A model generated the notes under the pieces. That model saw only the letters and a list, made by a program, of their open reading frames with translations. It made no database searches and was not told the DNA's origin. 64,000 nucleotides of DNA, taken from the NCBI GenBank assembly GCA_947632015.1, contig CANRNP010000001.1, positions 39,046 to 103,045 of the forward strand. Reading direction: 5' to 3'. This DNA comes from an uncultured Clostridia bacterium (GTDB lineage: Bacteria > Bacillota > Clostridia > Christensenellales > Borkfalkiaceae). The translations under genes and the position numbers were made by a program. Below are positions 1-64,000 of the stretch, piece by piece; position 1 is the first letter of the stretch, and every line of letters begins with the position of its first letter.

Positions 1-45
1 TACGCGATTGAAAACGTCGTTTTCGGCGACCTGAAACCGAAAGAG

Positions 46-269
46 AAAGTCCCGTTCGAGAAGTTTATCAAGGACTTGGAATTAACGGCTTGGCAACCTT
101 ACTCCGTTCGGGACTGTATTGCAGGCATAGCCATTGATTTTCGGCTTGCCGTCCTTTCCGCGATCCATTTTATGAACGCGGAACACACCCAGCTCTTTGA
201 GCTCAAAGCGCGGAAATGGGCAAGTTCGCGCGGTTTTTTGACGTGAGCGCCGACTTTTTGCTCGGATGA
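46..269 (+). pseudogene. Degenerate XRE-family HTH regulator remnant
   Basis: Frame 1 gives ...FEKFIKDLELTAWQ... and ...TQLFELKA; frame 3 gives YERGTHPAL and then EMGKFARFFDVSADFLLG*, the characteristic XRE C-terminus. The pieces are collinear but in different frames. Confidence 0.4.
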
Positions 270-356
270 AAGGAAGAATATTGAGAAGCCGCCGCGGGGC
301 GCTCCCAAAGGATGCGCCCCGCGGCGGCAAAAGGGCAAAAAAACGACCCAAAGCGC

Positions 357-387
357 AAAAAAGCGCTTCCTCCGCGGAAGCGCTTTT
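357..387 (-). terminator. Rho-independent terminator downstream of gap
   Basis: aagcgcttcc-tcc-gcggaagcgctt hairpin followed by a T run on the minus strand. Confidence 0.7.
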
Positions 388-401
388 CGTTTGCCTTGAA
401 A

Positions 402-1424
402 TTACAGTTCGGCGAAGTACTTGATCGTACGCACCATCTGCGAAGTGTAGGAATTCTCGTTGTCGTACCAAGCGACGACCTGTACCTGATAGGTCTCATC
501 GTCGATCTTCGTGACCATCGTCTGGGTGGCGTCGAAGATGGAGCCGTGAGTCTCGCCGATAATGTCGGAGGAAACGAGTTGCTCCTCGGTGTAGCCGAAG
601 GACGCCGAAGCAGCCGCCTTCATTGCCGCGTTGATGCTCGCGGGCGTGATGTCCTTCCCCTTAACGACCGCCACCAAGATCGTGGTGGAGCCGGTGGGAA
701 CGGGCACGCGCTGTGCGGAGCCGATGAGTTTGCCGTTGAGTTCGGGAATGACAAGCCCGATCGCCTTTGCCGCGCCCGTGGAGTTGGGAACGATGTTCAC
801 TGCGGCGGCGCGCGCTCTTCTGAGGTCGCCCTTTCTGTGAGGTCCGTCGAGCACCATCTGGTCGCCCGTGAAGGCATGGACCGTCGTCATGATGCCGCTG
901 ACGATGGGATATGCGTTATTGAGCGCATACGCCATAGGCGCGAGGCAGTTGGTCGTGCAGGACGCCGCGGAGATGATCGTGTCCGTTGCCTTCAACGTCT
1001 TTTCGTTGACGCCATAGACGATCGTAGGAAGATCTTTGCCCGCGGGTGCGGAGATGATGACTTTCTTCGCGCCGGCGTCGATATGCGCCTGGCTCTTTTC
1101 TTTGGAGCAATAGAAGCCCGTGCATTCGAGCACGACGTCTACCCCGATCTGCCCCCACGGCAGGTTCGCCGCGTCTTTTTCCTTGTAGATCGTAATGGTC
1201 TTGCCGCAGACGGTGATGGTGCCCGCTTCGTCGTCCGCCGTGACGGTGTCCGCATGCTCGTATCTGCCCTGCGCAGAATCGTATTTCAAAAGATGCGCGA
1301 GCATTGTGGGGCTGGTAAGGTCGTTGATCGCGACGATCTCGTAACCTTGTGCGCCGAACATCTGGCGGAACGCGAGACGACCGATACGACCGAATCCGTT
1401 GATTGCAACTCTTACATTTGCCAT
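402..1424 (-). CDS. gap: Glyceraldehyde-3-phosphate dehydrogenase, type I
   Basis: NGFGRIGR N-terminus, [12 protein letters not shown] catalytic Cys motif, [15 protein letters not shown]-terminus. Confidence 0.97.
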
Positions 1425-1479
1425 GATAAAAAATCCTCCGATTTAGCGTCTTTTTCCGAGGCGCTTTTTTTACGGTGAT

Positions 1480-1508
1480 ATTCTAACACAAATTTTTTCG
1501 GTAGTCAA
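1480..1508 (-). promoter_or_regulatory. Sigma-A type promoter of gap
   Basis: Minus strand TTGACT-17 bp-TAGAAT upstream of gap. Confidence 0.7.
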
Positions 1509-1638
1509 TATTCTTTTGGTATTTTTTTCTTTTTTTGTAAGAGTTGCAACGGCGGTACGGACAAAATCCCGCCGAAATGTACAAAAATCGACGGACTTGC
1601 CCCCGCCCTCCCGCATAGGATAGCGGCGGAGGTGCACA

Positions 1639-2268
1639 ATGGAACTTTCCGAGTTGCCCGCAAAACCCGTTGTCTCCCCGTCGGGAGAACGGTTCGGGTA
1701 CATAAAAGAGGTGTACGTTTGCAAAAATCTTGTCGAAATTGCGTCCGTCGTCTGTTTCGACGAGGAAGAGGAAGAATTTGTTCTCCCCGCCCGCGCGCTC
1801 ATCGCGGTGGGAGACGCCGCCGTGGTATCCGCCGCCCGCGTAAAAACGCCGAAGGGGATCCCCTGCCCCGTGGGAAAGGCGGTATTCGACGGCGCGGGGA
1901 CGTTTTTGGGGCATTGCAGCGGGCTTGAAACGGAGAGCGGCGTCCTTTCCGTGGGGATCGGCGAAGAGAAAAAGCATTTCCCCGCCGAACGGGCGCGCGT
2001 TGCGGACGTTGCGATCGTCCCCGCGGGGAAGGATGAAAAGGGCAGACCCGCCAAAAACGGGGGACGTGTGCGCAAAACGCAACGGGCGGCGAAGGAAAAC
2101 GCCGCCGAAGAGCGCCCGGACGAGATGTTCGGACTGCTCGGAAAACAGCTGAAAAAGACGGTGGAGGGCGTTGCGGAGCAGGGGGAAACGGTAACCGCCG
2201 CGACTTTGAAGCGGGCGAGAGAAAACAACAAACTGCTCGAACTCACCGCCAACACGCTGACGGAGTAA
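1639..2268 (+). CDS. PRC-barrel-like domain protein
   Basis: ORF with GGAGGTG SD; two PRC-barrel-like segments (GERFGYIKEVYV..., GTFLGHCSGLE...) and a helical C-terminus. Confidence 0.6.
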   Translation: MELSELPAKPVVSPSGERFGYIKEVYVCKNLVEIASVVCFDEEEEEFVLPARALIAVGDAAVVSAARVKTPKGIPCPVGKAVFDGAGTFLGHCSGLETESGVLSVGIGEEKKHFPAERARVADVAIVPAGKDEKGRPAKNGGRVRKTQRAAKENAAEERPDEMFGLLGKQLKKTVEGVAEQGETVTAATLKRARENNKLLELTANTLTE

Positions 2269-2269
2269 A

Positions 2270-2316
2270 AGGGCGCCCCGCCGTTTCCCGCTTTGCGGGG
2301 AAACGGCGGGGCGCCT
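2270..2316 (+). terminator. Strong GC-rich hairpin terminator
   Basis: ggcgccccgccgtttccccg / cggggaaacggcggggcgcc inverted repeat directly after the stop codon. Confidence 0.7.
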
Positions 2317-2332
2317 CTCCTCGTGCCCGATA

Positions 2333-2992
2333 CTATTCTTTCGCGCCGTATTGCCCGCGGTATTCCTTCATGGCGGAAAGATACTCCCTGCCGCCGATGA
2401 CCCCCTCTTCGATCGCCTCGATGATGTCCGTTACCGTGACGATGGAATAGACGGGGATGCCGTACGTTTCGAAAACTTCCGCCGCGGCGGACTTTTCGCC
2501 CGTGCCCTTCTCCTGCCGGTCGACCGAGATGAGCATTGCGGCAACGCGGACGTTTGCCTCCTGTTTGAGCTTGGGAAGAATTTCGCGGAGCGCCTTGCCC
2601 GACGTCATGACGTCCTCGACAAGGCAAACGCTGTCGCCGTCGCGGAGGGTCTGCCCCACGAACATGCCGCCTTCGCCGTGATCTTTTACCTCTTTGCGGT
2701 CGAAGCAAAAGCCAAGGTCCAAGCCGTGGTTTTTTGCAAGGGCGATCGAAACGGATACGGCGAGCGGAATGCCCTTGTAGGCGGGACCCACCAGCGTATC
2801 CGCGCAGATGTTATGGGAAAGATAGCACTCCGCGTAATATTCGCCGAGGCGAGCGATCTGGCTTCCCGTGCGGTATTTTCCCGCATTGATGAAATAGGGC
2901 GCCTTCCTTCCGCTCTTTAAGGTGAAATCTCCGAAAAGGAGTACCTCGTTTTCCACCATGAATTGTATAAAACGCTGTTTGTAGTTCAACAT
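2333..2992 (-). CDS. pyrE: Orotate phosphoribosyltransferase
   Basis: GDFTLKSGRKAPYFINAG, LVGPAYKGIPLA, CLVEDVMTSGKA PRPP motif; in a pyr operon. Confidence 0.95.
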   Translation of the reverse strand: MLNYKQRFIQFMVENEVLLFGDFTLKSGRKAPYFINAGKYRTGSQIARLGEYYAECYLSHNICADTLVGPAYKGIPLAVSVSIALAKNHGLDLGFCFDRKEVKDHGEGGMFVGQTLRDGDSVCLVEDVMTSGKALREILPKLKQEANVRVAAMLISVDRQEKGTGEKSAAAEVFETYGIPVYSIVTVTDIIEAIEEGVIGGREYLSAMKEYRGQYGAKE

Positions 2993-3020
2993 TAAACCCC
3001 CTTGGCGGCGTTAAGCCTTT

Positions 3021-3929
3021 TCAGTTCAGTTTTGCGGCTCCGATCAGATCGGTCACCCTTTCCACGCCGTGCGCGGCGCACCACTTTTCGAGCCCCTTGA
3101 TGATCTTGGGGCAGGCGAGCGCGTCGGTAAAGTTCTGCGTGCCCACCTGCACGGCGGTAGCGCCAGCCATGATGAATTCCACGGCGTCCTCGGCGCAGGT
3201 GATCCCGCCCATCCCGATCACGGGGATGTTCACGGCGTGCGCGGCTTCGTACACCATTCTCACGGCGATCGCCTTGATCCCCGCGCCCGAAACGCCCCCC
3301 GTGTTGTTGGCGAGGACGGGGCGCCTGCGTTCGATGTCGATCGCCATTCCCGTAAAGGTATTGACGAGGGAGACGCAATCCGCGCCCCCCCGCTCCGCCG
3401 CCCGCGCGTTTGCGGAAATGCTCTCCACGTTGGGCGAAAGTTTTACGATGAGCGGCGTGGTTTTGAGCGCGGCTTTCGCGATCCGCGTGACGCTCTCCAC
3501 ATTTTCGGGCTTGACGCCGAGCGCCATGCCGCCGCATTTTACGTTGGGGCAGGAGATGTTGAGCTCGATCAGATCGACGAGCCCGTCGAGCCGTTCGCAG
3601 ATCTTCGCGTAATCCCCCTCTTTGCGCCCCGCGACATTTGCGATGACCCGCGTTTTGGAGCGGAGCCAGCCAAGATCGTGCTCGATGAAGTGCTCCACGC
3701 CGGGATTCTGCAACCCCACGGCGTTGAGGATGGTCCCGCGGCTCTCCGCGATGCGGGGCACGGGATTGCCGATGCGGGGTTCAAGGGTTAAGCCCTTCGT
3801 GGCGACGCCGCCGAGCACCGAAATATCGTAAATTTCGTTGAATTCCCGTCCGAACCCAAAGGTGCCCGAAGCGGGGATGACGGGGTTTTTCAGCTCTACC
3901 CCGCAGAGCGTAACGCGCAGATCGGTCAT
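3021..3929 (-). CDS. pyrD: Dihydroorotate dehydrogenase, catalytic subunit
   Basis: MTDLRVTLCGVELKNPVIPASGTFGFG, NISCPNVKCGG, IPVIGMGGI; next to pyrK. Confidence 0.95.
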   Translation of the reverse strand: MTDLRVTLCGVELKNPVIPASGTFGFGREFNEIYDISVLGGVATKGLTLEPRIGNPVPRIAESRGTILNAVGLQNPGVEHFIEHDLGWLRSKTRVIANVAGRKEGDYAKICERLDGLVDLIELNISCPNVKCGGMALGVKPENVESVTRIAKAALKTTPLIVKLSPNVESISANARAAERGGADCVSLVNTFTGMAIDIERRRPVLANNTGGVSGAGIKAIAVRMVYEAAHAVNIPVIGMGGITCAEDAVEFIMAGATAVQVGTQNFTDALACPKIIKGLEKWCAAHGVERVTDLIGAAKLN

Positions 3930-4678
3930 AACGTCACCTCCCCGATCTCGAACACGGGTCCGTCCTTGCATACCCGCGCGTGCAAGCCGTTCGTTAAGTT
4001 GCACGCGCAGACGAGGCAGGCGCCGACGCCGCACCCCATGCGCTCTTCGAGAGAGACGTAAGTGGGGATATTCCGCCCCGAAACGGCGTTTTTGAGGGCG
4101 CGGAGCATGGGCGTGGGTCCGCAGGCAAGGACGACATGCGGCTTTACGCGGTCGATATTTTCCATAAACGCCTGCACGGAAGTGCCGCGGTAGCCCGCGG
4201 AGCCGTCGTCCGTGGCGATGACGAGTTCCTTCCCCCGCTGCATTTCATACTGCATACAGATCGCCGCCCTGTTGCGGAAGCCCATGTAGGCGTAGATCTC
4301 CTTCGACTCTGCGTACTCGCGGATCGCGGAGACGAGGGGGAAGATCCCCACGCCGCCGCCGACGACGGCGACACGTTTTTCCTGCTCCGTGACAAAAAAA
4401 CCGTTACCGAGGGGGAGCAATACGGAGATCTTTTCCCCGCGGGAATAGCGGGAAGCGAGCCGCCGCGTCCCCTCCCCCTTCAAACGGTAGCAGACGGTGA
4501 TGCGCTCCTTTTCCGCCTTGCATACGGCGATGGGACGGCGGAGCGGGAAGCCGTCTACGCCGAGCATGACGAACTGCCCGGCGCGCACCGCAATGGGTTC
4601 CTCCGTCGCGAACGTGAGAGAGAAGATCTCCTCGGCGATCGACTTGTTTTCGAGCACGGTTGCGATTATTTCGCACAT
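3926..4678 (-). CDS. pyrK: Dihydroorotate dehydrogenase electron transfer subunit
   Basis: FAD/NAD fold plus MGCGVGACLVCAC 2Fe-2S motif; overlaps pyrD start by 4 nt. Confidence 0.93.
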   Translation of the reverse strand: MCEIIATVLENKSIAEEIFSLTFATEEPIAVRAGQFVMLGVDGFPLRRPIAVCKAEKERITVCYRLKGEGTRRLASRYSRGEKISVLLPLGNGFFVTEQEKRVAVVGGGVGIFPLVSAIREYAESKEIYAYMGFRNRAAICMQYEMQRGKELVIATDDGSAGYRGTSVQAFMENIDRVKPHVVLACGPTPMLRALKNAVSGRNIPTYVSLEERMGCGVGACLVCACNLTNGLHARVCKDGPVFEIGEVTL

Positions 4679-5571
4679 ATTTCCCCCAGAACGGAACGAA
4701 GGTCCTCCCGCATTCCGAGCGCGGCGTCGCGGGCGCAGAGCCCGACGCGCGCGCGGTGAGATTGCCATTTCTCCGACTTTTTATAGGCGCATAAAATCCC
4801 GCGGGAATTGTTGACGATCCCGCCCATGCCCCCTTTTGCAAAGCAATTTTTGAGCATTTCGGCATTTCCGCCCTGCGCCCCGTAGCCGGGGATCAGAAAG
4901 AAGGTATGGGGAAGGCGGGCGCGCAGGATCTTCGCCTCTTCGGGATAGGTCGCCCCGACGACCGCGCCCACGCGGGAATAGCCGTATTTGCCGCAGGTGC
5001 CCTCTCCCCACTTTTCCGCCATGTCCCCCATGCACTCGTAGACGGTGCGCCCGTCTTGCAGCCGAAGGTCCTGCAACTCGCCCGAAGAGGGGTTGCTCGT
5101 TTTGACGAGGACAAAGACGCCTTTATCGTATGTTTTCGCCTTCTCCACGAAGGGGGCGATCCCGTCGGTGCCGAGGTAGCCGTTGACGGTGAGAAGATCG
5201 ACGTCTTGGAAAAATCCCTCGCCGTTTTCCCCGCCAAGATATGCCTTGGCGTACTGCTCCGCCGTGGCACCGATGTCGTTGCGCTTGCAGTCGGCAATGA
5301 CGAAGAGCCCGTTCTGCTTGGCGTAACGGCAGGTCTTTCCGAAACATTCGATCCCCTCGGCGCCGAGCGCCTCGTAATAGGCGATCTGCACCTTGACGGC
5401 GGGGACGACGTCGCACACCGAGTCGACGATCTCCCGGTTAAACAAATCAATCTTTTGCGCCAGCTCCCGCCTCTCGCAGGAAGAAGGCAAGTATTCGGGC
5501 GCGGTATCCAGCCCCACGCAGGTGGGGTTTTGCTTCTCGATGATCTTTTCGATGAGACGGTCTATGATCAT
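4666..5571 (-). CDS. pyrF: Orotidine 5'-phosphate decarboxylase
   Basis: VGLDTAPEYLP, VIADCKRNDIGATAEQYAKA catalytic motif, FLIPGYGAQGG. Confidence 0.94.
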   Translation of the reverse strand: MIIDRLIEKIIEKQNPTCVGLDTAPEYLPSSCERRELAQKIDLFNREIVDSVCDVVPAVKVQIAYYEALGAEGIECFGKTCRYAKQNGLFVIADCKRNDIGATAEQYAKAYLGGENGEGFFQDVDLLTVNGYLGTDGIAPFVEKAKTYDKGVFVLVKTSNPSSGELQDLRLQDGRTVYECMGDMAEKWGEGTCGKYGYSRVGAVVGATYPEEAKILRARLPHTFFLIPGYGAQGGNAEMLKNCFAKGGMGGIVNNSRGILCAYKKSEKWQSHRARVGLCARDAALGMREDLRSVLGEICAK

Positions 5572-5572
5572 A

Positions 5573-6829
5573 TCATTTCTCCCCGTATTTGATCTCTCCG
5601 TCCACGACGGTATAGACGACTTTCCCGAACACTTCCCTGCCCGCAAAGGGGGTGTTTTTGCCCTTGCTGACGAAATCCTTCGGGTCTACTTTCCACTTCT
5701 TGCCGAGATCGGCGATCGTGAGGTCCGCGGGCGCGCCGGTTTCGAGCTCCCCGCCCTCCAAGCCGAGGATCTTCGCGGGATTTGCGCTCATCTTTTCCGC
5801 GAGCTGCGGCAACGAGAGAATGCCGCCTTTGACAAGTTGGGTATAGGAGAGGGCGAAGCTCGTCTCCAAGCCGCTGATGCCGAACGCCGCGGCGTTGTAT
5901 TCGACGCGCTTGTCGTCCTCATGGTGGGGCGCATGGTCGGTGACGATACAGTCGAGCGTGCCGTCTCTGAGCCCCTCTATGACGGCGAGCCTGTCCTTTT
6001 CCTCCCTGAGCGGCGGATTGACCTTCGTGTTCGTATCGAAGGAGCGGATGGCGTCGTCTGTGAGGGTGAAATAGTGCGGGCAGGTCTCCGCGGTGACCTT
6101 CACCCCGCGCGCCTTCGCTTCCCGGATGAGCTGCACCCCGCTGTATGTGGAAACGTGGCAGATATGCACGGGCAAGCCTAAGCTCTCGGCAAGGCACAAT
6201 TCGCGGGCGATGATGATGTCCTCCGCGGCGCGGACGCTCCCTTTGAGCCCCGTGACGGTGGAGCAATACCCCTCGTTGACGACCCCGCCGTCCACGAGCG
6301 ATGCGTCCTCGCAGTGGCAAAGGCACTTTAAGCCGAAATCGCTCGCATACAGCATGGCGTTTGCCATGAGTTTGGTGTTTTGGACGCTCTTGCCGTCCTC
6401 GGAGATGGCGACGATCCCCGCCGCCTTCATGCCGCCGATCGCCGCGAGTTCTTCCCCCTTTTGCCCCTTCGTGATCGCGCCGATCGGGTGGACCTTGCAA
6501 AGCCCCGCCGCACGCGCACGCTCTTTGATATAGGTGACGACGACCTTGTTATCGGTGACGGGTTGGGTATTCGGCATACAGCAGATCTGCGTGAATCCGC
6601 CCTTGACGGCGGCGCGGCTTCCGCTCAGAATGTCCTCCTTTCTCTCGAACCCCGGATCGCGCAGGTGGACGTGCATGTCGATAAGCCCCGGAAAGAGGGT
6701 CAAACCCGTGCAGTCGATCCCATCGCCCGCGCCCGCTTTGCCGATCGCGGCGATCCTGCCGTTTTCAACGGTGACGTCGGCGCGGACGACCCCGCTTTTC
6801 AATACAACTTCCGCATTTTTGAAGATCAT
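5573..6829 (-). CDS. pyrC: Dihydroorotase
   Basis: GLIDMHVHLRDPGFERKED, CMPNTQPV, IVTDHAPHH motifs. Confidence 0.96.
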   Translation of the reverse strand: MIFKNAEVVLKSGVVRADVTVENGRIAAIGKAGAGDGIDCTGLTLFPGLIDMHVHLRDPGFERKEDILSGSRAAVKGGFTQICCMPNTQPVTDNKVVVTYIKERARAAGLCKVHPIGAITKGQKGEELAAIGGMKAAGIVAISEDGKSVQNTKLMANAMLYASDFGLKCLCHCEDASLVDGGVVNEGYCSTVTGLKGSVRAAEDIIIARELCLAESLGLPVHICHVSTYSGVQLIREAKARGVKVTAETCPHYFTLTDDAIRSFDTNTKVNPPLREEKDRLAVIEGLRDGTLDCIVTDHAPHHEDDKRVEYNAAAFGISGLETSFALSYTQLVKGGILSLPQLAEKMSANPAKILGLEGGELETGAPADLTIADLGKKWKVDPKDFVSKGKNTPFAGREVFGKVVYTVVDGEIKYGEK

Positions 6830-7746
6830 TTTCCTTCCCCTCCGCTGAGAAGCGACAAAACCGCCATGCGCACCGAGAGCCCCGAAAGGACCTGGTCCTC
6901 GATGCGGCTTTGCGCGCCGTCTATAACGCCGCTCGTGAGCTCCACCCCGCGGTTGACGGGACCGGGATGGAGAATGAGCGCGCCCTTTTTTGCCTCGCTT
7001 AAAATCTGTTCGTCTACGCCGTAATACTTCGCGTATTCGCCCAAGGAGGGGAAATTCCCCGCCTTCTGCCGTTCGAGCTGGATCCTCAGCCCCATTACGG
7101 CGTCCGCGCCGCGGAGCGCTTCCTCGCGGGAGCGGCAGATGACGGCGCCCTCCCGCGCGAGCCCCTCCGGCATGAGGGTGGCGGGGGCGAACATGCGCAC
7201 CTGCGCCCCCGATCTGGTGAGCCCGTAGAGGTTGCTCCTCGCCACGCGGGAATGGCGGATGTCGCCGAGGATCGCCACCGTTAAGCCCGAAAGACGCCCG
7301 AAATGCTCTTTCAGTGTGAGCATATCGAGGAGCGCCTGCGTGGGATGTTCGTTCATGCCGTCCCCGCCGTTGACGACGTGGGCGCGTACCGTTTCGGCAA
7401 GAAGTTTGGGCGCGCCGCCCATCGGGTGGCGGATGACGATGACGTCGTTTTTCATCGCGTCGAGCGTCTTTCCCGTATCGACGAGGGTCTCCCCCTTCTG
7501 GACGGAAGAGGTCGCCACCGAGATGTTCACGACCTGCGCGCCCAAAAATTTTGCCGCGAGCTCGAAGCTCGTGCGGGTGCGGGTGCTGTTCTCATAGAAG
7601 AGGGTGACGACCGACTTCCCTTTGAGCGCGCCGTGCTCTTTTTCGCCGCGCTTTAACGCGGACTTGAAAAAAAGCCCTAAATCGAGGATCTCCGCGATCT
7701 CCTCCGCGGAGAGACCGTAGAGCCCTAATAAGTCTTTTCTGTTCAC
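6826..7746 (-). CDS. pyrB: Aspartate carbamoyltransferase catalytic subunit
   Basis: FYENSTRTRTSFELAAK carbamoyl-phosphate motif, HPTQALLDMLT, HPGPVNRGVEL. Confidence 0.96.
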   Translation of the reverse strand: MNRKDLLGLYGLSAEEIAEILDLGLFFKSALKRGEKEHGALKGKSVVTLFYENSTRTRTSFELAAKFLGAQVVNISVATSSVQKGETLVDTGKTLDAMKNDVIVIRHPMGGAPKLLAETVRAHVVNGGDGMNEHPTQALLDMLTLKEHFGRLSGLTVAILGDIRHSRVARSNLYGLTRSGAQVRMFAPATLMPEGLAREGAVICRSREEALRGADAVMGLRIQLERQKAGNFPSLGEYAKYYGVDEQILSEAKKGALILHPGPVNRGVELTSGVIDGAQSRIEDQVLSGLSVRMAVLSLLSGGEGK

Positions 7747-7783
7747 CGAATATGCTCCTTTTCCGACTTTTTATTGCGCCGTT

Positions 7784-8479
7784 TCAATAGATCTGCGCCA
7801 AGCCGAAGTGCAATTTATCGCAGGAAGTGAGAAAGTAGGAAATGCCGTTCTTTTCGCTCTTCAAGGGGAAATATCCCGCCCCGTGCAAATGCCCGAATAC
7901 CACGGTATTGACCCCGTTTTCCTCGAACAGCCGCGTAAAAACGGTATCTTCGAGCTTTATGTTGAAGGGCGGAAAGTGGATGAGCGCGATGAGCTCGTCG
8001 CCCTCCCGCCTCGTTTTTTGCACCTCTTTGAAGGCAAGGCGGAAGCGCTCTCCCTCGCGCAGATAGAGCGCCATGTCGTGCTCGGTAAATTCGGCGCTGC
8101 CGGGGCATAGCCACCCCCGCGAGCCCGCGATGACATACTTGCCGATCTTCACGCAGTCGTTCTGCAAAAAATGAAAGGTATCGTCCGGGGCGGCGGCGCG
8201 GACGTGGGAGATGGCGTTCCACCAAAAATCGTGATTGCCGCGGATGAATACCTTGTGCCCTTTGAGCGGCGCAAGCGAACGGATGTCGTACGCCCCTTCT
8301 TCGAGATACATTCCCCACGAGGTATCCCCCCCGATGAGCACGATGTCCTCTTGGGAGACTTTCTTTTCCCAGTCCGCCTTGATTTTTTCGAAATGCCCTT
8401 CCCAGCCCGGTCCGAACACGTCCATCGGCTTGTTCATGAGCCCCGAAAGATGCAGATCGCTCACCGCAAATACCTTCAT
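7784..8479 (-). CDS. Calcineurin-like metallophosphoesterase
   Basis: MKVFAVSDLHLSG, GGDTSWG, IRGNHDFWW, FGHLHG motifs. Confidence 0.88.
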   Translation of the reverse strand: MKVFAVSDLHLSGLMNKPMDVFGPGWEGHFEKIKADWEKKVSQEDIVLIGGDTSWGMYLEEGAYDIRSLAPLKGHKVFIRGNHDFWWNAISHVRAAAPDDTFHFLQNDCVKIGKYVIAGSRGWLCPGSAEFTEHDMALYLREGERFRLAFKEVQKTRREGDELIALIHFPPFNIKLEDTVFTRLFEENGVNTVVFGHLHGAGYFPLKSEKNGISYFLTSCDKLHFGLAQIY

Positions 8480-8488
8480 ACTGAGGGC

Positions 8489-8517
8489 ATTATAGCATAA
8501 ACCGCCCGACTTGGCAA
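8489..8517 (-). promoter_or_regulatory. Promoter of metallophosphoesterase gene / pyr cluster
   Basis: Minus strand TTGCCA-17 bp-TATAAT; only 9 nt from -10 to ATG. Confidence 0.6.
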
Positions 8518-8640
8518 GCGTTCGGAAGAACTTCGCACGAGAATGAGGACATGGCGCCGCTCTCAGAAAGGGCGCGTTCCGAAGGATCTTCCGTCGGCGC
8601 CGCCCGCGGGGCGGACGCCCCGCGGGCGGCGCTCCCTCTC

Positions 8641-8668
8641 TTGACAAAAATTTTTCCCCGATTATAAT
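8641..8668 (+). promoter_or_regulatory. Sigma-A type promoter of ECF sigma factor gene
   Basis: TTGACA-16 bp-TATAAT. Confidence 0.65.
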
Positions 8669-8722
8669 TTTCGGTGAGTAAAATGCCCTTCCCGTCCGTT
8701 TTATCAGTGTAGGAGGTATAAG

Positions 8723-9277
8723 ATGACAGACGACGGTGCAAGTAGCTACCACCGCTATCTGCAAGGAGACCCCCATGCCCTCGAAGAGTTGGTGCGTACA
8801 TACAGCGACGGGCTCACCCGTTACGCCTATCTCTACGTGCGCGATTTTGCGACCGCCGAGGACATCATGGAGGAGTCCTTTGCCGCGCTCATTTTGAAGC
8901 GGAAACAGCTCCCCGATATTCTGCGCTTTAAGGCGTATCTTTACAAGACCGCAAGAAACAAGTGCATCGACTTTCTGCGCTCCAAAAAGCGGAAAGAGCT
9001 CCCCCTTTCGGACTATGCGGACGCCCTCTTCTCTGAGGAAGCAGAGCTGTCGGCGCAAAAGCGCATGCGGGACGAGAAGGTGTTCGGGTGCCTCGGAAAG
9101 TTACCGAAAGACTACCGCGACGTGCTCTACTTCGCCTATTTCGACGGCTACAAGATCGCCGAGATCTGCCGCATGACGGGGAGAAGCCGCAAAAAGGTGT
9201 ATAATCTCCTCGCGAGGGCGAAGATCGCCCTCAAAGAAATTCTCTTAAAGGAAGGTATCGGCTATGACGACCTATGA
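8723..9277 (+). CDS. ECF-type RNA polymerase sigma factor (sigma-70 family)
   Basis: Region 2 (LVRTYSDGLTRYAYLYVRDFATAEDIMEESFA...) and region 4 (LPKDYRDVLYFAYFDGYKIAEICRMTGRSRKKVYNLLARAKIALKEIL); SD aggagg. Confidence 0.92.
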   Translation: MTDDGASSYHRYLQGDPHALEELVRTYSDGLTRYAYLYVRDFATAEDIMEESFAALILKRKQLPDILRFKAYLYKTARNKCIDFLRSKKRKELPLSDYADALFSEEAELSAQKRMRDEKVFGCLGKLPKDYRDVLYFAYFDGYKIAEICRMTGRSRKKVYNLLARAKIALKEILLKEGIGYDDL

Positions 9278-11219
9278 CAATTACGACAGACGGGTAAATA
9301 AAATTCTCGAAAAGGCGGAGGCGGAGAAAAAACGGCGGAAAAAGCGCAGGATCGTGCGCCTCTCCCTGCTCTCCTCTGCGGCGGCGCTCCTTTTGGCGTT
9401 CAATTTGACCCTCTTCGTCCCCTACACCGTCGGCGGGTACGATATTTCCGCCTATGCGGGAAGCGAATACTACGCCCTCATGGATGAGATCGGCTCCCTC
9501 AACTGCACCCGCGCACACAAAACCAACAACTTCAAGGCGTGGGGGCTCGACGCGCCCTTCCTCGCGGGTGCCATAGATCCGGCGGGGGAAGAAACGCCCC
9601 CCGGCATGAGCGGGACCACGGGCGACCAGAACTACGAGGAAGTGACGAACAACCAGGTGGAGGGCGTTGTGGAGGGCGACCTCTTGAAGCGGAGCGACAA
9701 GTACCTCTACTATCTGAGTTACTCCGAAGCGATCCATCATGCAGGCGAAGTCATCGTGGACGAAAACGGAGAACCCATTCCCGACGAAAACGGCAACAAG
9801 CAACTGACTCCCTCCTACACTTCGCCCGCAAAGCTCATCCTCAATATTTACACCGTTTCGGGCGAAAAAGTGAATACGTATGAGATTTTGGGTGAGAACA
9901 CTTTCTCCTACGACGGCTACGGCGAGCGGCGGGAGATGTATTTGACCGAGGACTGCACCAAAATACTCATCCTCGTGCCCTACTTCGACAATGCGGCGAA
10001 GGCGCTCTTTACCCGCATTCTCGGAATCGACGTTTCCGACCCCTCCGCGCCCTATGAATTTGCGAGAAGCGCGGTGTCGGGCGATTACGTCTCTTCCCGC
10101 CTTGTGGGGAATACGCTTCTGCTCGTCAGCAACTTTTCGGTGATAAGAAACCCCGACTTCGCCGAAGAGAAGCAATATCTGCCCGCGGCGGACGGCGAAG
10201 TTCTGCCCATGGAGAACATCGTTCTGCCCGAAAACCCGAAAAACGCGCGCTATACCGTGCTCTCCTCCTTTGCGGCGGACGCCCTGACGCTCGGCACGAG
10301 CCGCGCCTACTTTGACTTTTCGGACGAGGTGTACGTCTCGGCGGAAAATATCTTCACCACGCGGGAGAAAGTCGTGCGCAACCAAAACGGCAATGCCGAC
10401 GTACTGCCCGATATACCCCCCTATACCGAGATCGCCTGCACTTCCTACGACGGCATGAGCCTTACCTATCGCGGCGAGGTGTCGGCGGTTGGCACGATCG
10501 TCGATCAATATTCCCTCGACGAGCATGAAGGGGTCCTGCGCGTGTTCACGACGGGCGCGAACGGCGCCACGGGGCGCGCCGCCTGCAACCTCTACTGCTT
10601 CGACCTTTCGACCTTTGAGCAAATTGCCGCCGTGGAGAACTTTGCGCCCGATGGCGAGAGCGTGAAATCGGTGCGCTTCGACGGAAATACCGCCTACGTC
10701 TGCACGGCGGAAGTCACCTACAACAACTATGTCGTCGCGATCGACGACCCCGTATTCGAGTTCGACCTGAGCGACTATCGCAACATCACTTACAAGGACA
10801 CGGGGACGATTCCGGGGTATTCGATGAGCCTTGTCAAGTTTTACGGCGGGACGCTGCTCGGCATCGGCTACGGGGACGGATTTGACGAGCTCAAAATCGA
10901 AGTTTATGCCTCGGACGAAGAAAAAGTCACCCCGCTTTGCGAATTCAAGCTGTTTGCGCGGTTTTCCTCCGAGTTCAAGGCGTACTTCATCGACGCGGAA
11001 CGCGGGCTCGTGGGTTTGCAAGTGGGCGCGGACAGCACGCACAAGAGCGGGTATCTCTTGCTACGGTTCGACGGCTACCACCTCGTGGAGCTTATGACGA
11101 TGGAAGATGTCGGCATATATCCCGACGCCGCCCGCGCCTGCTTTGTAGGCGGCACGTTGTACATTTTCGGCAACGCGAACAACGGCGAGTGCATTTTGAA
11201 GATGGTAGAGGTGGGGTGA
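9264..11219 (+). CDS. Membrane-anchored C-terminal beta-propeller domain protein (COG4880-like); candidate anti-sigma/sensor
   Basis: About 32-aa basic cytoplasmic N-terminus, one TM (LSLLSSAAALLLAFNLTLFVPY), long extracellular propeller-like region; overlaps the sigma gene by 14 nt. Confidence 0.8.
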   Translation: MTTYDNYDRRVNKILEKAEAEKKRRKKRRIVRLSLLSSAAALLLAFNLTLFVPYTVGGYDISAYAGSEYYALMDEIGSLNCTRAHKTNNFKAWGLDAPFLAGAIDPAGEETPPGMSGTTGDQNYEEVTNNQVEGVVEGDLLKRSDKYLYYLSYSEAIHHAGEVIVDENGEPIPDENGNKQLTPSYTSPAKLILNIYTVSGEKVNTYEILGENTFSYDGYGERREMYLTEDCTKILILVPYFDNAAKALFTRILGIDVSDPSAPYEFARSAVSGDYVSSRLVGNTLLLVSNFSVIRNPDFAEEKQYLPAADGEVLPMENIVLPENPKNARYTVLSSFAADALTLGTSRAYFDFSDEVYVSAENIFTTREKVVRNQNGNADVLPDIPPYTEIACTSYDGMSLTYRGEVSAVGTIVDQYSLDEHEGVLRVFTTGANGATGRAACNLYCFDLSTFEQIAAVENFAPDGESVKSVRFDGNTAYVCTAEVTYNNYVVAIDDPVFEFDLSDYRNITYKDTGTIPGYSMSLVKFYGGTLLGIGYGDGFDELKIEVYASDEEKVTPLCEFKLFARFSSEFKAYFIDAERGLVGLQVGADSTHKSGYLLLRFDGYHLVELMTMEDVGIYPDAARACFVGGTLYIFGNANNGECILKMVEVG

Positions 11220-11235
11220 AAAACCGTATCGGCTC

Positions 11236-11272
11236 AAAAACAGTCTTTGGTGATTCACCAAAGACTGTTTTT
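11236..11272 (+). terminator. Rho-independent terminator
   Basis: aaacagtctttggtgattcaccaaagactgttttt. Confidence 0.85.
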
Positions 11273-11285
11273 GTATCATCTGTAT

Positions 11286-12500
11286 TTATTTCAAACTTTT
11301 CTGTCCAAAAACTAAATATTCATAAAGTTGCTTATTGCAATTTCGTTTCCGGACAACTCGGCAGTCCACATTAGTAAACCCTATTATACTCATCATATCA
11401 ATAAATATTTTTTCGGACGAAACCGTAACCCCGTAAAAGTTCGAATTCCCGATAATATAGAACACTTTCCCCCCATCCGCAAGCCCGGCGTAGACAGAAG
11501 CCAAATGGCGATACATATCTTCAAAATACCTTAAAACATAATTTGCCATCAGACCCGCAGACTTATTTTCCGCGATCGATATTTTTTTTGCAATATCATA
11601 GACATATTGAGGAAGAGAATTATTGCTTTCCCATGTCCCTAATAAACTTGTAGCTTTACCCCACGTCCCACCGATCGCTTTCCAGTCAAGGTCAGACGCT
11701 TGTTCGGAGCTTTCAAGAAAATCCATCCAGTACATATAAGGGCGTAATTCGCGTATGTATGATATTCTGTTTGGATACGGCGGTGAGGTAATTACGGTAT
11801 CGTACTTGCCGATATACCTGAGCGGAACAGACCTCGAATCGTGCAATATTACCTCCGAGGTAACACATGGTTGCGATAAAGCGCTTTTTGCAACAATTTC
11901 GCAAACAGAAAAAACTATCTTTTTTGCCGCTCCAAGCGAAAAGGTGTCCTCTTCTTTATTTTTGAAAGAGGTAGACACATGGTTAAAAGTAGCGTTGGAA
12001 AGTTCAATTATGATTCGGCAAAAAGCAACTCCGAACAGTTGAGCCACCGCGCTGTCCTTTATCGTCTTGCTTGCATATTTCAGCCGTGCCAAAAATTCGG
12101 CTTGCGGGGGATTCCACCATCGGGACAAATGATATATCGGAGGAAATTCAGCCGGAGGATAGTCCTCGAAGTTTTTTATCAGACTATTTACAAAAGAAAG
12201 AAATTTCTCGACTTTATCTAATGGGTATATATCTAATTTGGCATTCCCCAACCATACTAAAAAAGGATTGATTTCAAATGCAAAAGACGGAATTCCTTTG
12301 TTTGCACACACCAGCCCCGTCGTCGCCGTTCCCGAAAAAGGATCCATGACACAAAGGGGCGAATAATCAAGCCCCGAAAGTATTTCCTCAACTAATTGAA
12401 CAGAATATGCCGGGGTAAGTCTCAACCATCCGTGTCTGCTTAATGAAGAATTATATTTATAAGTATATTGTACGTTTTGCGTTATGGTTGCTTGACGCAT
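11286..12500 (-). CDS. Type II DNA methyltransferase (N4-cytosine/N6-adenine class)
   Basis: MDPFSGTATTGLV SAM motif and TSPPYPNRISYIRELRPYMYWMDFL motif IV; AT-rich; starts immediately after the upstream nuclease stop codon. Confidence 0.88.
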   Translation of the reverse strand: MRQATITQNVQYTYKYNSSLSRHGWLRLTPAYSVQLVEEILSGLDYSPLCVMDPFSGTATTGLVCANKGIPSFAFEINPFLVWLGNAKLDIYPLDKVEKFLSFVNSLIKNFEDYPPAEFPPIYHLSRWWNPPQAEFLARLKYASKTIKDSAVAQLFGVAFCRIIIELSNATFNHVSTSFKNKEEDTFSLGAAKKIVFSVCEIVAKSALSQPCVTSEVILHDSRSVPLRYIGKYDTVITSPPYPNRISYIRELRPYMYWMDFLESSEQASDLDWKAIGGTWGKATSLLGTWESNNSLPQYVYDIAKKISIAENKSAGLMANYVLRYFEDMYRHLASVYAGLADGGKVFYIIGNSNFYGVTVSSEKIFIDMMSIIGFTNVDCRVVRKRNCNKQLYEYLVFGQKSLK

Positions 12501-13306
12501 TTATTCTATCCTCATCAACTGTTCAAGAACATTCAGAATTTTACTCTTGAAATATTCTTGATTGCTATTCATAAACTCGACAAAATCAAAGCCAATCACT
12601 TGCTTGAAAAAACTAAAAGTAGAAACAAAAGGAGAACCGTCAATAAACCCCTGCAAAATAGCCCACTTTGCAGTGTTATACCGTGTCACAATATCGTCGT
12701 CGATCTGAGACGAGATAACCATTAAGCAGGGGATATAGCCGTTCGTATAAGCGTTTGCCGCGTTGGCAATATCCGCATTTGGCGTTTGGAATCTTTGCTT
12801 TTATAGCCCTGACGAACCTCAAAAACAATGCCGTTCATCGCTTCGCGAATGGGCGAAGCCAACTTCAAATTGTCCGCCACCCGTAACATCCATTCGGTAC
12901 AGCGTGCTTTAACTTCGCGGTCTGAAATTTTGGCGAGTATGATTCTCCCATCAAGGGAAAGCGTACGTTCGTTCCCACCGGGACCCGCCACTTTATATGA
13001 CCATGTAACATCTTCGGCTTTATGCCCTAAATAATCTATAAAAACGGCCCTGACAAGCCTCTCACAGCCTATGCCGATTTGCCGATAGACGCTCGTAATA
13101 CCACCAGCGGCTTTATGGGCAGAATACATAAGCGGATTATCCAACCCAAGCCATGTGTAGAACGCATCGGCGCCATACAATTTTTGAAACTCCGCAAAGG
13201 AAAAGCCTCCGTTTCTTCCATGTCCGAACTTTGGCGCATAAGTTGCGCATTCGTTTATAGGATCGGTCAAAATACTTCTATAGCGTAAGTTCTGTTCGTT
13301 TGTCAT
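12501..13306 (-). pseudogene. Type II restriction endonuclease, interrupted by a single 1-nt deletion
   Basis: ORFs 12722-13306 and 12501-12722 join if one A is restored in the minus-strand aaa run (plus strand near 12778-12780): ...GYKSKDSKRQ|NADIANAANAYTNGYIPCLMVISSQIDDDIVTRYN...; adjacent to the methyltransferase. Confidence 0.72.
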
Positions 13307-13479
13307 TGCTTTCTCCTTCGTTTTTACCCGTGATGAAATATATACCCGTAACTATTTTATCATAAGTGCATTGATTTTTCAAATATAAAACATGGAAAAA
13401 AACAAACTTTATTCTGCTTTGTTTTTTATAGCAAAGCAAGTTTTCGTTTATATTTCGGATAAACCCATCGAAAAAACCT

Positions 13480-13501
13480 CCCGAAAACGGGAGGTTTTTG
13501 T
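13480..13501 (-). terminator. Terminator downstream of rpmA
   Basis: aaaacctcccgaaaacgggaggttttt. Confidence 0.75.
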
Positions 13502-13783
13502 TTACGCTTCTTGTACTTCTTCGATGACTGCCTGCTTCTTGTCTCTGCCCAAACGCTTGAAACGGACAACGCCGTCCTTCAACGCAAACAGGGTATCGTC
13601 GCCGCCGATTCCGACGTTCTCACCGGGATGGATTTTCGTGCCGCGCTGGCGGACGATGATGGTCCCCGCATGGACGAGCTGTCCGTCCTGCCGCTTCACG
13701 CCGAGACGCTTCGCGTTACTGTCTCTGCCGTTGTGCGAAGAACCGGTACCCTTTTTATGAGCGAACAATGCAATAAAAAACAT
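13502..13783 (-). CDS. rpmA: 50S ribosomal protein L27
   Basis: [61 protein letters not shown]. Confidence 0.97.
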
Positions 13784-13836
13784 TTTTCTTTCTCCTTATT
13801 TCAAAATTTTTCGGGCAAACGCCCCCTTGCGGCAGA

Positions 13837-14142
13837 TCAGAGCGTGATGCTCTCGATCTTGACCTGCGTGAACGGTTGACGGTGACCTTGCTTTTTGCGC
13901 TCGTTCTTCTTCGACTTGTACTTAAAGACGATGATCTTTCTGAACTTATCCTGCGCTTCGACTTTTGCGGTGACTTTGGCGCCCTCGGCTTCCTTGCCGA
14001 CCTTCACGCCGTCGTCTCCGCCCACCATGAGCACGTTGAAAGTGACGGTATCGCCCACGTTCGCTTTGAGCTTTTCCACTCTCACAACGTCGCCCTCGGA
14101 AACTTTATACTGTTTCCCGCCGTTTTCGATGATCGCGTACAT
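13837..14142 (-). CDS. rplU: 50S ribosomal protein L21
   Basis: [25 protein letters not shown]... [31 protein letters not shown]. Confidence 0.97.
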
Positions 14143-14228
14143 TTGATCTGTACCTCCTTATAGGTCTCGCAAGGCAACTTAGGCGGTCCCCTTTTGCAGA
14201 ACGCTTTGTGCCCGTCCTTAGCGGCTCA
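14143..14228 (-). ncRNA. Candidate ribosomal L21 leader (cis-regulatory RNA)
   Basis: Structured GC-rich 5' UTR between the predicted TSS and rplU, with gcaaaaggggaccgcctaagttgccttgcgagacct upstream of the SD; position and motif resemble known L21 leaders. Confidence 0.45.
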
Positions 14229-14234
14229 TTTCCA

Positions 14235-14263
14235 AATTTAACATAGCCGAAAGGAAAAGTCAA
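14235..14263 (-). promoter_or_regulatory. Promoter of rplU-rpmA
   Basis: Minus strand TTGACT-17 bp-TAAATT. Confidence 0.6.
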
Positions 14264-14320
14264 GCAGTTTTGCATAGGAATTGCGAAATTTCTCAAACTG
14301 CGGGTAAAAGGAGATATATT

Positions 14321-14764
14321 ATGACGTTGAAAAAAAGCGAAGAGATCCTTTCCGAAGTGCACCGCAACTGCCAGCTCGCCCTTCAATCCATTTCGGACAT
14401 CCTGCCCGAAGCGGAGGACACCGACGTCCGCGAAGAGCTTTTACGCCAGCACGACGAATACGAGCATATGTGCGGCAGAGCGGCGATCCTCGCAAAAGAT
14501 AAGAATATCGAACTCAAAGACCCCGGTCCCATCAAAAAGGCGATGATGTGGAGTAGCATCAAGATGAGCACGATGGCAGACAATTCCCGCGCGCATATCT
14601 CGGAGATGATGACGCAGGGCACCGTGATGGGCATTACCGCCATTAAATCGAGCCTTGCCGATATGAGCGACGAGGAAGAGGACGAAGATATCCGCAAACT
14701 CGCCGAAGATACCCTCCAAATGGAAGAACGCTTCGAAGAGATCTGGAAAAATATGATCAGATAA
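14321..14764 (+). CDS. Ferritin-like / DUF2383-like helical protein
   Basis: ATG with aaaggag SD; all-helical, MMWSSIKMSTMADNSRAHISEMMTQGTVMGIT. Confidence 0.5.
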   Translation: MTLKKSEEILSEVHRNCQLALQSISDILPEAEDTDVREELLRQHDEYEHMCGRAAILAKDKNIELKDPGPIKKAMMWSSIKMSTMADNSRAHISEMMTQGTVMGITAIKSSLADMSDEEEDEDIRKLAEDTLQMEERFEEIWKNMIR

Positions 14765-14795
14765 TTTCGCGAAAAATCTTGCTTCGCAATCTTTT
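14763..14795 (+). repeat. Intergenic direct repeat A, copy 1 (33 bp)
   Basis: aatttcgcgaaaaatcttgcttcgcaatctttt, identical at 14978-15010. Confidence 0.85.
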
Positions 14796-14903
14796 CCGCG
14801 AGGAAACGCGCCTTTACGGTTTAACCCGCGCGTCCTCTTGTTCGTTTCATCGGACAAGAAGCCGCAGGTATGCGGCAAATTGTGTCGCCCTACTTCGCCT
14901 GCG

Positions 14904-14946
14904 GCTCGTGCCGTGCTTAGAGAAACAGAACAGCGCGCGGGGCGGC
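14904..14946 (+). repeat. Intergenic repeat B, copy 1
   Basis: gctcgtgccgtgcttagagaaacagaa...cgcggggcgg, related to 15236-15276. Confidence 0.6.
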
Positions 14947-14977
14947 AGAAATGAATTCTGCCTAAGGCAAGAGATCG

Positions 14978-15010
14978 AATTTCGCGAAAAATCTTGCTTC
15001 GCAATCTTTT
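14978..15010 (+). repeat. Intergenic direct repeat A, copy 2 (33 bp)
   Basis: Perfect match to 14763-14795. Confidence 0.85.
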
Positions 15011-15034
15011 TTGGGATCATTTTGGAAAGGCTGT

Positions 15035-15059
15035 ACGAGGAGCATAGCTCCGAAGTAGC
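15035..15059 (+). repeat. Intergenic repeat C, copy 1
   Basis: acgaggagcatagctccgaagtagc, compare acgaggagcaaagcgacgaagtagc at 15122. Confidence 0.6.
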
Positions 15060-15121
15060 AGACAAGCATTCTAATCCGTCACCCTGCCACGCCCGCACGT
15101 TCTATGTTGCCGAAGGGCGGC

Positions 15122-15146
15122 ACGAGGAGCAAAGCGACGAAGTAGC
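15122..15146 (+). repeat. Intergenic repeat C, copy 2
   Basis: acgaggagcaaagcgacgaagtagc. Confidence 0.6.
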
Positions 15147-15177
15147 GAAGTCGAAGGGTCGCCGCAGTCTTAACGCT

Positions 15178-15223
15178 AAGGCGATGTTTCGACACGCCAC
15201 TTCGTGGCGGCTCAACATGACGT
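15178..15223 (+). repeat. Intergenic repeat D, copy 1
   Basis: aaggcgatgtttcgacacgccacttcgtggcggctcaacatgacgt. Confidence 0.7.
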
Positions 15224-15235
15224 GATAAAAAATGG

Positions 15236-15276
15236 GCTCGTGCCGTGCTTGGAGAAATAGAATTTCGCACGGGGCG
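15236..15276 (+). repeat. Intergenic repeat B, copy 2
   Basis: gctcgtgccgtgcttggagaaatagaatttcgcacggggcg. Confidence 0.6.
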
Positions 15277-15297
15277 GAATGACAAATTAAAAATACT

Positions 15298-15343
15298 AAG
15301 GAGATGTTTCGACTACGGCTAACGCCTTCGCTCAACATGACGT
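15298..15343 (+). repeat. Intergenic repeat D, copy 2
   Basis: aaggagatgtttcgactacggctaacgccttcgctcaacatgacgt. Confidence 0.7.
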
Positions 15344-15394
15344 AATTAGAAAGGCGATGTTACTTCACCTGCGGAAAGGACGGAGCCGGAAATC

Positions 15395-15428
15395 GGCGCC
15401 GCCGAGGGCTAATGCCCTCGGCGGCGCC
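15395..15428 (-). terminator. GC-rich terminator of thrC
   Basis: ggcgccgccgagggct-aat-gccctcggcggcgcc. Confidence 0.65.
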
Positions 15429-15453
15429 TGTAAAATTTTGCCCTTATCCGCGA

Positions 15454-16944
15454 TTACGCAAAATTCAATACTTCTTCGAAAATTTTATCGGGAGCGACCA
15501 CCGCTTTGAAGCGCGGCGGCTTGTAACGCAACTCCTTCAAACTTTCGGGGACCTTCATCGCCGTGATGAGATGGATGCGCTTGATCCCCTTGAAACTGTC
15601 CTTCACGTCGTTGCCCGTAAGCGCATAATACACCGCCTGCGGGAATTTATAGGGGCTCGCCGTACTCACCACCACCATCGGGCGCTGTTCGGCGTTCACG
15701 TCCTCCGCCCGCTTCCTGCAATAGGTGCGCGCAACGTGCATGGCGACCCCCGTGTGGGGATCGAGCGGGTAGCTGAACTCCTCGAAAAATTCGTATGTGC
15801 ATTCCACCGTCTCTTCTTCGTTCGCAAAACCCGCAAAGAAGGATTCCTGCATCTTTTTCAGCTCCTCGGCGCGGACGGTATAACGCCCCGCGGAGCCAAG
15901 CGATTTCATCCGCTCGACGGTGAGGGCGACGTCCCGCCCCGAAAGCTCGAACAGAAGCCGTTCGAGGTTGGACGAGACGAGAATATCCATCGACGGGGAC
16001 ATGGTGCGGAAGAGCGGACGCTTTTTATCGTACGTCCCTTTTTTGAAGAAATCGGTGAGTACGTTGTTGCGGTTGGAAGCGCACACGAGGGTCCCGACGG
16101 GCAATCCCATTTTTTCGGCATAATATGCGGCGAGAATGTTGCCGAAATTCCCCGTGGGAACGGCAAAATCCACCCTGTCCCCCGGTTTTATCTGTTCGGA
16201 AGTGACCAGATCGCAATACGCCGAAAAATAATAGGCGATCTGCGGCACGAGCCGCCCGATGTTGATGCTGTTCGCCGACGAGAGCAATACTCCCTTTTCT
16301 TTGAGCTTTTCGTTGCATTCCTGCGAGCGGAAGATCTTTTTTACCGCCATCTGGCAGTCGTCGAAATTGCCCTTGACCGCCACGACGTCAACATTTTCCC
16401 CCTCCTGCGTCACCATTTGCAACTTCTGCATTTTGGAAACGCCTTCGTCGGGATAGAATACGGCGACTTTCACCCCCTTCTCCCCCGCGAATCCTTCGAG
16501 CGCCGCTTTTCCCGTATCCCCGCTCGTTGCCGTGAGGATAAGGATCTCGCTCTGGATGCCGAGCATATCGCACCCCTTCCGCAACAGATAGGGAAGAACG
16601 GAGAGCGCAATATCCTTGAACGCGCAGGTGGGACCGTGGAAAAGTTCCAGAACGAACAGACCGTCCTCGATCTTGACGAGCGGGACGGGGTCGTCTCCTT
16701 CGAACTTGCCGTAAGCGGTCTCCAACGCCTGCAAGAGCTCGCCGCGGGGATATTCGTCGAAATACTTTCCGAGAATGAAGGCGGCGCGCTCCGGATAGCT
16801 CATCGGAAGCATCGCTTCGAGCTCTTCCGCCGTAACGGAGGGAAAGACTTCGGGAACGTATAGCCCGCCCCCTTCCGCCATGCCGCGCACGATCGCTTCC
16901 GCGCCCGTAACGGCGCTCCCTCCTCTTGTGCCGATGAATTTCAT
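15454..16944 (-). CDS. thrC: Threonine synthase
   Basis: MKFIGTRGG, LFHGPTCAFKDIAL PLP-lysine motif, LTATSGDTGKAALEGF, PTGNFGNILAAYYA. Confidence 0.95.
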   Translation of the reverse strand: MKFIGTRGGSAVTGAEAIVRGMAEGGGLYVPEVFPSVTAEELEAMLPMSYPERAAFILGKYFDEYPRGELLQALETAYGKFEGDDPVPLVKIEDGLFVLELFHGPTCAFKDIALSVLPYLLRKGCDMLGIQSEILILTATSGDTGKAALEGFAGEKGVKVAVFYPDEGVSKMQKLQMVTQEGENVDVVAVKGNFDDCQMAVKKIFRSQECNEKLKEKGVLLSSANSINIGRLVPQIAYYFSAYCDLVTSEQIKPGDRVDFAVPTGNFGNILAAYYAEKMGLPVGTLVCASNRNNVLTDFFKKGTYDKKRPLFRTMSPSMDILVSSNLERLLFELSGRDVALTVERMKSLGSAGRYTVRAEELKKMQESFFAGFANEEETVECTYEFFEEFSYPLDPHTGVAMHVARTYCRKRAEDVNAEQRPMVVVSTASPYKFPQAVYYALTGNDVKDSFKGIKRIHLITAMKVPESLKELRYKPPRFKAVVAPDKIFEEVLNFA

Positions 16945-17065
16945 ATTGCCTCCTGAGCCTTCTGCAAACGTTTTTTACAAGCCTAAACCGTCCCGCCAAG
17001 CGGGACGGCTAAGATATTCCGAAATGTCGGGACGATTCGTGTAAGAGCGCCGCAAGGCGCGCCTG

Positions 17066-17473
17066 TCACAGATATTTCTTCGCGAAATCGGGAAGTTCGT
17101 CCTCGGTGCAGCTGCAAGTGACGTAGAGTTGCAGATCGCGCATTTCCGCCACTTTTTCGAGCATATAGAAAAGTTGCGCCATATCCTTGATGGGCTTGCC
17201 GGCAATGCGCGCCACGCCGTCCACAAAGACATATTCGTTATCGTAACTGCCCGCGATCACTCCCTTGATGAATCCGCAGAGCGAATCTTCGCCCGCGACC
17301 GAGTAATCGCTCACGTCGATGAAGCGGACCTCCCTCTTCAAGTCGTACATGTAGCGCTTCGTATCGGTGATAAAGACCAAATGTCCCTTCGCAACGGCTA
17401 CGGCGTCGTTTGCCGCGTTGATGATCCTTTTCGTCTTTCCGCTTCCTTTGGGACCGCATATAATTTTGATCAT
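17066..17473 (-). CDS. Small P-loop ATPase-like protein
   Basis: MIKIICGPKGSGKTKRI Walker A; YVFVDGVARI Walker B-like. Confidence 0.65.
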   Translation of the reverse strand: MIKIICGPKGSGKTKRIINAANDAVAVAKGHLVFITDTKRYMYDLKREVRFIDVSDYSVAGEDSLCGFIKGVIAGSYDNEYVFVDGVARIAGKPIKDMAQLFYMLEKVAEMRDLQLYVTCSCTEDELPDFAKKYL

Positions 17474-17518
17474 TGTGACCTCCTCGCGCCTGCGCGCGTT
17501 TTTGTGATTTCTATCTCT

Positions 17519-17547
17519 ATTGTAACAAGTTTTCGTGAACTTTTCAA
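17519..17547 (-). promoter_or_regulatory. Promoter of P-loop ATPase gene
   Basis: Minus strand TTGAAA-17 bp-TACAAT. Confidence 0.5.
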
Positions 17548-17575
17548 GGGGTTTTTGAAAAAAATTTTCCGAATT

Positions 17576-18775
17576 TCAGTTGAGGCTCATGACAAAGGCG
17601 TCGATGCGGTCGAGCCCTTCGAGCATGTCCTTCATCGAGAGGGAATAGCTCAGCCGCACGCAATCGTCCGCGCCGAAGGCTTTGCCCGGTACGACCGCCA
17701 CCTTCGCCGCGTCGAGCAGGCAATCGGCAAAATCGACCGAATCGTTGATGACGCGGCTCCCGAAGCGCTTTCCGTACACCTGCCCCACCACGAGCATCGC
17801 GTAAAACGCCCCCTCCGGAATGATGACGTAAACGTTCTGCATATCCGAAATGCGCTCGATCATGGCGAGCCGCCGCCGCGAAAAGCGCGCGACCATCTCT
17901 TCGACGGAGGCCTCCGGGGAGTTGAGCGCCTTCAACGTGGCGTACTGCGCGATGGAGTTGGGGTTGCTCGTGGCATGGCTCTGGAAGGAATCGATCGCTT
18001 TGGCGACGTCGGGCGGCGCGGCGAGATAGCCGATCCGCCAGCCCGTCATGGCGTACGTCTTGGAAACGCCGTTGACCGTGATCGTCATATCCTTGATTTT
18101 GGGAGAGCAGGCTGCAAAGGAAAAGGGCTTGGTGTTCCCGTAGACCAGCTTTTCGTAAATTTCGTCGGACAGGACGAAGATGCCCGCCTCCTCGCAGACC
18201 GCCGCAAGCGCGCGCACTTCCGCCTCGGAATAAACCGCGCCCGTGGGGTTGCAGGGGGAATTGAAGATGAAGAGCTTCGTCTTTTCCGTGATCGCGCCTT
18301 TCAGCTGTTCGGGCGTGATCTTGAATCCCGTTCTCTTGCTCGCCTTGACGATGACGGGGACCCCGCCGCAACATTTTACGACTTCGGGATAGGTGAGCCA
18401 GTAGGGCGCGGGGATGATGACTTCGTCCCCCTCGTCGAGCAGGGCGAAACAGGCGTTGAAGATGGAATGCTTCGCGCCGTTGGAAACGATGATCTGCGAG
18501 GGTTCGTATTCGAGCCCGTTATCGCGGCGGAATTTACTGCAAATCGCGCGGCGGAGCTCGATGAGCCCCGCGGAGGGCGTGTATTTGGTGTATCCCCTGT
18601 CCAGCGCGTCTTTCGCGGCTTCGACGATGTGCTCCGGGGTGGAAAAATCGGGTTCGCCCACGCCGAAGTTGACGACGTCCTCGCCCGCCGCCTTCATCGC
18701 CTTTGCCTTTGCGCTGATGGAAAGGGTGAGCGAGGGGGATATGGTGCTCATTCTCTTGGAAAGTCTGCCCGTCAT
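17576..18775 (-). CDS. Pyridoxal phosphate-dependent aminotransferase (aspartate aminotransferase family)
   Basis: VGEPDFSTPEHIVEAAKDALDRGYTKYTPSAG, NSPCNPTGAVYS, NGVSKTYAMTGWRIGYLAAP. Confidence 0.93.
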   Translation of the reverse strand: MTGRLSKRMSTISPSLTLSISAKAKAMKAAGEDVVNFGVGEPDFSTPEHIVEAAKDALDRGYTKYTPSAGLIELRRAICSKFRRDNGLEYEPSQIIVSNGAKHSIFNACFALLDEGDEVIIPAPYWLTYPEVVKCCGGVPVIVKASKRTGFKITPEQLKGAITEKTKLFIFNSPCNPTGAVYSEAEVRALAAVCEEAGIFVLSDEIYEKLVYGNTKPFSFAACSPKIKDMTITVNGVSKTYAMTGWRIGYLAAPPDVAKAIDSFQSHATSNPNSIAQYATLKALNSPEASVEEMVARFSRRRLAMIERISDMQNVYVIIPEGAFYAMLVVGQVYGKRFGSRVINDSVDFADCLLDAAKVAVVPGKAFGADDCVRLSYSLSMKDMLEGLDRIDAFVMSLN

Positions 18776-18795
18776 AATGCCTTTTCTCCTCTGCT

Positions 18796-19863
18796 TTATT
18801 CGTTGCCCGACGAGAGCTGCGCTTCGCGGTCCGCACGGGCGAGCGCGTCGATCATCCCGTCGAGATCTCCCGCCAGAAAACTCTCCATTTCGTGCAGGCT
18901 CAGACCGATGCGGTGATCGGTAATCCTGCTCTGCGGGAAATTATAGGTGCGGATGCGCTCGCTGCGGTCCCCCGTCCCCACGAGGGATCTGCGGTTTTGC
19001 GCCTCCGCCGAATCGCGCGTTCTCCGATAATAGTCGTAGAGGCGCGCCTTCAAAACGCGGTATGCTTTTTCTTTGTTTTTGAGCTGGCTCCGCTCGTCCT
19101 GGCAGGTAACGACGATCCCCGTCGGGAAGTGGGTGAGGCGGATCGCCGTCTCCGTTTTGTTCACCTTCTGCCCCCCCGCGCCGGAGGAGCGGAAGAGGTC
19201 TACGCGGACGTCCTTTTCGTCGATCTCCACCTCGACGTCCTCCGCTTCGGGAAGCACCGCGACCGTCGCCGTGGAGGTATGGATGCGCCCCTGCGATTCC
19301 GTTTCGGGCACCCGTTGCACGCGATGGACCCCGCTCTCGTATTTGAGCCGTCCGTACGCCCCCTTCCCGCTGATGTTGACGATCGCTTCCTTCATGCCGC
19401 CGAGCTCCGTCTCGTTGAGGTCGACGACCTCCCATTTGAAACGGTGCCGCTCGCAATAGCTTTGATACATTCTGTATAAAACATAAGCAAAGAGCGCCGC
19501 CTCCTCGCCCCCCGCGCCTGCGCGGAGTTCGAGCGTGCAACCGCGCTCATCCCTGATGTCTTTGGGCAGGAGCAGGAGCCTCAGTTCCTCTTCAAGCCCT
19601 TCGAGCCGCTCTTTACAGGCATAGCCTTCTTCGAGGAGCAGCTCCTTCATCTCCCCCGTCTCCCTCTCCGCTTCCGCAAACGCGCCGTCCATTTCCCCCC
19701 TTACGGAGAGACATTCGGCGTATTTTTGCGCGATCTCTTCGATCTCCGCCCGCTCTTTGGAGAGCTTCGTCCATTCCTCCATATTGCCGAGGACGGCGGG
19801 ATCGGAAAGTTTTTCGGTCAACGACAGGTATTTTTCATAGATCTCTTTTACTTTTTCGAGCAT
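18796..19863 (-). CDS. prfA: Peptide chain release factor 1
   Basis: LELRAGAGGEEAALFA, RSSGAGGQKVNKTETAIRLTHFPTGI (GGQ). Confidence 0.96.
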   Translation of the reverse strand: MLEKVKEIYEKYLSLTEKLSDPAVLGNMEEWTKLSKERAEIEEIAQKYAECLSVRGEMDGAFAEAERETGEMKELLLEEGYACKERLEGLEEELRLLLLPKDIRDERGCTLELRAGAGGEEAALFAYVLYRMYQSYCERHRFKWEVVDLNETELGGMKEAIVNISGKGAYGRLKYESGVHRVQRVPETESQGRIHTSTATVAVLPEAEDVEVEIDEKDVRVDLFRSSGAGGQKVNKTETAIRLTHFPTGIVVTCQDERSQLKNKEKAYRVLKARLYDYYRRTRDSAEAQNRRSLVGTGDRSERIRTYNFPQSRITDHRIGLSLHEMESFLAGDLDGMIDALARADREAQLSSGNE

Positions 19864-19905
19864 CGCCCTTTCTCCCGCAAAACAGCATTTTTCCGACGCC
19901 GCCGC

Positions 19906-21726
19906 TCAAAAGACGATCTTTACGACGCGCTCTTTCCCGCTGAGGTCCTTTACGACCATCGCGTAATCGCAACGGGAGAAAATTTTCAGGATGTCCCGCG
20001 CCTGGTCCTCCCCGCATTCGAGGATGAGCATGCCGCCCCGCACGATATAGCGGTTGATCTTGGCGGCGATACGGCGGTAAAAATCCAGCCCGTCCTCCCC
20101 GCCGTCCAGCGCGACGTGCGGTTCGAAATCGCGCACTTCGCGCTGTAACGACCCGATCTCCGCCGTTCTGACATAGGGCGGATTCGCCGTGATGAGGTTG
20201 AACTTTCCGCGGATGTTCTCGAAAAGATCGGACTTGACGAGGGTGACGTTGGCTTTGTTCTGCCGCACGTTGGTGCGCGCGACTTCCAGCGCGTCCTCCG
20301 AAATATCCGCCGCGACGACGGTGACGTTCTTATCCTTCGCCGCCTCGCACGCGACCGCCACCGCAATGGCGCCGCTCCCCGTGCACAGATCGAGCACCCT
20401 GTCGCCCTCGGAAAGGGCGGCGATCGCCTGCTGGACCAAAATTTCCGTTTCGGGACGGGGAATGAGCACCCGTTCGTCCACCTCGATGCGGTAACCGTAA
20501 AATTCGGTGTTTCCGATGATGTACCAGAGCGGTTTGCCCGTGAGCCGCTCCTCATAGAGGGCGAGGATCTGCCCGCATTCCTTCTGCGAGACGACCCGCT
20601 CTTTGGAAAGTTCGCTCCGCGGCACGCCCAACGTAAGGCTTAAAATCCATTCCGCGTCCGATTCGTCGATCTGCTTTTCCGCAAAGTGCTTCTTCATCAT
20701 CTGCTGTAACTTCGACAGCTTCGTCTCGGTGACGAACGTCTTTTCGGGCGATTCGGGATCGGAGTCCATGTCCAGCACCTTTTCGAAGGCGAGAATGGCG
20801 CATTCGATCATCTCGTCCGTCGGCTCCCGCGTGGTGAGCTTTTGAAGAAGGTATCCGGGCGCTTTTAAGGGCAGAACGACGGGGCTCTGGATCTTGGAGA
20901 GCAATCGGAGCACTTCGTAAGACACCCCCGCGACGACGGGCAGAAACAGCAGCTTGATGAGGAATACCAAGAAGAAGTCGAGCCCGGCGATCCCCGTCTG
21001 GATGCGGCTCCCGATGAGCCAGCCGACGAGGGAGAAAAGCACGATGGAGATGATCATTACGATGAACAAAAAGGTCGTTCCGCAACGGTCGTGGAGACGG
21101 GAACAGCCCTTGACGTTCTCCACGGTGAGGGGCATTCCGTATTCGTAGCAGTTGATGGTCTTATGCTCCGCCCCGTGATAGCAATAGGTCTCGCGGAGAG
21201 ATTTGAACAGCAGGGTGAACAGGATATAGCCGATAAAGATGATGAGGCGGTATCCCCCTTCGAGCAGATAGTACCAGATGCCGTGCATGGGGACGTAATC
21301 GGGCGCCGCCTTCGAGATCATGTTCGTAAACAGCTGCGGAAGAAACATAAAGAGCCCCAGCGCGATGACGACGCCGAGCATCGTGGCGATCGTCGTGACG
21401 ATCTCCGAAACGCTGACTTTCCACTTTTCCGCCACCCACTTATTGAGCTTGGGGGGCGCCTCGTCCTCTACGATGGCGACCTCGGAGCTTCTTAAAAGCG
21501 CCTGCATCCCTCCGACAAGGGAGAGAATGAAGTTGACGACGCCGCGCACAAAGACAAAGCGCATCCATTTTTTCCGCGCTTCGGGGGGAGTGATGCGTTT
21601 CGCTTCCATCTGTAATTGTCCGTTGTCGTCGCGCACCACCGTCGCCATGCCGGTCTTTCCCCGCATCATCACGCCCTGTATGACCGCTTGACCGCCGATG
21701 TATGTGAAACAGGTCTTTTTCTTCAT
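19906..21726 (-). CDS. prmC: DUF1385 membrane domain fused to release-factor glutamine methyltransferase (PrmC)
   Basis: N-terminal GGQAVIQGVMMRG...GAEHKTINCYE...CSRLHDRCGTTF (DUF1385); C-terminal LIPRPETEILV, DLCTGSGAIAVA, NPPYV (PrmC) in one uninterrupted frame. Confidence 0.9.
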   Translation of the reverse strand: MKKKTCFTYIGGQAVIQGVMMRGKTGMATVVRDDNGQLQMEAKRITPPEARKKWMRFVFVRGVVNFILSLVGGMQALLRSSEVAIVEDEAPPKLNKWVAEKWKVSVSEIVTTIATMLGVVIALGLFMFLPQLFTNMISKAAPDYVPMHGIWYYLLEGGYRLIIFIGYILFTLLFKSLRETYCYHGAEHKTINCYEYGMPLTVENVKGCSRLHDRCGTTFLFIVMIISIVLFSLVGWLIGSRIQTGIAGLDFFLVFLIKLLFLPVVAGVSYEVLRLLSKIQSPVVLPLKAPGYLLQKLTTREPTDEMIECAILAFEKVLDMDSDPESPEKTFVTETKLSKLQQMMKKHFAEKQIDESDAEWILSLTLGVPRSELSKERVVSQKECGQILALYEERLTGKPLWYIIGNTEFYGYRIEVDERVLIPRPETEILVQQAIAALSEGDRVLDLCTGSGAIAVAVACEAAKDKNVTVVAADISEDALEVARTNVRQNKANVTLVKSDLFENIRGKFNLITANPPYVRTAEIGSLQREVRDFEPHVALDGGEDGLDFYRRIAAKINRYIVRGGMLILECGEDQARDILKIFSRCDYAMVVKDLSGKERVVKIVF

Positions 21727-21788
21727 CCTCTACCGTCCGAAATTCCGAATCATAGCAAAACAGCCCCGTAAATTGAGGCTGACCTGCA

Positions 21789-21992
21789 TTAAATGCCGTA
21801 TCTTTTCTTGAACTTATCAACGCGACCGCCGGTATCCACGAGCTTCTGTCTGCCCGTGAAGAACGGATGGCATTTGCTGCAAATATCCACTTTCAAAACC
21901 TCGACGTCTTTCGTCGTCCCCGTCTTGAACGTCTCTCCGCAGGCGCACACCACCGTCACTTCATGATACTTGGGATGAATGTCTTTCTTCAT
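21789..21992 (-). CDS. rpmE: 50S ribosomal protein L31 (zinc-binding type)
   Basis: [27 protein letters not shown]...[30 protein letters not shown]. Confidence 0.96.
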
Positions 21993-22050
21993 GATGAAAC
22001 CTCTCCTCCTATACTCGCGCACACGCTTTCCAAACGTACGCGCTATTCCC

Positions 22051-22079
22051 ATTATAGCGTGTTTTTATTTCTTCGTCAA
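22051..22079 (-). promoter_or_regulatory. Promoter of rpmE operon
   Basis: Minus strand TTGACG-17 bp-TATAAT. Confidence 0.65.
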
Positions 22080-22169
22080 CTGATTTTTTCCCGACAATCG
22101 CAAATTCTTGCTCCGCCGCGATAAAATTTTCCGTCTTCCGCCGAAAATGGCGCGACTTTTGAAAAACGC

Positions 22170-22198
22170 TTGCAAAACCGGGCAATGTGCGGTATAAT
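22170..22198 (+). promoter_or_regulatory. Promoter of MDR-family dehydrogenase gene
   Basis: TTGCAA-17 bp-TATAAT, followed by aaggag SD. Confidence 0.7.
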
Positions 22199-22236
22199 AT
22201 GAGAGAATATGGCGGAAACCATAATAAGGAGATTGT

Positions 22237-23241
22237 ATGAACGTTTGGAAGCTGACCGCGGCGGGAAATCTCGTGAAAGGCGAAGAGGACGTTTCCCCGG
22301 AAGAGGGAAAACGGCGGGTGCGCGTGACCAAAGTGCTCGTAACCCCCGAAGACGCCCTCCTCTATAAGGGGCGCAACCGGGTGAAATATCCGCTCATCCC
22401 CGGACGGTTCGCCACGGGGATCATCGCCGACGAAGGAAGCGCGCTCTTCCCCAAGGGGGCGCGCGTGCTTCTCCACTCCTATCTCCCCGCGGAGGACTCC
22501 GGCACCGAGGCAAGATCGTTCACAGAGGACGATTTTCGCATCCTCGGCAAGACGGCGGACGGCTTTTTGCGCGACTTCGTGTTTGCGCGCGAGGAGGAGC
22601 TCACCCTGCTCCCCGATTCCGTAAACGACGAAAAGGCGCTCCTTTTATATCATCTCGCCCTCGCGCAGGCGACCGTGGATACGCTCGACGTGAAGCGCGG
22701 GGAGCATATCGCCGTCGTCGGCGGCAACATTTTGGGGCTCTTCGTCGCCCGCCTCCTCATCTACCGGCAGGCGGCGCCCGTGCTCATCGATTCCCGCAGG
22801 GACCGCCTGGATTTCGCGCGCGGAAGAGGGGTGTATTACACCTCCCTCACCGACGATTCCCTCATGGGGCTCGTCGGCACGGTGACGGGCGGACGGCTCG
22901 CCGACGGGGTGGTTTTCGTCACGGGCGCGGGTGAAAAGGACATGTCTCTCCCCGTCTCCGTCTGCGCGCCCGATAAGCATATCGCCTTCTGCGGCATGAC
23001 TTCGGACCCCATTTCCCTCGATCTTGGGAGCGTCATCAAAAAACGGCTCACCGTTCACGGCGTTTCCGACGGGACGGAAAACCTCGAAATGGCAATCAAC
23101 CTCGTCGCGAACAAGAGCATCGACCTCTCCGCGTTCCATTTCAGCGTGTTCTCCTCGGAAAAGCTCGTTCCCCTTCTCGATGAACTCGCCCGCGAGCCCG
23201 AACGCCCCGTCGATGAGATCTGCATCGTCAATTTGGTATAA
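22237..23241 (+). CDS. Medium-chain dehydrogenase/reductase-like protein lacking classic Zn ligands
   Basis: GroES-like N-terminus and Rossmann VVGGNILGLFVARLL; no GHE motif. Confidence 0.7.
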   Translation: MNVWKLTAAGNLVKGEEDVSPEEGKRRVRVTKVLVTPEDALLYKGRNRVKYPLIPGRFATGIIADEGSALFPKGARVLLHSYLPAEDSGTEARSFTEDDFRILGKTADGFLRDFVFAREEELTLLPDSVNDEKALLLYHLALAQATVDTLDVKRGEHIAVVGGNILGLFVARLLIYRQAAPVLIDSRRDRLDFARGRGVYYTSLTDDSLMGLVGTVTGGRLADGVVFVTGAGEKDMSLPVSVCAPDKHIAFCGMTSDPISLDLGSVIKKRLTVHGVSDGTENLEMAINLVANKSIDLSAFHFSVFSSEKLVPLLDELAREPERPVDEICIVNLV

Positions 23242-23279
23242 ATTTTTGCATACGTTCTTGCGTTTTGCGTACATATATG

Positions 23280-24665
23280 CTGCGCAGACATCTCGTGGGA
23301 AGATTGCTCCCTTGCGTGCTGTTTCTTCTCTTACTGACGGCGGCGGGGGTATTTCTCGCCGTAAAATTGCCTTCGGCGCTGGCGCCGATCGCGGCAGGCG
23401 AGCGCCTGCTTTCTCTTTGCGCCGCGCTCTTTGTTTTGCGCAAAGCGCCCGCCGAGAGCAGACCCTACCGCCTCTTTCTCTTGCTCGTCCCGTGGCTGGG
23501 CGCCGCGGTCTGCTTTTTTCTGCGCCCGAAGCGCCGCGTCCGCCCCTCTCCCGCCGCGCCCTTTTCCGACGGCACGGCAAACGCCGTCGCTTCCATCGCC
23601 GCCTGCGCGGGGTTTCAAAGCGGTTTTGCGGAGGACGTGTGCTATTTTTGCACCGGCAAGGAGATGAGCGAGCGCCTGTTTGCCGATCTGAATGCGGCAA
23701 AACGGGAAATTCTGCTCGATTACTACATTCTCTCGCATGGCAGATTTTTTGATACCGTTCTGCAAATTTTGGAACAAAAGGCGAAATGCGGGGTTGCGGT
23801 CGAACTCGTATGCGACGGGTTCGGCTCCGCGGGGCTTCCGCGGCGGTTGAAGGGGCAGCTCAAAGCGCGGGGGATCGAAATGCACGTTTTCCACCCCCTT
23901 TGCCCCATTCCCTTGGCGAAACTCAACGCGCGCGACCACCGGAAGCTCACCCTTATCGACCGCAGGATCGCCTACGTCGGCGGCGTGAATCTTGCCGACG
24001 AATACATCGGCGAGAAGATCCGCTTCGGGCACTGGAAGGACAGCGCGGTGCGCTTGGAAGGGGACGTCGCCGGAGAATTTGCCGCGCTCTTCGGAAAGGA
24101 AAGGAAGGCAGCTCCGAATCCTTCCCGCGGCGGCGTTTTATGCGTCCCCTTTGCCGACAACGCGGGCGCTTCCCTCTGCACGGGCGAAGAGATCTTTTTG
24201 CGGCTCATCGCCTCCGCACAGCGCAGGATCACCCTCTGCACCCCCTACCTCATCCCGACGGAGCGGCTGTTCTCGGCGCTGAAAAGTTCGGCGCGCGCGG
24301 GGGTGGACGTGCGGCTCCTGCTGCCCCATATTCCCGATAAAAAGACGGTGTTCCTTCTCTCCCGCGGGTATGCGCGGGAACTGATGGAGGCGGGCGTGCG
24401 AGTGCGGGAGTACGCGGCGGGATTTCTGCACGCGAAGAGCTTGACGGCGGACGGAAAATACGCCGCGATCGGCTCTTACAATCTCGACCGTCGAAGCCTC
24501 GGAACGCAGGCGGAATGCGGCGCGTTCTTTTCAGACGAAGCGCTCACCGCCGCCGTTGACCGCGATTTCGCCTCGCTCTGGGAGACCTCCGTCCCCGTGA
24601 AAAAAGCCTCTTTTTGGGAAAATCTCGTGCAAACGCTCCTCTTGCCGTTTGCGCCGTGGGTATAG
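23280..24665 (+). CDS. cls: Cardiolipin synthase / phospholipase D family protein
   Basis: Two HKD motifs: HRKLTLIDRRIAYVGGVNLADEY and HAKSLTADGKYAAIGSYNLDRRS; N-terminal TM segments. Confidence 0.88.
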   Translation: MRRHLVGRLLPCVLFLLLLTAAGVFLAVKLPSALAPIAAGERLLSLCAALFVLRKAPAESRPYRLFLLLVPWLGAAVCFFLRPKRRVRPSPAAPFSDGTANAVASIAACAGFQSGFAEDVCYFCTGKEMSERLFADLNAAKREILLDYYILSHGRFFDTVLQILEQKAKCGVAVELVCDGFGSAGLPRRLKGQLKARGIEMHVFHPLCPIPLAKLNARDHRKLTLIDRRIAYVGGVNLADEYIGEKIRFGHWKDSAVRLEGDVAGEFAALFGKERKAAPNPSRGGVLCVPFADNAGASLCTGEEIFLRLIASAQRRITLCTPYLIPTERLFSALKSSARAGVDVRLLLPHIPDKKTVFLLSRGYARELMEAGVRVREYAAGFLHAKSLTADGKYAAIGSYNLDRRSLGTQAECGAFFSDEALTAAVDRDFASLWETSVPVKKASFWENLVQTLLLPFAPWV

Positions 24666-24670
24666 ACCGC

Positions 24671-25468
24671 ATGATAAAACTGATCGCGACCGACCTCGAC
24701 GGCACCCTTCTCGACGACGAAAAAAATTTGCCGGGAGAGGTGTTCGGGCTCATCGGACAACTGCATGAAAGAGGCATCCTCTTCGCGCCCGCCAGCGGAC
24801 GGCAATACGCCAACTTAAAGCGGCTGTTTTTCCCCGTGTGGGAGAAACTGCTCTTCATCTGCGAGAACGGCGCGCTCGTCAAATACCGCGGAGAGACCCT
24901 CTACCTCGACCCCGTCCCCGAAGGGGAGATCGGGGAAGCGCTCTCACAGATCCGCGCCGTGCCCAAGATCTTCCCCATGCTCTGCGGGGAAAATTGCGCC
25001 TACATAGAGAGCGACGAAGAGCCGTTTTGCTCTTACGCCCGCCTTTCCTATACCAACTGCGAGCGGGTGGAGCGGCTTGAACAGGTCGTCGGCAGGGAAA
25101 AGATCTGCAAGATCGCGGTTTACGACGCTCTCCCCGCCGCGGAGCACTGCATGAAGTTGCTCCCGCAACGGCTGCCGCGGCTGCGCACCGCCATCTCCGG
25201 TTTCGACTGGTGCGACGTCTCCGCGCCGACCGCCGACAAGGGAAGGGCGATCGAGTTCCTCTGCGCGCATTTCGGGTTCGGCAGGGAGGAATGCGCCGCC
25301 TTCGGCGACCATATGAACGACTACGAGATGCTCCTCGCCTGCGGGCACGCCTTCGTCACCGAAAACGCTTACCCGCCCCTCAGATTACAGATCCCGCAGA
25401 CCGTCCCCTCCAACAACGAGGGCGGCGTCCTCAAAAAAATCAAAGAAATTTTGGAGCAAGGTCTATGA
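24671..25468 (+). CDS. Cof-type HAD-IIB hydrolase
   Basis: MIKLIATDLDGTLLDDEKNLP, GFGREECAAFGDHMNDYEML. Confidence 0.92.
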   Translation: MIKLIATDLDGTLLDDEKNLPGEVFGLIGQLHERGILFAPASGRQYANLKRLFFPVWEKLLFICENGALVKYRGETLYLDPVPEGEIGEALSQIRAVPKIFPMLCGENCAYIESDEEPFCSYARLSYTNCERVERLEQVVGREKICKIAVYDALPAAEHCMKLLPQRLPRLRTAISGFDWCDVSAPTADKGRAIEFLCAHFGFGREECAAFGDHMNDYEMLLACGHAFVTENAYPPLRLQIPQTVPSNNEGGVLKKIKEILEQGL

Positions 25469-26001
25469 AATATCTCATCGCTTCCGATATTCACGGTTCG
25501 GCGTACTATTGCCGCCTCTTGCAGAAGCGCGCCCGCGAGGAGGCGCCCGATAAGATCATTCTCCTGGGCGATCTTTTGTATCACGGCGCGCGCAATCCCC
25601 TTCCCCCCGAATATTCCACCCTCGGATGCGCGGAGATTTTGAACGGCATGAAGGAAGATCTTCTCTGCGTGAAGGGCAACTGCGACAGCGAGGTGGATAC
25701 CCTCGTGCTCGAATTCCCCATCGGCGCAGATTATTGCATCCTTCCCCTCGAAAACGGCAGGACGGCGATTTTTACCCACGGGCACAACCTGCCCGCCCGC
25801 CTCAAAAAGGGGGACGTGCTCTTTAACGGACACTTCCACGTGCCCGCCTTCGAAGAGCGGGAAAACTGCACCTATGTAAACTGCGGTTCGGTATCGATCC
25901 CGAAGGAGAATTCCCCCCATTCCTATATGATCTTGGAGGGCGTAAACCTCTTGTGGAAGGACGTGGAGACGGGAGAAGTTTACAAACGCGCCGTATTATG
26001 A
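25465..26001 (+). CDS. YfcE-type phosphodiesterase (metallophosphoesterase)
   Basis: MKYLIASDIHGSAYYC, LLGDLLYHG, VKGNCDSEVD, THGHNL, NCGSVSIPKE; overlaps the HAD gene stop. Confidence 0.9.
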   Translation: MKYLIASDIHGSAYYCRLLQKRAREEAPDKIILLGDLLYHGARNPLPPEYSTLGCAEILNGMKEDLLCVKGNCDSEVDTLVLEFPIGADYCILPLENGRTAIFTHGHNLPARLKKGDVLFNGHFHVPAFEERENCTYVNCGSVSIPKENSPHSYMILEGVNLLWKDVETGEVYKRAVL

Positions 26002-26043
26002 GAAAAGAAGAAAAAATTATCCGAAAATTTTTCGGCGATAGTA

Positions 26044-26072
26044 TTGACTTTTTCCGCCGAAGCGTGTAGAAT
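26044..26072 (+). promoter_or_regulatory. Promoter of small membrane protein 1
   Basis: TTGACT-17 bp-TAGAAT. Confidence 0.75.
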
Positions 26073-26101
26073 GATAGTATCAAAAATAAGGAGAAATGGT
26101 T

Positions 26102-26332
26102 ATGGCTACATGGTTTAACAAGCAAAGCAGATTGATCCAGATCATTTTACTTTTGATCCCCGTCGTCAACTGGGTCGTGGAGATCCTCGTAAGATGGTCT
26201 GCCTTCCTTAAAACGAAGAGCCTGCTCACGTTGATCGTCGCCGTCCTCTGCACCTTCTTCGGGCTTGCGTTCGGCTGGATCGACCTCATCTGGTGCCTCC
26301 TCTTCAAACATCTCATCTTTGCAAATGCGTAA
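26102..26332 (+). CDS. Small two-TM membrane protein (paralog 1)
   Basis: MATWFNKQSRLIQIILLLIPVVNWVVEILVRWSAFLK...; similar to ORF at 26575. Confidence 0.7.
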   Translation: MATWFNKQSRLIQIILLLIPVVNWVVEILVRWSAFLKTKSLLTLIVAVLCTFFGLAFGWIDLIWCLLFKHLIFANA

Positions 26333-26337
26333 AAAAG

Positions 26338-26364
26338 AGCCCGCTCGGAGAGAGCGGGTTTTTT
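26338..26364 (+). terminator. Terminator after small membrane protein 1
   Basis: agcccgctcggagagagcgggttttttc. Confidence 0.75.
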
Positions 26365-26514
26365 CTTCGTTCCGCCCTCTTTCCCCTTCGCGCCGCTCAG
26401 GAGTCTCCCGCGCGAAACGCGCGGGGGACAGCTTAAAAGCCTTCCCACCCGCCGCGCGAAAACACGGCAGGGAGGGCGCACCCGCAAAAAAATACAAAAA
26501 ATCGCTTTAATCCG

Positions 26515-26543
26515 TTGACTTTTCCCCCGCGGGCGTGTAGAAT
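26515..26543 (+). promoter_or_regulatory. Promoter of small membrane protein 2
   Basis: TTGACT-17 bp-TAGAAT, near-identical to the promoter at 26044. Confidence 0.75.
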
Positions 26544-26574
26544 AATAATGTACCAAAAATAAGGAGGCAAAATT

Positions 26575-26814
26575 ATGAATTTCGACACTTGGTTCCACAG
26601 TCAAAACAAACTTTTGCAAATTATTTTGCTGATCATTCCGCTCATCGGCTGGATCGTAGACCTTCTCGTGCGTTGGTCCGCTTTCTTGAAGAAACAGACC
26701 CTCGTCAACCTCGTTATGGCGCTCGTGATCACCATTCTCGGCGGATTCTGGATCCTCACCATTCTCGACGCGATCATGATCGCGCTCAACAACAAGCTCT
26801 TCCTCGAAGAGTAA
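26575..26814 (+). CDS. Small two-TM membrane protein (paralog 2)
   Basis: MNFDTWFHSQNKLLQIILLIIPLIGWIVDLLVRWSAFLK...; aggagg SD. Confidence 0.72.
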   Translation: MNFDTWFHSQNKLLQIILLIIPLIGWIVDLLVRWSAFLKKQTLVNLVMALVITILGGFWILTILDAIMIALNNKLFLEE

Positions 26815-26824
26815 AAGACGCGCA

Positions 26825-26853
26825 AAAGGGCTCCCGCGGGGGAGCCCTTTTTT
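26825..26853 (+). terminator. Terminator between convergent genes
   Basis: aaagggctcccgcgggggagccctttttt. Confidence 0.8.
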
Positions 26854-26865
26854 GTGCCGTAAAAA

Positions 26866-27918
26866 TTACAGATCGAACGCGATCGCCGTAACGTCGTCGT
26901 CGAAGGCGCCGCAAAAGGAGAGAAGCGCCGCTTTCAGCCGCTCGATAAAGCGTTCGGCGTTTGCGCTCCGTTGCAAGATCCCCTCCACCCGTTCCAAACC
27001 GAACTGCTCGCCCCGATCGTTGCGGCTCTCGGTTACGCCGTCGGTGAGCAAAACGAGAATGTCGCCCCGCCGGTAGCCGATCGTGCGGTCCTCGTACCCG
27101 AAATCGGGCATCCAGTCGGAGATGGGTGGCGCGCTCATGACGATCTCGTCGATCCCCGTTTCGCTTTTGAGCAGAATGGGCGCGTTGTGCCCCGCCACGC
27201 AGTAGCGGATCTTCCGCTCCGCCTCCTCGATGCGCACCGCCGCCGCCGTAACGTAGGAGCGTTCGTCGAGATTCAGCTCGCCGAACTTGGAATTCAACCC
27301 CCTGATCGCCTTTGCGGGGGAAGGTTCGCTCCTGTCCCAGCCCGCCTTCACGAACGCGGAGAGCATCCCCGCGGAGATCCCTTTGCCCGAAACGTCGGCA
27401 AGGAGCCCCATCGTATCTCCCCCCTGCAAATAGACGTCGGGAAGGTCCCCGCCGATCTCGCGGCAGGGCTCGAACATGAAGGAATAGGGTGTGCCGCCGA
27501 AGGAAGTCGCGGGGGGCAGAAGGCGTTGCTGGATATCCTGCGCATGATACATCTCCCGCGCGATCTCCGTCTCATAGGAGCCGTCTACCACGCCGAGATA
27601 AAATTTTCCGAGCGGCTGTACCTTGATGCGGAGCGGGACGTTCTCCCCCTCGGCGTTGCGCAGAACGACCAGACGGAAGGCGAGCCCCTTGCCGTCGATC
27701 GCCTCGCGGAAGAGGGCGCGCATGGGGCAGAACTGACACTTTTCCGTCTTTCCGCAACCGCGTTCGGGGCAGCCGATCGCGTCTTTCAGGCTCCCTTTCC
27801 CGCGCGAGAGCGGAAAATAATCGCGGAAAGAGCGGCTCGCATAGCGCACCCTGAGATTTTTATCGACGACGATCGCCGCCGTCGGCAGGTTGTTGAGGAT
27901 ATTTTTATAGAGGTTCAT
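26866..27918 (-). CDS. PAS domain-containing SpoIIE/RsbU-type PP2C phosphatase
   Basis: N-terminal PAS with CPERGCGKTEKCQFCP; C-terminal REIGGDLPDVY, LLADVSGKGISAGMLSAF, LVLLTDGVTESRN. Confidence 0.88.
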   Translation of the reverse strand: MNLYKNILNNLPTAAIVVDKNLRVRYASRSFRDYFPLSRGKGSLKDAIGCPERGCGKTEKCQFCPMRALFREAIDGKGLAFRLVVLRNAEGENVPLRIKVQPLGKFYLGVVDGSYETEIAREMYHAQDIQQRLLPPATSFGGTPYSFMFEPCREIGGDLPDVYLQGGDTMGLLADVSGKGISAGMLSAFVKAGWDRSEPSPAKAIRGLNSKFGELNLDERSYVTAAAVRIEEAERKIRYCVAGHNAPILLKSETGIDEIVMSAPPISDWMPDFGYEDRTIGYRRGDILVLLTDGVTESRNDRGEQFGLERVEGILQRSANAERFIERLKAALLSFCGAFDDDVTAIAFDL

Positions 27919-28781
27919 CCATTCCCCCGATACATCTTCAATTTGTTATGAATACACTTTACGCGGAATTCCGACGTTTCGTAGAGCTCGCCGTCGTATT
28001 GCACCGTGAACGGGGGCGCAATTTCAAGCTCCGCTTCCTCGCACGAAACGTGGCGGGTGATGGGAAGGCTCAGCACCTTGCCCTGCATGAGCCGTATGAG
28101 CGCGCCGAGCAGTTTGTGGCGCTTGGGGCATTCCACATAAACGAGCTCCGCCTTTCCGTCGTCGAGAACGGCGGTCGGGCACATGCGGATGCCGCCGCCC
28201 AACTGTTTGCCGTTACAGACCGCCGCGATGAGGAAGTTCCCCTCTTCGCTCTTGCCGTTCGCCGTCACCTTCATCCTGATCCCGCGGAATTTTACGAGCG
28301 AGACGAGGAGGGAAAGAAAATATTTGCTCTTTGCGTGGAGATGTTTCATCCGCTCGCAACGGGTGAGAATGTCCACATCGATGCCGAGCCCCGCTATGTT
28401 GAGGCTGCGTCTGCCGTCGGAAAAGGCGAGATAGTCGGTATATTTCGGCTCCCCCTTCAAGAGGATGTCAAGCGCGTCGAGCCCGTGCGGGATCTTCGCC
28501 GTCTCCGCGAAGTCGTTGCCCGTCCCCGCGGGGATGAGGCCGAGCGTGCACCGTTCGGGATCGACCCCGCTCAATACGACGTTCAGCATCCCGTCGCCGC
28601 CGACCACGACGACGACCGCATCCTCTTCGGCGGAATATTTTGCGGCGAGGAGTTTGCTCTCCTCCTTATCCTTCGTCACCGAGAACACATACGGGATCTT
28701 TTCGCGGTCCAGCCGCTCCTTGATCTTCTCGTGCAGTTTTGCCTTTCTTCCCCTCAAAGGTTTTGCGATAAAGTAGTACAT
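27915..28781 (-). CDS. Diacylglycerol kinase family (YegS/DagK-like) lipid kinase
   Basis: VVVVGGDGMLNVVLSG, LGLIPAGTGNDFAET. Confidence 0.9.
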   Translation of the reverse strand: MYYFIAKPLRGRKAKLHEKIKERLDREKIPYVFSVTKDKEESKLLAAKYSAEEDAVVVVVGGDGMLNVVLSGVDPERCTLGLIPAGTGNDFAETAKIPHGLDALDILLKGEPKYTDYLAFSDGRRSLNIAGLGIDVDILTRCERMKHLHAKSKYFLSLLVSLVKFRGIRMKVTANGKSEEGNFLIAAVCNGKQLGGGIRMCPTAVLDDGKAELVYVECPKRHKLLGALIRLMQGKVLSLPITRHVSCEEAELEIAPPFTVQYDGELYETSEFRVKCIHNKLKMYRGNG

Positions 28782-28812
28782 AAACCATCCTCTGTATGAC
28801 TTTTCGGGTAAC

Positions 28813-28841
28813 ATTATACAACATTGCAAGGAGAATTGCAA
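28813..28841 (-). promoter_or_regulatory. Promoter of lipid kinase gene (shares -35 with divergent promoter)
   Basis: Minus strand TTGCAA (28836-28841)-17 bp-TATAAT (28813-28818). Confidence 0.7.
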
Positions 28842-28864
28842 TTTGTTTTGAAAAATGCTATAAT
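28836..28864 (+). promoter_or_regulatory. Promoter of CCA transferase gene (shares -35 with divergent promoter)
   Basis: TTGCAA (28836-28841)-17 bp-TATAAT (28859-28864). Confidence 0.7.
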
Positions 28865-28925
28865 ATTTTCGCGGGAATTCTTTGGAAGGCTCTCATTCCG
28901 GGGAATTTCCGCCCCCGAAAAGCAG

Positions 28926-30269
28926 ATGCAAAAATATATTCCCGAAAATTTATTGAAGCTGGCAAGCGTCTGTCAACATTCCCTCTATATCGTAGGGGGG
29001 AGCGTGAGAGACTACCTTGCGGGAAAACTCCCCGGCAAAGACACCGACTGGGATCTTTGTTCCCCCATGCCCGAAGAGGAGCTCCTCTCCGCCGCCGAAG
29101 GTTGCGGCTTTTCGGTGAGCGCCGTTTACCGCAACACGGGCACCGTGAAGCTGGCGGACGCCGACGGCACGGGCTATGAGTTCACCCGCTTCCGCTCGGA
29201 CAAATACGTCCGCGGCGAACACACCCCGCAGGAGATCTTTTTCACCGACGACATCGCGCTCGACGCGCGGCGGCGGGATTTTTGCGCCAACGCCGTGTAT
29301 TACGACCTCAAAAGGGCGGAATTTTGCGACCCGTTGCACGGGATCGATGACATCCGCCGTAAGATCCTGCGCACGGTGGCGCCCGCCTCGAAGGTGTTCG
29401 GCGAGGACGGACTGCGGCTGATGCGGCTTGCGCGCATCGCCGCGCAGACGGGATTTTCCCCCGACGAAGAGTGCCTTGCGGGGGCAAGCGCGCACGCGGC
29501 GCTTATCCTCGACATCGTCCCCGAACGGGTCTTTACGGAGCTTACGCTCCTGCTTCTTTCGGGCAAAGAGAGCGGCGCGCCCGCCTATCGCGGGCTGTGC
29601 ATTTTGCGCGACACGGGCGTTCTCGAAAAAATTCTGCCCGAACTCGCCCTCGGCAAGGGCATGGAACAGCGGAAAGCCTTCCACGACTACGACGTTTTGG
29701 AGCATTCCCTCCGCTGCGCCATGTACGCGCCCGCAAATATCCGCTTCGCCGCGCTTTTGCACGACGTCGGCAAGCCCTTCTGCCTTCTGCGGGACGGCAA
29801 TTACCACGCCCATGCCGAAGAGGGAGCGCGGATCGCCCGCGAGATCCTCACCCGCTTCAAGGCGCCCAAAAAGCTCGCCGAGGAGACCGCCGCGCTCGTC
29901 GGGCTCCACATGCGCGACTACGATTTGCGCATGCGCGAGGGGAAGCTCCGGCGGGAGCTTGTGGAAAATTATCCCCTGCTCGGCAAACTCTGCGCGCTCA
30001 AACAGGCGGATTATTCTGCCTGCAAAGACGACCTTTCCACCGCGCCCGTGCTCATAAAATGGCGTGACGTGATCGAAAAAATGCGACGCGAAGGGGTCCC
30101 GTTCACCCTTGCGGAGCTCGCCGTGGACGGGAACGATCTGCGCGAAGCGGGCGTGCCCCCGCAACAGATCGGCGCAACGCTTAAAAACCTGCTCTTCCGC
30201 TGTGCGCAGGACGGACGGCTCAACACGCGGGAAAAACTGCTCGATTCTTTGAAAGGAGGCTTACTATGA
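28926..30269 (+). CDS. cca: CCA tRNA nucleotidyltransferase / poly(A) polymerase family with HD domain
   Basis: LYIVGGSVRDYLAGKLPGKDTDWDL, RRDFCANAVYYD, LLHDVGKP HD motif. Confidence 0.93.
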   Translation: MQKYIPENLLKLASVCQHSLYIVGGSVRDYLAGKLPGKDTDWDLCSPMPEEELLSAAEGCGFSVSAVYRNTGTVKLADADGTGYEFTRFRSDKYVRGEHTPQEIFFTDDIALDARRRDFCANAVYYDLKRAEFCDPLHGIDDIRRKILRTVAPASKVFGEDGLRLMRLARIAAQTGFSPDEECLAGASAHAALILDIVPERVFTELTLLLLSGKESGAPAYRGLCILRDTGVLEKILPELALGKGMEQRKAFHDYDVLEHSLRCAMYAPANIRFAALLHDVGKPFCLLRDGNYHAHAEEGARIAREILTRFKAPKKLAEETAALVGLHMRDYDLRMREGKLRRELVENYPLLGKLCALKQADYSACKDDLSTAPVLIKWRDVIEKMRREGVPFTLAELAVDGNDLREAGVPPQQIGATLKNLLFRCAQDGRLNTREKLLDSLKGGLL

Positions 30270-31417
30270 CGGAAATTTTATGCGGCGTAGCCGCGGCTCT
30301 GAGCGCCGTTTGCGTTCTCTTGCTTTTGCTCGTTTTGCGGAAAACGGGGCGCGGCGGCGCGGACAGCGGGAACGCCGCCCTTTCCGAACAGCTCCGCCGC
30401 CTCGAACAGCGGACGGAAAACATCGCCTCCCTCGCCGAATTCAACGCGCGGACTGCCGAAAATCTCAGCCGCTCCACGGAGGCGCGCCTTTCCAACATCC
30501 AAAACCGCCTTACCGAGGACATCAAATATATCGTGGAGACGAACGCGCACAACCTCGAAACCATCCGACGCACCGTGGACGACAAGCTCACCGCTTCCCT
30601 CGACGGACGGCTCTCCGAGAGCTACGCCCGCATTTCGGAGCGGCTCGAAAAGATGTACGAGAGCGTCGGGGAGATGAAAACGCTCTCCGCGGGCGTCGCC
30701 GATATCAAACGGGTCTTTGCCAACGTAAAACTGCGCGGGACGTGGGGCGAGACCCAGCTCGAAACTCTCCTTTCACAAATGCTCGCCCCCGAACAGTATG
30801 CAAGGTCGGTAAAGCTCAACCCGCTCGACAACACGATGGTGGACTTCGCCATTCTCCTGCCCGCAAAGGACGGCGTGACCTATCTCCCCGTAGACAGCAA
30901 ATTCCCCATGGAGGAATTCGAGCGGCTGTGCGACTGTTCGGAGCGCGCCGACCGCGAAGGGACGGAGCGCGCGCGGAAAAACCTCGAACGCGCCGTGAAA
31001 TTGCAGGCGGATTCAATCGCAAAAAAATATATCCTGCCCCCCGTGACGACCGATTTTGCCGTCATGTATCTCCCTTCCGAGGCGCTCTACGCCGAAGTGC
31101 TCAAAATGACGGGGCTCTCCGACTATCTGCGCCTGCGCAGGATCAGCGTGAGCGGACCGACCAACTTCGCCGCGCTCCTCTCCACCTTGCAGACGGGCTT
31201 CCGCACGGCGGCGATCGAAAAGCGCTCCGGCGAGCTCATCCGCATGCTCGAACAGTTCCGCCTCGAATTCGCCCGCTTTGCCGAAGGGCTCGAAAAAACG
31301 AGGAAAAAATTGCAGGAAGCACAGGACGCGGTAGACGGCGCCGCAAAGCGGAGCGCCAACATCGAACGGGCGCTCGAAGGCTTCCGCGCCATCGCCCCGC
31401 CGCCCGACGGACAATGA
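30266..31417 (+). CDS. rmuC: DNA recombination protein RmuC
   Basis: KLRGTWGETQLETLLSQMLAPEQY, LPVDSKFPMEEFERL, FAVMYLPSEALYAEVL. Confidence 0.93.
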   Translation: MTEILCGVAAALSAVCVLLLLLVLRKTGRGGADSGNAALSEQLRRLEQRTENIASLAEFNARTAENLSRSTEARLSNIQNRLTEDIKYIVETNAHNLETIRRTVDDKLTASLDGRLSESYARISERLEKMYESVGEMKTLSAGVADIKRVFANVKLRGTWGETQLETLLSQMLAPEQYARSVKLNPLDNTMVDFAILLPAKDGVTYLPVDSKFPMEEFERLCDCSERADREGTERARKNLERAVKLQADSIAKKYILPPVTTDFAVMYLPSEALYAEVLKMTGLSDYLRLRRISVSGPTNFAALLSTLQTGFRTAAIEKRSGELIRMLEQFRLEFARFAEGLEKTRKKLQEAQDAVDGAAKRSANIERALEGFRAIAPPPDGQ

Positions 31418-31466
31418 AATTTTTCGAAAAAATCGGGTAAAAATGTTCAAACGCCCGAAAAACACG

Positions 31467-31495
31467 TTGACTTACGGACAAAAATATAGTAGAAT
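31467..31495 (+). promoter_or_regulatory. Promoter of rpsF-ssb-rpsR
   Basis: TTGACT-17 bp-TAGAAT. Confidence 0.75.
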
Positions 31496-31553
31496 ATGAG
31501 AACAAACCTTGCGTGCCCTTTGCGGTACGCCGAATAGACCGGGAGGTGAAAAA

Positions 31554-31838
31554 ATGCAAAAGTACGAAATGCTCATCATGCTCAACAGCGAGCTTGCGGA
31601 TGAAGCGAGAGAGGCGGAGCTCGGAAAATATTCCAAGATCGTCTCCGACATGGGCGGCAGTGTCGAGTCCTTCGAAAAGTGGGGCGTAAAAAAACTTGCC
31701 TATCCCATCCGCTTCAAGACGGACGCATACTACGCTTTGATGACGTTTACGGCAAACGGCGCGGTTGTTGCCGAGCTTGACCGTATCGCAGGCATATCGA
31801 GCGAAGTTCTCCGCCGCATTATTACCAAAATCGACTGA
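31554..31838 (+). CDS. rpsF: 30S ribosomal protein S6
   Basis: MQKYEMLIMLNSELADE..., WGVKKLAYPIRFKTDAYYALMTF; gggaggtg SD. Confidence 0.96.
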   Translation: MQKYEMLIMLNSELADEAREAELGKYSKIVSDMGGSVESFEKWGVKKLAYPIRFKTDAYYALMTFTANGAVVAELDRIAGISSEVLRRIITKID

Positions 31839-31849
31839 GCGAGGCAGCT

Positions 31850-32284
31850 ATGAACAAAGTTTTTCTCATCGGAAATCTTACCCGCGATCCCGAACTCACC
31901 GAGACGGCGGGCGGCGTAAGCGTTTGCCATTTTGCGATTGCCGTGAACCGTAGTTATACCGGTTCCGACGGTGAGCGGCAGACGGACTTTTTCAACGTGA
32001 CCGCATGGCGCGGGCTTGCCGATACCGTTGCCCGTTACACCAAAAAAGGCAACAAGGTCGCGGTGAGCGGCAGCATCCAGATCCGTAATTATGAGGACAA
32101 CCAGGGCGTGCGCCGCACCGCGGTAGACGTCATCGCACAGGACATCGAATTCCTTACCGCAAAAAACAGCGGATCGGGCGACGATTTTTACGACGCCCCC
32201 GCTTCTTCCGCGCCGGCTTCTGCGCCCGCAAAGAAGAAACCCGTGTTGCAGTCGTTCGACGACGACGGCGATATTCCGTTCTGA
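31850..32284 (+). CDS. ssb: Single-stranded DNA-binding protein
   Basis: MNKVFLIGNLTRDPELTETAGGVSVCHFAIAVNR; acidic C-terminal tip DDDGDIPF. Confidence 0.96.
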   Translation: MNKVFLIGNLTRDPELTETAGGVSVCHFAIAVNRSYTGSDGERQTDFFNVTAWRGLADTVARYTKKGNKVAVSGSIQIRNYEDNQGVRRTAVDVIAQDIEFLTAKNSGSGDDFYDAPASSAPASAPAKKKPVLQSFDDDGDIPF

Positions 32285-32323
32285 GAAACGGAGCCATTTC
32301 AATTTCATTTCAAGGAGACCATT

Positions 32324-32725
32324 ATGGAAGAGATCGAAAAAGTAGAGACGGCGGAAGAAGCCGTTCCCGCAACCGAAGAAGCTCCCGCGGAGGAGATCGC
32401 GGAAGAGACCGCCGAAGAAGTTGCCGCAGAAGCGGCTCCCGAAGCGGCGGAAGAGAGAGAGGAGCGCGCGCCCCGCGAACGCGGCGAACGCCCCGCCAAG
32501 AAAGGATTCAAAAAGCAGAACTTTAAGAAGGTTTGCCTCTTCTGCCAGGAAAAGACGGCGAAGATCGACTATAAGGACACCGGGAAGCTCCGCAAATACG
32601 TTGCGGAAGGCGGCAAGATCTTGCCGCGCAGAATGACCGGCACCTGCGCCAAGCACCAGAGAGAGCTCGCGATCGCCATCAAACGTGCGCGTATCGCCGC
32701 CCTTCTCCCCTTCAAGGCAGACTGA
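32324..32725 (+). CDS. rpsR: 30S ribosomal protein S18 with long acidic N-terminal extension
   Basis: C-terminal [61 protein letters not shown]; about 60-aa Glu/Ala-rich N-terminus. Confidence 0.95.
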
Positions 32726-32737
32726 ATTCCCGTTGAA

Positions 32738-32772
32738 AAGAGCGCTCCCGTGCGGAGCGCTCTTTCTTTTTC
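32738..32772 (+). terminator. Terminator of rpsF operon
   Basis: agagcgctcccgtgcggagcgctctttcttttt. Confidence 0.75.
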
Positions 32773-32778
32773 CCACGG

Positions 32779-32806
32779 AAAAAGGGGACGGCAACGTCCC
32801 CTTTTT
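32779..32806 (-). terminator. Terminator of GH16 gene (bidirectional shape)
   Basis: aaaaaggggacggcaacgtcccctttttg. Confidence 0.7.
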
Positions 32807-32822
32807 GAAATGGAAAGAATGC

Positions 32823-35813
32823 TTACTCCTCGTCGGAGAAGAGGAAGCCGCTGACCGTGACGCTCGCGTCGTGCTCGTTTGTGTCCCCGCCCATCGAATC
32901 GACAAAGATCAGAATGTTCTTCACCGCGCCCTGCGCCATCGCCTCGTTGTAGGTGATGACAAGCGTCACTTCTTCGCCCGCCGCAAGGGTGACTTTCGTG
33001 CCGCCCCACGTCGTGTCGGTGTAGAGCCCCGTGCCGCCCGTTGAGGTCGCCGAGACATTCGTGCAGTCGGTGCCACTGCCGGAGCCGTCGTTGTTGCTCG
33101 TATCTACCCGCGTCGTGCCCTGTACGTCCACACGGACGGTGACGGCGGTATCCTTGTTGTTCTTGATCGTGATCGTGAAGGTGTTCTTGCCCGCGGCAAG
33201 ATCGGCGCAGGCGGCGGTCACGGGCTTATAGGTGTTGCCGAGCCCTTGATAGGCAAGCGTCCACGACTTGTTCTCTTCGCCCGCGGTCATGGTGTAGCCG
33301 CTGTTTGCCTCTGCGTTGAACGTAAGCGCGGCGGGCTCCCCTGCGGGAACGTCGGGCTGTTCGGGTTCTGCGGGCGTGTAGGTCCCCTCCCCCGTGAACG
33401 CCATTTCGGCAAGCGTTACGTCGCCGCTGTGCTTTGCGGTATCCGCGTTGATGCAGCTGTCGAAGTACATTTTGACGTTGGTGGGTCCCATCGAGGTGTC
33501 GTAAGTGACGGCGCAGACCGCCGTTTTGCCCGCCTCGATCTCGAACTTGGATCCGCCCCATTCGAGGTCGGTCCAAGCGTCCGCGCCGTCCTGCTTGGCG
33601 CTTTGGTTGCAAGCGACGATGTTGTTGCTGCCGTGCGCCGTTACGCTCTCGATGTCCACGCGGAAGGTGAGCTTTTCGGTGCCGTTATTCGTCACTTTTA
33701 CGGTGAACACGTTTTTCGTGCGGGCGATCGCGGTGGCGTCCATCCAAAGGTTTTTATAGGTCTCGCCTGCAAGGTCCGCATAGACGACGCGGATGGTATT
33801 CGCCGCTTCGTCGGAGATGACGATATAATCGTCCGTATTGCCCGCAACCGCGAGCTTGGCGCCGTTCACGGTGACGCCCTTGTTATCCGCCGCGGGGAGA
33901 TCGGGCGTTTCGCCGCCCTCGCCCTCGCCGCCTTTCGTGAATTTGAGCTCGGAGACGTGGAGGTTGCCCGCGTGCGTTGCCGTATCGCCCCACTTGGAAG
34001 TATCGGGCATGAGCTGGATCCTGTCCACGGCGCCCTCGAACTTGATGACGCATTCCGCTTCCGCGCCCGCGGGAATGGTGAAGAAGGACCCGCCGTTTGT
34101 AAGGTTGGTCTCTACGGTCACGCCGTTCATCGTAGCGGAGACGTTGACGTCCGAATTCTTCGTGTAGCCGCTCGCCGCGTTCTCCGCGTCCTTTTCGTTG
34201 TTGATGAGGCTGATACGGAGATACACTTCCGCCTCGCCGTTGTTCTTGATCTTGAAGTGGGCGAGATCGGTGCCTGCCGCGGCGGCGGGAGCGGGCATTT
34301 CAACGTTCGTATAAGTTGCGCCCTGCGCCGCCGTATAAGTGATGTCTGCCGACAATTTGTCCTCGGAGAGGACGACGGTGAAGGGATCGCTGTCCGCAAA
34401 GCCGAGCTGTTGCGCCTCTACCGCGCCCCATTCGATCACGTCGGTCTTGGGAGGCTGCGTGCCCTCGCCCGCGAATTTGAGCCCGGAGACGGTGATACTG
34501 CCGCTGCTCTTATCTGCCTTGTTCGTGGCGGAATCGATCATGAGCTGGATCTCCGCCGCCACGCCGACATATTTGACTTCGCAGACCGCCGTCTTGCCCG
34601 CTTCAATCACGAAGAAGGAGCCGCCGTAGACGAGATCGGTATTGACCTTCTCGCCGTCCTGCGACGCCGCGGCGTTGATCGCCTTGTTCTGGGCGTCCTG
34701 CACGTTGACGCGGAGATTGACGGGCTTGGAGCCGTTGTTTTTGACGGTGAGCTGTGCAAACCCGTGCCCCGCCGCCGCAACCGCGACGTTCGTGCCGATG
34801 TTGTGGTAGCTGTTGCCCGCGACGTCCGTATAGGTGATGTCCGCCGACTTCTTGTCGCCCGACAGCGTAACTTTATATTCTTCGGCGTCGGCAAAGGTGA
34901 GCTCTGCCGCCGTCTCTTTGTCCCAGTCGCCCTCATAGGCGTCGCCCTTTGCGGGAGCGTAAGGATCGCCCGTGGGAGGAGCCTGCCTCTTTGCCGACGT
35001 CTTGACCCACTGGTAGTCGGCGGTCTTTCCGTCGGGACCCGAAAATCTGCCCATCCAGTCTTCCGCGGTATTTTCGCCCGTGCCGGGCGCGCCCGCCCAG
35101 TAGTTCATGAGGATGCGTCCCGCCGTCTTGGGGAAGGATTCGCCCGCCTTGACGTTCTCTTTGTTGACGCGGTAAACGGGCTTGCCATCCACGAACCAGG
35201 TGATATAGTTCTCCGCCCAACGGAAGCCGTAATTGTGGAATTCCTCGCTCGCGTTAAAGCCGAGGTCGTACATGTGCTCGTGCCCGCCCGTGCCGTTCGC
35301 AAAATAATTGAACTGCACTTTGGTAGTGTCTTTGCCGAGGAATTCGATATCGATCTCGTCCCACGGGTTCTGCGTGCCGTCGGGCCAGACGTCGTAGTTG
35401 CCCGTGCAGACGAAGAAGGTGGACGCCGTCCCCACGGAAGTGGAGGGCTTCATCCTTACCTCATAGTCGCCGTAGCCGTAGTAGTACGCCGTGCGCGCCT
35501 CGCCGCCGAGCCATTGCGTGCGCTCTTCGAGAGACCCTGCGGAATTCTCCGCTAAGCCGAGGTGCATCTGCCCGTCCGAATAGGTGAGCTGGGAGCCGTC
35601 CCACTGCGTGTTGAACACTCCGCCGTTCGTGTAGCCCGCGGACGCAAAGAGCACCTTGCTGCCGGGATCGCCCGCGGAAAAGTCCGCCAGATAATCCCCT
35701 TGCGGCGCGGCGTCGGTCAAGCCTTTTTCCACGCCTCCGCCGCCGCATCCCGCGAGCGTGCTCAACCCGAGCGCCGCCGCGCAGAAAAGCGCGATCGCCT
35801 TTTTTGCCTTCAT
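32823..35813 (-). CDS. Secreted/lipoprotein GH16 beta-glucanase with four tandem C-terminal modules
   Basis: Lipobox LSTLAGC; catalytic NPWDEIDIEFLGKDTTKVQFNYF; four related about 150-aa modules (ADITYTD...GGSFFVIEAGKTAVCEV...). Confidence 0.9.
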   Translation of the reverse strand: MKAKKAIALFCAAALGLSTLAGCGGGGVEKGLTDAAPQGDYLADFSAGDPGSKVLFASAGYTNGGVFNTQWDGSQLTYSDGQMHLGLAENSAGSLEERTQWLGGEARTAYYYGYGDYEVRMKPSTSVGTASTFFVCTGNYDVWPDGTQNPWDEIDIEFLGKDTTKVQFNYFANGTGGHEHMYDLGFNASEEFHNYGFRWAENYITWFVDGKPVYRVNKENVKAGESFPKTAGRILMNYWAGAPGTGENTAEDWMGRFSGPDGKTADYQWVKTSAKRQAPPTGDPYAPAKGDAYEGDWDKETAAELTFADAEEYKVTLSGDKKSADITYTDVAGNSYHNIGTNVAVAAAGHGFAQLTVKNNGSKPVNLRVNVQDAQNKAINAAASQDGEKVNTDLVYGGSFFVIEAGKTAVCEVKYVGVAAEIQLMIDSATNKADKSSGSITVSGLKFAGEGTQPPKTDVIEWGAVEAQQLGFADSDPFTVVLSEDKLSADITYTAAQGATYTNVEMPAPAAAAGTDLAHFKIKNNGEAEVYLRISLINNEKDAENAASGYTKNSDVNVSATMNGVTVETNLTNGGSFFTIPAGAEAECVIKFEGAVDRIQLMPDTSKWGDTATHAGNLHVSELKFTKGGEGEGGETPDLPAADNKGVTVNGAKLAVAGNTDDYIVISDEAANTIRVVYADLAGETYKNLWMDATAIARTKNVFTVKVTNNGTEKLTFRVDIESVTAHGSNNIVACNQSAKQDGADAWTDLEWGGSKFEIEAGKTAVCAVTYDTSMGPTNVKMYFDSCINADTAKHSGDVTLAEMAFTGEGTYTPAEPEQPDVPAGEPAALTFNAEANSGYTMTAGEENKSWTLAYQGLGNTYKPVTAACADLAAGKNTFTITIKNNKDTAVTVRVDVQGTTRVDTSNNDGSGSGTDCTNVSATSTGGTGLYTDTTWGGTKVTLAAGEEVTLVITYNEAMAQGAVKNILIFVDSMGGDTNEHDASVTVSGFLFSDEE

Positions 35814-35841
35814 ATTGTTTCCTCCTTCCTTGTTCTTTGTT

Positions 35842-36584
35842 CTATTGCTCCGCCGCATAGGGCGAGTAGCCGATCCATTCATAGCTTGCGCAAACGGGGA
35901 GAAGTTCTTCCTCGAATTTTCCGCTCCAACCGTCGTTTCCCCTGCAATTCCACACGTTCATCATGATCTGCGCGGACGCCGAGGGGATATTCTCCCGCGC
36001 CGTGTGCACCGCCTTGCCGTCTACATACCAGGTGATGCTCTCCGGAAGCCAGAGAAAGGCGTATTCGTGGAATTCCGCCGCGCCGTCGAAGCCGAGCGCA
36101 TACACGAATTCGTGCCCGCCGCTTCCCCTCGTGTAATAGTTGAACTGGATCTCCTCCGTGTTCTTCCCCAAAAATTCGATGTCGATCTCGTCCCACGGGT
36201 TCCCCGTATAGGTGAAGAAGGAGGAGATGACGCCGGGGCAGTTTGCCGCCTTCATGGAGACGGAGTAAAATCCGTAAGAATAGAAAGCGGAAGAGCGGTA
36301 TTCCGCCCCGCCGAAACCGTTCTGCGCCTCTGTGAGGAAGAGCTGCATCGCGCCGTCCCCGAAGCGGATGTTTTCGGGAAGAAAGACGCAGCCGAAGGGT
36401 TCGCCGTTGCGCCCCGTCCTCTTTTGGAAGAGGGGAGATCCCCCTTGTGAAAATACCGCGATCTTCTCTTCTCCGCCGTAAAGCGAAAAGAAGCGTTGCC
36501 GTTCTCCGTTCCCCCTTGCGGGGCGCAGGCGCAGGGAAAGAGAAAAAGCAATGCCGCGGCGGATAAAATTCGGCGCAACTTCAT
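35842..36584 (-). pseudogene. GH16 lipoprotein, interrupted by a single 1-nt deletion near the N-terminus
   Basis: Signal peptide MKLRRILSAAALLFLFPCACAPQGGTENGNAS is in one frame; mature FSLYGGEEKIAVFSQGGSPLFQKRTGRNGEPFGCVFLPENIRFGDGAMQLFLTEAQ...NPWDEIDIEFLG is in another. Restoring one base in the tttt run (plus strand 36486-36489) fuses them. Confidence 0.75.
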
Positions 36585-36697
36585 AGACAGCCTCCCGCGA
36601 ACCCTTTTCTTCCGCTTTGCTCCGTCAACATTTTCCGTCAACATTTTATAAACAAAAGACGCTCCGGTCAAGGAGCGTTTCTCAAATTGCATTATTT

Positions 36698-38053
36698 TTA
36701 CACCGATTGTCGGTTCCCGAAGATGATGTTGAGATGAAATACATCCCCCTTGACGTACGCGGAGAGCTCTCCGCCGTATTTGCGCGCGATGAGCCTGAGC
36801 GAACGCATGCCGAAGCCGTGATGCTCCCTGTCCCCTTTCGTCGTGACGGGAAGCCCTTCGGAAAACTCCAACTCGCCGTCGAAATAGTTCTCTTCCTGCA
36901 CGAGGAGCATGCTTCCCTTCTGCTTGACGACGAGGTCGATGATCCTGCGCTCCGGCTGCGCGATCTTTTTGACGGCTTCGAGGGCGTTGTCGATGAGGTT
37001 CCCGAAGAGGCAATAGAGGTCCCCTTCCTCGATGAAACCGAGTTTTCCGCCGTCGATCATGCAGGAGATGTTGATGTTGTTCTGTTCGCAGTAGAGGCTC
37101 TTTTCGGTGAGGAGGACGTCGAGGAGCGGACTGCCCGTCTCGATGCGGGAATCGTAGATCGAGACGTCCTTGCGGATGTCTTCGAGCACGGGGACCTCGG
37201 AGGCGAGCATGCCGAGCCTGTAACGGATGTCGTGGCACTTGATATTGATGAGGTCGATCGTATCTTTGGAGATGTGGTATTGCCGTTCGCTCTGGCGGAT
37301 GGCGTGTTTGAGATAGTCTACCTCGCGGCTGAGCTCCCGCTCTTCGAGCGTCTTATAAGAGAGCAGGAACACGATGAAACAGCACACCGCCGAAAAGGCG
37401 TTGCCCGTCTCCCGCAGGACGACAAAGACGGGATCGGAAAACCTGTTCTCCCGCTCCACGCAGAGGCGGGAAAAGTAGACGTCCTCGAAGGAGCACAGAA
37501 TGATCGTGACGGCGAGGGCGGACACGGCGAAGGCGAGCATGCGGCTGTCGAGATTGCAGGTGACGAGCCGCCCCGCCACGCGGCGCAAAAAGAGAAAATA
37601 TTCCGTAGCGGCGCAGAAAAGAAGGAAGGAATAGTAGACGAGACGGTAAAAGAGGCTGAAATGGTCCCCCCAGCCGTCGAAAAGGCGCAAAGATTCCCCC
37701 GCGGTCCAGAAGAGGAGAAAGAGCTTGTAGGCGAGGTTCTGCGCCGCATAGGCGAGCGTAGCGCAGAAAAGGACGGTGAAAAAGGGTTCTTCGAAGCACC
37801 ATGCGCAAAGCAGGGTAAAGAGGACGAAGAGGACGAGATAGACGGCAATCCTGCCGAAAACGTTCTCCCCGAAGGCGGAATAGAACCACGCGGCAAAAAA
37901 ACCTGCCGCAAAGAGGGCGGCAAGGGAGAGCGGGAGCCGCCAGACGAACCCCCCGCGCCGTTTGAGCTTTTTGAGGAGCATCGCCGAAAAGAGAATGAGC
38001 TCCAAGAGAAATTCGGCGATGATCATGCCAAAGACGCGCAAAACTTCAATCAT
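36698..38053 (-). CDS. GHKL-domain sensor histidine kinase (AgrC/LytS-like)
   Basis: Multiple TM segments; KCHDIRYRL; LFGNLIDNALEAVKK N-box; HHGFGMRSLRLIARKYGG. Confidence 0.9.
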   Translation of the reverse strand: MIEVLRVFGMIIAEFLLELILFSAMLLKKLKRRGGFVWRLPLSLAALFAAGFFAAWFYSAFGENVFGRIAVYLVLFVLFTLLCAWCFEEPFFTVLFCATLAYAAQNLAYKLFLLFWTAGESLRLFDGWGDHFSLFYRLVYYSFLLFCAATEYFLFLRRVAGRLVTCNLDSRMLAFAVSALAVTIILCSFEDVYFSRLCVERENRFSDPVFVVLRETGNAFSAVCCFIVFLLSYKTLEERELSREVDYLKHAIRQSERQYHISKDTIDLINIKCHDIRYRLGMLASEVPVLEDIRKDVSIYDSRIETGSPLLDVLLTEKSLYCEQNNINISCMIDGGKLGFIEEGDLYCLFGNLIDNALEAVKKIAQPERRIIDLVVKQKGSMLLVQEENYFDGELEFSEGLPVTTKGDREHHGFGMRSLRLIARKYGGELSAYVKGDVFHLNIIFGNRQSV

Positions 38054-38765
38054 GTTTTTCCTCCGCGCCCGCATACCAGCCCGCGAGCGCCGAGAGGAAG
38101 GCGTTCCTGCGCGGACGGCTGATCATGAGAGTATCGCTCCCCACCTGCACGGCGTACCCCTTTACGCTCACGATGAACTTCGGGTTGACGAGATAGCATT
38201 GATTGCAACGGAGAAACCCAAACTTTTTGAGCTCGTTCTCCACTTTGTAAAGGACGCCCGTCATTTCGACGACGCCGTCCACGAGATGGTAATAGAGGCG
38301 GTGGCGGACGATCTCCACATACATGAGCTTGTCCGTCGAAATGCGGCAGAGCCCGTCGGCTGTGTTGACCGTGACCGCCTGCTCCTCGTGCATGACGTAC
38401 ACGTCGAGCGCTTTTCTGAATTTGAGCGCGAAATCGAAATAGGAGACGGGTTTGAGAAGGTAGGCGACCGCGTCTACCTCGTACCCCTTCTGCGCGTACT
38501 GCATGAGGTTCGTGATGAAGATGATGGAGACTGTTTTATCGACGGCGCGAAGGTCCACCGCGGCGCTCATGCCGTCGCGGCGGGGCATCTGGATGTCCAT
38601 GAATACGACGCTGTAAATCGCCTGATAGCCGTCGAGAAAATCGAGCGCGTCGCGGAAACGGTCGACATGAAATTCCTGCCCGTTGAGCCTCGCATATTCC
38701 GCGATGTGGTTTTTAAGAACTTCGGCGGCGCTGTCCTCGTCCTCAACGATCGCAATATTCCTCAT
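38046..38765 (-). CDS. LytTR-family response regulator
   Basis: Receiver MRNIAIVEDEDSAAEVL..YSVVFMDIQMPRRDGM; C-terminal LytTR FLRCNQCYLVNPKFIVSVKGYAVQVGSDTLMISRPRRNAFLSAL. Confidence 0.93.
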   Translation of the reverse strand: MRNIAIVEDEDSAAEVLKNHIAEYARLNGQEFHVDRFRDALDFLDGYQAIYSVVFMDIQMPRRDGMSAAVDLRAVDKTVSIIFITNLMQYAQKGYEVDAVAYLLKPVSYFDFALKFRKALDVYVMHEEQAVTVNTADGLCRISTDKLMYVEIVRHRLYYHLVDGVVEMTGVLYKVENELKKFGFLRCNQCYLVNPKFIVSVKGYAVQVGSDTLMISRPRRNAFLSALAGWYAGAEEKHD

Positions 38766-38772
38766 AAAACAA

Positions 38773-38800
38773 CCCCCATCCGTATTGTAACAGATGGGGG
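38773..38800 (-). terminator. Terminator-like inverted repeat after GH3 gene, overlapping LytTR promoter
   Basis: cccccatc-12 nt-gatggggg followed by ttgtttt on the minus strand. Confidence 0.6.
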
Positions 38801-38812
38801 CTGGATTGTCAA
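38784..38812 (-). promoter_or_regulatory. Promoter of LytTR-GHKL operon
   Basis: Minus strand TTGACA (38807-38812)-17 bp-TACAAT (38784-38789). Confidence 0.65.
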
Positions 38813-38832
38813 TATGAAAGAATTGAGCGCAC

Positions 38833-41800
38833 CTAATTTTTGTTCTCTTCCCCGCCTTCCGCCTCCTTTTGAGGAGCGGACGCCTTTTTATTTTTCACCA
38901 CAGTTCTTACGAGGAAGTACCCCATGACGGCGACGCCCGCCGCAAGGGCAAGTTCGACGAGGACGACATACCAGATCCAGGTAAGGTCGTAGGTGGCGCC
39001 GCGGTCGACGTCGATCTCCGCGGAGGGATCGAACGCGGCTTCGGCGTTGAAGGTATCGACGAGCGTCCAAAGGACGTCGTGCGCGACGTGTTCGGACATT
39101 TTCGCCGCGATCGGATTGTTTTTGAGGGGATCGAACGCGGGCGCGGTGAGCCCGTTGGTGAGCCAGATGTCGTTGCCCGCCCAAATGCCGCGATAGGGCG
39201 GCATGTACGTCTCTTCGGAGTTCATCCAGTCGGTGACGATCGTGCCTTGGAAGCCCCATTCGCCGCGGGCGATCTCGGTGACGAGGGCGCGGTTCGCGCC
39301 CGTCCACACTCTGCCGAGGCGGTTCATCGCCGTCATGAGCGCGTTCCCGCCCCCCTCTTTGATCATGATCTCGAACGGGCGGAGATAGATCTCGCGGAGG
39401 GTCTGCTCGGTGAGGAATGTGAAGAGCCCTTCGCGGTTATACTCGCTGTCGTTGACGGCGAAGTGCTTGACGTAGGAATAGACGCCCATATCCTTCGCGC
39501 CGCGCACGGTGCCCGCGCAGATCGTGCCCGAAAGAAGGCTGTCCTCGCTGTAATATTCGCCGTTCCTGCCGCCGAAGGGATTGCGGTGCAGATTTGCGCC
39601 GGGGGCGTACCAGCCGCGGAGACCGTCCATCGATCTGCGCTCCCTGCCCACGCTTCGGCCGAACGCAAGCGCGATGTCCTCCTGCCATGTCTGCGCCAGC
39701 ATCGTGGCGCTCGGATACGCCATGAAGGTGCACGTCGTGCCGTTACCGCCCGTGACGCGGGTGTTGAAACCGAGGGGACCGTCGAGATCGACATACTGCA
39801 CCTTGCCGATGCTCTCGATCGCCGCTGTCTTGAAATAGCCGTCCTTGACGAGGTTGAAGAGCTCTTCGTCCGTGATGTTGGCGATGAGCCTGCTCCAAAT
39901 GCCGTCGTCGTAAGTTTTCGTGCCGAGCGCGTCGGAGAACTTGGCGCCGTTGGGCTCCCGCGTGCGCGATGCGTTCGTATCCCCCGTATAGGCGAGCTGT
40001 TCCTGCGTCGGCGCGACCTGCTTGGCGACGCTCTCCGCCTCCGCCGTCCTGTTGCGCGGCGACAAGATCTTTTGGGGATAGGTCCCCGCAAAATCGCTGC
40101 GGGAAAGGTATTTGACGGGCGTCTCCTCGTGGGAGCCGTCGAGGTCGGACAGATCGACGGTCAGATCGTTCCCCTTGCCGTCCGCGTTGGTGAAGCGGTT
40201 CTCCACCGCGTTGCCCGTTACGGCGTCGTCGTTGTAGAGGATCTCCTGCGCGGTATAGGAAAACACGGTATCCTCGCTCTTGATCTCGTGCGCATTCTTC
40301 ATGAGCATGATCTTGTATGTGCCCGCGTCGAGCTCGTAGCCCGTGTGACCGTTCCCGTTCTGATCGTAACAGTCGTAAGACGCCATGTTCCGCACGGGAA
40401 GTTCGAGGGTGACCGTCTCGCTCTCCTGCGGCGCGAGCACCTTCGTCTTTGCAAAGGCGCCGAGGACCACCGAGGACTTCTCGACCCCGCCCTTGATATA
40501 GGGCGCCGAATAGTAGAGCTCAACGACGTCCGCGCCGGGATAGCCGCCCTCGGCGGCGAGGTTCTTGACCTCGACGGTAAAGACGAGGGTATCGTCCATT
40601 TGAAGTTCGCCCTCTCTCTTCTCCGCCGTGCCGACCTTGACGTCCTTTACTTCCCAGCTGAAATCGGTGTAGGAGAGCCCGTACCCGAAGGGCCATTGCA
40701 CGACGCCTTCGTAGCCCGTGCCGTATTCGTTTTGCACGCCGTTCCAAAAGCCCTCTTCGTCCGCCGTTTCAAACCATTTATAGCCGACGTAAATGCCTTC
40801 GGAATAGTCTACATAGGCGCGGTAGCGGCTGTCCTCGTTCTTGCAATTTGCGTAGATCGTGCCCGCGCCTGCCTCGCCTGCGCCCTTGTTGCCCTGATTG
40901 ACGGCGGAGGGCGTCGTGCCGAGGATGTCGTAGGCGTAAGTATCCACCGTTCTTCCGGAGGGAGAGACTTTCACCCGCTCCGTTTTCACGCTGCCGTCCG
41001 CGTTCTTTTCGTAGACCGCAACGCCGTCCGCGTCGTACTTGGGTTCGCCGTTTTGCGTGCGCGCGGGGACGGGTTCGTCCTTATAGCCGCGGAGGACGTT
41101 GATCAGCCCTCTCACCCCCGTGAGCCCCGTGATCCCGACGAGGAGCGCCCCGTCGATCTTGTCGTCGTCGAGGAAGCCCGTCTCCATCGTGTTGGCGGTG
41201 TTGAGAATGACGATGACCTTCTCGCACAGCTCCGTCGCGGCGGCGATCATGTCCTCTTCCTCGGTGGAAAGTTCGAGATAGTGGCGGGTGTCGTCGGTGA
41301 TCTTCTCGTTGCTGCCCGCGGTTTTCTGCTTGACCTGCCTCAGTTCGAGGTCCTTGCTCTCGCTCCCCGTCCGCCCGATCACGACGAGACCGACCTTCGA
41401 AAAGCTCCTCACGCTGTCTCCGAGCGCGAGATACTGCTGTTTGGAGGGCTCGCGCAAAACGAAGATCTCCTCGCTCCCGAACTGGACGCCGCCGCGGTAT
41501 TCGAGGTAGTCCTGGTCGCCGTACGTCTTGCTGTGCGCCGTGTAATAATTTTTATAGAGGTCGTAAAGGTCCTGGTTGTAGGCGATGCCCGCCTCTTCGA
41601 GGGCGGGGAAAAACTTGATCTTGGGAAGATCGGTGTTCGCATAGCCCGAACCGAACGCCATCGTCATCCAGTCGTATGCCGCCCAGCCGAATACGTTGAC
41701 CTTTTGAAGTTCCTCTTCCGAGAGGGGAAGCGCCGCCTTGCCGCTCCCGTCCTTGTTGTTTTTGAGGAGTACGGTGCCCTCCTCCACAATGTCCTCGCAG

Positions 41801-41985
41801 AGCGCCTCTCCGTCCGCCAGCACCGCCGCGTCCACCGACTGCGAACGGCCGTGCAAAAAGAGACTGATGTCCTCCCAGAACATCGACGCCGCGATGACGA
41901 GCGCGAGCATGATCGCGATCACCGCCGTGATGCAGGGCGAAAAGATCGCGATCGCCTTTTTTGTTGACATAGCTTTCTTTGCCAT
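38833..41985 (-). CDS. Membrane-anchored GH3 beta-glucosidase with inverted domain order
   Basis: N-terminal TM; GTVLLKNNKDGSGKAALPL (GH3 C domain) first; KHFAVNDSEYNREGLFTFLTEQTLREIYLRPFE and TIVTDWMNS (TIM-barrel domain) last; C-terminal TM. Confidence 0.88.
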   Translation of the reverse strand: MAKKAMSTKKAIAIFSPCITAVIAIMLALVIAASMFWEDISLFLHGRSQSVDAAVLADGEALCEDIVEEGTVLLKNNKDGSGKAALPLSEEELQKVNVFGWAAYDWMTMAFGSGYANTDLPKIKFFPALEEAGIAYNQDLYDLYKNYYTAHSKTYGDQDYLEYRGGVQFGSEEIFVLREPSKQQYLALGDSVRSFSKVGLVVIGRTGSESKDLELRQVKQKTAGSNEKITDDTRHYLELSTEEEDMIAAATELCEKVIVILNTANTMETGFLDDDKIDGALLVGITGLTGVRGLINVLRGYKDEPVPARTQNGEPKYDADGVAVYEKNADGSVKTERVKVSPSGRTVDTYAYDILGTTPSAVNQGNKGAGEAGAGTIYANCKNEDSRYRAYVDYSEGIYVGYKWFETADEEGFWNGVQNEYGTGYEGVVQWPFGYGLSYTDFSWEVKDVKVGTAEKREGELQMDDTLVFTVEVKNLAAEGGYPGADVVELYYSAPYIKGGVEKSSVVLGAFAKTKVLAPQESETVTLELPVRNMASYDCYDQNGNGHTGYELDAGTYKIMLMKNAHEIKSEDTVFSYTAQEILYNDDAVTGNAVENRFTNADGKGNDLTVDLSDLDGSHEETPVKYLSRSDFAGTYPQKILSPRNRTAEAESVAKQVAPTQEQLAYTGDTNASRTREPNGAKFSDALGTKTYDDGIWSRLIANITDEELFNLVKDGYFKTAAIESIGKVQYVDLDGPLGFNTRVTGGNGTTCTFMAYPSATMLAQTWQEDIALAFGRSVGRERRSMDGLRGWYAPGANLHRNPFGGRNGEYYSEDSLLSGTICAGTVRGAKDMGVYSYVKHFAVNDSEYNREGLFTFLTEQTLREIYLRPFEIMIKEGGGNALMTAMNRLGRVWTGANRALVTEIARGEWGFQGTIVTDWMNSEETYMPPYRGIWAGNDIWLTNGLTAPAFDPLKNNPIAAKMSEHVAHDVLWTLVDTFNAEAAFDPSAEIDVDRGATYDLTWIWYVVLVELALAAGVAVMGYFLVRTVVKNKKASAPQKEAEGGEENKN

Positions 41986-42014
41986 TTTGATCCTCCCTTA
42001 TCGTTCTGCCACGG

Positions 42015-42043
42015 ATTATACCTTTTTTTCGCGCGCTTTTCAA
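42015..42043 (-). promoter_or_regulatory. Promoter of GH3 gene
   Basis: Minus strand TTGAAA-17 bp-TATAAT, then aagggagg SD. Confidence 0.65.
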
Positions 42044-42102
42044 TCCCCGGCGCCTAATCTGTTTTTTCGTTTCACAAATTGCAAAAAGCGGGCATGCGTC
42101 CG

Positions 42103-43326
42103 CTACGGATGACCGATCCCGCCGGGCGGGGGCGCCTGCGCGGGGCTTTCCTCCGGCAGCTTGTTCTCCCCAAGAAGGGCGGCGGGCTTGATGGCGCCGC
42201 TTCCGAATTTATCGCGGATCCTGTCGAGCGCGCCCTCCACCCTCCGCTGTCTATCGTCGGGGCGGAAGAGCGAGAGCTGTCTGGGCTCGTTCACGCTCTC
42301 CAAATGGATGGCGCCGATCGTGAGCGAACGGATGGGTTTTTTCCAGCCGTATCTCGTTTTCAGGATCTCTTTCCCCGCTTTGGAGAGATCGGCGGCGCAC
42401 TGCGTGGGCTCGCGCAGAAGCTGTTGCCACGATTCGGACATGAGGTCGCGATCGCGCACCGTCACCTGCACCCCCCGCGCCTGCAAGCCGAGACTGCGGA
42501 GCTTTTGCCCGATCTCCTGCGTGAGCGCGATGAGCACGACGTTCGCCTCCTCGATGTTTTCGAGATCGGCAACGCAGGTAACGCCGTGCCCCACCGATTT
42601 TACCTGCTCCTCTTCCCCGATGCGCAGAACGGGGGAATCGTCTTGCCCGTTGGCGTATTTCCACAACATTTCGCCGTTCTTTCCGAGCCGGCGCACGATC
42701 GCGCTTTTTGAGGCGTTTGCCAGATCGCCGATCGTAAAAATGCCGAGCGTTTTGAGTTTTTCGGTCGTCGCGCGCCCGCAGAAGAGAAGGTCGGAGCAGG
42801 GCAATTTCCACACCGTCTGCTTAAAATCGGCGCGGGTAATTTCCGTGACCGCGTCCGGTTTTTTCATATCCGACCCAAGTTTTGCGAACACTTTGTTGAA
42901 GGAGACCCCCACGCTGACCGTGATGCCGATCTCCGCTTTTACCGCGGCGCGGATCTCCTCGGCGATCGCGCGCGGCGACGGACGGCAGCCCGTAACGTCG
43001 AGCCAGCATTCGTCCAGCCCGTACGCTTCCACGCGGTCGGTATAGCGCTCGTATATCCCGCGCAGGCGGCGGGAGAACTTTTCGTAAATTTCATGGTGGG
43101 GCGGCACGAGAACGAGTTCGGGGCAGAGCCGCTTCGCCTCACGGTTGGTCATGCCCGTCTTTACCCCCGCCCGCTTGGCGAGCTCGGATTTCGCCAGCAC
43201 GATGCCGTGACGGTTTTCCGCCGCGCCGCAAACCGCCACCGCGAGCCCTTTGAGCTCCGGATGAAGAACCGCCTCGACCGAGGCATAAAACGCATTCGCG
43301 TCGCTGTGAAGGATCGCCCTGTCCAT
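42103..43326 (-). CDS. dinB: DNA polymerase IV (Y family)
   Basis: MDRAILHSDANAFYASVEAVLHPELKG, YGLDECWLDVTGC, GVSFNKVFAKLGSDMKKPD. Confidence 0.94.
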   Translation of the reverse strand: MDRAILHSDANAFYASVEAVLHPELKGLAVAVCGAAENRHGIVLAKSELAKRAGVKTGMTNREAKRLCPELVLVPPHHEIYEKFSRRLRGIYERYTDRVEAYGLDECWLDVTGCRPSPRAIAEEIRAAVKAEIGITVSVGVSFNKVFAKLGSDMKKPDAVTEITRADFKQTVWKLPCSDLLFCGRATTEKLKTLGIFTIGDLANASKSAIVRRLGKNGEMLWKYANGQDDSPVLRIGEEEQVKSVGHGVTCVADLENIEEANVVLIALTQEIGQKLRSLGLQARGVQVTVRDRDLMSESWQQLLREPTQCAADLSKAGKEILKTRYGWKKPIRSLTIGAIHLESVNEPRQLSLFRPDDRQRRVEGALDRIRDKFGSGAIKPAALLGENKLPEESPAQAPPPGGIGHP

Positions 43327-43332
43327 ACCCTC

Positions 43333-43361
43333 ATTATAGAACATTTGTTCATGGCTGTCAA
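43333..43361 (-). promoter_or_regulatory. dinB promoter with LexA (SOS) box in the spacer
   Basis: Minus strand TTGACA-gccatgaacaaatgttc-TATAAT; GAAC-AAAT-GTTC palindrome at 43339-43350. Confidence 0.8.
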
Positions 43362-43381
43362 GCGGATACGGAACGGAAGGC

Positions 43382-43410
43382 TTGACAAATTCTTCCGTCC
43401 GTGTTATTCT
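43382..43410 (+). promoter_or_regulatory. Promoter of Tet(M)-like GTPase gene
   Basis: TTGACA-17 bp-TATTCT; 6 nt from -10 to ATG. Confidence 0.6.
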
Positions 43411-43416
43411 TTTTTC

Positions 43417-45291
43417 ATGAAACGGTTGAACGTCGGCATTTTCGCGCACATCGACGCGGGCAAGACCACTCTCACGGAGCGCCTTTTATACGAGGCGGGC
43501 GTTTTACGCGCGCTCGGAAGCGTAGACGACGGCACGGGATTTACCGACTTCCTCGAAGTGGAGAGAAGGAGAGGGATCTCCGTGCGGGACGCCACGGTCA
43601 CCTTCTCCTACCGGGATACGGAGATCAATCTCATCGATACGCCGGGGCACGCCGATTTCTTCGGGGAAACGGAGCTCGCCCTCTCCGCCGTGGACGTAGC
43701 GGTGCTCGCGATCGCCGCGCGCGAAGGGATCGAGGCGCAGACGGAGCTCCTTTTAGAAGCGATCGCGCGGCGGAACCTTCCGCTCGTTGTGTTCGTCAAC
43801 AAGTGCGATCTCGGCGTTTCCCGCGAGACGTTGCTCCCGCCGCTCAAAAAGGCCGTGCCGTGCGAACTCCTCGAATGGGACGCGCCCGACTTTACCGAAA
43901 ACGCGGTTTTCGCCCTCGGCGACGAGGCTCTGCTCGACGAATATCTCTCGGACGCTCTGACGGAGAGCACGCTTACAAAAAGTCTGCGCGCGGCATGCTC
44001 CGCGGGAAAGATCGCGCCCGTCCTCTTCGGCAGCGCGAAAACGGGCGAAGGCGTCCGCGCGCTTCTCGACGCGCTGTGCGATCTCTTCGAATTTTCCGCC
44101 CCCGCCGCCCCTTTTTCCGCCTTCGTCTATCAGGTGGAACACCGCAAAAACCTCGGAAAAGCGGCACACGTCCGCGTGTTTTCGGGAAAACTCTCCGTCC
44201 GAGACGACTGCTTCGACCGCAGAACGCAGAGCTCTTTCAAAGTTGCGCAGATCAAGCGGATCAAGGGAGAAAAATACGTTGACGTGACCGAACTTTCCGC
44301 GGGGGAGACGGGCGCCGTGTTCGGACTTGACGGCGCGGCGGCGGGCGATCTGCTCGGAGAAGCGCCCGCCGCCGCCCCCATCCTTCGCTTTACCCCCTAT
44401 CTCCGCGTGAAGGTAACGCCGCCCGATGGGAAGTTGCAGGAGCTTAAAAGCGCCCTCGAAGAGCTCTCGGACGAATTCCCCATGCTCTCCCTCGAATGGC
44501 GGAAGGAAAAGCGGGAGCTCACCGTCGCCGTTTCGGGGAAAGTGCAGGCGGAGATCTTGCAAGAGACGCTCATGACCCGTTTCGGGATCGACGCCGCGCT
44601 CGGCGAACCCTCGGTGATCTACCGCGAGACGCCCGCAAAAGCCGCCTACGGCTTCGAGGCGTACACCATGCCGAAACCCTGCTGGGCGGTGGTGAAGTTC
44701 TTCATCGAGCCCCTTCCGCGCGGCAGCGGCTTTCTCTATGAGAGCGTCGCCTCGGAAAAGCGCATCGCCTACCGCTATCAGGAACATGTAAAAACGGCGG
44801 TGCGGCAGACGCTCGAACAGGGGTTGAAGGGCTGGCAGGTGACCGATTTGAAGGTGACTCTCGTAGACGGGGAGCACCATGTACAGCACACCCATCCGCT
44901 CGACTTCTTTACGGCGACGCCGATGGGCGTTATGGACGGATTGAGAAATTGCGGGACGATCCTCCTCGAACCGGTGCTGGAAGTGCGGATCTGCGCGCCC
45001 GAAAAGGCGCTCGGAAAAGTGACGGGCGAGCTCGCTTCGCGGCGGGCAAAACTGCGGGAACCCTCCTTCGAAGGCGGAAAATTCACCCTCTCCGCGCAGA
45101 TCCCCGCCGAAGAGACCTTCGACTTGCAGGAGACGGTCTCCTCGCTGACGGGCGGGCGGGGCGCCTATTCGGCGCAACTGCTCGGCTACTTCCCCTGCCC
45201 CGAAGGACACGGAAAGGCGCGCGAACGGGCGGGGGTGGACCCCCTCGACCGCTCCCTCTGGATCTTGCATTGCAGGGGCGCCTATCAATGA
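43417..45291 (+). CDS. Tet(M)/EF-G-like ribosomal protection family GTPase
   Basis: MKRLNVGIFAHIDAGKTTLTERLLYEAG, ERRRGISVRDATVTF, DTPGHADF, VNKCDLG; collinear with Tet(M) over full length. Confidence 0.85.
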   Translation: MKRLNVGIFAHIDAGKTTLTERLLYEAGVLRALGSVDDGTGFTDFLEVERRRGISVRDATVTFSYRDTEINLIDTPGHADFFGETELALSAVDVAVLAIAAREGIEAQTELLLEAIARRNLPLVVFVNKCDLGVSRETLLPPLKKAVPCELLEWDAPDFTENAVFALGDEALLDEYLSDALTESTLTKSLRAACSAGKIAPVLFGSAKTGEGVRALLDALCDLFEFSAPAAPFSAFVYQVEHRKNLGKAAHVRVFSGKLSVRDDCFDRRTQSSFKVAQIKRIKGEKYVDVTELSAGETGAVFGLDGAAAGDLLGEAPAAAPILRFTPYLRVKVTPPDGKLQELKSALEELSDEFPMLSLEWRKEKRELTVAVSGKVQAEILQETLMTRFGIDAALGEPSVIYRETPAKAAYGFEAYTMPKPCWAVVKFFIEPLPRGSGFLYESVASEKRIAYRYQEHVKTAVRQTLEQGLKGWQVTDLKVTLVDGEHHVQHTHPLDFFTATPMGVMDGLRNCGTILLEPVLEVRICAPEKALGKVTGELASRRAKLREPSFEGGKFTLSAQIPAEETFDLQETVSSLTGGRGAYSAQLLGYFPCPEGHGKARERAGVDPLDRSLWILHCRGAYQ

Positions 45292-45307
45292 GAAACGCGG
45301 CTAAAAC

Positions 45308-45344
45308 AGCGGCGGCGCCGATCTTTCCGATCGGCGCCGCCGCT
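45308..45344 (-). terminator. GC-rich hairpin between convergent genes
   Basis: agcggcggcgccgatc..gatcggcgccgccgct. Confidence 0.65.
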
Positions 45345-45348
45345 TTCT

Positions 45349-46341
45349 CTAAAAGATATCCCGTTCGACGGGGGTATAGAACAGCTTTTCGATCTCGCTC
45401 TGCCGTTTGCTCTGCGCAAGGATCCACATGAGCTTCGCAACGGCGCATTCGAGGGTCATGTTGCGGGCTTCGAGCACCCTGCCGCACTCCATGAGCCGCC
45501 TTCCGACCTCGTAACTTTCGAGCGCGCTCCCCTCCCGCTCCACCTGCGTTGAGACGACGACCGTCTTTCCGCGGGCGAGGAAATCCTTCAAACGGAGGAA
45601 AAATTCGTCGTTCGCATAGTTGGGAAGCCCGCCCGAACCGAACGTTTCGAGGATGAGCCCGTCGCAATGCCCGCTGAGATAATCGAAGATCCCCGCGTCG
45701 AGCCCCGGAAACATTTTCAGCACGAAAATTCTGTGGTCGAGCGAACGGTAAAAGCGCGGCGCGCCCTCCTTCTTCTCCTCGGCGATGTAGTAGACGGGCT
45801 TGCCGTCCCTGAGCACCGCGACTTCGGGGAAGTCCACACTCGAAAAGGCGTTGTAACTGCGGGTGCGCGTTTTTTTTGCGCGGGTGCCTAAGATGACATT
45901 TCCGTCGAACACCACTTTCACCCCTGCGGCGCCGTCGTCGGCGCAATACGCGAAGGCGTCCGCTAAATTTCTCCTCGCGTCCGTATCTCTCAGATAGACC
46001 GACTTCTGCGACCCCGTGAGCACGATGGGCTTAAAACTGCCCTGTATGAGATAGCTCAGTGCCGCCGCGGTATATGCCATCGTATCGGTGCCGTGCGTAA
46101 CGACAAACCCGTCGTAAGCGGCGTAATTCTCCTCCACGATCTGCGCGAGCTTCAACCAGTGGGTGTAATAGATGTTCGTGCTGTCCAGATTGAAGGGCTG
46201 CATCTCGGTCACGTCGCAAAAGCGGGCGATCTCAGGCACGCACGCCAAAAGTTCGCTCGAAGTGAGCGCGGGAGCAAGCCCCGCCCCGCTGTTTTTGGAG
46301 GCGATGGTGCCTCCCGTGGCGATCATCAATATCTTTTTCAA
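45349..46341 (-). CDS. L-asparaginase (type I-like)
   Basis: KKILMIATGGTIASKNSGAGLAPALTS; VVTHGTDTMAYTAAAL; probable TTG start overlapping the upstream stop. Confidence 0.9.
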   Translation of the reverse strand: MKKILMIATGGTIASKNSGAGLAPALTSSELLACVPEIARFCDVTEMQPFNLDSTNIYYTHWLKLAQIVEENYAAYDGFVVTHGTDTMAYTAAALSYLIQGSFKPIVLTGSQKSVYLRDTDARRNLADAFAYCADDGAAGVKVVFDGNVILGTRAKKTRTRSYNAFSSVDFPEVAVLRDGKPVYYIAEEKKEGAPRFYRSLDHRIFVLKMFPGLDAGIFDYLSGHCDGLILETFGSGGLPNYANDEFFLRLKDFLARGKTVVVSTQVEREGSALESYEVGRRLMECGRVLEARNMTLECAVAKLMWILAQSKRQSEIEKLFYTPVERDIF

Positions 46342-46886
46342 CGAAGTCTCTCCATCAGTCTGAGGCAAATTCCTTGGGCGACGCCCTCAGGGCTCCCCTC
46401 CCCCCGCAAGAGCGCATAGAGCGCGCGGAATATCTCCTCTCCCCCTTCTCCCGAAAGGAGCACCCCGCCACGGGCGTTTGCGATTTCTTCGTAAACGTTT
46501 TCCGCTTCGGGGGAGAGCGTCTTTTCGATCGCCGCAAGCGGCACTTCCCGCACCGTCCGCGCCCAAAACAGCTTGCCGTAGGGGGTGTAATGCTTTTCGT
46601 CGTAGCGGACGCCGCCGAATTCGAGCAGTTCGGCGTCGCCAAAGACGAGCTTCCGCGCGCCGAGCTTTGCCGTTACCCGCTTGATGAGGCGGATGTCGTA
46701 AGGGGCGTCTTTTTCCTCCGCGGAGAGCAATCTCTCCACCCGCGCCGCCTGCAAGCGGTCGTGCGCGCCCACGGGCGCGAGCACCCGCTCTCCGAGGGAT
46801 AAGGGGAGCTCGGTCAGATACCAGTAAACTCTGCCGGCAAGATTTTCATCCGCGGTGAAGCGGAGCGCCGCAAAGCCGTGTTTCAT
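46338..46886 (-). CDS. Hypothetical protein
   Basis: ORF in a same-strand operon with 4-nt overlaps on both sides. Confidence 0.6.
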   Translation of the reverse strand: MKHGFAALRFTADENLAGRVYWYLTELPLSLGERVLAPVGAHDRLQAARVERLLSAEEKDAPYDIRLIKRVTAKLGARKLVFGDAELLEFGGVRYDEKHYTPYGKLFWARTVREVPLAAIEKTLSPEAENVYEEIANARGGVLLSGEGGEEIFRALYALLRGEGSPEGVAQGICLRLMERLR

Positions 46887-47869
46887 CCGCCGATCCCTTC
46901 TGCGCCGAGGGACACCGAAAGAACGTCCCCGATCTGCCGCCGCACGAACTGCCGATATTGCTTGCTCTTGGATTCGAACAGAATGTAGAGCCTGCCCTCT
47001 TGCACGAAGATCTCCTCGCTCATACAGGGCATTCCGAACGTGGAGTTAAGATCGCTCTCCCCTAAGATATAGAGCGGTACGCCTTCGAATTGCCCCGAAG
47101 GTTCGCCGAGCGGGCGATAAAACCAGAGCCTCGAATCGGGCAACCCGTAGGAGGTGGAGAGGACGATGCCTCCCTCCCACACGGCAAACCCCTGCACCTG
47201 CTCGCGCACCGAGATCGCGTATTCGGGCGTTTCGCTCGCGACCCCGCCCGCCGCGCTCTCATCCGCACGGTAGGCATAGACGATCCCGAAGTTCGTCTCC
47301 CCGTCCGCGACGGCGATATGATGGCTTTGGTCGGTCTCGTAATTGCCGGGGCGGTAGAATTCCCCCGCGTACAGCATCCCGTCATAGAAATAGCAATAGG
47401 CGACGCTGCGGAAGCCTTTGACCGTAAACCCGTCCTTCAACGCCACCGCGGCGCCGTTTTCCGCCGAGAGCGCCTCCGCAAGCGGGAAGCGCACGAGCCG
47501 TTTCCCGCTCGCCACGACGAGATAGTTCCCCGTGCACGTGATCCCGCCGAAATGGGTATCGACGTCCTTTGATCCGTCCTTCAAAGTGACGTACTTGGGG
47601 GAGTTCTCTCCGCCGAAAAGGTACACGCGGGAGGGCTCGCCCTTGATGTAGCCGCTCATGGCGAACCGGTAGCCGCTGTCCAGCGGCAGGGGGCACAGCC
47701 CCTGCGGAGAAATGCCGTCGGAAAGACCGGGGATCTCCCCTTCCTTTTGCACCGCGGCGTCGAATTCGGGATAGCGGGCGCCGAAGAACCAGACGCAAAG
47801 GAATATGCCCAGCGCCGCCAAAATGAGCAATGCGGCGGACAGCGCCGCGATCTTGATCTTGTGTTTCAT
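46883..47869 (-). CDS. Membrane-anchored extracellular protein, propeller-like
   Basis: N-terminal TM (IAALSAALLILAALGIFLCVWFFG), repetitive beta-rich extracellular region. Confidence 0.6.
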   Translation of the reverse strand: MKHKIKIAALSAALLILAALGIFLCVWFFGARYPEFDAAVQKEGEIPGLSDGISPQGLCPLPLDSGYRFAMSGYIKGEPSRVYLFGGENSPKYVTLKDGSKDVDTHFGGITCTGNYLVVASGKRLVRFPLAEALSAENGAAVALKDGFTVKGFRSVAYCYFYDGMLYAGEFYRPGNYETDQSHHIAVADGETNFGIVYAYRADESAAGGVASETPEYAISVREQVQGFAVWEGGIVLSTSYGLPDSRLWFYRPLGEPSGQFEGVPLYILGESDLNSTFGMPCMSEEIFVQEGRLYILFESKSKQYRQFVRRQIGDVLSVSLGAEGIGG

Positions 47870-47902
47870 GTTTCCCCCAAGCCGCAAAGACGCGGCGCTC
47901 CG

Positions 47903-49180
47903 TTATTCTCCTTGCCCCGCCTTTTCTTCCGCGGCGGCGGGAGCCTCTGCCGCCTGCGCCCTGCGTTTGCGCTGTTTGGGAACTTCGATACACCCGATGA
48001 TGAAGCAGGCGAGGAAGAGGGACAAAAGAAGCCCGCCGATCGCCGCGAACGCGATGCCGATCCCGCCCCTTTCGACCGCCTGCGACGTCTCGTAATGCAC
48101 GCCCGATTCCGCCTCGAAGAGGGCGATGCCGACCGCCTGCACCTTGTTCGCCGCTTCCTGCAACTTCTCGTAAACCGCCGAAAGGCTCGCCTCGAACGCC
48201 TTCACGTTCTCTTCGGTGAGCGCGTTGAGACGGCTGTCGATCTGCACGTTGCGCACGAGCAAGGCGGCGAGCGTCTCCGAAAGGTCGAGCGGCTGTTGGA
48301 CGGTAATATCCGAAGCCGACGCAGACGAACTTATTTCGGAGACGGTAAAACTTGCCGCGGGGAGCTCCTGCATGGCGCGCTTGATCTCCTCGATCTTTGC
48401 CTCGTTCTCCCTCTTTTCCGCCTCCAAGGCGCTCCTCTGCGCCTCCAACATTTCGAGCGGGACGTAACCGTTCGTCTCCAACTCGTTCGCGAGCGATTCC
48501 TGCTGGGCGGCGCCGAACAGCACGTCCGTCTCCGCGCGGTGGTTGAAGAGGGTCCTGCCCGCCGCCGAATAATTTCCGCTGTACAGCTCGATCCATTCGT
48601 CGTACTTCGCGAGAAGATCGCTCTTCTGCCGCAAAAGAAGTTCGAGCCTGTCGTCGTAGTCGGCGTTTTCGAACGCCGTCTTTTCGAGGGTGTAGCTCAC
48701 GGAGCGCGCCTTCCCCACCGCGTTGAGAACGGTGCGGTATGCGAGCGCCTTCAAAAATTCGGTGGCGGAAGTCTTTCCCGAAAAGTAGGAAGCCTCCGCC
48801 GTCACCGTGTATTTCTCCGGAAACAGCGCAACGTCGCTCCCCGTCTGTTCGGCGGAAATGGAGATGCCGTCTTTTTCGGAGAGCTTGTCCACGTTGATGC
48901 GCGAAAAACGCGCGTCCGAACTCTTCGCGGAAGCGAGCGCCTCCGCAGAGATGATCTCCTGATAATAAAAGGGCGTACCGTCGGGATATTTCCCCGACGC
49001 GCTGTTCGGATAGGAGAGCGTAAACGTGAGGCTGTAAGTGCTCTTCATCGGGTTGTATAAAAAGACAATCCCCAACACGATGAGCGCCGTAAGCGCCGCC
49101 GTGAGCGCAAGCAACTGCCAAAGCCTGCGTTTGAGCGCCGACCAGATCTCCCCGAACGTGATCCCCGTTCCCTCTTCCAT
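47903..49180 (-). CDS. Wzz/chain-length-determinant-like membrane protein
   Basis: TM near N-terminus, long coiled-coil central region, C-terminal TM (GIGIAFAAIGGLLLSLFLACFIIG). Confidence 0.6.
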   Translation of the reverse strand: MEEGTGITFGEIWSALKRRLWQLLALTAALTALIVLGIVFLYNPMKSTYSLTFTLSYPNSASGKYPDGTPFYYQEIISAEALASAKSSDARFSRINVDKLSEKDGISISAEQTGSDVALFPEKYTVTAEASYFSGKTSATEFLKALAYRTVLNAVGKARSVSYTLEKTAFENADYDDRLELLLRQKSDLLAKYDEWIELYSGNYSAAGRTLFNHRAETDVLFGAAQQESLANELETNGYVPLEMLEAQRSALEAEKRENEAKIEEIKRAMQELPAASFTVSEISSSASASDITVQQPLDLSETLAALLVRNVQIDSRLNALTEENVKAFEASLSAVYEKLQEAANKVQAVGIALFEAESGVHYETSQAVERGGIGIAFAAIGGLLLSLFLACFIIGCIEVPKQRKRRAQAAEAPAAAEEKAGQGE

Positions 49181-49297
49181 AAATATTTCCTCTCCCGAAT
49201 AGGTTATCTGTATTATATCCTTTTTGCGGGGAATAGTCAAACAATTTTCGAAGAATGCATTCATTCCCGCAAAACGGCGAAAACTAAATGGAAATGC

Positions 49298-49326
49298 TTG
49301 ACAGGACCACGGCGATATGCTATAAT
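49298..49326 (+). promoter_or_regulatory. Promoter of NifS-NifU-Rrf2 operon
   Basis: TTGACA-17 bp-TATAAT. Confidence 0.8.
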
Positions 49327-49345
49327 TCCTATAATTTTGGTAGGA
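49327..49345 (+). promoter_or_regulatory. Candidate Rrf2-family operator
   Basis: TCCTA-n9-TAGGA inverted repeat immediately downstream of the -10. Confidence 0.35.
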
Positions 49346-49359
49346 TTAAGGAGAAGATC

Positions 49360-50547
49360 ATGTTTGTTTATGCCGACAATGCGGCGACGACCAAAGTCCG
49401 CCCCGCCGCGCTGAGAGCGTTTACGGAGGTCGCCGAGACCTATTTCGGGAATCCCTCCTCTCTGCACACCGCGGGACAGCGGGCGCAGGAAGAGCTCACC
49501 CGTTGCCGCGAGAAGATCGCCCGCCTCCTGGGCGCCGAGCCGCGGGAGATCTACTTTACTTCGGGCGGGAGCGAATCGGACAACCAGGCGATTTTGAGCG
49601 CCGCCTATGCCGGCGCAAGAAAGGGCAAGAAAAAGATCGTATCGACGGCGATCGAACACCATGCCGTTCTCCATACCCTCGAAAAACTCAAAAAGGAAGG
49701 GTTCGAAGTGATCCTTCTGCCCGTCGGGACGGACGGGATCGTGAAGGCGGAGGACGCGGCGCGGGAGATCGACGAAAATACCTGCCTCGTTTCCGTGATG
49801 CTCGCCAACAACGAGATCGGCACCATCCAGCCCGTTGCGGAGATCGGCGCGGTCTGCCGCGAGAAAAAAGTGCCCTTCCACACCGACGCGGTGCAGGCGG
49901 TCGGGCATATCCCCGTTGACGTAAAGACCCTCGGTTGCGATTATCTTGCCCTCTCCGGGCATAAATTCGGCGCGCCGCGGGGCGTGGGAGCGCTGTATGT
50001 GAGAAAGGGGGCTCCCCTCTCCTCCCTCATCGAAGGGGGAGCGCAGGAGCGCGGAAAGCGCGCGGGCACGGAAAATCTGCCCGCGATCGCGGCGATGGCG
50101 GCGGCGCTCGAAGAGGCGGTAAATAACCTGCCCGCCTATACCCGTAAAGTTACCGTTTTGCGGGACAGGCTGATCGAAAAACTGAGCGCGATCCCCCACT
50201 GCGCCCTCAACGGCGACCCGAAAAAGAGGCTGTGCAACAACGTGAGCTTTTGTTTCGAGGGGATCGAAGGGGAATCCCTCCTTCTTCTGCTCGACGAAGA
50301 GGGAATTTGCGCCTCGTCCGGTTCGGCATGCACCTCAGGCTCGCTCGACCCCTCGCACGTTCTGCTCGCGATCGGCAGAGTGCACGACGTGGCGCACGGC
50401 TCTCTCCGCCTCACCCTCTCCGAGGAGACGACGGAGGAAGAAGTCGATTATATTGCCGAAAAAGTCGGATACGTTGTATCATATTTGCGCAACATGTCCC
50501 CCGTTTGGCGGGACCTTACGGAAGGAAAGAGAAAGTATATTTTATAA
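49360..50547 (+). CDS. Cysteine desulfurase (NifS/IscS family)
   Basis: MFVYADNAATTKVRPAAL, SGHKFGAPRGVGALYVRKG PLP lysine, ICASSGSACTSG catalytic Cys loop. Confidence 0.95.
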   Translation: MFVYADNAATTKVRPAALRAFTEVAETYFGNPSSLHTAGQRAQEELTRCREKIARLLGAEPREIYFTSGGSESDNQAILSAAYAGARKGKKKIVSTAIEHHAVLHTLEKLKKEGFEVILLPVGTDGIVKAEDAAREIDENTCLVSVMLANNEIGTIQPVAEIGAVCREKKVPFHTDAVQAVGHIPVDVKTLGCDYLALSGHKFGAPRGVGALYVRKGAPLSSLIEGGAQERGKRAGTENLPAIAAMAAALEEAVNNLPAYTRKVTVLRDRLIEKLSAIPHCALNGDPKKRLCNNVSFCFEGIEGESLLLLLDEEGICASSGSACTSGSLDPSHVLLAIGRVHDVAHGSLRLTLSEETTEEEVDYIAEKVGYVVSYLRNMSPVWRDLTEGKRKYIL

Positions 50548-50566
50548 GATAAGGACGGACGAAAAA

Positions 50567-51001
50567 ATGGCTTTATACAGCGAAAAAGTGATGGATCACT
50601 TCAAAAATCCGAGAAATGTCGGCGTGATCGAAAACGCGGACGGCGTGGGAGAAGTCGGCAACGCAAAGTGCGGCGACATCATGAAGATCTACCTCAAAAT
50701 CGAGGACGGGATCATCGTAGACGTCAAATTCGAGACTTTCGGCTGCGGAAGCGCGATCGCTTCGAGCTCGATGGCGACGGAGCTCATCAAGGGGAAGCCC
50801 CTCTCGGAGGCGCTCTCCCTCACCAACAAGGCGGTCGCCGAAGCGCTCGACGGACTGCCCGCCTATAAAATGCACTGCTCCGTGCTCGCGGAAGAGGCGA
50901 TCAAGGCGGCGATCCTCGACTATTACAAGAAGAACAATATCCCCTACGACGAAAGTCTCTTCCGCGAATCATCCTGCGCGCACTGCGCGAAAACGGAATG
51001 A
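50567..51001 (+). CDS. Fe-S cluster scaffold protein NifU/IscU-like
   Basis: VMDHFKNPRNVGVIENADGVGEVGNAKCGDIMKIYL, TFGCGSAIASSSMATELIKGK, MHCSVLAEEAI. Confidence 0.95.
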   Translation: MALYSEKVMDHFKNPRNVGVIENADGVGEVGNAKCGDIMKIYLKIEDGIIVDVKFETFGCGSAIASSSMATELIKGKPLSEALSLTNKAVAEALDGLPAYKMHCSVLAEEAIKAAILDYYKKNNIPYDESLFRESSCAHCAKTE

Positions 51002-51399
51002 TCATTTCGGCAAAAGGAAAATATGCGCTCCGCGTGATGATCGCGCTCGCGGCGCGGAAGGGCGGGCGGCCCGTTCCCCTCAAAGAGCTCGCCGCGGAAG
51101 AGGAGATCCCCCGTAAATTCCTCGAACAGATCATGACCGAGCTCGCAAAGGCGGGGCTGGTGAAAAGCGTGCGCGGCAAAAACGGCGGGTTTTTGCTGAC
51201 ACGTCCCCCGCAAACTTATACGGCGGCGGAGATCCTGCACGTTACCGAGACCTCGCTCGCGGCGGCGGAATGTTCGGGCAGCGGCGAGTGCCCGCGCGCG
51301 GACGTTTGCCCCACTCTCCCGATGTGGAGGGCGCTCGACGAGGCGATGGACGAACTGCTCAAAAAATACACGCTGGCGGAGCTGAGCTCCCGCGGCTGA
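50998..51399 (+). CDS. Rrf2-family transcriptional regulator (IscR-like, three conserved Cys)
   Basis: MIISAKGKYALRVMIALA, VRGKNGGFLL, AECSGSGECPRADVC. Confidence 0.93.
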   Translation: MIISAKGKYALRVMIALAARKGGRPVPLKELAAEEEIPRKFLEQIMTELAKAGLVKSVRGKNGGFLLTRPPQTYTAAEILHVTETSLAAAECSGSGECPRADVCPTLPMWRALDEAMDELLKKYTLAELSSRG

Positions 51400-51426
51400 C
51401 CCCGCCTCTCTCAAACAAAACCGAAA

Positions 51427-51466
51427 GCGCCGCCGATTGCAAGGCAATCGGCGGCGCTTTTTCGCT
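51427..51466 (+). terminator. Terminator of Fe-S operon
   Basis: gcgccgccgattgcaaggcaatcggcggcgcttttt. Confidence 0.8.
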
Positions 51467-51477
51467 CCTTCCGCTTT

Positions 51478-52803
51478 TCAGGACCCGTTCCTGCCGAAGA
51501 ATTCTTCGTAGACCGCGCGAAGGGTGCGCTCGTAATTTTTATTGTCTACCCCGACGATGATGTTCAACTCGGAAGAGCCCTGGTCGATCATGCGGACGTT
51601 GACGCCGGCGCGGGCGATCGCGTCGAACAATCTTGCGGACGTACCCACGTTTCTCATCATGCCGTGCCCGACGACCGCGATGAGCGCGATGTCGGTGAGC
51701 GTCTTGCATTGATCGGGACGGACTTCCGCTTTGATGTCCGCCTCGATCTTTTCCAGCGTCCCCTCTTTGAGCTCCGTCTCGTCGATGACGAAGGAGATGG
51801 TGTCGATCCCGGAGGGCATGTGCTCGAAGCTGACGTGATATTTTTCCAGAACGGAGAGAATGCGGCGGGCGAAGCCGATCTCACTGTTCATGAGGGATTT
51901 TTCGATGAAGATGACCGCGAAATTCTTCTTCCCCGCGATCCCCGTGACGGGCGACGGCGAAGAGGACGCCTCCGTGGCGGGCACAATGCGGGTGCCTTCG
52001 TCATCGGGGCGGAAAGTGTTTTTGATGAGGATGGGAATGTTCGCTTCCCGCACGGGGAAGATGCTCTCGCTGTGGAGCACGTTCGCCCCCATGTACGAGA
52101 GCTCCCTCAGTTCCCGGTAGGAGAGGCGGTCGATGTGGGCGGGACTGTCTACAATGCGGGGGTCGCATGCAAGAAAACCGCTCACGTCCGTCCAGTTTTC
52201 GTACAGGTCGGCGCCGACCGCCCGCGCGACGATGGCGCCCGAAACGTCGCTCCCGCCGCGGGAAAAGGTGTGCACTTTCCCCCTTTCGTCCGCGCCGTAA
52301 AACCCCGCCACGACGGCGCGCGGCTTGCCGCGGAGCGCCGCCGCCATCAGAGAATAGGTCTTTTCGCAATCCAGCCTGCCGTCCTCGGTAAAGCGCACGG
52401 CGTCGCATGCGTCGACAAAGGGTATGCCGAGGAGCGCCGCCATGATCCGCCCGGAGAGATATTCCCCCCGCGACGCCGTGAACTCCTCGCTCTTCTCCCG
52501 CATGATCGCCCGTTCCGTCTCCGAAAGGATCTCTTCGATCCCGAAGTCGAGCCCGATCTCGCGCACGATGCCGCGGAAGCGCTCCTTGACCGCCGTAAAG
52601 GGCTCGCAGACCCCCTTCTCCGCGACGGCGCGGTAGGTTTCGTACAATTTGTCGGTGACCTTTACGTCCCCTCCGAAGCGCTTGCCGGGCGCGGACGCAA
52701 CGAGGTACCGCCGCGCGGGGTCCGCACGGAAAATTTCGGCGACCCGAAGGATGTTTATGCCGTCCGCCATAGACGTGCCGCCGAATTTGCAAACTTTAAT
52801 CAT
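51478..52803 (-). CDS. lysC: Aspartate kinase
   Basis: VCKFGGTSMADGINI, FSRGGSDVSGAIVARAV, C-terminal ACT domains. Confidence 0.94.
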   Translation of the reverse strand: MIKVCKFGGTSMADGINILRVAEIFRADPARRYLVASAPGKRFGGDVKVTDKLYETYRAVAEKGVCEPFTAVKERFRGIVREIGLDFGIEEILSETERAIMREKSEEFTASRGEYLSGRIMAALLGIPFVDACDAVRFTEDGRLDCEKTYSLMAAALRGKPRAVVAGFYGADERGKVHTFSRGGSDVSGAIVARAVGADLYENWTDVSGFLACDPRIVDSPAHIDRLSYRELRELSYMGANVLHSESIFPVREANIPILIKNTFRPDDEGTRIVPATEASSSPSPVTGIAGKKNFAVIFIEKSLMNSEIGFARRILSVLEKYHVSFEHMPSGIDTISFVIDETELKEGTLEKIEADIKAEVRPDQCKTLTDIALIAVVGHGMMRNVGTSARLFDAIARAGVNVRMIDQGSSELNIIVGVDNKNYERTLRAVYEEFFGRNGS

Positions 52804-53695
52804 AGGATATTTCCCTGCCTTCGAGGCTGCACCTCGCGTCTTGTTCGCTGCCGAGCCGCACGCTCTTTGCGGGAAGGGTGCGCCCCGCCTTCCAAAGCGC
52901 GAGCAATTCCTCTTTCCTGACCGCCTCGCCGCTCCCGCATTCCCGCACGGTGAGGACGGGGTCGCAGAGATTGACGAACTCCGCCGCGGTAAAACGGGCG
53001 GGGTGGTTACGCGCCTCGTGCGCCGAAATGCCCGCTTTGACGCTCTCCCAGTGCATCTTCGCCGCCGCCAGCGTGTGGTTGCCGTCGAGCACGCCGAAGC
53101 AGGGATCGCCGTAGTGCAACAGATCGCGGATCACCTCGCTTGCGATGAATTCGGGGATAAAGGAAGCGGAGAGTTTGCCCGCGGGGGCGGCGATCTCGTA
53201 TAAAAGCTCCAACTCCTCGTTTTCAAGCGCGCGCATGATCTTGTCCCTCTTATCCTTGTAACAGAGCACGGTGTGCGGGAATTCGATGATCGCGCCCGCC
53301 CGCTCCTTTGCCCGCGATCCCACGAGGGAAGGAAGGGTCTGCGTCGTGGGGCGGATCGCGCCTTCGGGGGAAAACGCCTCGATGTCCACCGCGGCGAGGA
53401 TCCCCTTCCGGATCCCGCGGGCGGTGTGCCGCTCGATGAGCAGAAAACCGCGCTCGATCCGTCCTAAATCCCCCCGTTCGAGCACGGCATACATGGCGTC
53501 CCTTATTTTTTTCAGGCGTTCCTCTTCGCCCTCGCCCCGCAAAAAGTCGGGCAGGATGCAATCGCGCGCGGAAAGACCTTCCCCCTTCGCGGAGACCTCC
53601 CACCATTCGGGGGAGCAATCGCACGCGGGCGCGACCCATTCGTCCTCGCACATGCGGGGCACCAGAAACCGCGGGATACGGATACAGTTCCTCAT
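52796..53695 (-). CDS. DUF1015-like protein
   Basis: CFGVLDGNHTLAAAKMHWE motif; operonic with lysC. Confidence 0.75.
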   Translation of the reverse strand: MRNCIRIPRFLVPRMCEDEWVAPACDCSPEWWEVSAKGEGLSARDCILPDFLRGEGEEERLKKIRDAMYAVLERGDLGRIERGFLLIERHTARGIRKGILAAVDIEAFSPEGAIRPTTQTLPSLVGSRAKERAGAIIEFPHTVLCYKDKRDKIMRALENEELELLYEIAAPAGKLSASFIPEFIASEVIRDLLHYGDPCFGVLDGNHTLAAAKMHWESVKAGISAHEARNHPARFTAAEFVNLCDPVLTVRECGSGEAVRKEELLALWKAGRTLPAKSVRLGSEQDARCSLEGREISYD

Positions 53696-53799
53696 ACCGC
53701 GTTGATGATCACGACGACGATGACGGCGAGCGCGAGCGCCGCGAGTTTGAGCGGGATATTTTCGGTAAACGCTTTTTTCAAGTGTTCGAGAAATTTCAT
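53692..53799 (-). CDS. 35-aa membrane microprotein resembling the N-terminal TM of YbbR/CdaR
   Basis: MKFLEHLKKAFTENIPLKLAALALAVIVVVIINAV; ATGA overlaps with both cdaA and the DUF1015 gene. Confidence 0.65.
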   Translation of the reverse strand: MKFLEHLKKAFTENIPLKLAALALAVIVVVIINAV

Positions 53800-54620
53800 A
53801 CCTTCTTGCCCTCCGCGTTGAATTCTTTCCAGTAGTATTCGCGCAAAAACTTTTTCAGCAATTCGGAATCGGCATACCGCGTGATGTCCCCCCGCTTGAC
53901 GATGGAGACGATCCCCGTCTCCTCCGAGACGATGATGGTGGAGACGTCCGCCACTTCGGTGACCCCGATGCCCGCGCGGTGGCGCGTTCCGAAATCTTTG
54001 GGGAAATCCCTCTGCGTGAGAGGCAAAAAGCACCCCGCCGCCTGTATCTTATCGCCGTAAATGATCATGGCGCCGTCGTGGAGGGGGGCTTTGTCGATGA
54101 AGATCCCCTCGATGAGTTGGTTGGAGATGTTCGCCCCTAACTTTACGCCGCTGTCCACGATGTCCTTGGGCAAATTCCCGTTGGAGAGCACGATGAGCGC
54201 GCCCGTATTGTTTTTGGAGAGGTTCTGCACCGCACGCACGATGGAAGAGATGTATTCCTCCGCCCGCGCCGCCACGGCGGACTTCGCCGTCGTTTCGCTC
54301 CGCGCTTCCCCGCCGCGTTTGCCCGTCCAGATGGAGCGCTTGATCTCCTGGCTGAACAAGAGCAGGAAGAACATGGAGAGCACCATGAGGAAGAGCAGAT
54401 ACGCCGTGCTGTTGAGCCGCTCCGACATCATGCAGACGACGCCCACCAAGAGGGAGAGCACGACGTACACGACGATGAGCTGCCGCGCGTTGTTCGCCTT
54501 CAAGGTGCGGAACACGAAATAGATGAGCAGATAGAGAAAGATCCCCTCCGCAAAATAAACCAGCCAGCTCTCGCCGAACTGCATGAACACGTTTTTGATG
54601 TTTTCAAAGACGTTTGCCAT
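53796..54620 (-). CDS. cdaA: Diadenylate cyclase
   Basis: Three N-terminal TM segments; APLHDGAMIIYGDKI (DGA) and GTRHRAGIGVTE (RHR) motifs. Confidence 0.95.
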   Translation of the reverse strand: MANVFENIKNVFMQFGESWLVYFAEGIFLYLLIYFVFRTLKANNARQLIVVYVVLSLLVGVVCMMSERLNSTAYLLFLMVLSMFFLLLFSQEIKRSIWTGKRGGEARSETTAKSAVAARAEEYISSIVRAVQNLSKNNTGALIVLSNGNLPKDIVDSGVKLGANISNQLIEGIFIDKAPLHDGAMIIYGDKIQAAGCFLPLTQRDFPKDFGTRHRAGIGVTEVADVSTIIVSEETGIVSIVKRGDITRYADSELLKKFLREYYWKEFNAEGKKV

Positions 54621-54705
54621 ATTACTCCTCGCCTGCCGTTTTTACCATTTTATTATAACGTCCGGGCGCAAAAAAGAAAAGTGTTTTTCCCCTCTTTTCG
54701 CCCTC

Positions 54706-55695
54706 TTATTTTTCGCCGCCGAAAAATATTCCCGCGATCGCCGTAAAAAGCGCCCCCGATTTGGTGTAGAGCCCGCCGCGCATTTCGCTCAAAAGGGCGT
54801 ACGTCTTGCGGTACAGCTCCTCCACGCGCTCCTTGCCGAGCCGCGCGACCGTCTCGCGGCTTTTCTGCACGGGATAGGGCTTCATGCCGAGTTTTTGCGC
54901 GATCTCCCCGTCGCTGCCGCCGAGGTTGGAGATCTCGCACAGCGTTTTGAAGTGGGAGACGAGGGCGGCGAGCACCGCGTTCTCGTCCGTCCCCTTGGTG
55001 AGAAGGTCGCTTAAAATCTGGGAAAACGCCGTAAAATTCCCGCGGGAAGCCGCCTGCGTAAGCTCGTATATTTTATATTCCGCGTCTTTGGCGATCTGTT
55101 CTTCCACGACCGCGCAGGTGACCCTGCCTCCCTCGCCGAGCAGAAGGCGGAGTTTTTCGGTCTCTTTTTTCATGCGGGCGGCGTCCGAAGCGCAACAGCG
55201 GACCATGAATCCGGCGGCGTCGGCGTCGGGCGAGAGCCCCGCCCGCCGCATGAGCGTAAAGAGCCAGCGGGAGAGCGTTTCCTCGTCCGCGCGGGAGCAA
55301 TCGACGTAAGTGACGCCCTTCTTCCGCCTCAGGTCGGCGGCGCTTGCCTTTTTCCCCGCGTTGACGATGACGAGCACCGTGCTCTCGCAGGGCTTTTCCG
55401 CATAACTTTGCAAAAGCCCCCATTCCCGCTCGGTGGGATAGAACCCATAGACGCGCACCAGCCGTTTTTCGTCGAAGAAGGGAAGGGAAAACAGCCCGTC
55501 GCGGAAAGCGGCGAGCTTCTCCCCTTTCAGATCCTCTCCCTCACAGCGCACGTCGTTGAGCATGGGCTGGGTGAGTTTGCACGCCGCGCGGATGCTCTCC
55601 ACCGCGTGATCGCGGAAATACTCCTCCTCGCCCTCGACGAGGTAGATCGGCTCCAACCGTTCCTGTAAACTTTTGGCAAGCTGAACGAATTTCAT
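54706..55695 (-). CDS. holA: DNA polymerase III subunit delta
   Basis: IYLVEGEEEYFRDHAVESI, DAAGFMVRCCASDAARMKKETEKL, overall HolA architecture. Confidence 0.88.
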   Translation of the reverse strand: MKFVQLAKSLQERLEPIYLVEGEEEYFRDHAVESIRAACKLTQPMLNDVRCEGEDLKGEKLAAFRDGLFSLPFFDEKRLVRVYGFYPTEREWGLLQSYAEKPCESTVLVIVNAGKKASAADLRRKKGVTYVDCSRADEETLSRWLFTLMRRAGLSPDADAAGFMVRCCASDAARMKKETEKLRLLLGEGGRVTCAVVEEQIAKDAEYKIYELTQAASRGNFTAFSQILSDLLTKGTDENAVLAALVSHFKTLCEISNLGGSDGEIAQKLGMKPYPVQKSRETVARLGKERVEELYRKTYALLSEMRGGLYTKSGALFTAIAGIFFGGEK

Positions 55696-57662
55696 AACGT
55701 TTTTATGATCCCATTCCGAAGAAAATATTTCAAGCCCGACGAGGCGCTTCCCACAAAGAGGTCGGCGCCGAGGGCGGAAACGCCCGTAAAATCGATCTCC
55801 ACCGCCGCGCCCTCCGCATATAAGACGAGCTTCGTGCGGGTCTCATAGCAAAAGAGCAGTCCGCCCGCTTCGACCCGCTCCCCGAAGTCGATCCGACGGG
55901 CAAGCCCCGTTTCGCATTCGTCCCTGAGACAGACGCGCTCCGCCGGCAAAAACGCCGCCGTGTTCGCCCCCGCGACTTCGTCCTCGGCGAGCACGATGAC
56001 GGCAGTCAGCCCGCCGCCGTAGGTGCGCCGTAAAAACTCGCGGCATTCCTCCAAGGAGATGTCCCCGCCGGTGACGAGGACCCGCTCGCTACTTGTGCGC
56101 ACGAGCGCCGCATAGGCGTCCTCGCGGGCGTAGCAGTCGATACGGCAACCGTAAAACACTACGTTTTCGAGCGTGAGCGAAAGGGCAAAGAGGAGGGCAA
56201 GCCCCGCAAACGCGCATCCCCGCAAAAGGGGGCGCAGACGGACCCGCGGCGAGAGCATAAGGCACCCCGTGAGCCAGACCGCTCCCCCCGCGCCGAGCGC
56301 AAAGCCCGCGATCGTAAGCGGCGCCTCCGCCGCAGAGAGCAGATACAGGAGCGCGGTGAATCCTCCTGCGGGGAACAGCAAGAAGAAGGACGCGGCGGGC
56401 GGAATGACGAGCGACAGCAGCGCGCAGACGAAGGTGCACAGAAAGAGCGCGGGAAGCAGGGGCACGAGAAAGAGATTCCACACCACGGAGAGCGCGGGGA
56501 CGTAGCCGAAGGCGTCGAAGAGGATGGGGAATACGAATATCTGCACCGCGAGCGAAGCCGAAAGATAGCCGCCCAAAAACCGCGGGAAGCGCAGACGGGC
56601 AAACAGCCGCCCGAAGCTCCCCGCAAACAGCGCCAGCCCAAGGCATGCCCCGTAGGAGAGCCGCATGCCGACCGAATACCATTGCGCGGGGAAAAAGAGC
56701 AGGGTGGCGACCGCCGCGAGCGCGACCGAGCCCGGAAAATCGTATTTTCTGCCGAGAGAACGGGTCGTGCCGAGCACCGCGCACATGAGGACGGCGCGGA
56801 CGGACGACACGGTGAACCCGCAAAAGGCGCAATAGAGCGCCGCCGCGGCAAGCGCGGGCAAAAAGCGCAGCCGTTTGAGGGGACGGGCGCAGAGATAGAC
56901 CGCCGAATACAGAATGCCGATATGTAGCCCCGAAATGGCGAAGATATGGGCGATCCCCCCTTGCCGCACCGTCTCGGACAGTCCCTCGTCGAGATCGCCC
57001 GAATTGCCCGTCAAAAGGGCGTAGGCGAGATCGGCTTGTTCCTCCCCCATGTTTTTGTGCAGAATATCGTAGAGCGCGGCGCTCACTTTGAGGAAGGGGT
57101 CTTTCGACCTGCCCGCCCTTTCGGCGCCGCTCACCGAAGCGAGATAGCGGATGTCCTCCGAAAAACAGTACCGCGCATAGCGGTCCCGCTCCGCGTCGCG
57201 GGCGTTTACGGGCGAGAGCGAGGCGTCGCAGACGAGAATATCCGAAAGGGCGATCTCTTCCTCTTCCCCGAAGGTCACGCGGCACTTTCCGCCCTGCGGC
57301 TCGCCGTCCAGAAAGAGGTCGTCCAGCGTGACGACGGAATATCCCCGCTTATGGGAGATAGAGACGACGGTGCCCATGAGGCGGTATTCCCCCGCCGCCG
57401 CGGCGGAGGAAAAGCGGAGGGTAAAGAGATGCAGCGAGAGCATTCCCGCGCCGAAAAAGAGAACGACGGTGAGAAAGATCGCAAACACACGCCCCCTTTT
57501 CAAGGGCGGAAGGGCGAGCAGAAGAAATACCGCGGGAAAGAGAAAGTCGCAGGGCTTTATCTCCCCGAAGAAGATCTTGCCGTAGAGAAGGAGCCCGCAG
57601 GAGAGCCCGAACGCGCAAAACAGCGCAGGGCGGAAATTCAGACGGGCGCGCAGATCTTCCAT
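55692..57662 (-). CDS. comEC: ComEC/Rec2-family protein
   Basis: HIFAISGLHIGILYSAVYL competence motif, multiple TM segments; 4-nt overlap with holA. Confidence 0.88.
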   Translation of the reverse strand: MEDLRARLNFRPALFCAFGLSCGLLLYGKIFFGEIKPCDFLFPAVFLLLALPPLKRGRVFAIFLTVVLFFGAGMLSLHLFTLRFSSAAAAGEYRLMGTVVSISHKRGYSVVTLDDLFLDGEPQGGKCRVTFGEEEEIALSDILVCDASLSPVNARDAERDRYARYCFSEDIRYLASVSGAERAGRSKDPFLKVSAALYDILHKNMGEEQADLAYALLTGNSGDLDEGLSETVRQGGIAHIFAISGLHIGILYSAVYLCARPLKRLRFLPALAAAALYCAFCGFTVSSVRAVLMCAVLGTTRSLGRKYDFPGSVALAAVATLLFFPAQWYSVGMRLSYGACLGLALFAGSFGRLFARLRFPRFLGGYLSASLAVQIFVFPILFDAFGYVPALSVVWNLFLVPLLPALFLCTFVCALLSLVIPPAASFFLLFPAGGFTALLYLLSAAEAPLTIAGFALGAGGAVWLTGCLMLSPRVRLRPLLRGCAFAGLALLFALSLTLENVVFYGCRIDCYAREDAYAALVRTSSERVLVTGGDISLEECREFLRRTYGGGLTAVIVLAEDEVAGANTAAFLPAERVCLRDECETGLARRIDFGERVEAGGLLFCYETRTKLVLYAEGAAVEIDFTGVSALGADLFVGSASSGLKYFLRNGIIKTL

Positions 57663-57685
57663 GCTTTTTCCTCCGTAAAAAACCG

Positions 57686-60600
57686 TTACGAGAGCGTGAT
57701 CCTGTCCGAGACAGAGCGGACGAGGATCCCCTTCTCCTCCCCGTAGGCGACGCAATCGCGCACAAACCCCGCAAACCGTTCGGTGAGCCGCACGCGGTAA
57801 ACGCCCGCGACGAGAGCGGTCAGCTCGTCGAGATAGACGCTCACCTTTTCTTCAAGGACGGCTTTGATATAAGACACGGTCTCGAAGGGGGTGAAGTCCT
57901 CTTCGAGGCGGCGCATCGGCGTCTCTTCGACGCGGTATTTCCCGATCGCGACCGCCCGCTCGTTTTTATAAAAGTAATCTATCCCGTGCACCCGTTCCCT
58001 GCGGAAGGAGCAGGCGTCGATGAGCGCGTCGAGCTTTGCCGAAAGGCGCGCGCCCGATTTGGCGACGCCGTACGTCGCCAGACAGCGCGTCCGCAAAAAG
58101 CCGCGGGAGATGGGCTCTTCCGAGGCGACGATCTCTTTCAGACGGGCGGTGAGCTCGCCGTCGTGCTCCCCGCCCAGGAAGAACGCCGCCGTTTCGGCGC
58201 CGCTCTGCTTCACCGCGCGGTAAGGGCGGGCGCACCGCGCCGCCACGGCGCCGCTCCGCTTTTCGGTGCCCGTCAGCTTATCCAAAAGCTCCTTGACCCG
58301 CTTGATCTCCCGCTTGGGATTGTTGTAATAATTGACGCAGTTGATGCGGATGACGTTCCAGTTCGTCCGCTTCAACGTCTGGATCTGCAAGAGGTTCCTG
58401 TCCTTTACCGAGAAGCGGTCCGTCCCGTCGAAGAGAACGGCGAGGATGAACGAGTGCGGGTCCTTCGGGTCGAGGACGGCGACGTCGATCTTGAAATCGG
58501 ACGCGCCGACGTCGACGCGGCAATCGTAGCCGTAGCCGCCGAGTTCCCGTGCAAGATATTTGCCGATGCCCGCGCCCTCTTTGACGGTTGCGGGGCGCAC
58601 GGCGAGGGTCGTTCTCCCCTTTTGGGCGAATTCGAGGAAGGCTTTGAGCCCGGCGACCCCTTTGGAAGTTGTTTTCGACAGGTCGATCATGCCCGAAGTC
58701 ATGGTGGAGAATACCGCCATCTCTTCGCGGGCGCGGGACACGGCGACGTTCAGCCGCCGCCAGCCGCCCGCTTGGTTGAGCGGACCGAAGTTGAGGGACA
58801 CCCGCCCCGATGCGTCGGGTCCGTAGCAGACCGAAAAGAGGATGACGTCGCGCTCGTCGCCCTGCACGTTTTCGAGATTCTTGACAAAGACGGGCTCCTC
58901 GCCCTCGTATGCGACGCTCTCTAATTTTTCGTTTGCGATCGCCTTCGAGAGCAGGTGCTCCACCAGATTCTGCTGTGCGCTCGAAAAGGTGACGATCCCC
59001 ATGCTCGAACGGGACAAAACGGGGTCTTTGAGGCGGCGGATGACTTCGCGCACGAGCGCCTCCGCTTCCTTGCGGTTCCGCTTGGTAAAGCCGCGGTCGT
59101 AAGTGCCGTCCACGGGCACGAGGTGCACCTTGCTGTCGGCGTCGGGCGAGGGGAAGGTGCAAAGGCGGTTATCGTAATACATTCCGTTGGAGAAGGCGAT
59201 GAGGCTCTCGTGCTTGCTCCGGTAGTGCCAGATGAGGTGGCGTTCGGGCATTCCGAGGGCGAGACAGTCGTCCAAAACGCTCTCCAAGTCCTCGTTTTCA
59301 AGGTTCTCCTCGTCCACATACCCCGTGCGGAAGAAGGAGGTGGGCGGGAGCTGGCGGGGATCGCCGACGACGATGCACGACTTGGCGCGCGCGATCGAGC
59401 CGATCGCCTCCGCCGTGGTCATCTGCGAAGCCTCGTCGAAGATGACGAGGTCGAACATATCCGCCTGCGGGCGCAGATACTGCGCGACGGTGGTCGGGCT
59501 CATGAGCATGCAGGGGGCGAGAACGGAGAGGAGCTCCGGCACCTCGGCAAACAGCCCGCGGAGCCCCGTCCCCCGCAGATTGCTCTTTGCAAGCCTGCGG
59601 AACGCCGCCACTTCGACGGCGAGGCTCCCCTCTTCGTCCGCGGCGGGAAGGCGGGAGATGAGGTCTTGCCTGATCTTTTCCCGCGTGATGCGCGAAAATT
59701 CCTCCCACGTCGTGCGGAATTTTTCCACCGTATCTTCCAGCGAGCCGACCGTCATGCGGGAGAGCTCAGGATCGGAGGAGATGTTGATCTCCAAAAAGTT
59801 TTTGCAGACGTTCTTTTCGAATCCCTTCAAAACGTTTTCGCCCGTCAGTTTGCCGCTCTCCAACGCATCGGTCACGAAAGTACAGCCGAGCTCTTTGAGC
59901 CGTTCGCCCGTCTTGCGGTACATGCACCAGTTGGGGAGCATATCCACGTTGTCGATGAGCGCGCCCGCTTTTGCCGAGAAGTAGTCCAAAACGTCCTCCT
60001 GCGGGAGCTTGGAGCGGTCGGCGTTCGTGACGGTAAGGAATCCGCCGAGCGCGTGGGAAAACGCCTCGAAGGCTTTGAGGTAGCCCTCCAAAACGGGCAG
60101 CGTGTATCCGCTCTGCGCGGCGCGCACGCACATGCCGTTGAAGGAATCGGGATTGAAATCGAGGAAGGTCGCGGCGCAGAGGTCGTGCAGGGCGTAGAGC
60201 GGGCCCAAATATTCCGCCCGCCGCTTATAGACGATGTCGCCGCCGCGGTCGAGGAAGTTTTTCGACAAAGAGATCCCCTTGATGCGCTCCACGGCGTCGT
60301 TGATGTCCACAAGGGTCTGCAAGAATTTGACGCTGTCCTCCTCGGTGAGGGGGTGGAGCGCCGCCCGCGCGATCCGCCGCGCCGCCGCAGACGCCGATCG
60401 GTTCGTGCGGTAATCCTCCCCGTTTTCGAGCACGCGCTTGACTTCGGGGTAGTCCTTCCCGAGATCGATAAACGATTTGAAATGGCTGTTGTAGAAGGCG
60501 AGCCGCTCGTCGAGCCTGCGGTTGGCGTTGAAGAAAACGGAAAATTCCTCTTCGCCCACCGAAAAGTATTTGGAATAGCTCCCCGCGGCAAGATTTTTTG

Positions 60601-63262
60601 CGATCGTGCAGAGATTTTCGAGCTTTTTCCAAGTGACGGCGGAGAGCTTCTGGCGGTAGAATTCGAGAAAGAGCCCCAAAAAGCCCTTCAAGTGCTTGAT
60701 CTCGGCGATGAGCACTTCCGAAGCGCAATACACCCTGTCGCGAAGCGCCTGGGAATACTCGCTCAGGTTCACGTTTTCGAAGGGGGAATTGAACACGCCG
60801 CCGCATTCTTTCGCCGCCGCCGCCGCCGAGAGGATGCGCATTTTGCAATCGGCGAGCTTCCGCTCGGTGAGCGTATCGTAAAACGCGCTCTCGATATCCA
60901 TGACGTCGGGCGCGTCTTTGTTTTGAAGGTAGAGCAAGATCGCCCGGTACACCGAAAGGCCGAGCCGTCTCTTTTTATGCAGCGCGCGCATGGGGGCAAG
61001 AAGTTCCGCGCGCAGGCGCTTGATGTCCTCGGCGGCGCGCGCAAAGCCCATAGCGGGTTCGCCCGCCGTGAGCGAAAGGGTGCTCTCCAACCGCTTTACG
61101 GCGTCCGCCTTGTCCGTCTTTCCGCTGTGAAGTTCGAAGCAGAAGTCACCGATGCCGACGGCGTCCAGCCGCTTTTTTACGACGTCGAGCGCCGCCTTCT
61201 TTTCGGCGACGAAGAGCACCCGCTTGCCGTCCTCCAACGCATTCGCGATGATGTTCGTGATCGTTTGGCTCTTGCCCGTGCCGGGGGGACCGTGCAGGAC
61301 GAAGCTCGCCCCCGTGCGGGAGAGCGCGATCGCCGCGTATTGTGAACTGTCGGCGGGAAGGGGGATGAGGGTCCCCGCGGGATCGCCCGCGTCCTCCTCC
61401 GCAGGCTCGCTCACCGCCGCGCGCTCCATGCGGTTTTTCAAAAGCGCCGAAACGAGCTTGTTCCCCTTCAATTCGTCGAAATGGGAATGGAGATCGTTCC
61501 AGAGCAGATAGCGGCGGAAGGAGAAGGTCGAAAGATAGATGTCGTTCGTGACCGTCCAGCCCTTCATGCCCGCGGTCTCCGCGAGAACCATCGCGCAGAT
61601 CTCGCTGATTTTCAGGGCGGAAACGTCGCCGCCCAAGCCGCGCACGTCGATGTTGAATTCCTGTTTGAGGTATTCGAGTAAGGTGCTGTTGACGAAATAT
61701 TCGCCCTCGGCGGAGCGGACGGAAAAATCTTCGTTGCCCTTCGCCCGCGCGATGTCCAAGGGGGCGAGGACGAGGGGCGCCGACTTCGGCTTGCCGTCCT
61801 CTTTGGAGACGTACCGCAAAAATCCGCACGCGAGGTAGAGGATCTTCGCGCCCGATTCTTCGTCCGCCTCGCGGTTCTTTCTGAGGAGCTGGCGCGCCGT
61901 TTCCGGAAGTTCCGTCCCGTCCGTGCTCACCCGCAGGATCCCCCGCCGCTGTTCGAGCTCGCTCAGTTCCCGCTCCGCCGCGGAGAACGCCTTCGAGAAA
62001 TCCGCCCCGCCCGCAAGTTTCATTTCCGCGCCCGCCAGCCTGCCGCAGAGCGCGTCGGCGTCGGCGGCGCGCACGCGGAGCGCGCCCTTGCCCGTAAAAT
62101 TGAGCAGCGGGTTGCGCACGGAGAGATCGAGGAGCCGCCTCTCCCACAGTTTGTTTTTGGGGAGCTTGCCTTCCAGCCCCGCTTTGCGGTATTCGCGCAG
62201 GGGCGCGGGCGCCTCGTCGGCGGACATTTCCTCGTCCTTGATGAGTTCGGTGCCCTTCGGGCTCTTTTCTCTGAGCGGAAGCACGGGGATCCCCGCGATA
62301 CGGCTCCTGCGCACGTCCGTAAAATATTCGTAGGAATGCTCGGAGAGCTTTTGGGCGAAATGCTTTTCCGACGTCGTGAAATTCACGCTCTTTTCGACGA
62401 AAAGATCGTCCGCGTCGAAAAAGCTGAGGTTGTTGATGCCCTCCGAAATGTATTTGCCGACAATCTCGCCGTCGTCGGTGACGGCGTCGAGGAAACAGCT
62501 CTCATAGAGCCATACGCCGACGCCGACGCCGCGGGGTCCCACCGCGATCACGGGGTTGAGCCGCGCCGCCTCGAAACACGCCGCCGCAAACAGGGCGAGC
62601 TGCAACGGGTTCGCCCTGCGGTCTTTGAGAAGTTCTTTGGAAAAGACGCGCACGGGGCGGGAAATATCGCACTCTTCCCGCGCGATGTTGCACCCCTTGA
62701 TTGCGGCAAAGATCGCCGCCGCCGTCAAACGGACGGCGTTCTTATCCGCCCCCGCGTAGCCGAGGGTTTCGGGGTCGTCCGCCCATTTCTTTCTGCGCTT
62801 GCCCGCGTCGTCGAGGATGCGGGCGCAATCGGCAAGCCGCGGGCGGATGAACGCGGGAAGGCGTTCGAGGTTGCCTTCGAGCCCCTCCCAGAAATCGTAG
62901 GGAAGGACGGTGAGGGTCCCCTTTTCGCGGCAAAGCTCCTCATCCCCCGCGGTGACCGTAGCCGTGACCGGCTGCTCGCGGCATTCGGAATTCTCGGAAA
63001 GGAAGAGCGGAGAAAAGATCCCCTCGGCGGAAAGTTCCACCGTGCTCTCGAAGGGCACCGTGCAATCTTCCCCGTAGGGAACGAGAAGCCCCGCCTCGTC
63101 CCAAAGGGAAACGCGGCATTCCAGCTCTTCGGAATGCGCGTTCTTTACCTGTACGGTGACGGCGGTGGACAAGAGACAGTCGAGATACCCGACATATTTC
63201 GGCAACCGAAGTGAGAGCGCTACCTTTTCTTTCAGCTCCGTTTTACGTTTTTTTCCTGCCAT
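57686..63262 (-). CDS. DUF4011 / SF1 helicase / Vsr-like / DUF3320 multidomain protein
   Basis: WERRLLDLSVRNPLLNFTGKG (DUF4011), VLHGPPGTGKSQTITN (Walker A), LVIFDEASQMTTAEAIG (Walker B), VGDPRQLPP; C-terminal FKIDVAV...KDRNLLQIQTLKRTNWNVIRIN (Vsr/PD-(D/E)XK-like). Confidence 0.9.
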   Translation of the reverse strand: MAGKKRKTELKEKVALSLRLPKYVGYLDCLLSTAVTVQVKNAHSEELECRVSLWDEAGLLVPYGEDCTVPFESTVELSAEGIFSPLFLSENSECREQPVTATVTAGDEELCREKGTLTVLPYDFWEGLEGNLERLPAFIRPRLADCARILDDAGKRRKKWADDPETLGYAGADKNAVRLTAAAIFAAIKGCNIAREECDISRPVRVFSKELLKDRRANPLQLALFAAACFEAARLNPVIAVGPRGVGVGVWLYESCFLDAVTDDGEIVGKYISEGINNLSFFDADDLFVEKSVNFTTSEKHFAQKLSEHSYEYFTDVRRSRIAGIPVLPLREKSPKGTELIKDEEMSADEAPAPLREYRKAGLEGKLPKNKLWERRLLDLSVRNPLLNFTGKGALRVRAADADALCGRLAGAEMKLAGGADFSKAFSAAERELSELEQRRGILRVSTDGTELPETARQLLRKNREADEESGAKILYLACGFLRYVSKEDGKPKSAPLVLAPLDIARAKGNEDFSVRSAEGEYFVNSTLLEYLKQEFNIDVRGLGGDVSALKISEICAMVLAETAGMKGWTVTNDIYLSTFSFRRYLLWNDLHSHFDELKGNKLVSALLKNRMERAAVSEPAEEDAGDPAGTLIPLPADSSQYAAIALSRTGASFVLHGPPGTGKSQTITNIIANALEDGKRVLFVAEKKAALDVVKKRLDAVGIGDFCFELHSGKTDKADAVKRLESTLSLTAGEPAMGFARAAEDIKRLRAELLAPMRALHKKRRLGLSVYRAILLYLQNKDAPDVMDIESAFYDTLTERKLADCKMRILSAAAAAKECGGVFNSPFENVNLSEYSQALRDRVYCASEVLIAEIKHLKGFLGLFLEFYRQKLSAVTWKKLENLCTIAKNLAAGSYSKYFSVGEEEFSVFFNANRRLDERLAFYNSHFKSFIDLGKDYPEVKRVLENGEDYRTNRSASAAARRIARAALHPLTEEDSVKFLQTLVDINDAVERIKGISLSKNFLDRGGDIVYKRRAEYLGPLYALHDLCAATFLDFNPDSFNGMCVRAAQSGYTLPVLEGYLKAFEAFSHALGGFLTVTNADRSKLPQEDVLDYFSAKAGALIDNVDMLPNWCMYRKTGERLKELGCTFVTDALESGKLTGENVLKGFEKNVCKNFLEINISSDPELSRMTVGSLEDTVEKFRTTWEEFSRITREKIRQDLISRLPAADEEGSLAVEVAAFRRLAKSNLRGTGLRGLFAEVPELLSVLAPCMLMSPTTVAQYLRPQADMFDLVIFDEASQMTTAEAIGSIARAKSCIVVGDPRQLPPTSFFRTGYVDEENLENEDLESVLDDCLALGMPERHLIWHYRSKHESLIAFSNGMYYDNRLCTFPSPDADSKVHLVPVDGTYDRGFTKRNRKEAEALVREVIRRLKDPVLSRSSMGIVTFSSAQQNLVEHLLSKAIANEKLESVAYEGEEPVFVKNLENVQGDERDVILFSVCYGPDASGRVSLNFGPLNQAGGWRRLNVAVSRAREEMAVFSTMTSGMIDLSKTTSKGVAGLKAFLEFAQKGRTTLAVRPATVKEGAGIGKYLARELGGYGYDCRVDVGASDFKIDVAVLDPKDPHSFILAVLFDGTDRFSVKDRNLLQIQTLKRTNWNVIRINCVNYYNNPKREIKRVKELLDKLTGTEKRSGAVAARCARPYRAVKQSGAETAAFFLGGEHDGELTARLKEIVASEEPISRGFLRTRCLATYGVAKSGARLSAKLDALIDACSFRRERVHGIDYFYKNERAVAIGKYRVEETPMRRLEEDFTPFETVSYIKAVLEEKVSVYLDELTALVAGVYRVRLTERFAGFVRDCVAYGEEKGILVRSVSDRITLS

Positions 63263-63403
63263 AATTCTCCTGCGGGAGCGCGTTCTCCCGCTCCTGTCAT
63301 ATCTTCCATATCATAACATTTTTTGGCAAATAACGCAACCTAAGCGCGTCCCCTTTCCGCATTTCGCGCGAAATTTTTTCGCCCCCGGAGCAAAAGCCCA
63401 TGA

Positions 63404-63430
63404 AAAAAGAGCGCGGAGCGCGCTCTTTTT
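63404..63430 (-). terminator. Terminator of M23 peptidase gene
   Basis: aaaaaagagcgcggagcgcgctctttttt. Confidence 0.75.
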
Positions 63431-63445
63431 TCCGTTTCCCGAAAT

Positions 63446-64000
63446 TTACTTTTCTTCGAGGGTGACGTCGATATAGTCCGCGGGGTCTACGGGCTTTTCG
63501 TTCACCTCCATTTCAAGGTGAAGGTGCGTGCCGTCCTTCGCCTCGGTGCCGTAAGCCTGCGCGACTTTTGCGATCACCTGCCCCTGCTTGACCGCGTCGC
63601 CCTCCTTCAAGCCGGAAACGGGCTCCACAAAGCGGTAAGTGCTCTTTACCCCGTCGGCATGCTCCACCTCGATGAGGTTGCCGAGCCGCTCCGAGAGGCT
63701 GATCCGCGTCACCTTGCCGTCCGCCATCGAGCGCACGTCCGTCCCTTCGGGCGCCGCGTAGTCCACCGCCTTGTGGTAATACCACTTATCGAGCGTCTTG
63801 TTCTCGTAGATCTTGAAGTATTCCACCGAGCAAGCCGCCGATTCGATCGGGGCGATGAAGGCGACCTTTTCGCCGGTCGTGGGGTCGTTCGGCTCCTTGC
63901 CTTCGTCGTCCTTGTCGTCGTCTTTGCCGTCGTCCTTGTCGCCGCTTCCCTCCGGGGGCTGTCCGCCCGCAGGGGGATCGCCGCTGTCAACGGGGGGCGC
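63446..64000 (-). CDS. M23 family peptidase (SpoIIQ-like), 5' end outside the window
   Basis: YHKAVDYAAPEGTDVRSMADGKVT...GNLIEVEHADG...GTHLHLEMEVN; open frame continues through an Asp/Gly/Lys-rich linker to the window edge. Confidence 0.85.
   Translation of the reverse strand, partial: APPVDSGDPPAGGQPPEGSGDKDDGKDDDKDDEGKEPNDPTTGEKVAFIAPIESAACSVEYFKIYENKTLDKWYYHKAVDYAAPEGTDVRSMADGKVTRISLSERLGNLIEVEHADGVKSTYRFVEPVSGLKEGDAVKQGQVIAKVAQAYGTEAKDGTHLHLEMEVNEKPVDPADYIDVTLEEK

Follow-up and report, generated by a model that had tools for sequence, protein, structure and literature searches.

The closest described relative of the system considered here is CdaR (YbbR) of Bacillota, whose gene lies directly after cdaA, the gene for the cyclase that makes the second messenger c-di-AMP, and whose product joins an N-in transmembrane (TM) helix to an ectodomain of YbbR repeats (PF07949). 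CdaR binds CdaA through the TM domains of the two proteins (PMC10243994; PMC8573169). In S. aureus, one of the suppressors of a ybbR deletion lies in TM3 of the cyclase (PMC5207132), and in stationary phase a ybbR insertion more than doubles c-di-AMP (PMC11520302). CdaR has been reported both as an activator and as a repressor, and how it controls the cyclase has been described as unclear (PMC8573169; PMC5207132). In streptococci, CdaA and the CdaR membrane helix can also occur in one polypeptide (PMC10243994). At the locus described here, the gene directly after cdaA likewise encodes an N-in TM helix with the shared core N-x-x-L-K-x-x-[SA]-L-x-x-[AS], but the product is without any YbbR repeat and is 35 aa long, against 322-475 aa for CdaR, and in one genus a helix of this type is fused to CdaA.

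The window, by which we mean the whole 64,000-nucleotide stretch of DNA analysed, carries on its minus strand, in this order, cdaA (54620-53796), the microprotein ORF (53799-53692) and a DUF1015 gene (53695-52796), with the following features:

53796..54620, minus strand: cdaA, diadenylate cyclase, 274 aa (PF02457 E = 8e-38; TIGR00159 E = 4e-50)
53810..53814, minus strand: GGAGG, the likely Shine-Dalgarno (SD) sequence of the microprotein, within the 3' end of cdaA (from sequence and genus comparison)
53796..53799, minus strand: ATGA, overlap of the cdaA stop and the microprotein start (from sequence)
53692..53799, minus strand: CdaR-derived microprotein, 35 aa, ATG start (from conservation, purifying selection and homology to the CdaR N-terminus); residues 1-14 form a basic N-terminal lead and residues ~15-34 one TM helix
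53692..53695, minus strand: ATGA, overlap of the microprotein stop and the DUF1015 gene start (from sequence; recurs in most relatives)
52796..53695, minus strand: DUF1015 gene, 299 aa (PF06245 E = 8e-21), a conserved downstream neighbour

The 35 codons encode MKFLEHLKKAFTENIPLKLAALALAVIVVVIINAV, a peptide whose N-in/C-out orientation is predicted from charge distribution only and which no family entry covers in Pfam or NCBIfam searches. The initial annotation had described a 35-aa ORF at this position after cdaA, with ATGA overlaps at both ends, all of which the sequence bears out; its statement that the ORF is in frame with cdaA was mistaken, the ATGA overlap placing the two in different frames. 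The cdaA product has both a DAC domain and an N-terminal TM region, scores 170.5 bits against TIGR00159 (under the 188.8 cut-off), and is the single DAC-domain match in a search of the whole genome (1.69 Mb, 97.5% complete). An intact glmM lies on another contig.

The relatives found through a CdaA query include several Candidatus Gallimonas MAGs, which places the window in this group of uncultured Clostridia of the gut. Comparison within the genus revealed an ORF of 32-40 aa directly after cdaA at 105 of 108 fetched loci, some genomes being counted twice. Its start lies at offset -4 from the cdaA end in 76 of 87 unique copies, and an SD-like motif stands at the right distance in 95% of these 87, the figure for offset control windows being 1-51%. 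Where the ORF is shifted 13-78 nt past cdaA (L011, L052, L061, L069, L076), the SD shifts along with the start codon. Since the SD accompanies the displaced start, the ORF owns its initiation site and, in the absence of expression data, is most likely produced as a separate peptide. The dN/dS ratio of the 35-aa copies is 0.14 in frame and 1.27 and 3.15 in the shifted frames, and F11, K18 and L24 are invariant across 43 distinct copies; a test for a conserved helical face was not significant (p = 0.32). The microprotein ORF is a real, conserved gene under purifying selection at the protein level, and conservation with synonymous bias in relatives, on which the initial annotation had let its reading depend, is strong.

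The relation of the microprotein to CdaR was established by profile searches in both directions. An HMM built only from the short downstream ORFs of the genus (hereafter stubs) and used to search 7,461 ORFs, taken from the window and 112 loci, retrieved other downstream stubs and then the N-termini of full-length CdaRs; the first matches that were neither stub nor CdaR were a pair of CdaA proteins bearing an additional helix, and no truly unrelated ORF appeared before E = 1.8. Conversely, with an HMM built from full-length CdaR N-termini alone and a background of 617 ORFs with a TM-like stretch, 23 stubs preceded the first unrelated ORF (E = 0.079), the window microprotein scoring E = 0.0008. 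Profile-profile alignment by hhalign of the stubs with full-length CdaR of the same order gave a probability of 96.6% (E = 5.6e-10). When a profile of 28 full-length CdaR sequences was run over the whole genome, the sole match at E up to 10 was the microprotein, aligned to CdaR positions 11-38 at E = 0.195, a value weak alone but located exactly where CdaR belongs. The CdaR consensus at the matching place reads N-x-x-L-K-L-x-S-L-x-F-A-x-x-L-W, and its core, [KR]-x-x-[SAV]-L-x-x-[AS], is legible in 27 of 30 full-length CdaRs as well as in stubs. The ORF ends with the helix, and a PF07949 search found no YbbR domain in it or anywhere in the genome. Because the YbbR repeats that define that family were searched for and are absent, the microprotein is CdaR-derived and not a YbbR-domain protein. 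The proposal that it is the N-terminal TM segment of YbbR with all repeats gone is thus supported by the reciprocal profile searches, hhalign, gene position and the state tree described below, and the complete cdaR elsewhere in the genome that could have undermined it was found neither by PF07949 nor by the 28-sequence profile. A search of full CdaR against the PDB returned, besides weak matches, a single isolated YbbR-like domain (E = 0.002); entry 9g69 is a CdaA chain of 292 aa.

The CdaA proteins with an extra helix come from two loci of family f32 that have no downstream stub, and carry the helix at the N-terminus (NAFVRMMKAIFVRDLRFKILAVVIGGLLWL...). A family-wide search found this extension in 14 genomes of a single genus, g83 (L223-L235, L237). 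In the sister genera, most of the loci read have a free stub beginning between 4 nt before and 54 nt after the cdaA end, and a search with the fused g83 protein as query picks up these free stubs themselves (E down to 2e-8). Reading on past cdaA in seven of the fused loci leads straight to the DUF1015 gene, without a free stub in between. The positive-inside rule predicts an N-in/C-out stub and an N-out CdaA, so that each part keeps its orientation when the C-terminus of the stub is joined to the CdaA N-terminus. A gene fusion of this type counts as standard evidence for two parts acting in the same complex. The g83 fusions resemble those of streptococci in uniting CdaA with the CdaR membrane helix, but the streptococcal type carries helix and YbbR ectodomain at the CdaA C-terminus, whereas g83 has the helix alone, at the N-terminus. 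AlphaFold predicted the lead and TM helices of the fusion fairly confidently (pLDDT ~75-91) from an alignment of fused and plain CdaA rows without free stubs, and we claim no interface from it. A structure search with this model gave only DAC-domain structures among the matches listed and nothing on the helix.

Across 151 genomes of the order, YbbR domains were found in 59 and CdaA in 136, and YbbR presence largely tracks family boundaries. Three states occur downstream of cdaA: a full CdaR, a short ORF of 32-75 aa with one helix, or the next gene with nothing in between. The helix-only state occurs in seven families: f1, which contains the window, f9, f18, f19, f20, f29 and most of f32; for f9, f29 and some of f19, where profile scores are weak, the call is based chiefly on gene position and the presence of a TM stretch. 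The stub-less state occurs in f3, f6, f8, f10, f14, f16, f24 and f30. Whole-genome searches confirmed the stubs in nine positive-control genomes, including members of f18 and f19, both outside the profile, at E values from 1.9e-6 to 2.5e-15; the same kind of search for a relocated stub in stub-less genomes gave nothing better than E = 0.027. In a CdaA tree of 59 rows, full CdaR is separated from all other states at 100/100 support, the stub-less families except f30 form one clade (100/98), and the states need four changes where the possible minimum is three. A quicker CdaA tree needs three and places the stub-less clade inside the stub carriers. In the remainder of the class, full CdaR predominates (131 of 157 genomes), and 15 further class cdaA loci (14 of them Pfam-negative) have no stub, showing instead a divergent CdaR, a C-terminal CdaA-CdaR fusion or no recognisable CdaR. 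Because full CdaR is common outside the clade, the simplest history is that CdaR was truncated once, at the base of the clade, after which several families kept the helix and a large sub-clade later lost it; the tree fits a further, separate loss in f30.

Seven genomes of family f28 (G064, G088, G108, G127, G144, G159, G172; 0.8-1.2 Mb, 98-100% complete) gave no CdaA match, and the four that were rechecked have no YbbR either. These genomes may lack CdaA-type c-di-AMP synthesis, a statement based on the CdaA search and not on other DAC genes.

The pattern bears on what the ORF does. A translational coupler or relic, which would only bridge ribosomes from cdaA to the DUF1015 gene while its peptide remained inert, would suit the ATGA overlaps at both ends of most copies. 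Such a role is at odds with the in-frame dN/dS of 0.14 and the invariant residues, with the ORF's own SD and its retention when 13-78 nt away from cdaA, with the fusion of the helix to CdaA in g83, and with the stub-less lineages, which keep cdaA and the DUF1015 gene adjacent anyway; we consider it very unlikely. Still less likely is that the microprotein serves the DUF1015 protein, for example as a membrane anchor, and not CdaA. In most stub loci the DUF1015 gene comes next, yet the helix derives from CdaR, its fusion partner is CdaA rather than DUF1015, in several f19 loci the gene after the stub is aspartate-kinase-like instead (L187, L192, L198), and the DUF1015 gene remains beside cdaA in stub-less families. 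This gene is a downstream neighbour in relatives with or without the microprotein; we treat it as context, and it has not been shown to be a partner.

Short hydrophobic helices easily look alike, and the single-genome CdaR-profile match (E = 0.195) is weak, so that an unrelated small membrane protein might resemble the CdaR helix by convergence. This is highly improbable given that the reciprocal searches separate stubs from the 617 other TM-like ORFs, that the gene position is identical to that of CdaR, and that the shared positions include K, A and N, beyond hydrophobic ones. A split CdaR, with the YbbR ectodomain made from a gene at another place and meeting the helix in trans, is scarcely credible when the 28-sequence profile matches only the microprotein in this genome and PF07949 finds nothing, even though divergent CdaRs from other families in the class escaped Pfam and a very divergent ectodomain is not excluded.

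For the CdaR remnant we propose a model, to which as a whole we assign a probability of about 0.75. The microprotein would be the remnant of a CdaR that has lost its entire extracytoplasmic YbbR region, namely a basic cytoplasmic lead and one TM helix. Translated right after CdaA, it would pack, probably 1:1, against the CdaA TM bundle as a fourth helix, and there may support assembly or set the activity state of the cyclase; the contact, the stoichiometry and the effect on c-di-AMP, whose sign is unknown, are inferred. Sensing of the outside, if there is any, would have been removed from such a helix-only regulator. KdpF and AcrZ exemplify the small single-pass subunits that regulate or assist membrane proteins. 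The microprotein resembles them as a short TM peptide that is encoded beside a larger membrane partner or acts with one, and differs in that its origin can be traced to the truncation of a large regulator.

In the initial annotation the ORF was suggested to be a minimal CdaA-regulating peptide. This is plausible, and the natural CdaA fusions strengthen it, regulation and its sign being inferred; a fixed structural subunit would account for the data equally well or better. The helix-only state has been kept through the radiation of several families, and the helix alone must accordingly be worth keeping. Since it was kept by selection and, in one genus, was fused into the enzyme, the TM helix is probably the part of CdaR that matters. 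We lean, with only slight conviction, to the stronger view that it is the sufficient functional unit of CdaR, a fixed fourth TM helix of the cyclase, without surface reach, that was absorbed into CdaA in g83 to give a four-helix enzyme. The main weakness of the proposal is that some relatives do without the helix altogether: the large stub-less sub-clade and f30 keep CdaA without a stub, so the helix is dispensable somewhere.

A literature search for truncated or TM-only CdaR found no report, and what is new here is a CdaR derivative cut down to the helix that binds CdaA in other bacteria. If the proposal is true, a clade of Clostridia runs c-di-AMP synthesis with a regulator unable to reach the cell surface. 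One order holds full CdaR, the helix only, a helix-cyclase fusion and no CdaR, which separates the job of the helix from that of the sensor and provides, as a natural series, minimal constructs that are ready to use. The case also lets one trace how a large regulator became a microprotein without a Pfam or NCBIfam family.

Several minor features of these loci deserve mention. Four loci of families f56 and f74, from other orders of Clostridia (L255, L257, L260, L268), encode C-terminal CdaA-CdaR fusions that have a TM helix plus one short YbbR-like stretch; streptococci are reported to have fusions of a similar kind. Among the genus loci, L005 and L054 (one sequence seen twice) have no microprotein, cdaA running into ~120-nt repeats through an insertion or an assembly fault, and L099 has a GC-rich palindrome between cdaA and the DUF1015 gene where the microprotein is missing. 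At L097, a 33-aa single-helix ORF follows cdaA with the same start overlap and a quite different sequence (MRSLWKYVVGSLHLVLFAAIVAVFIVTVVNAAV), reflecting either fast divergence or replacement of the microprotein. The DUF1015 protein itself is shortened: it has 299 aa in the window and 295-300 aa in close relatives, whereas copies from the remaining members of the genus have ~380-388 aa.
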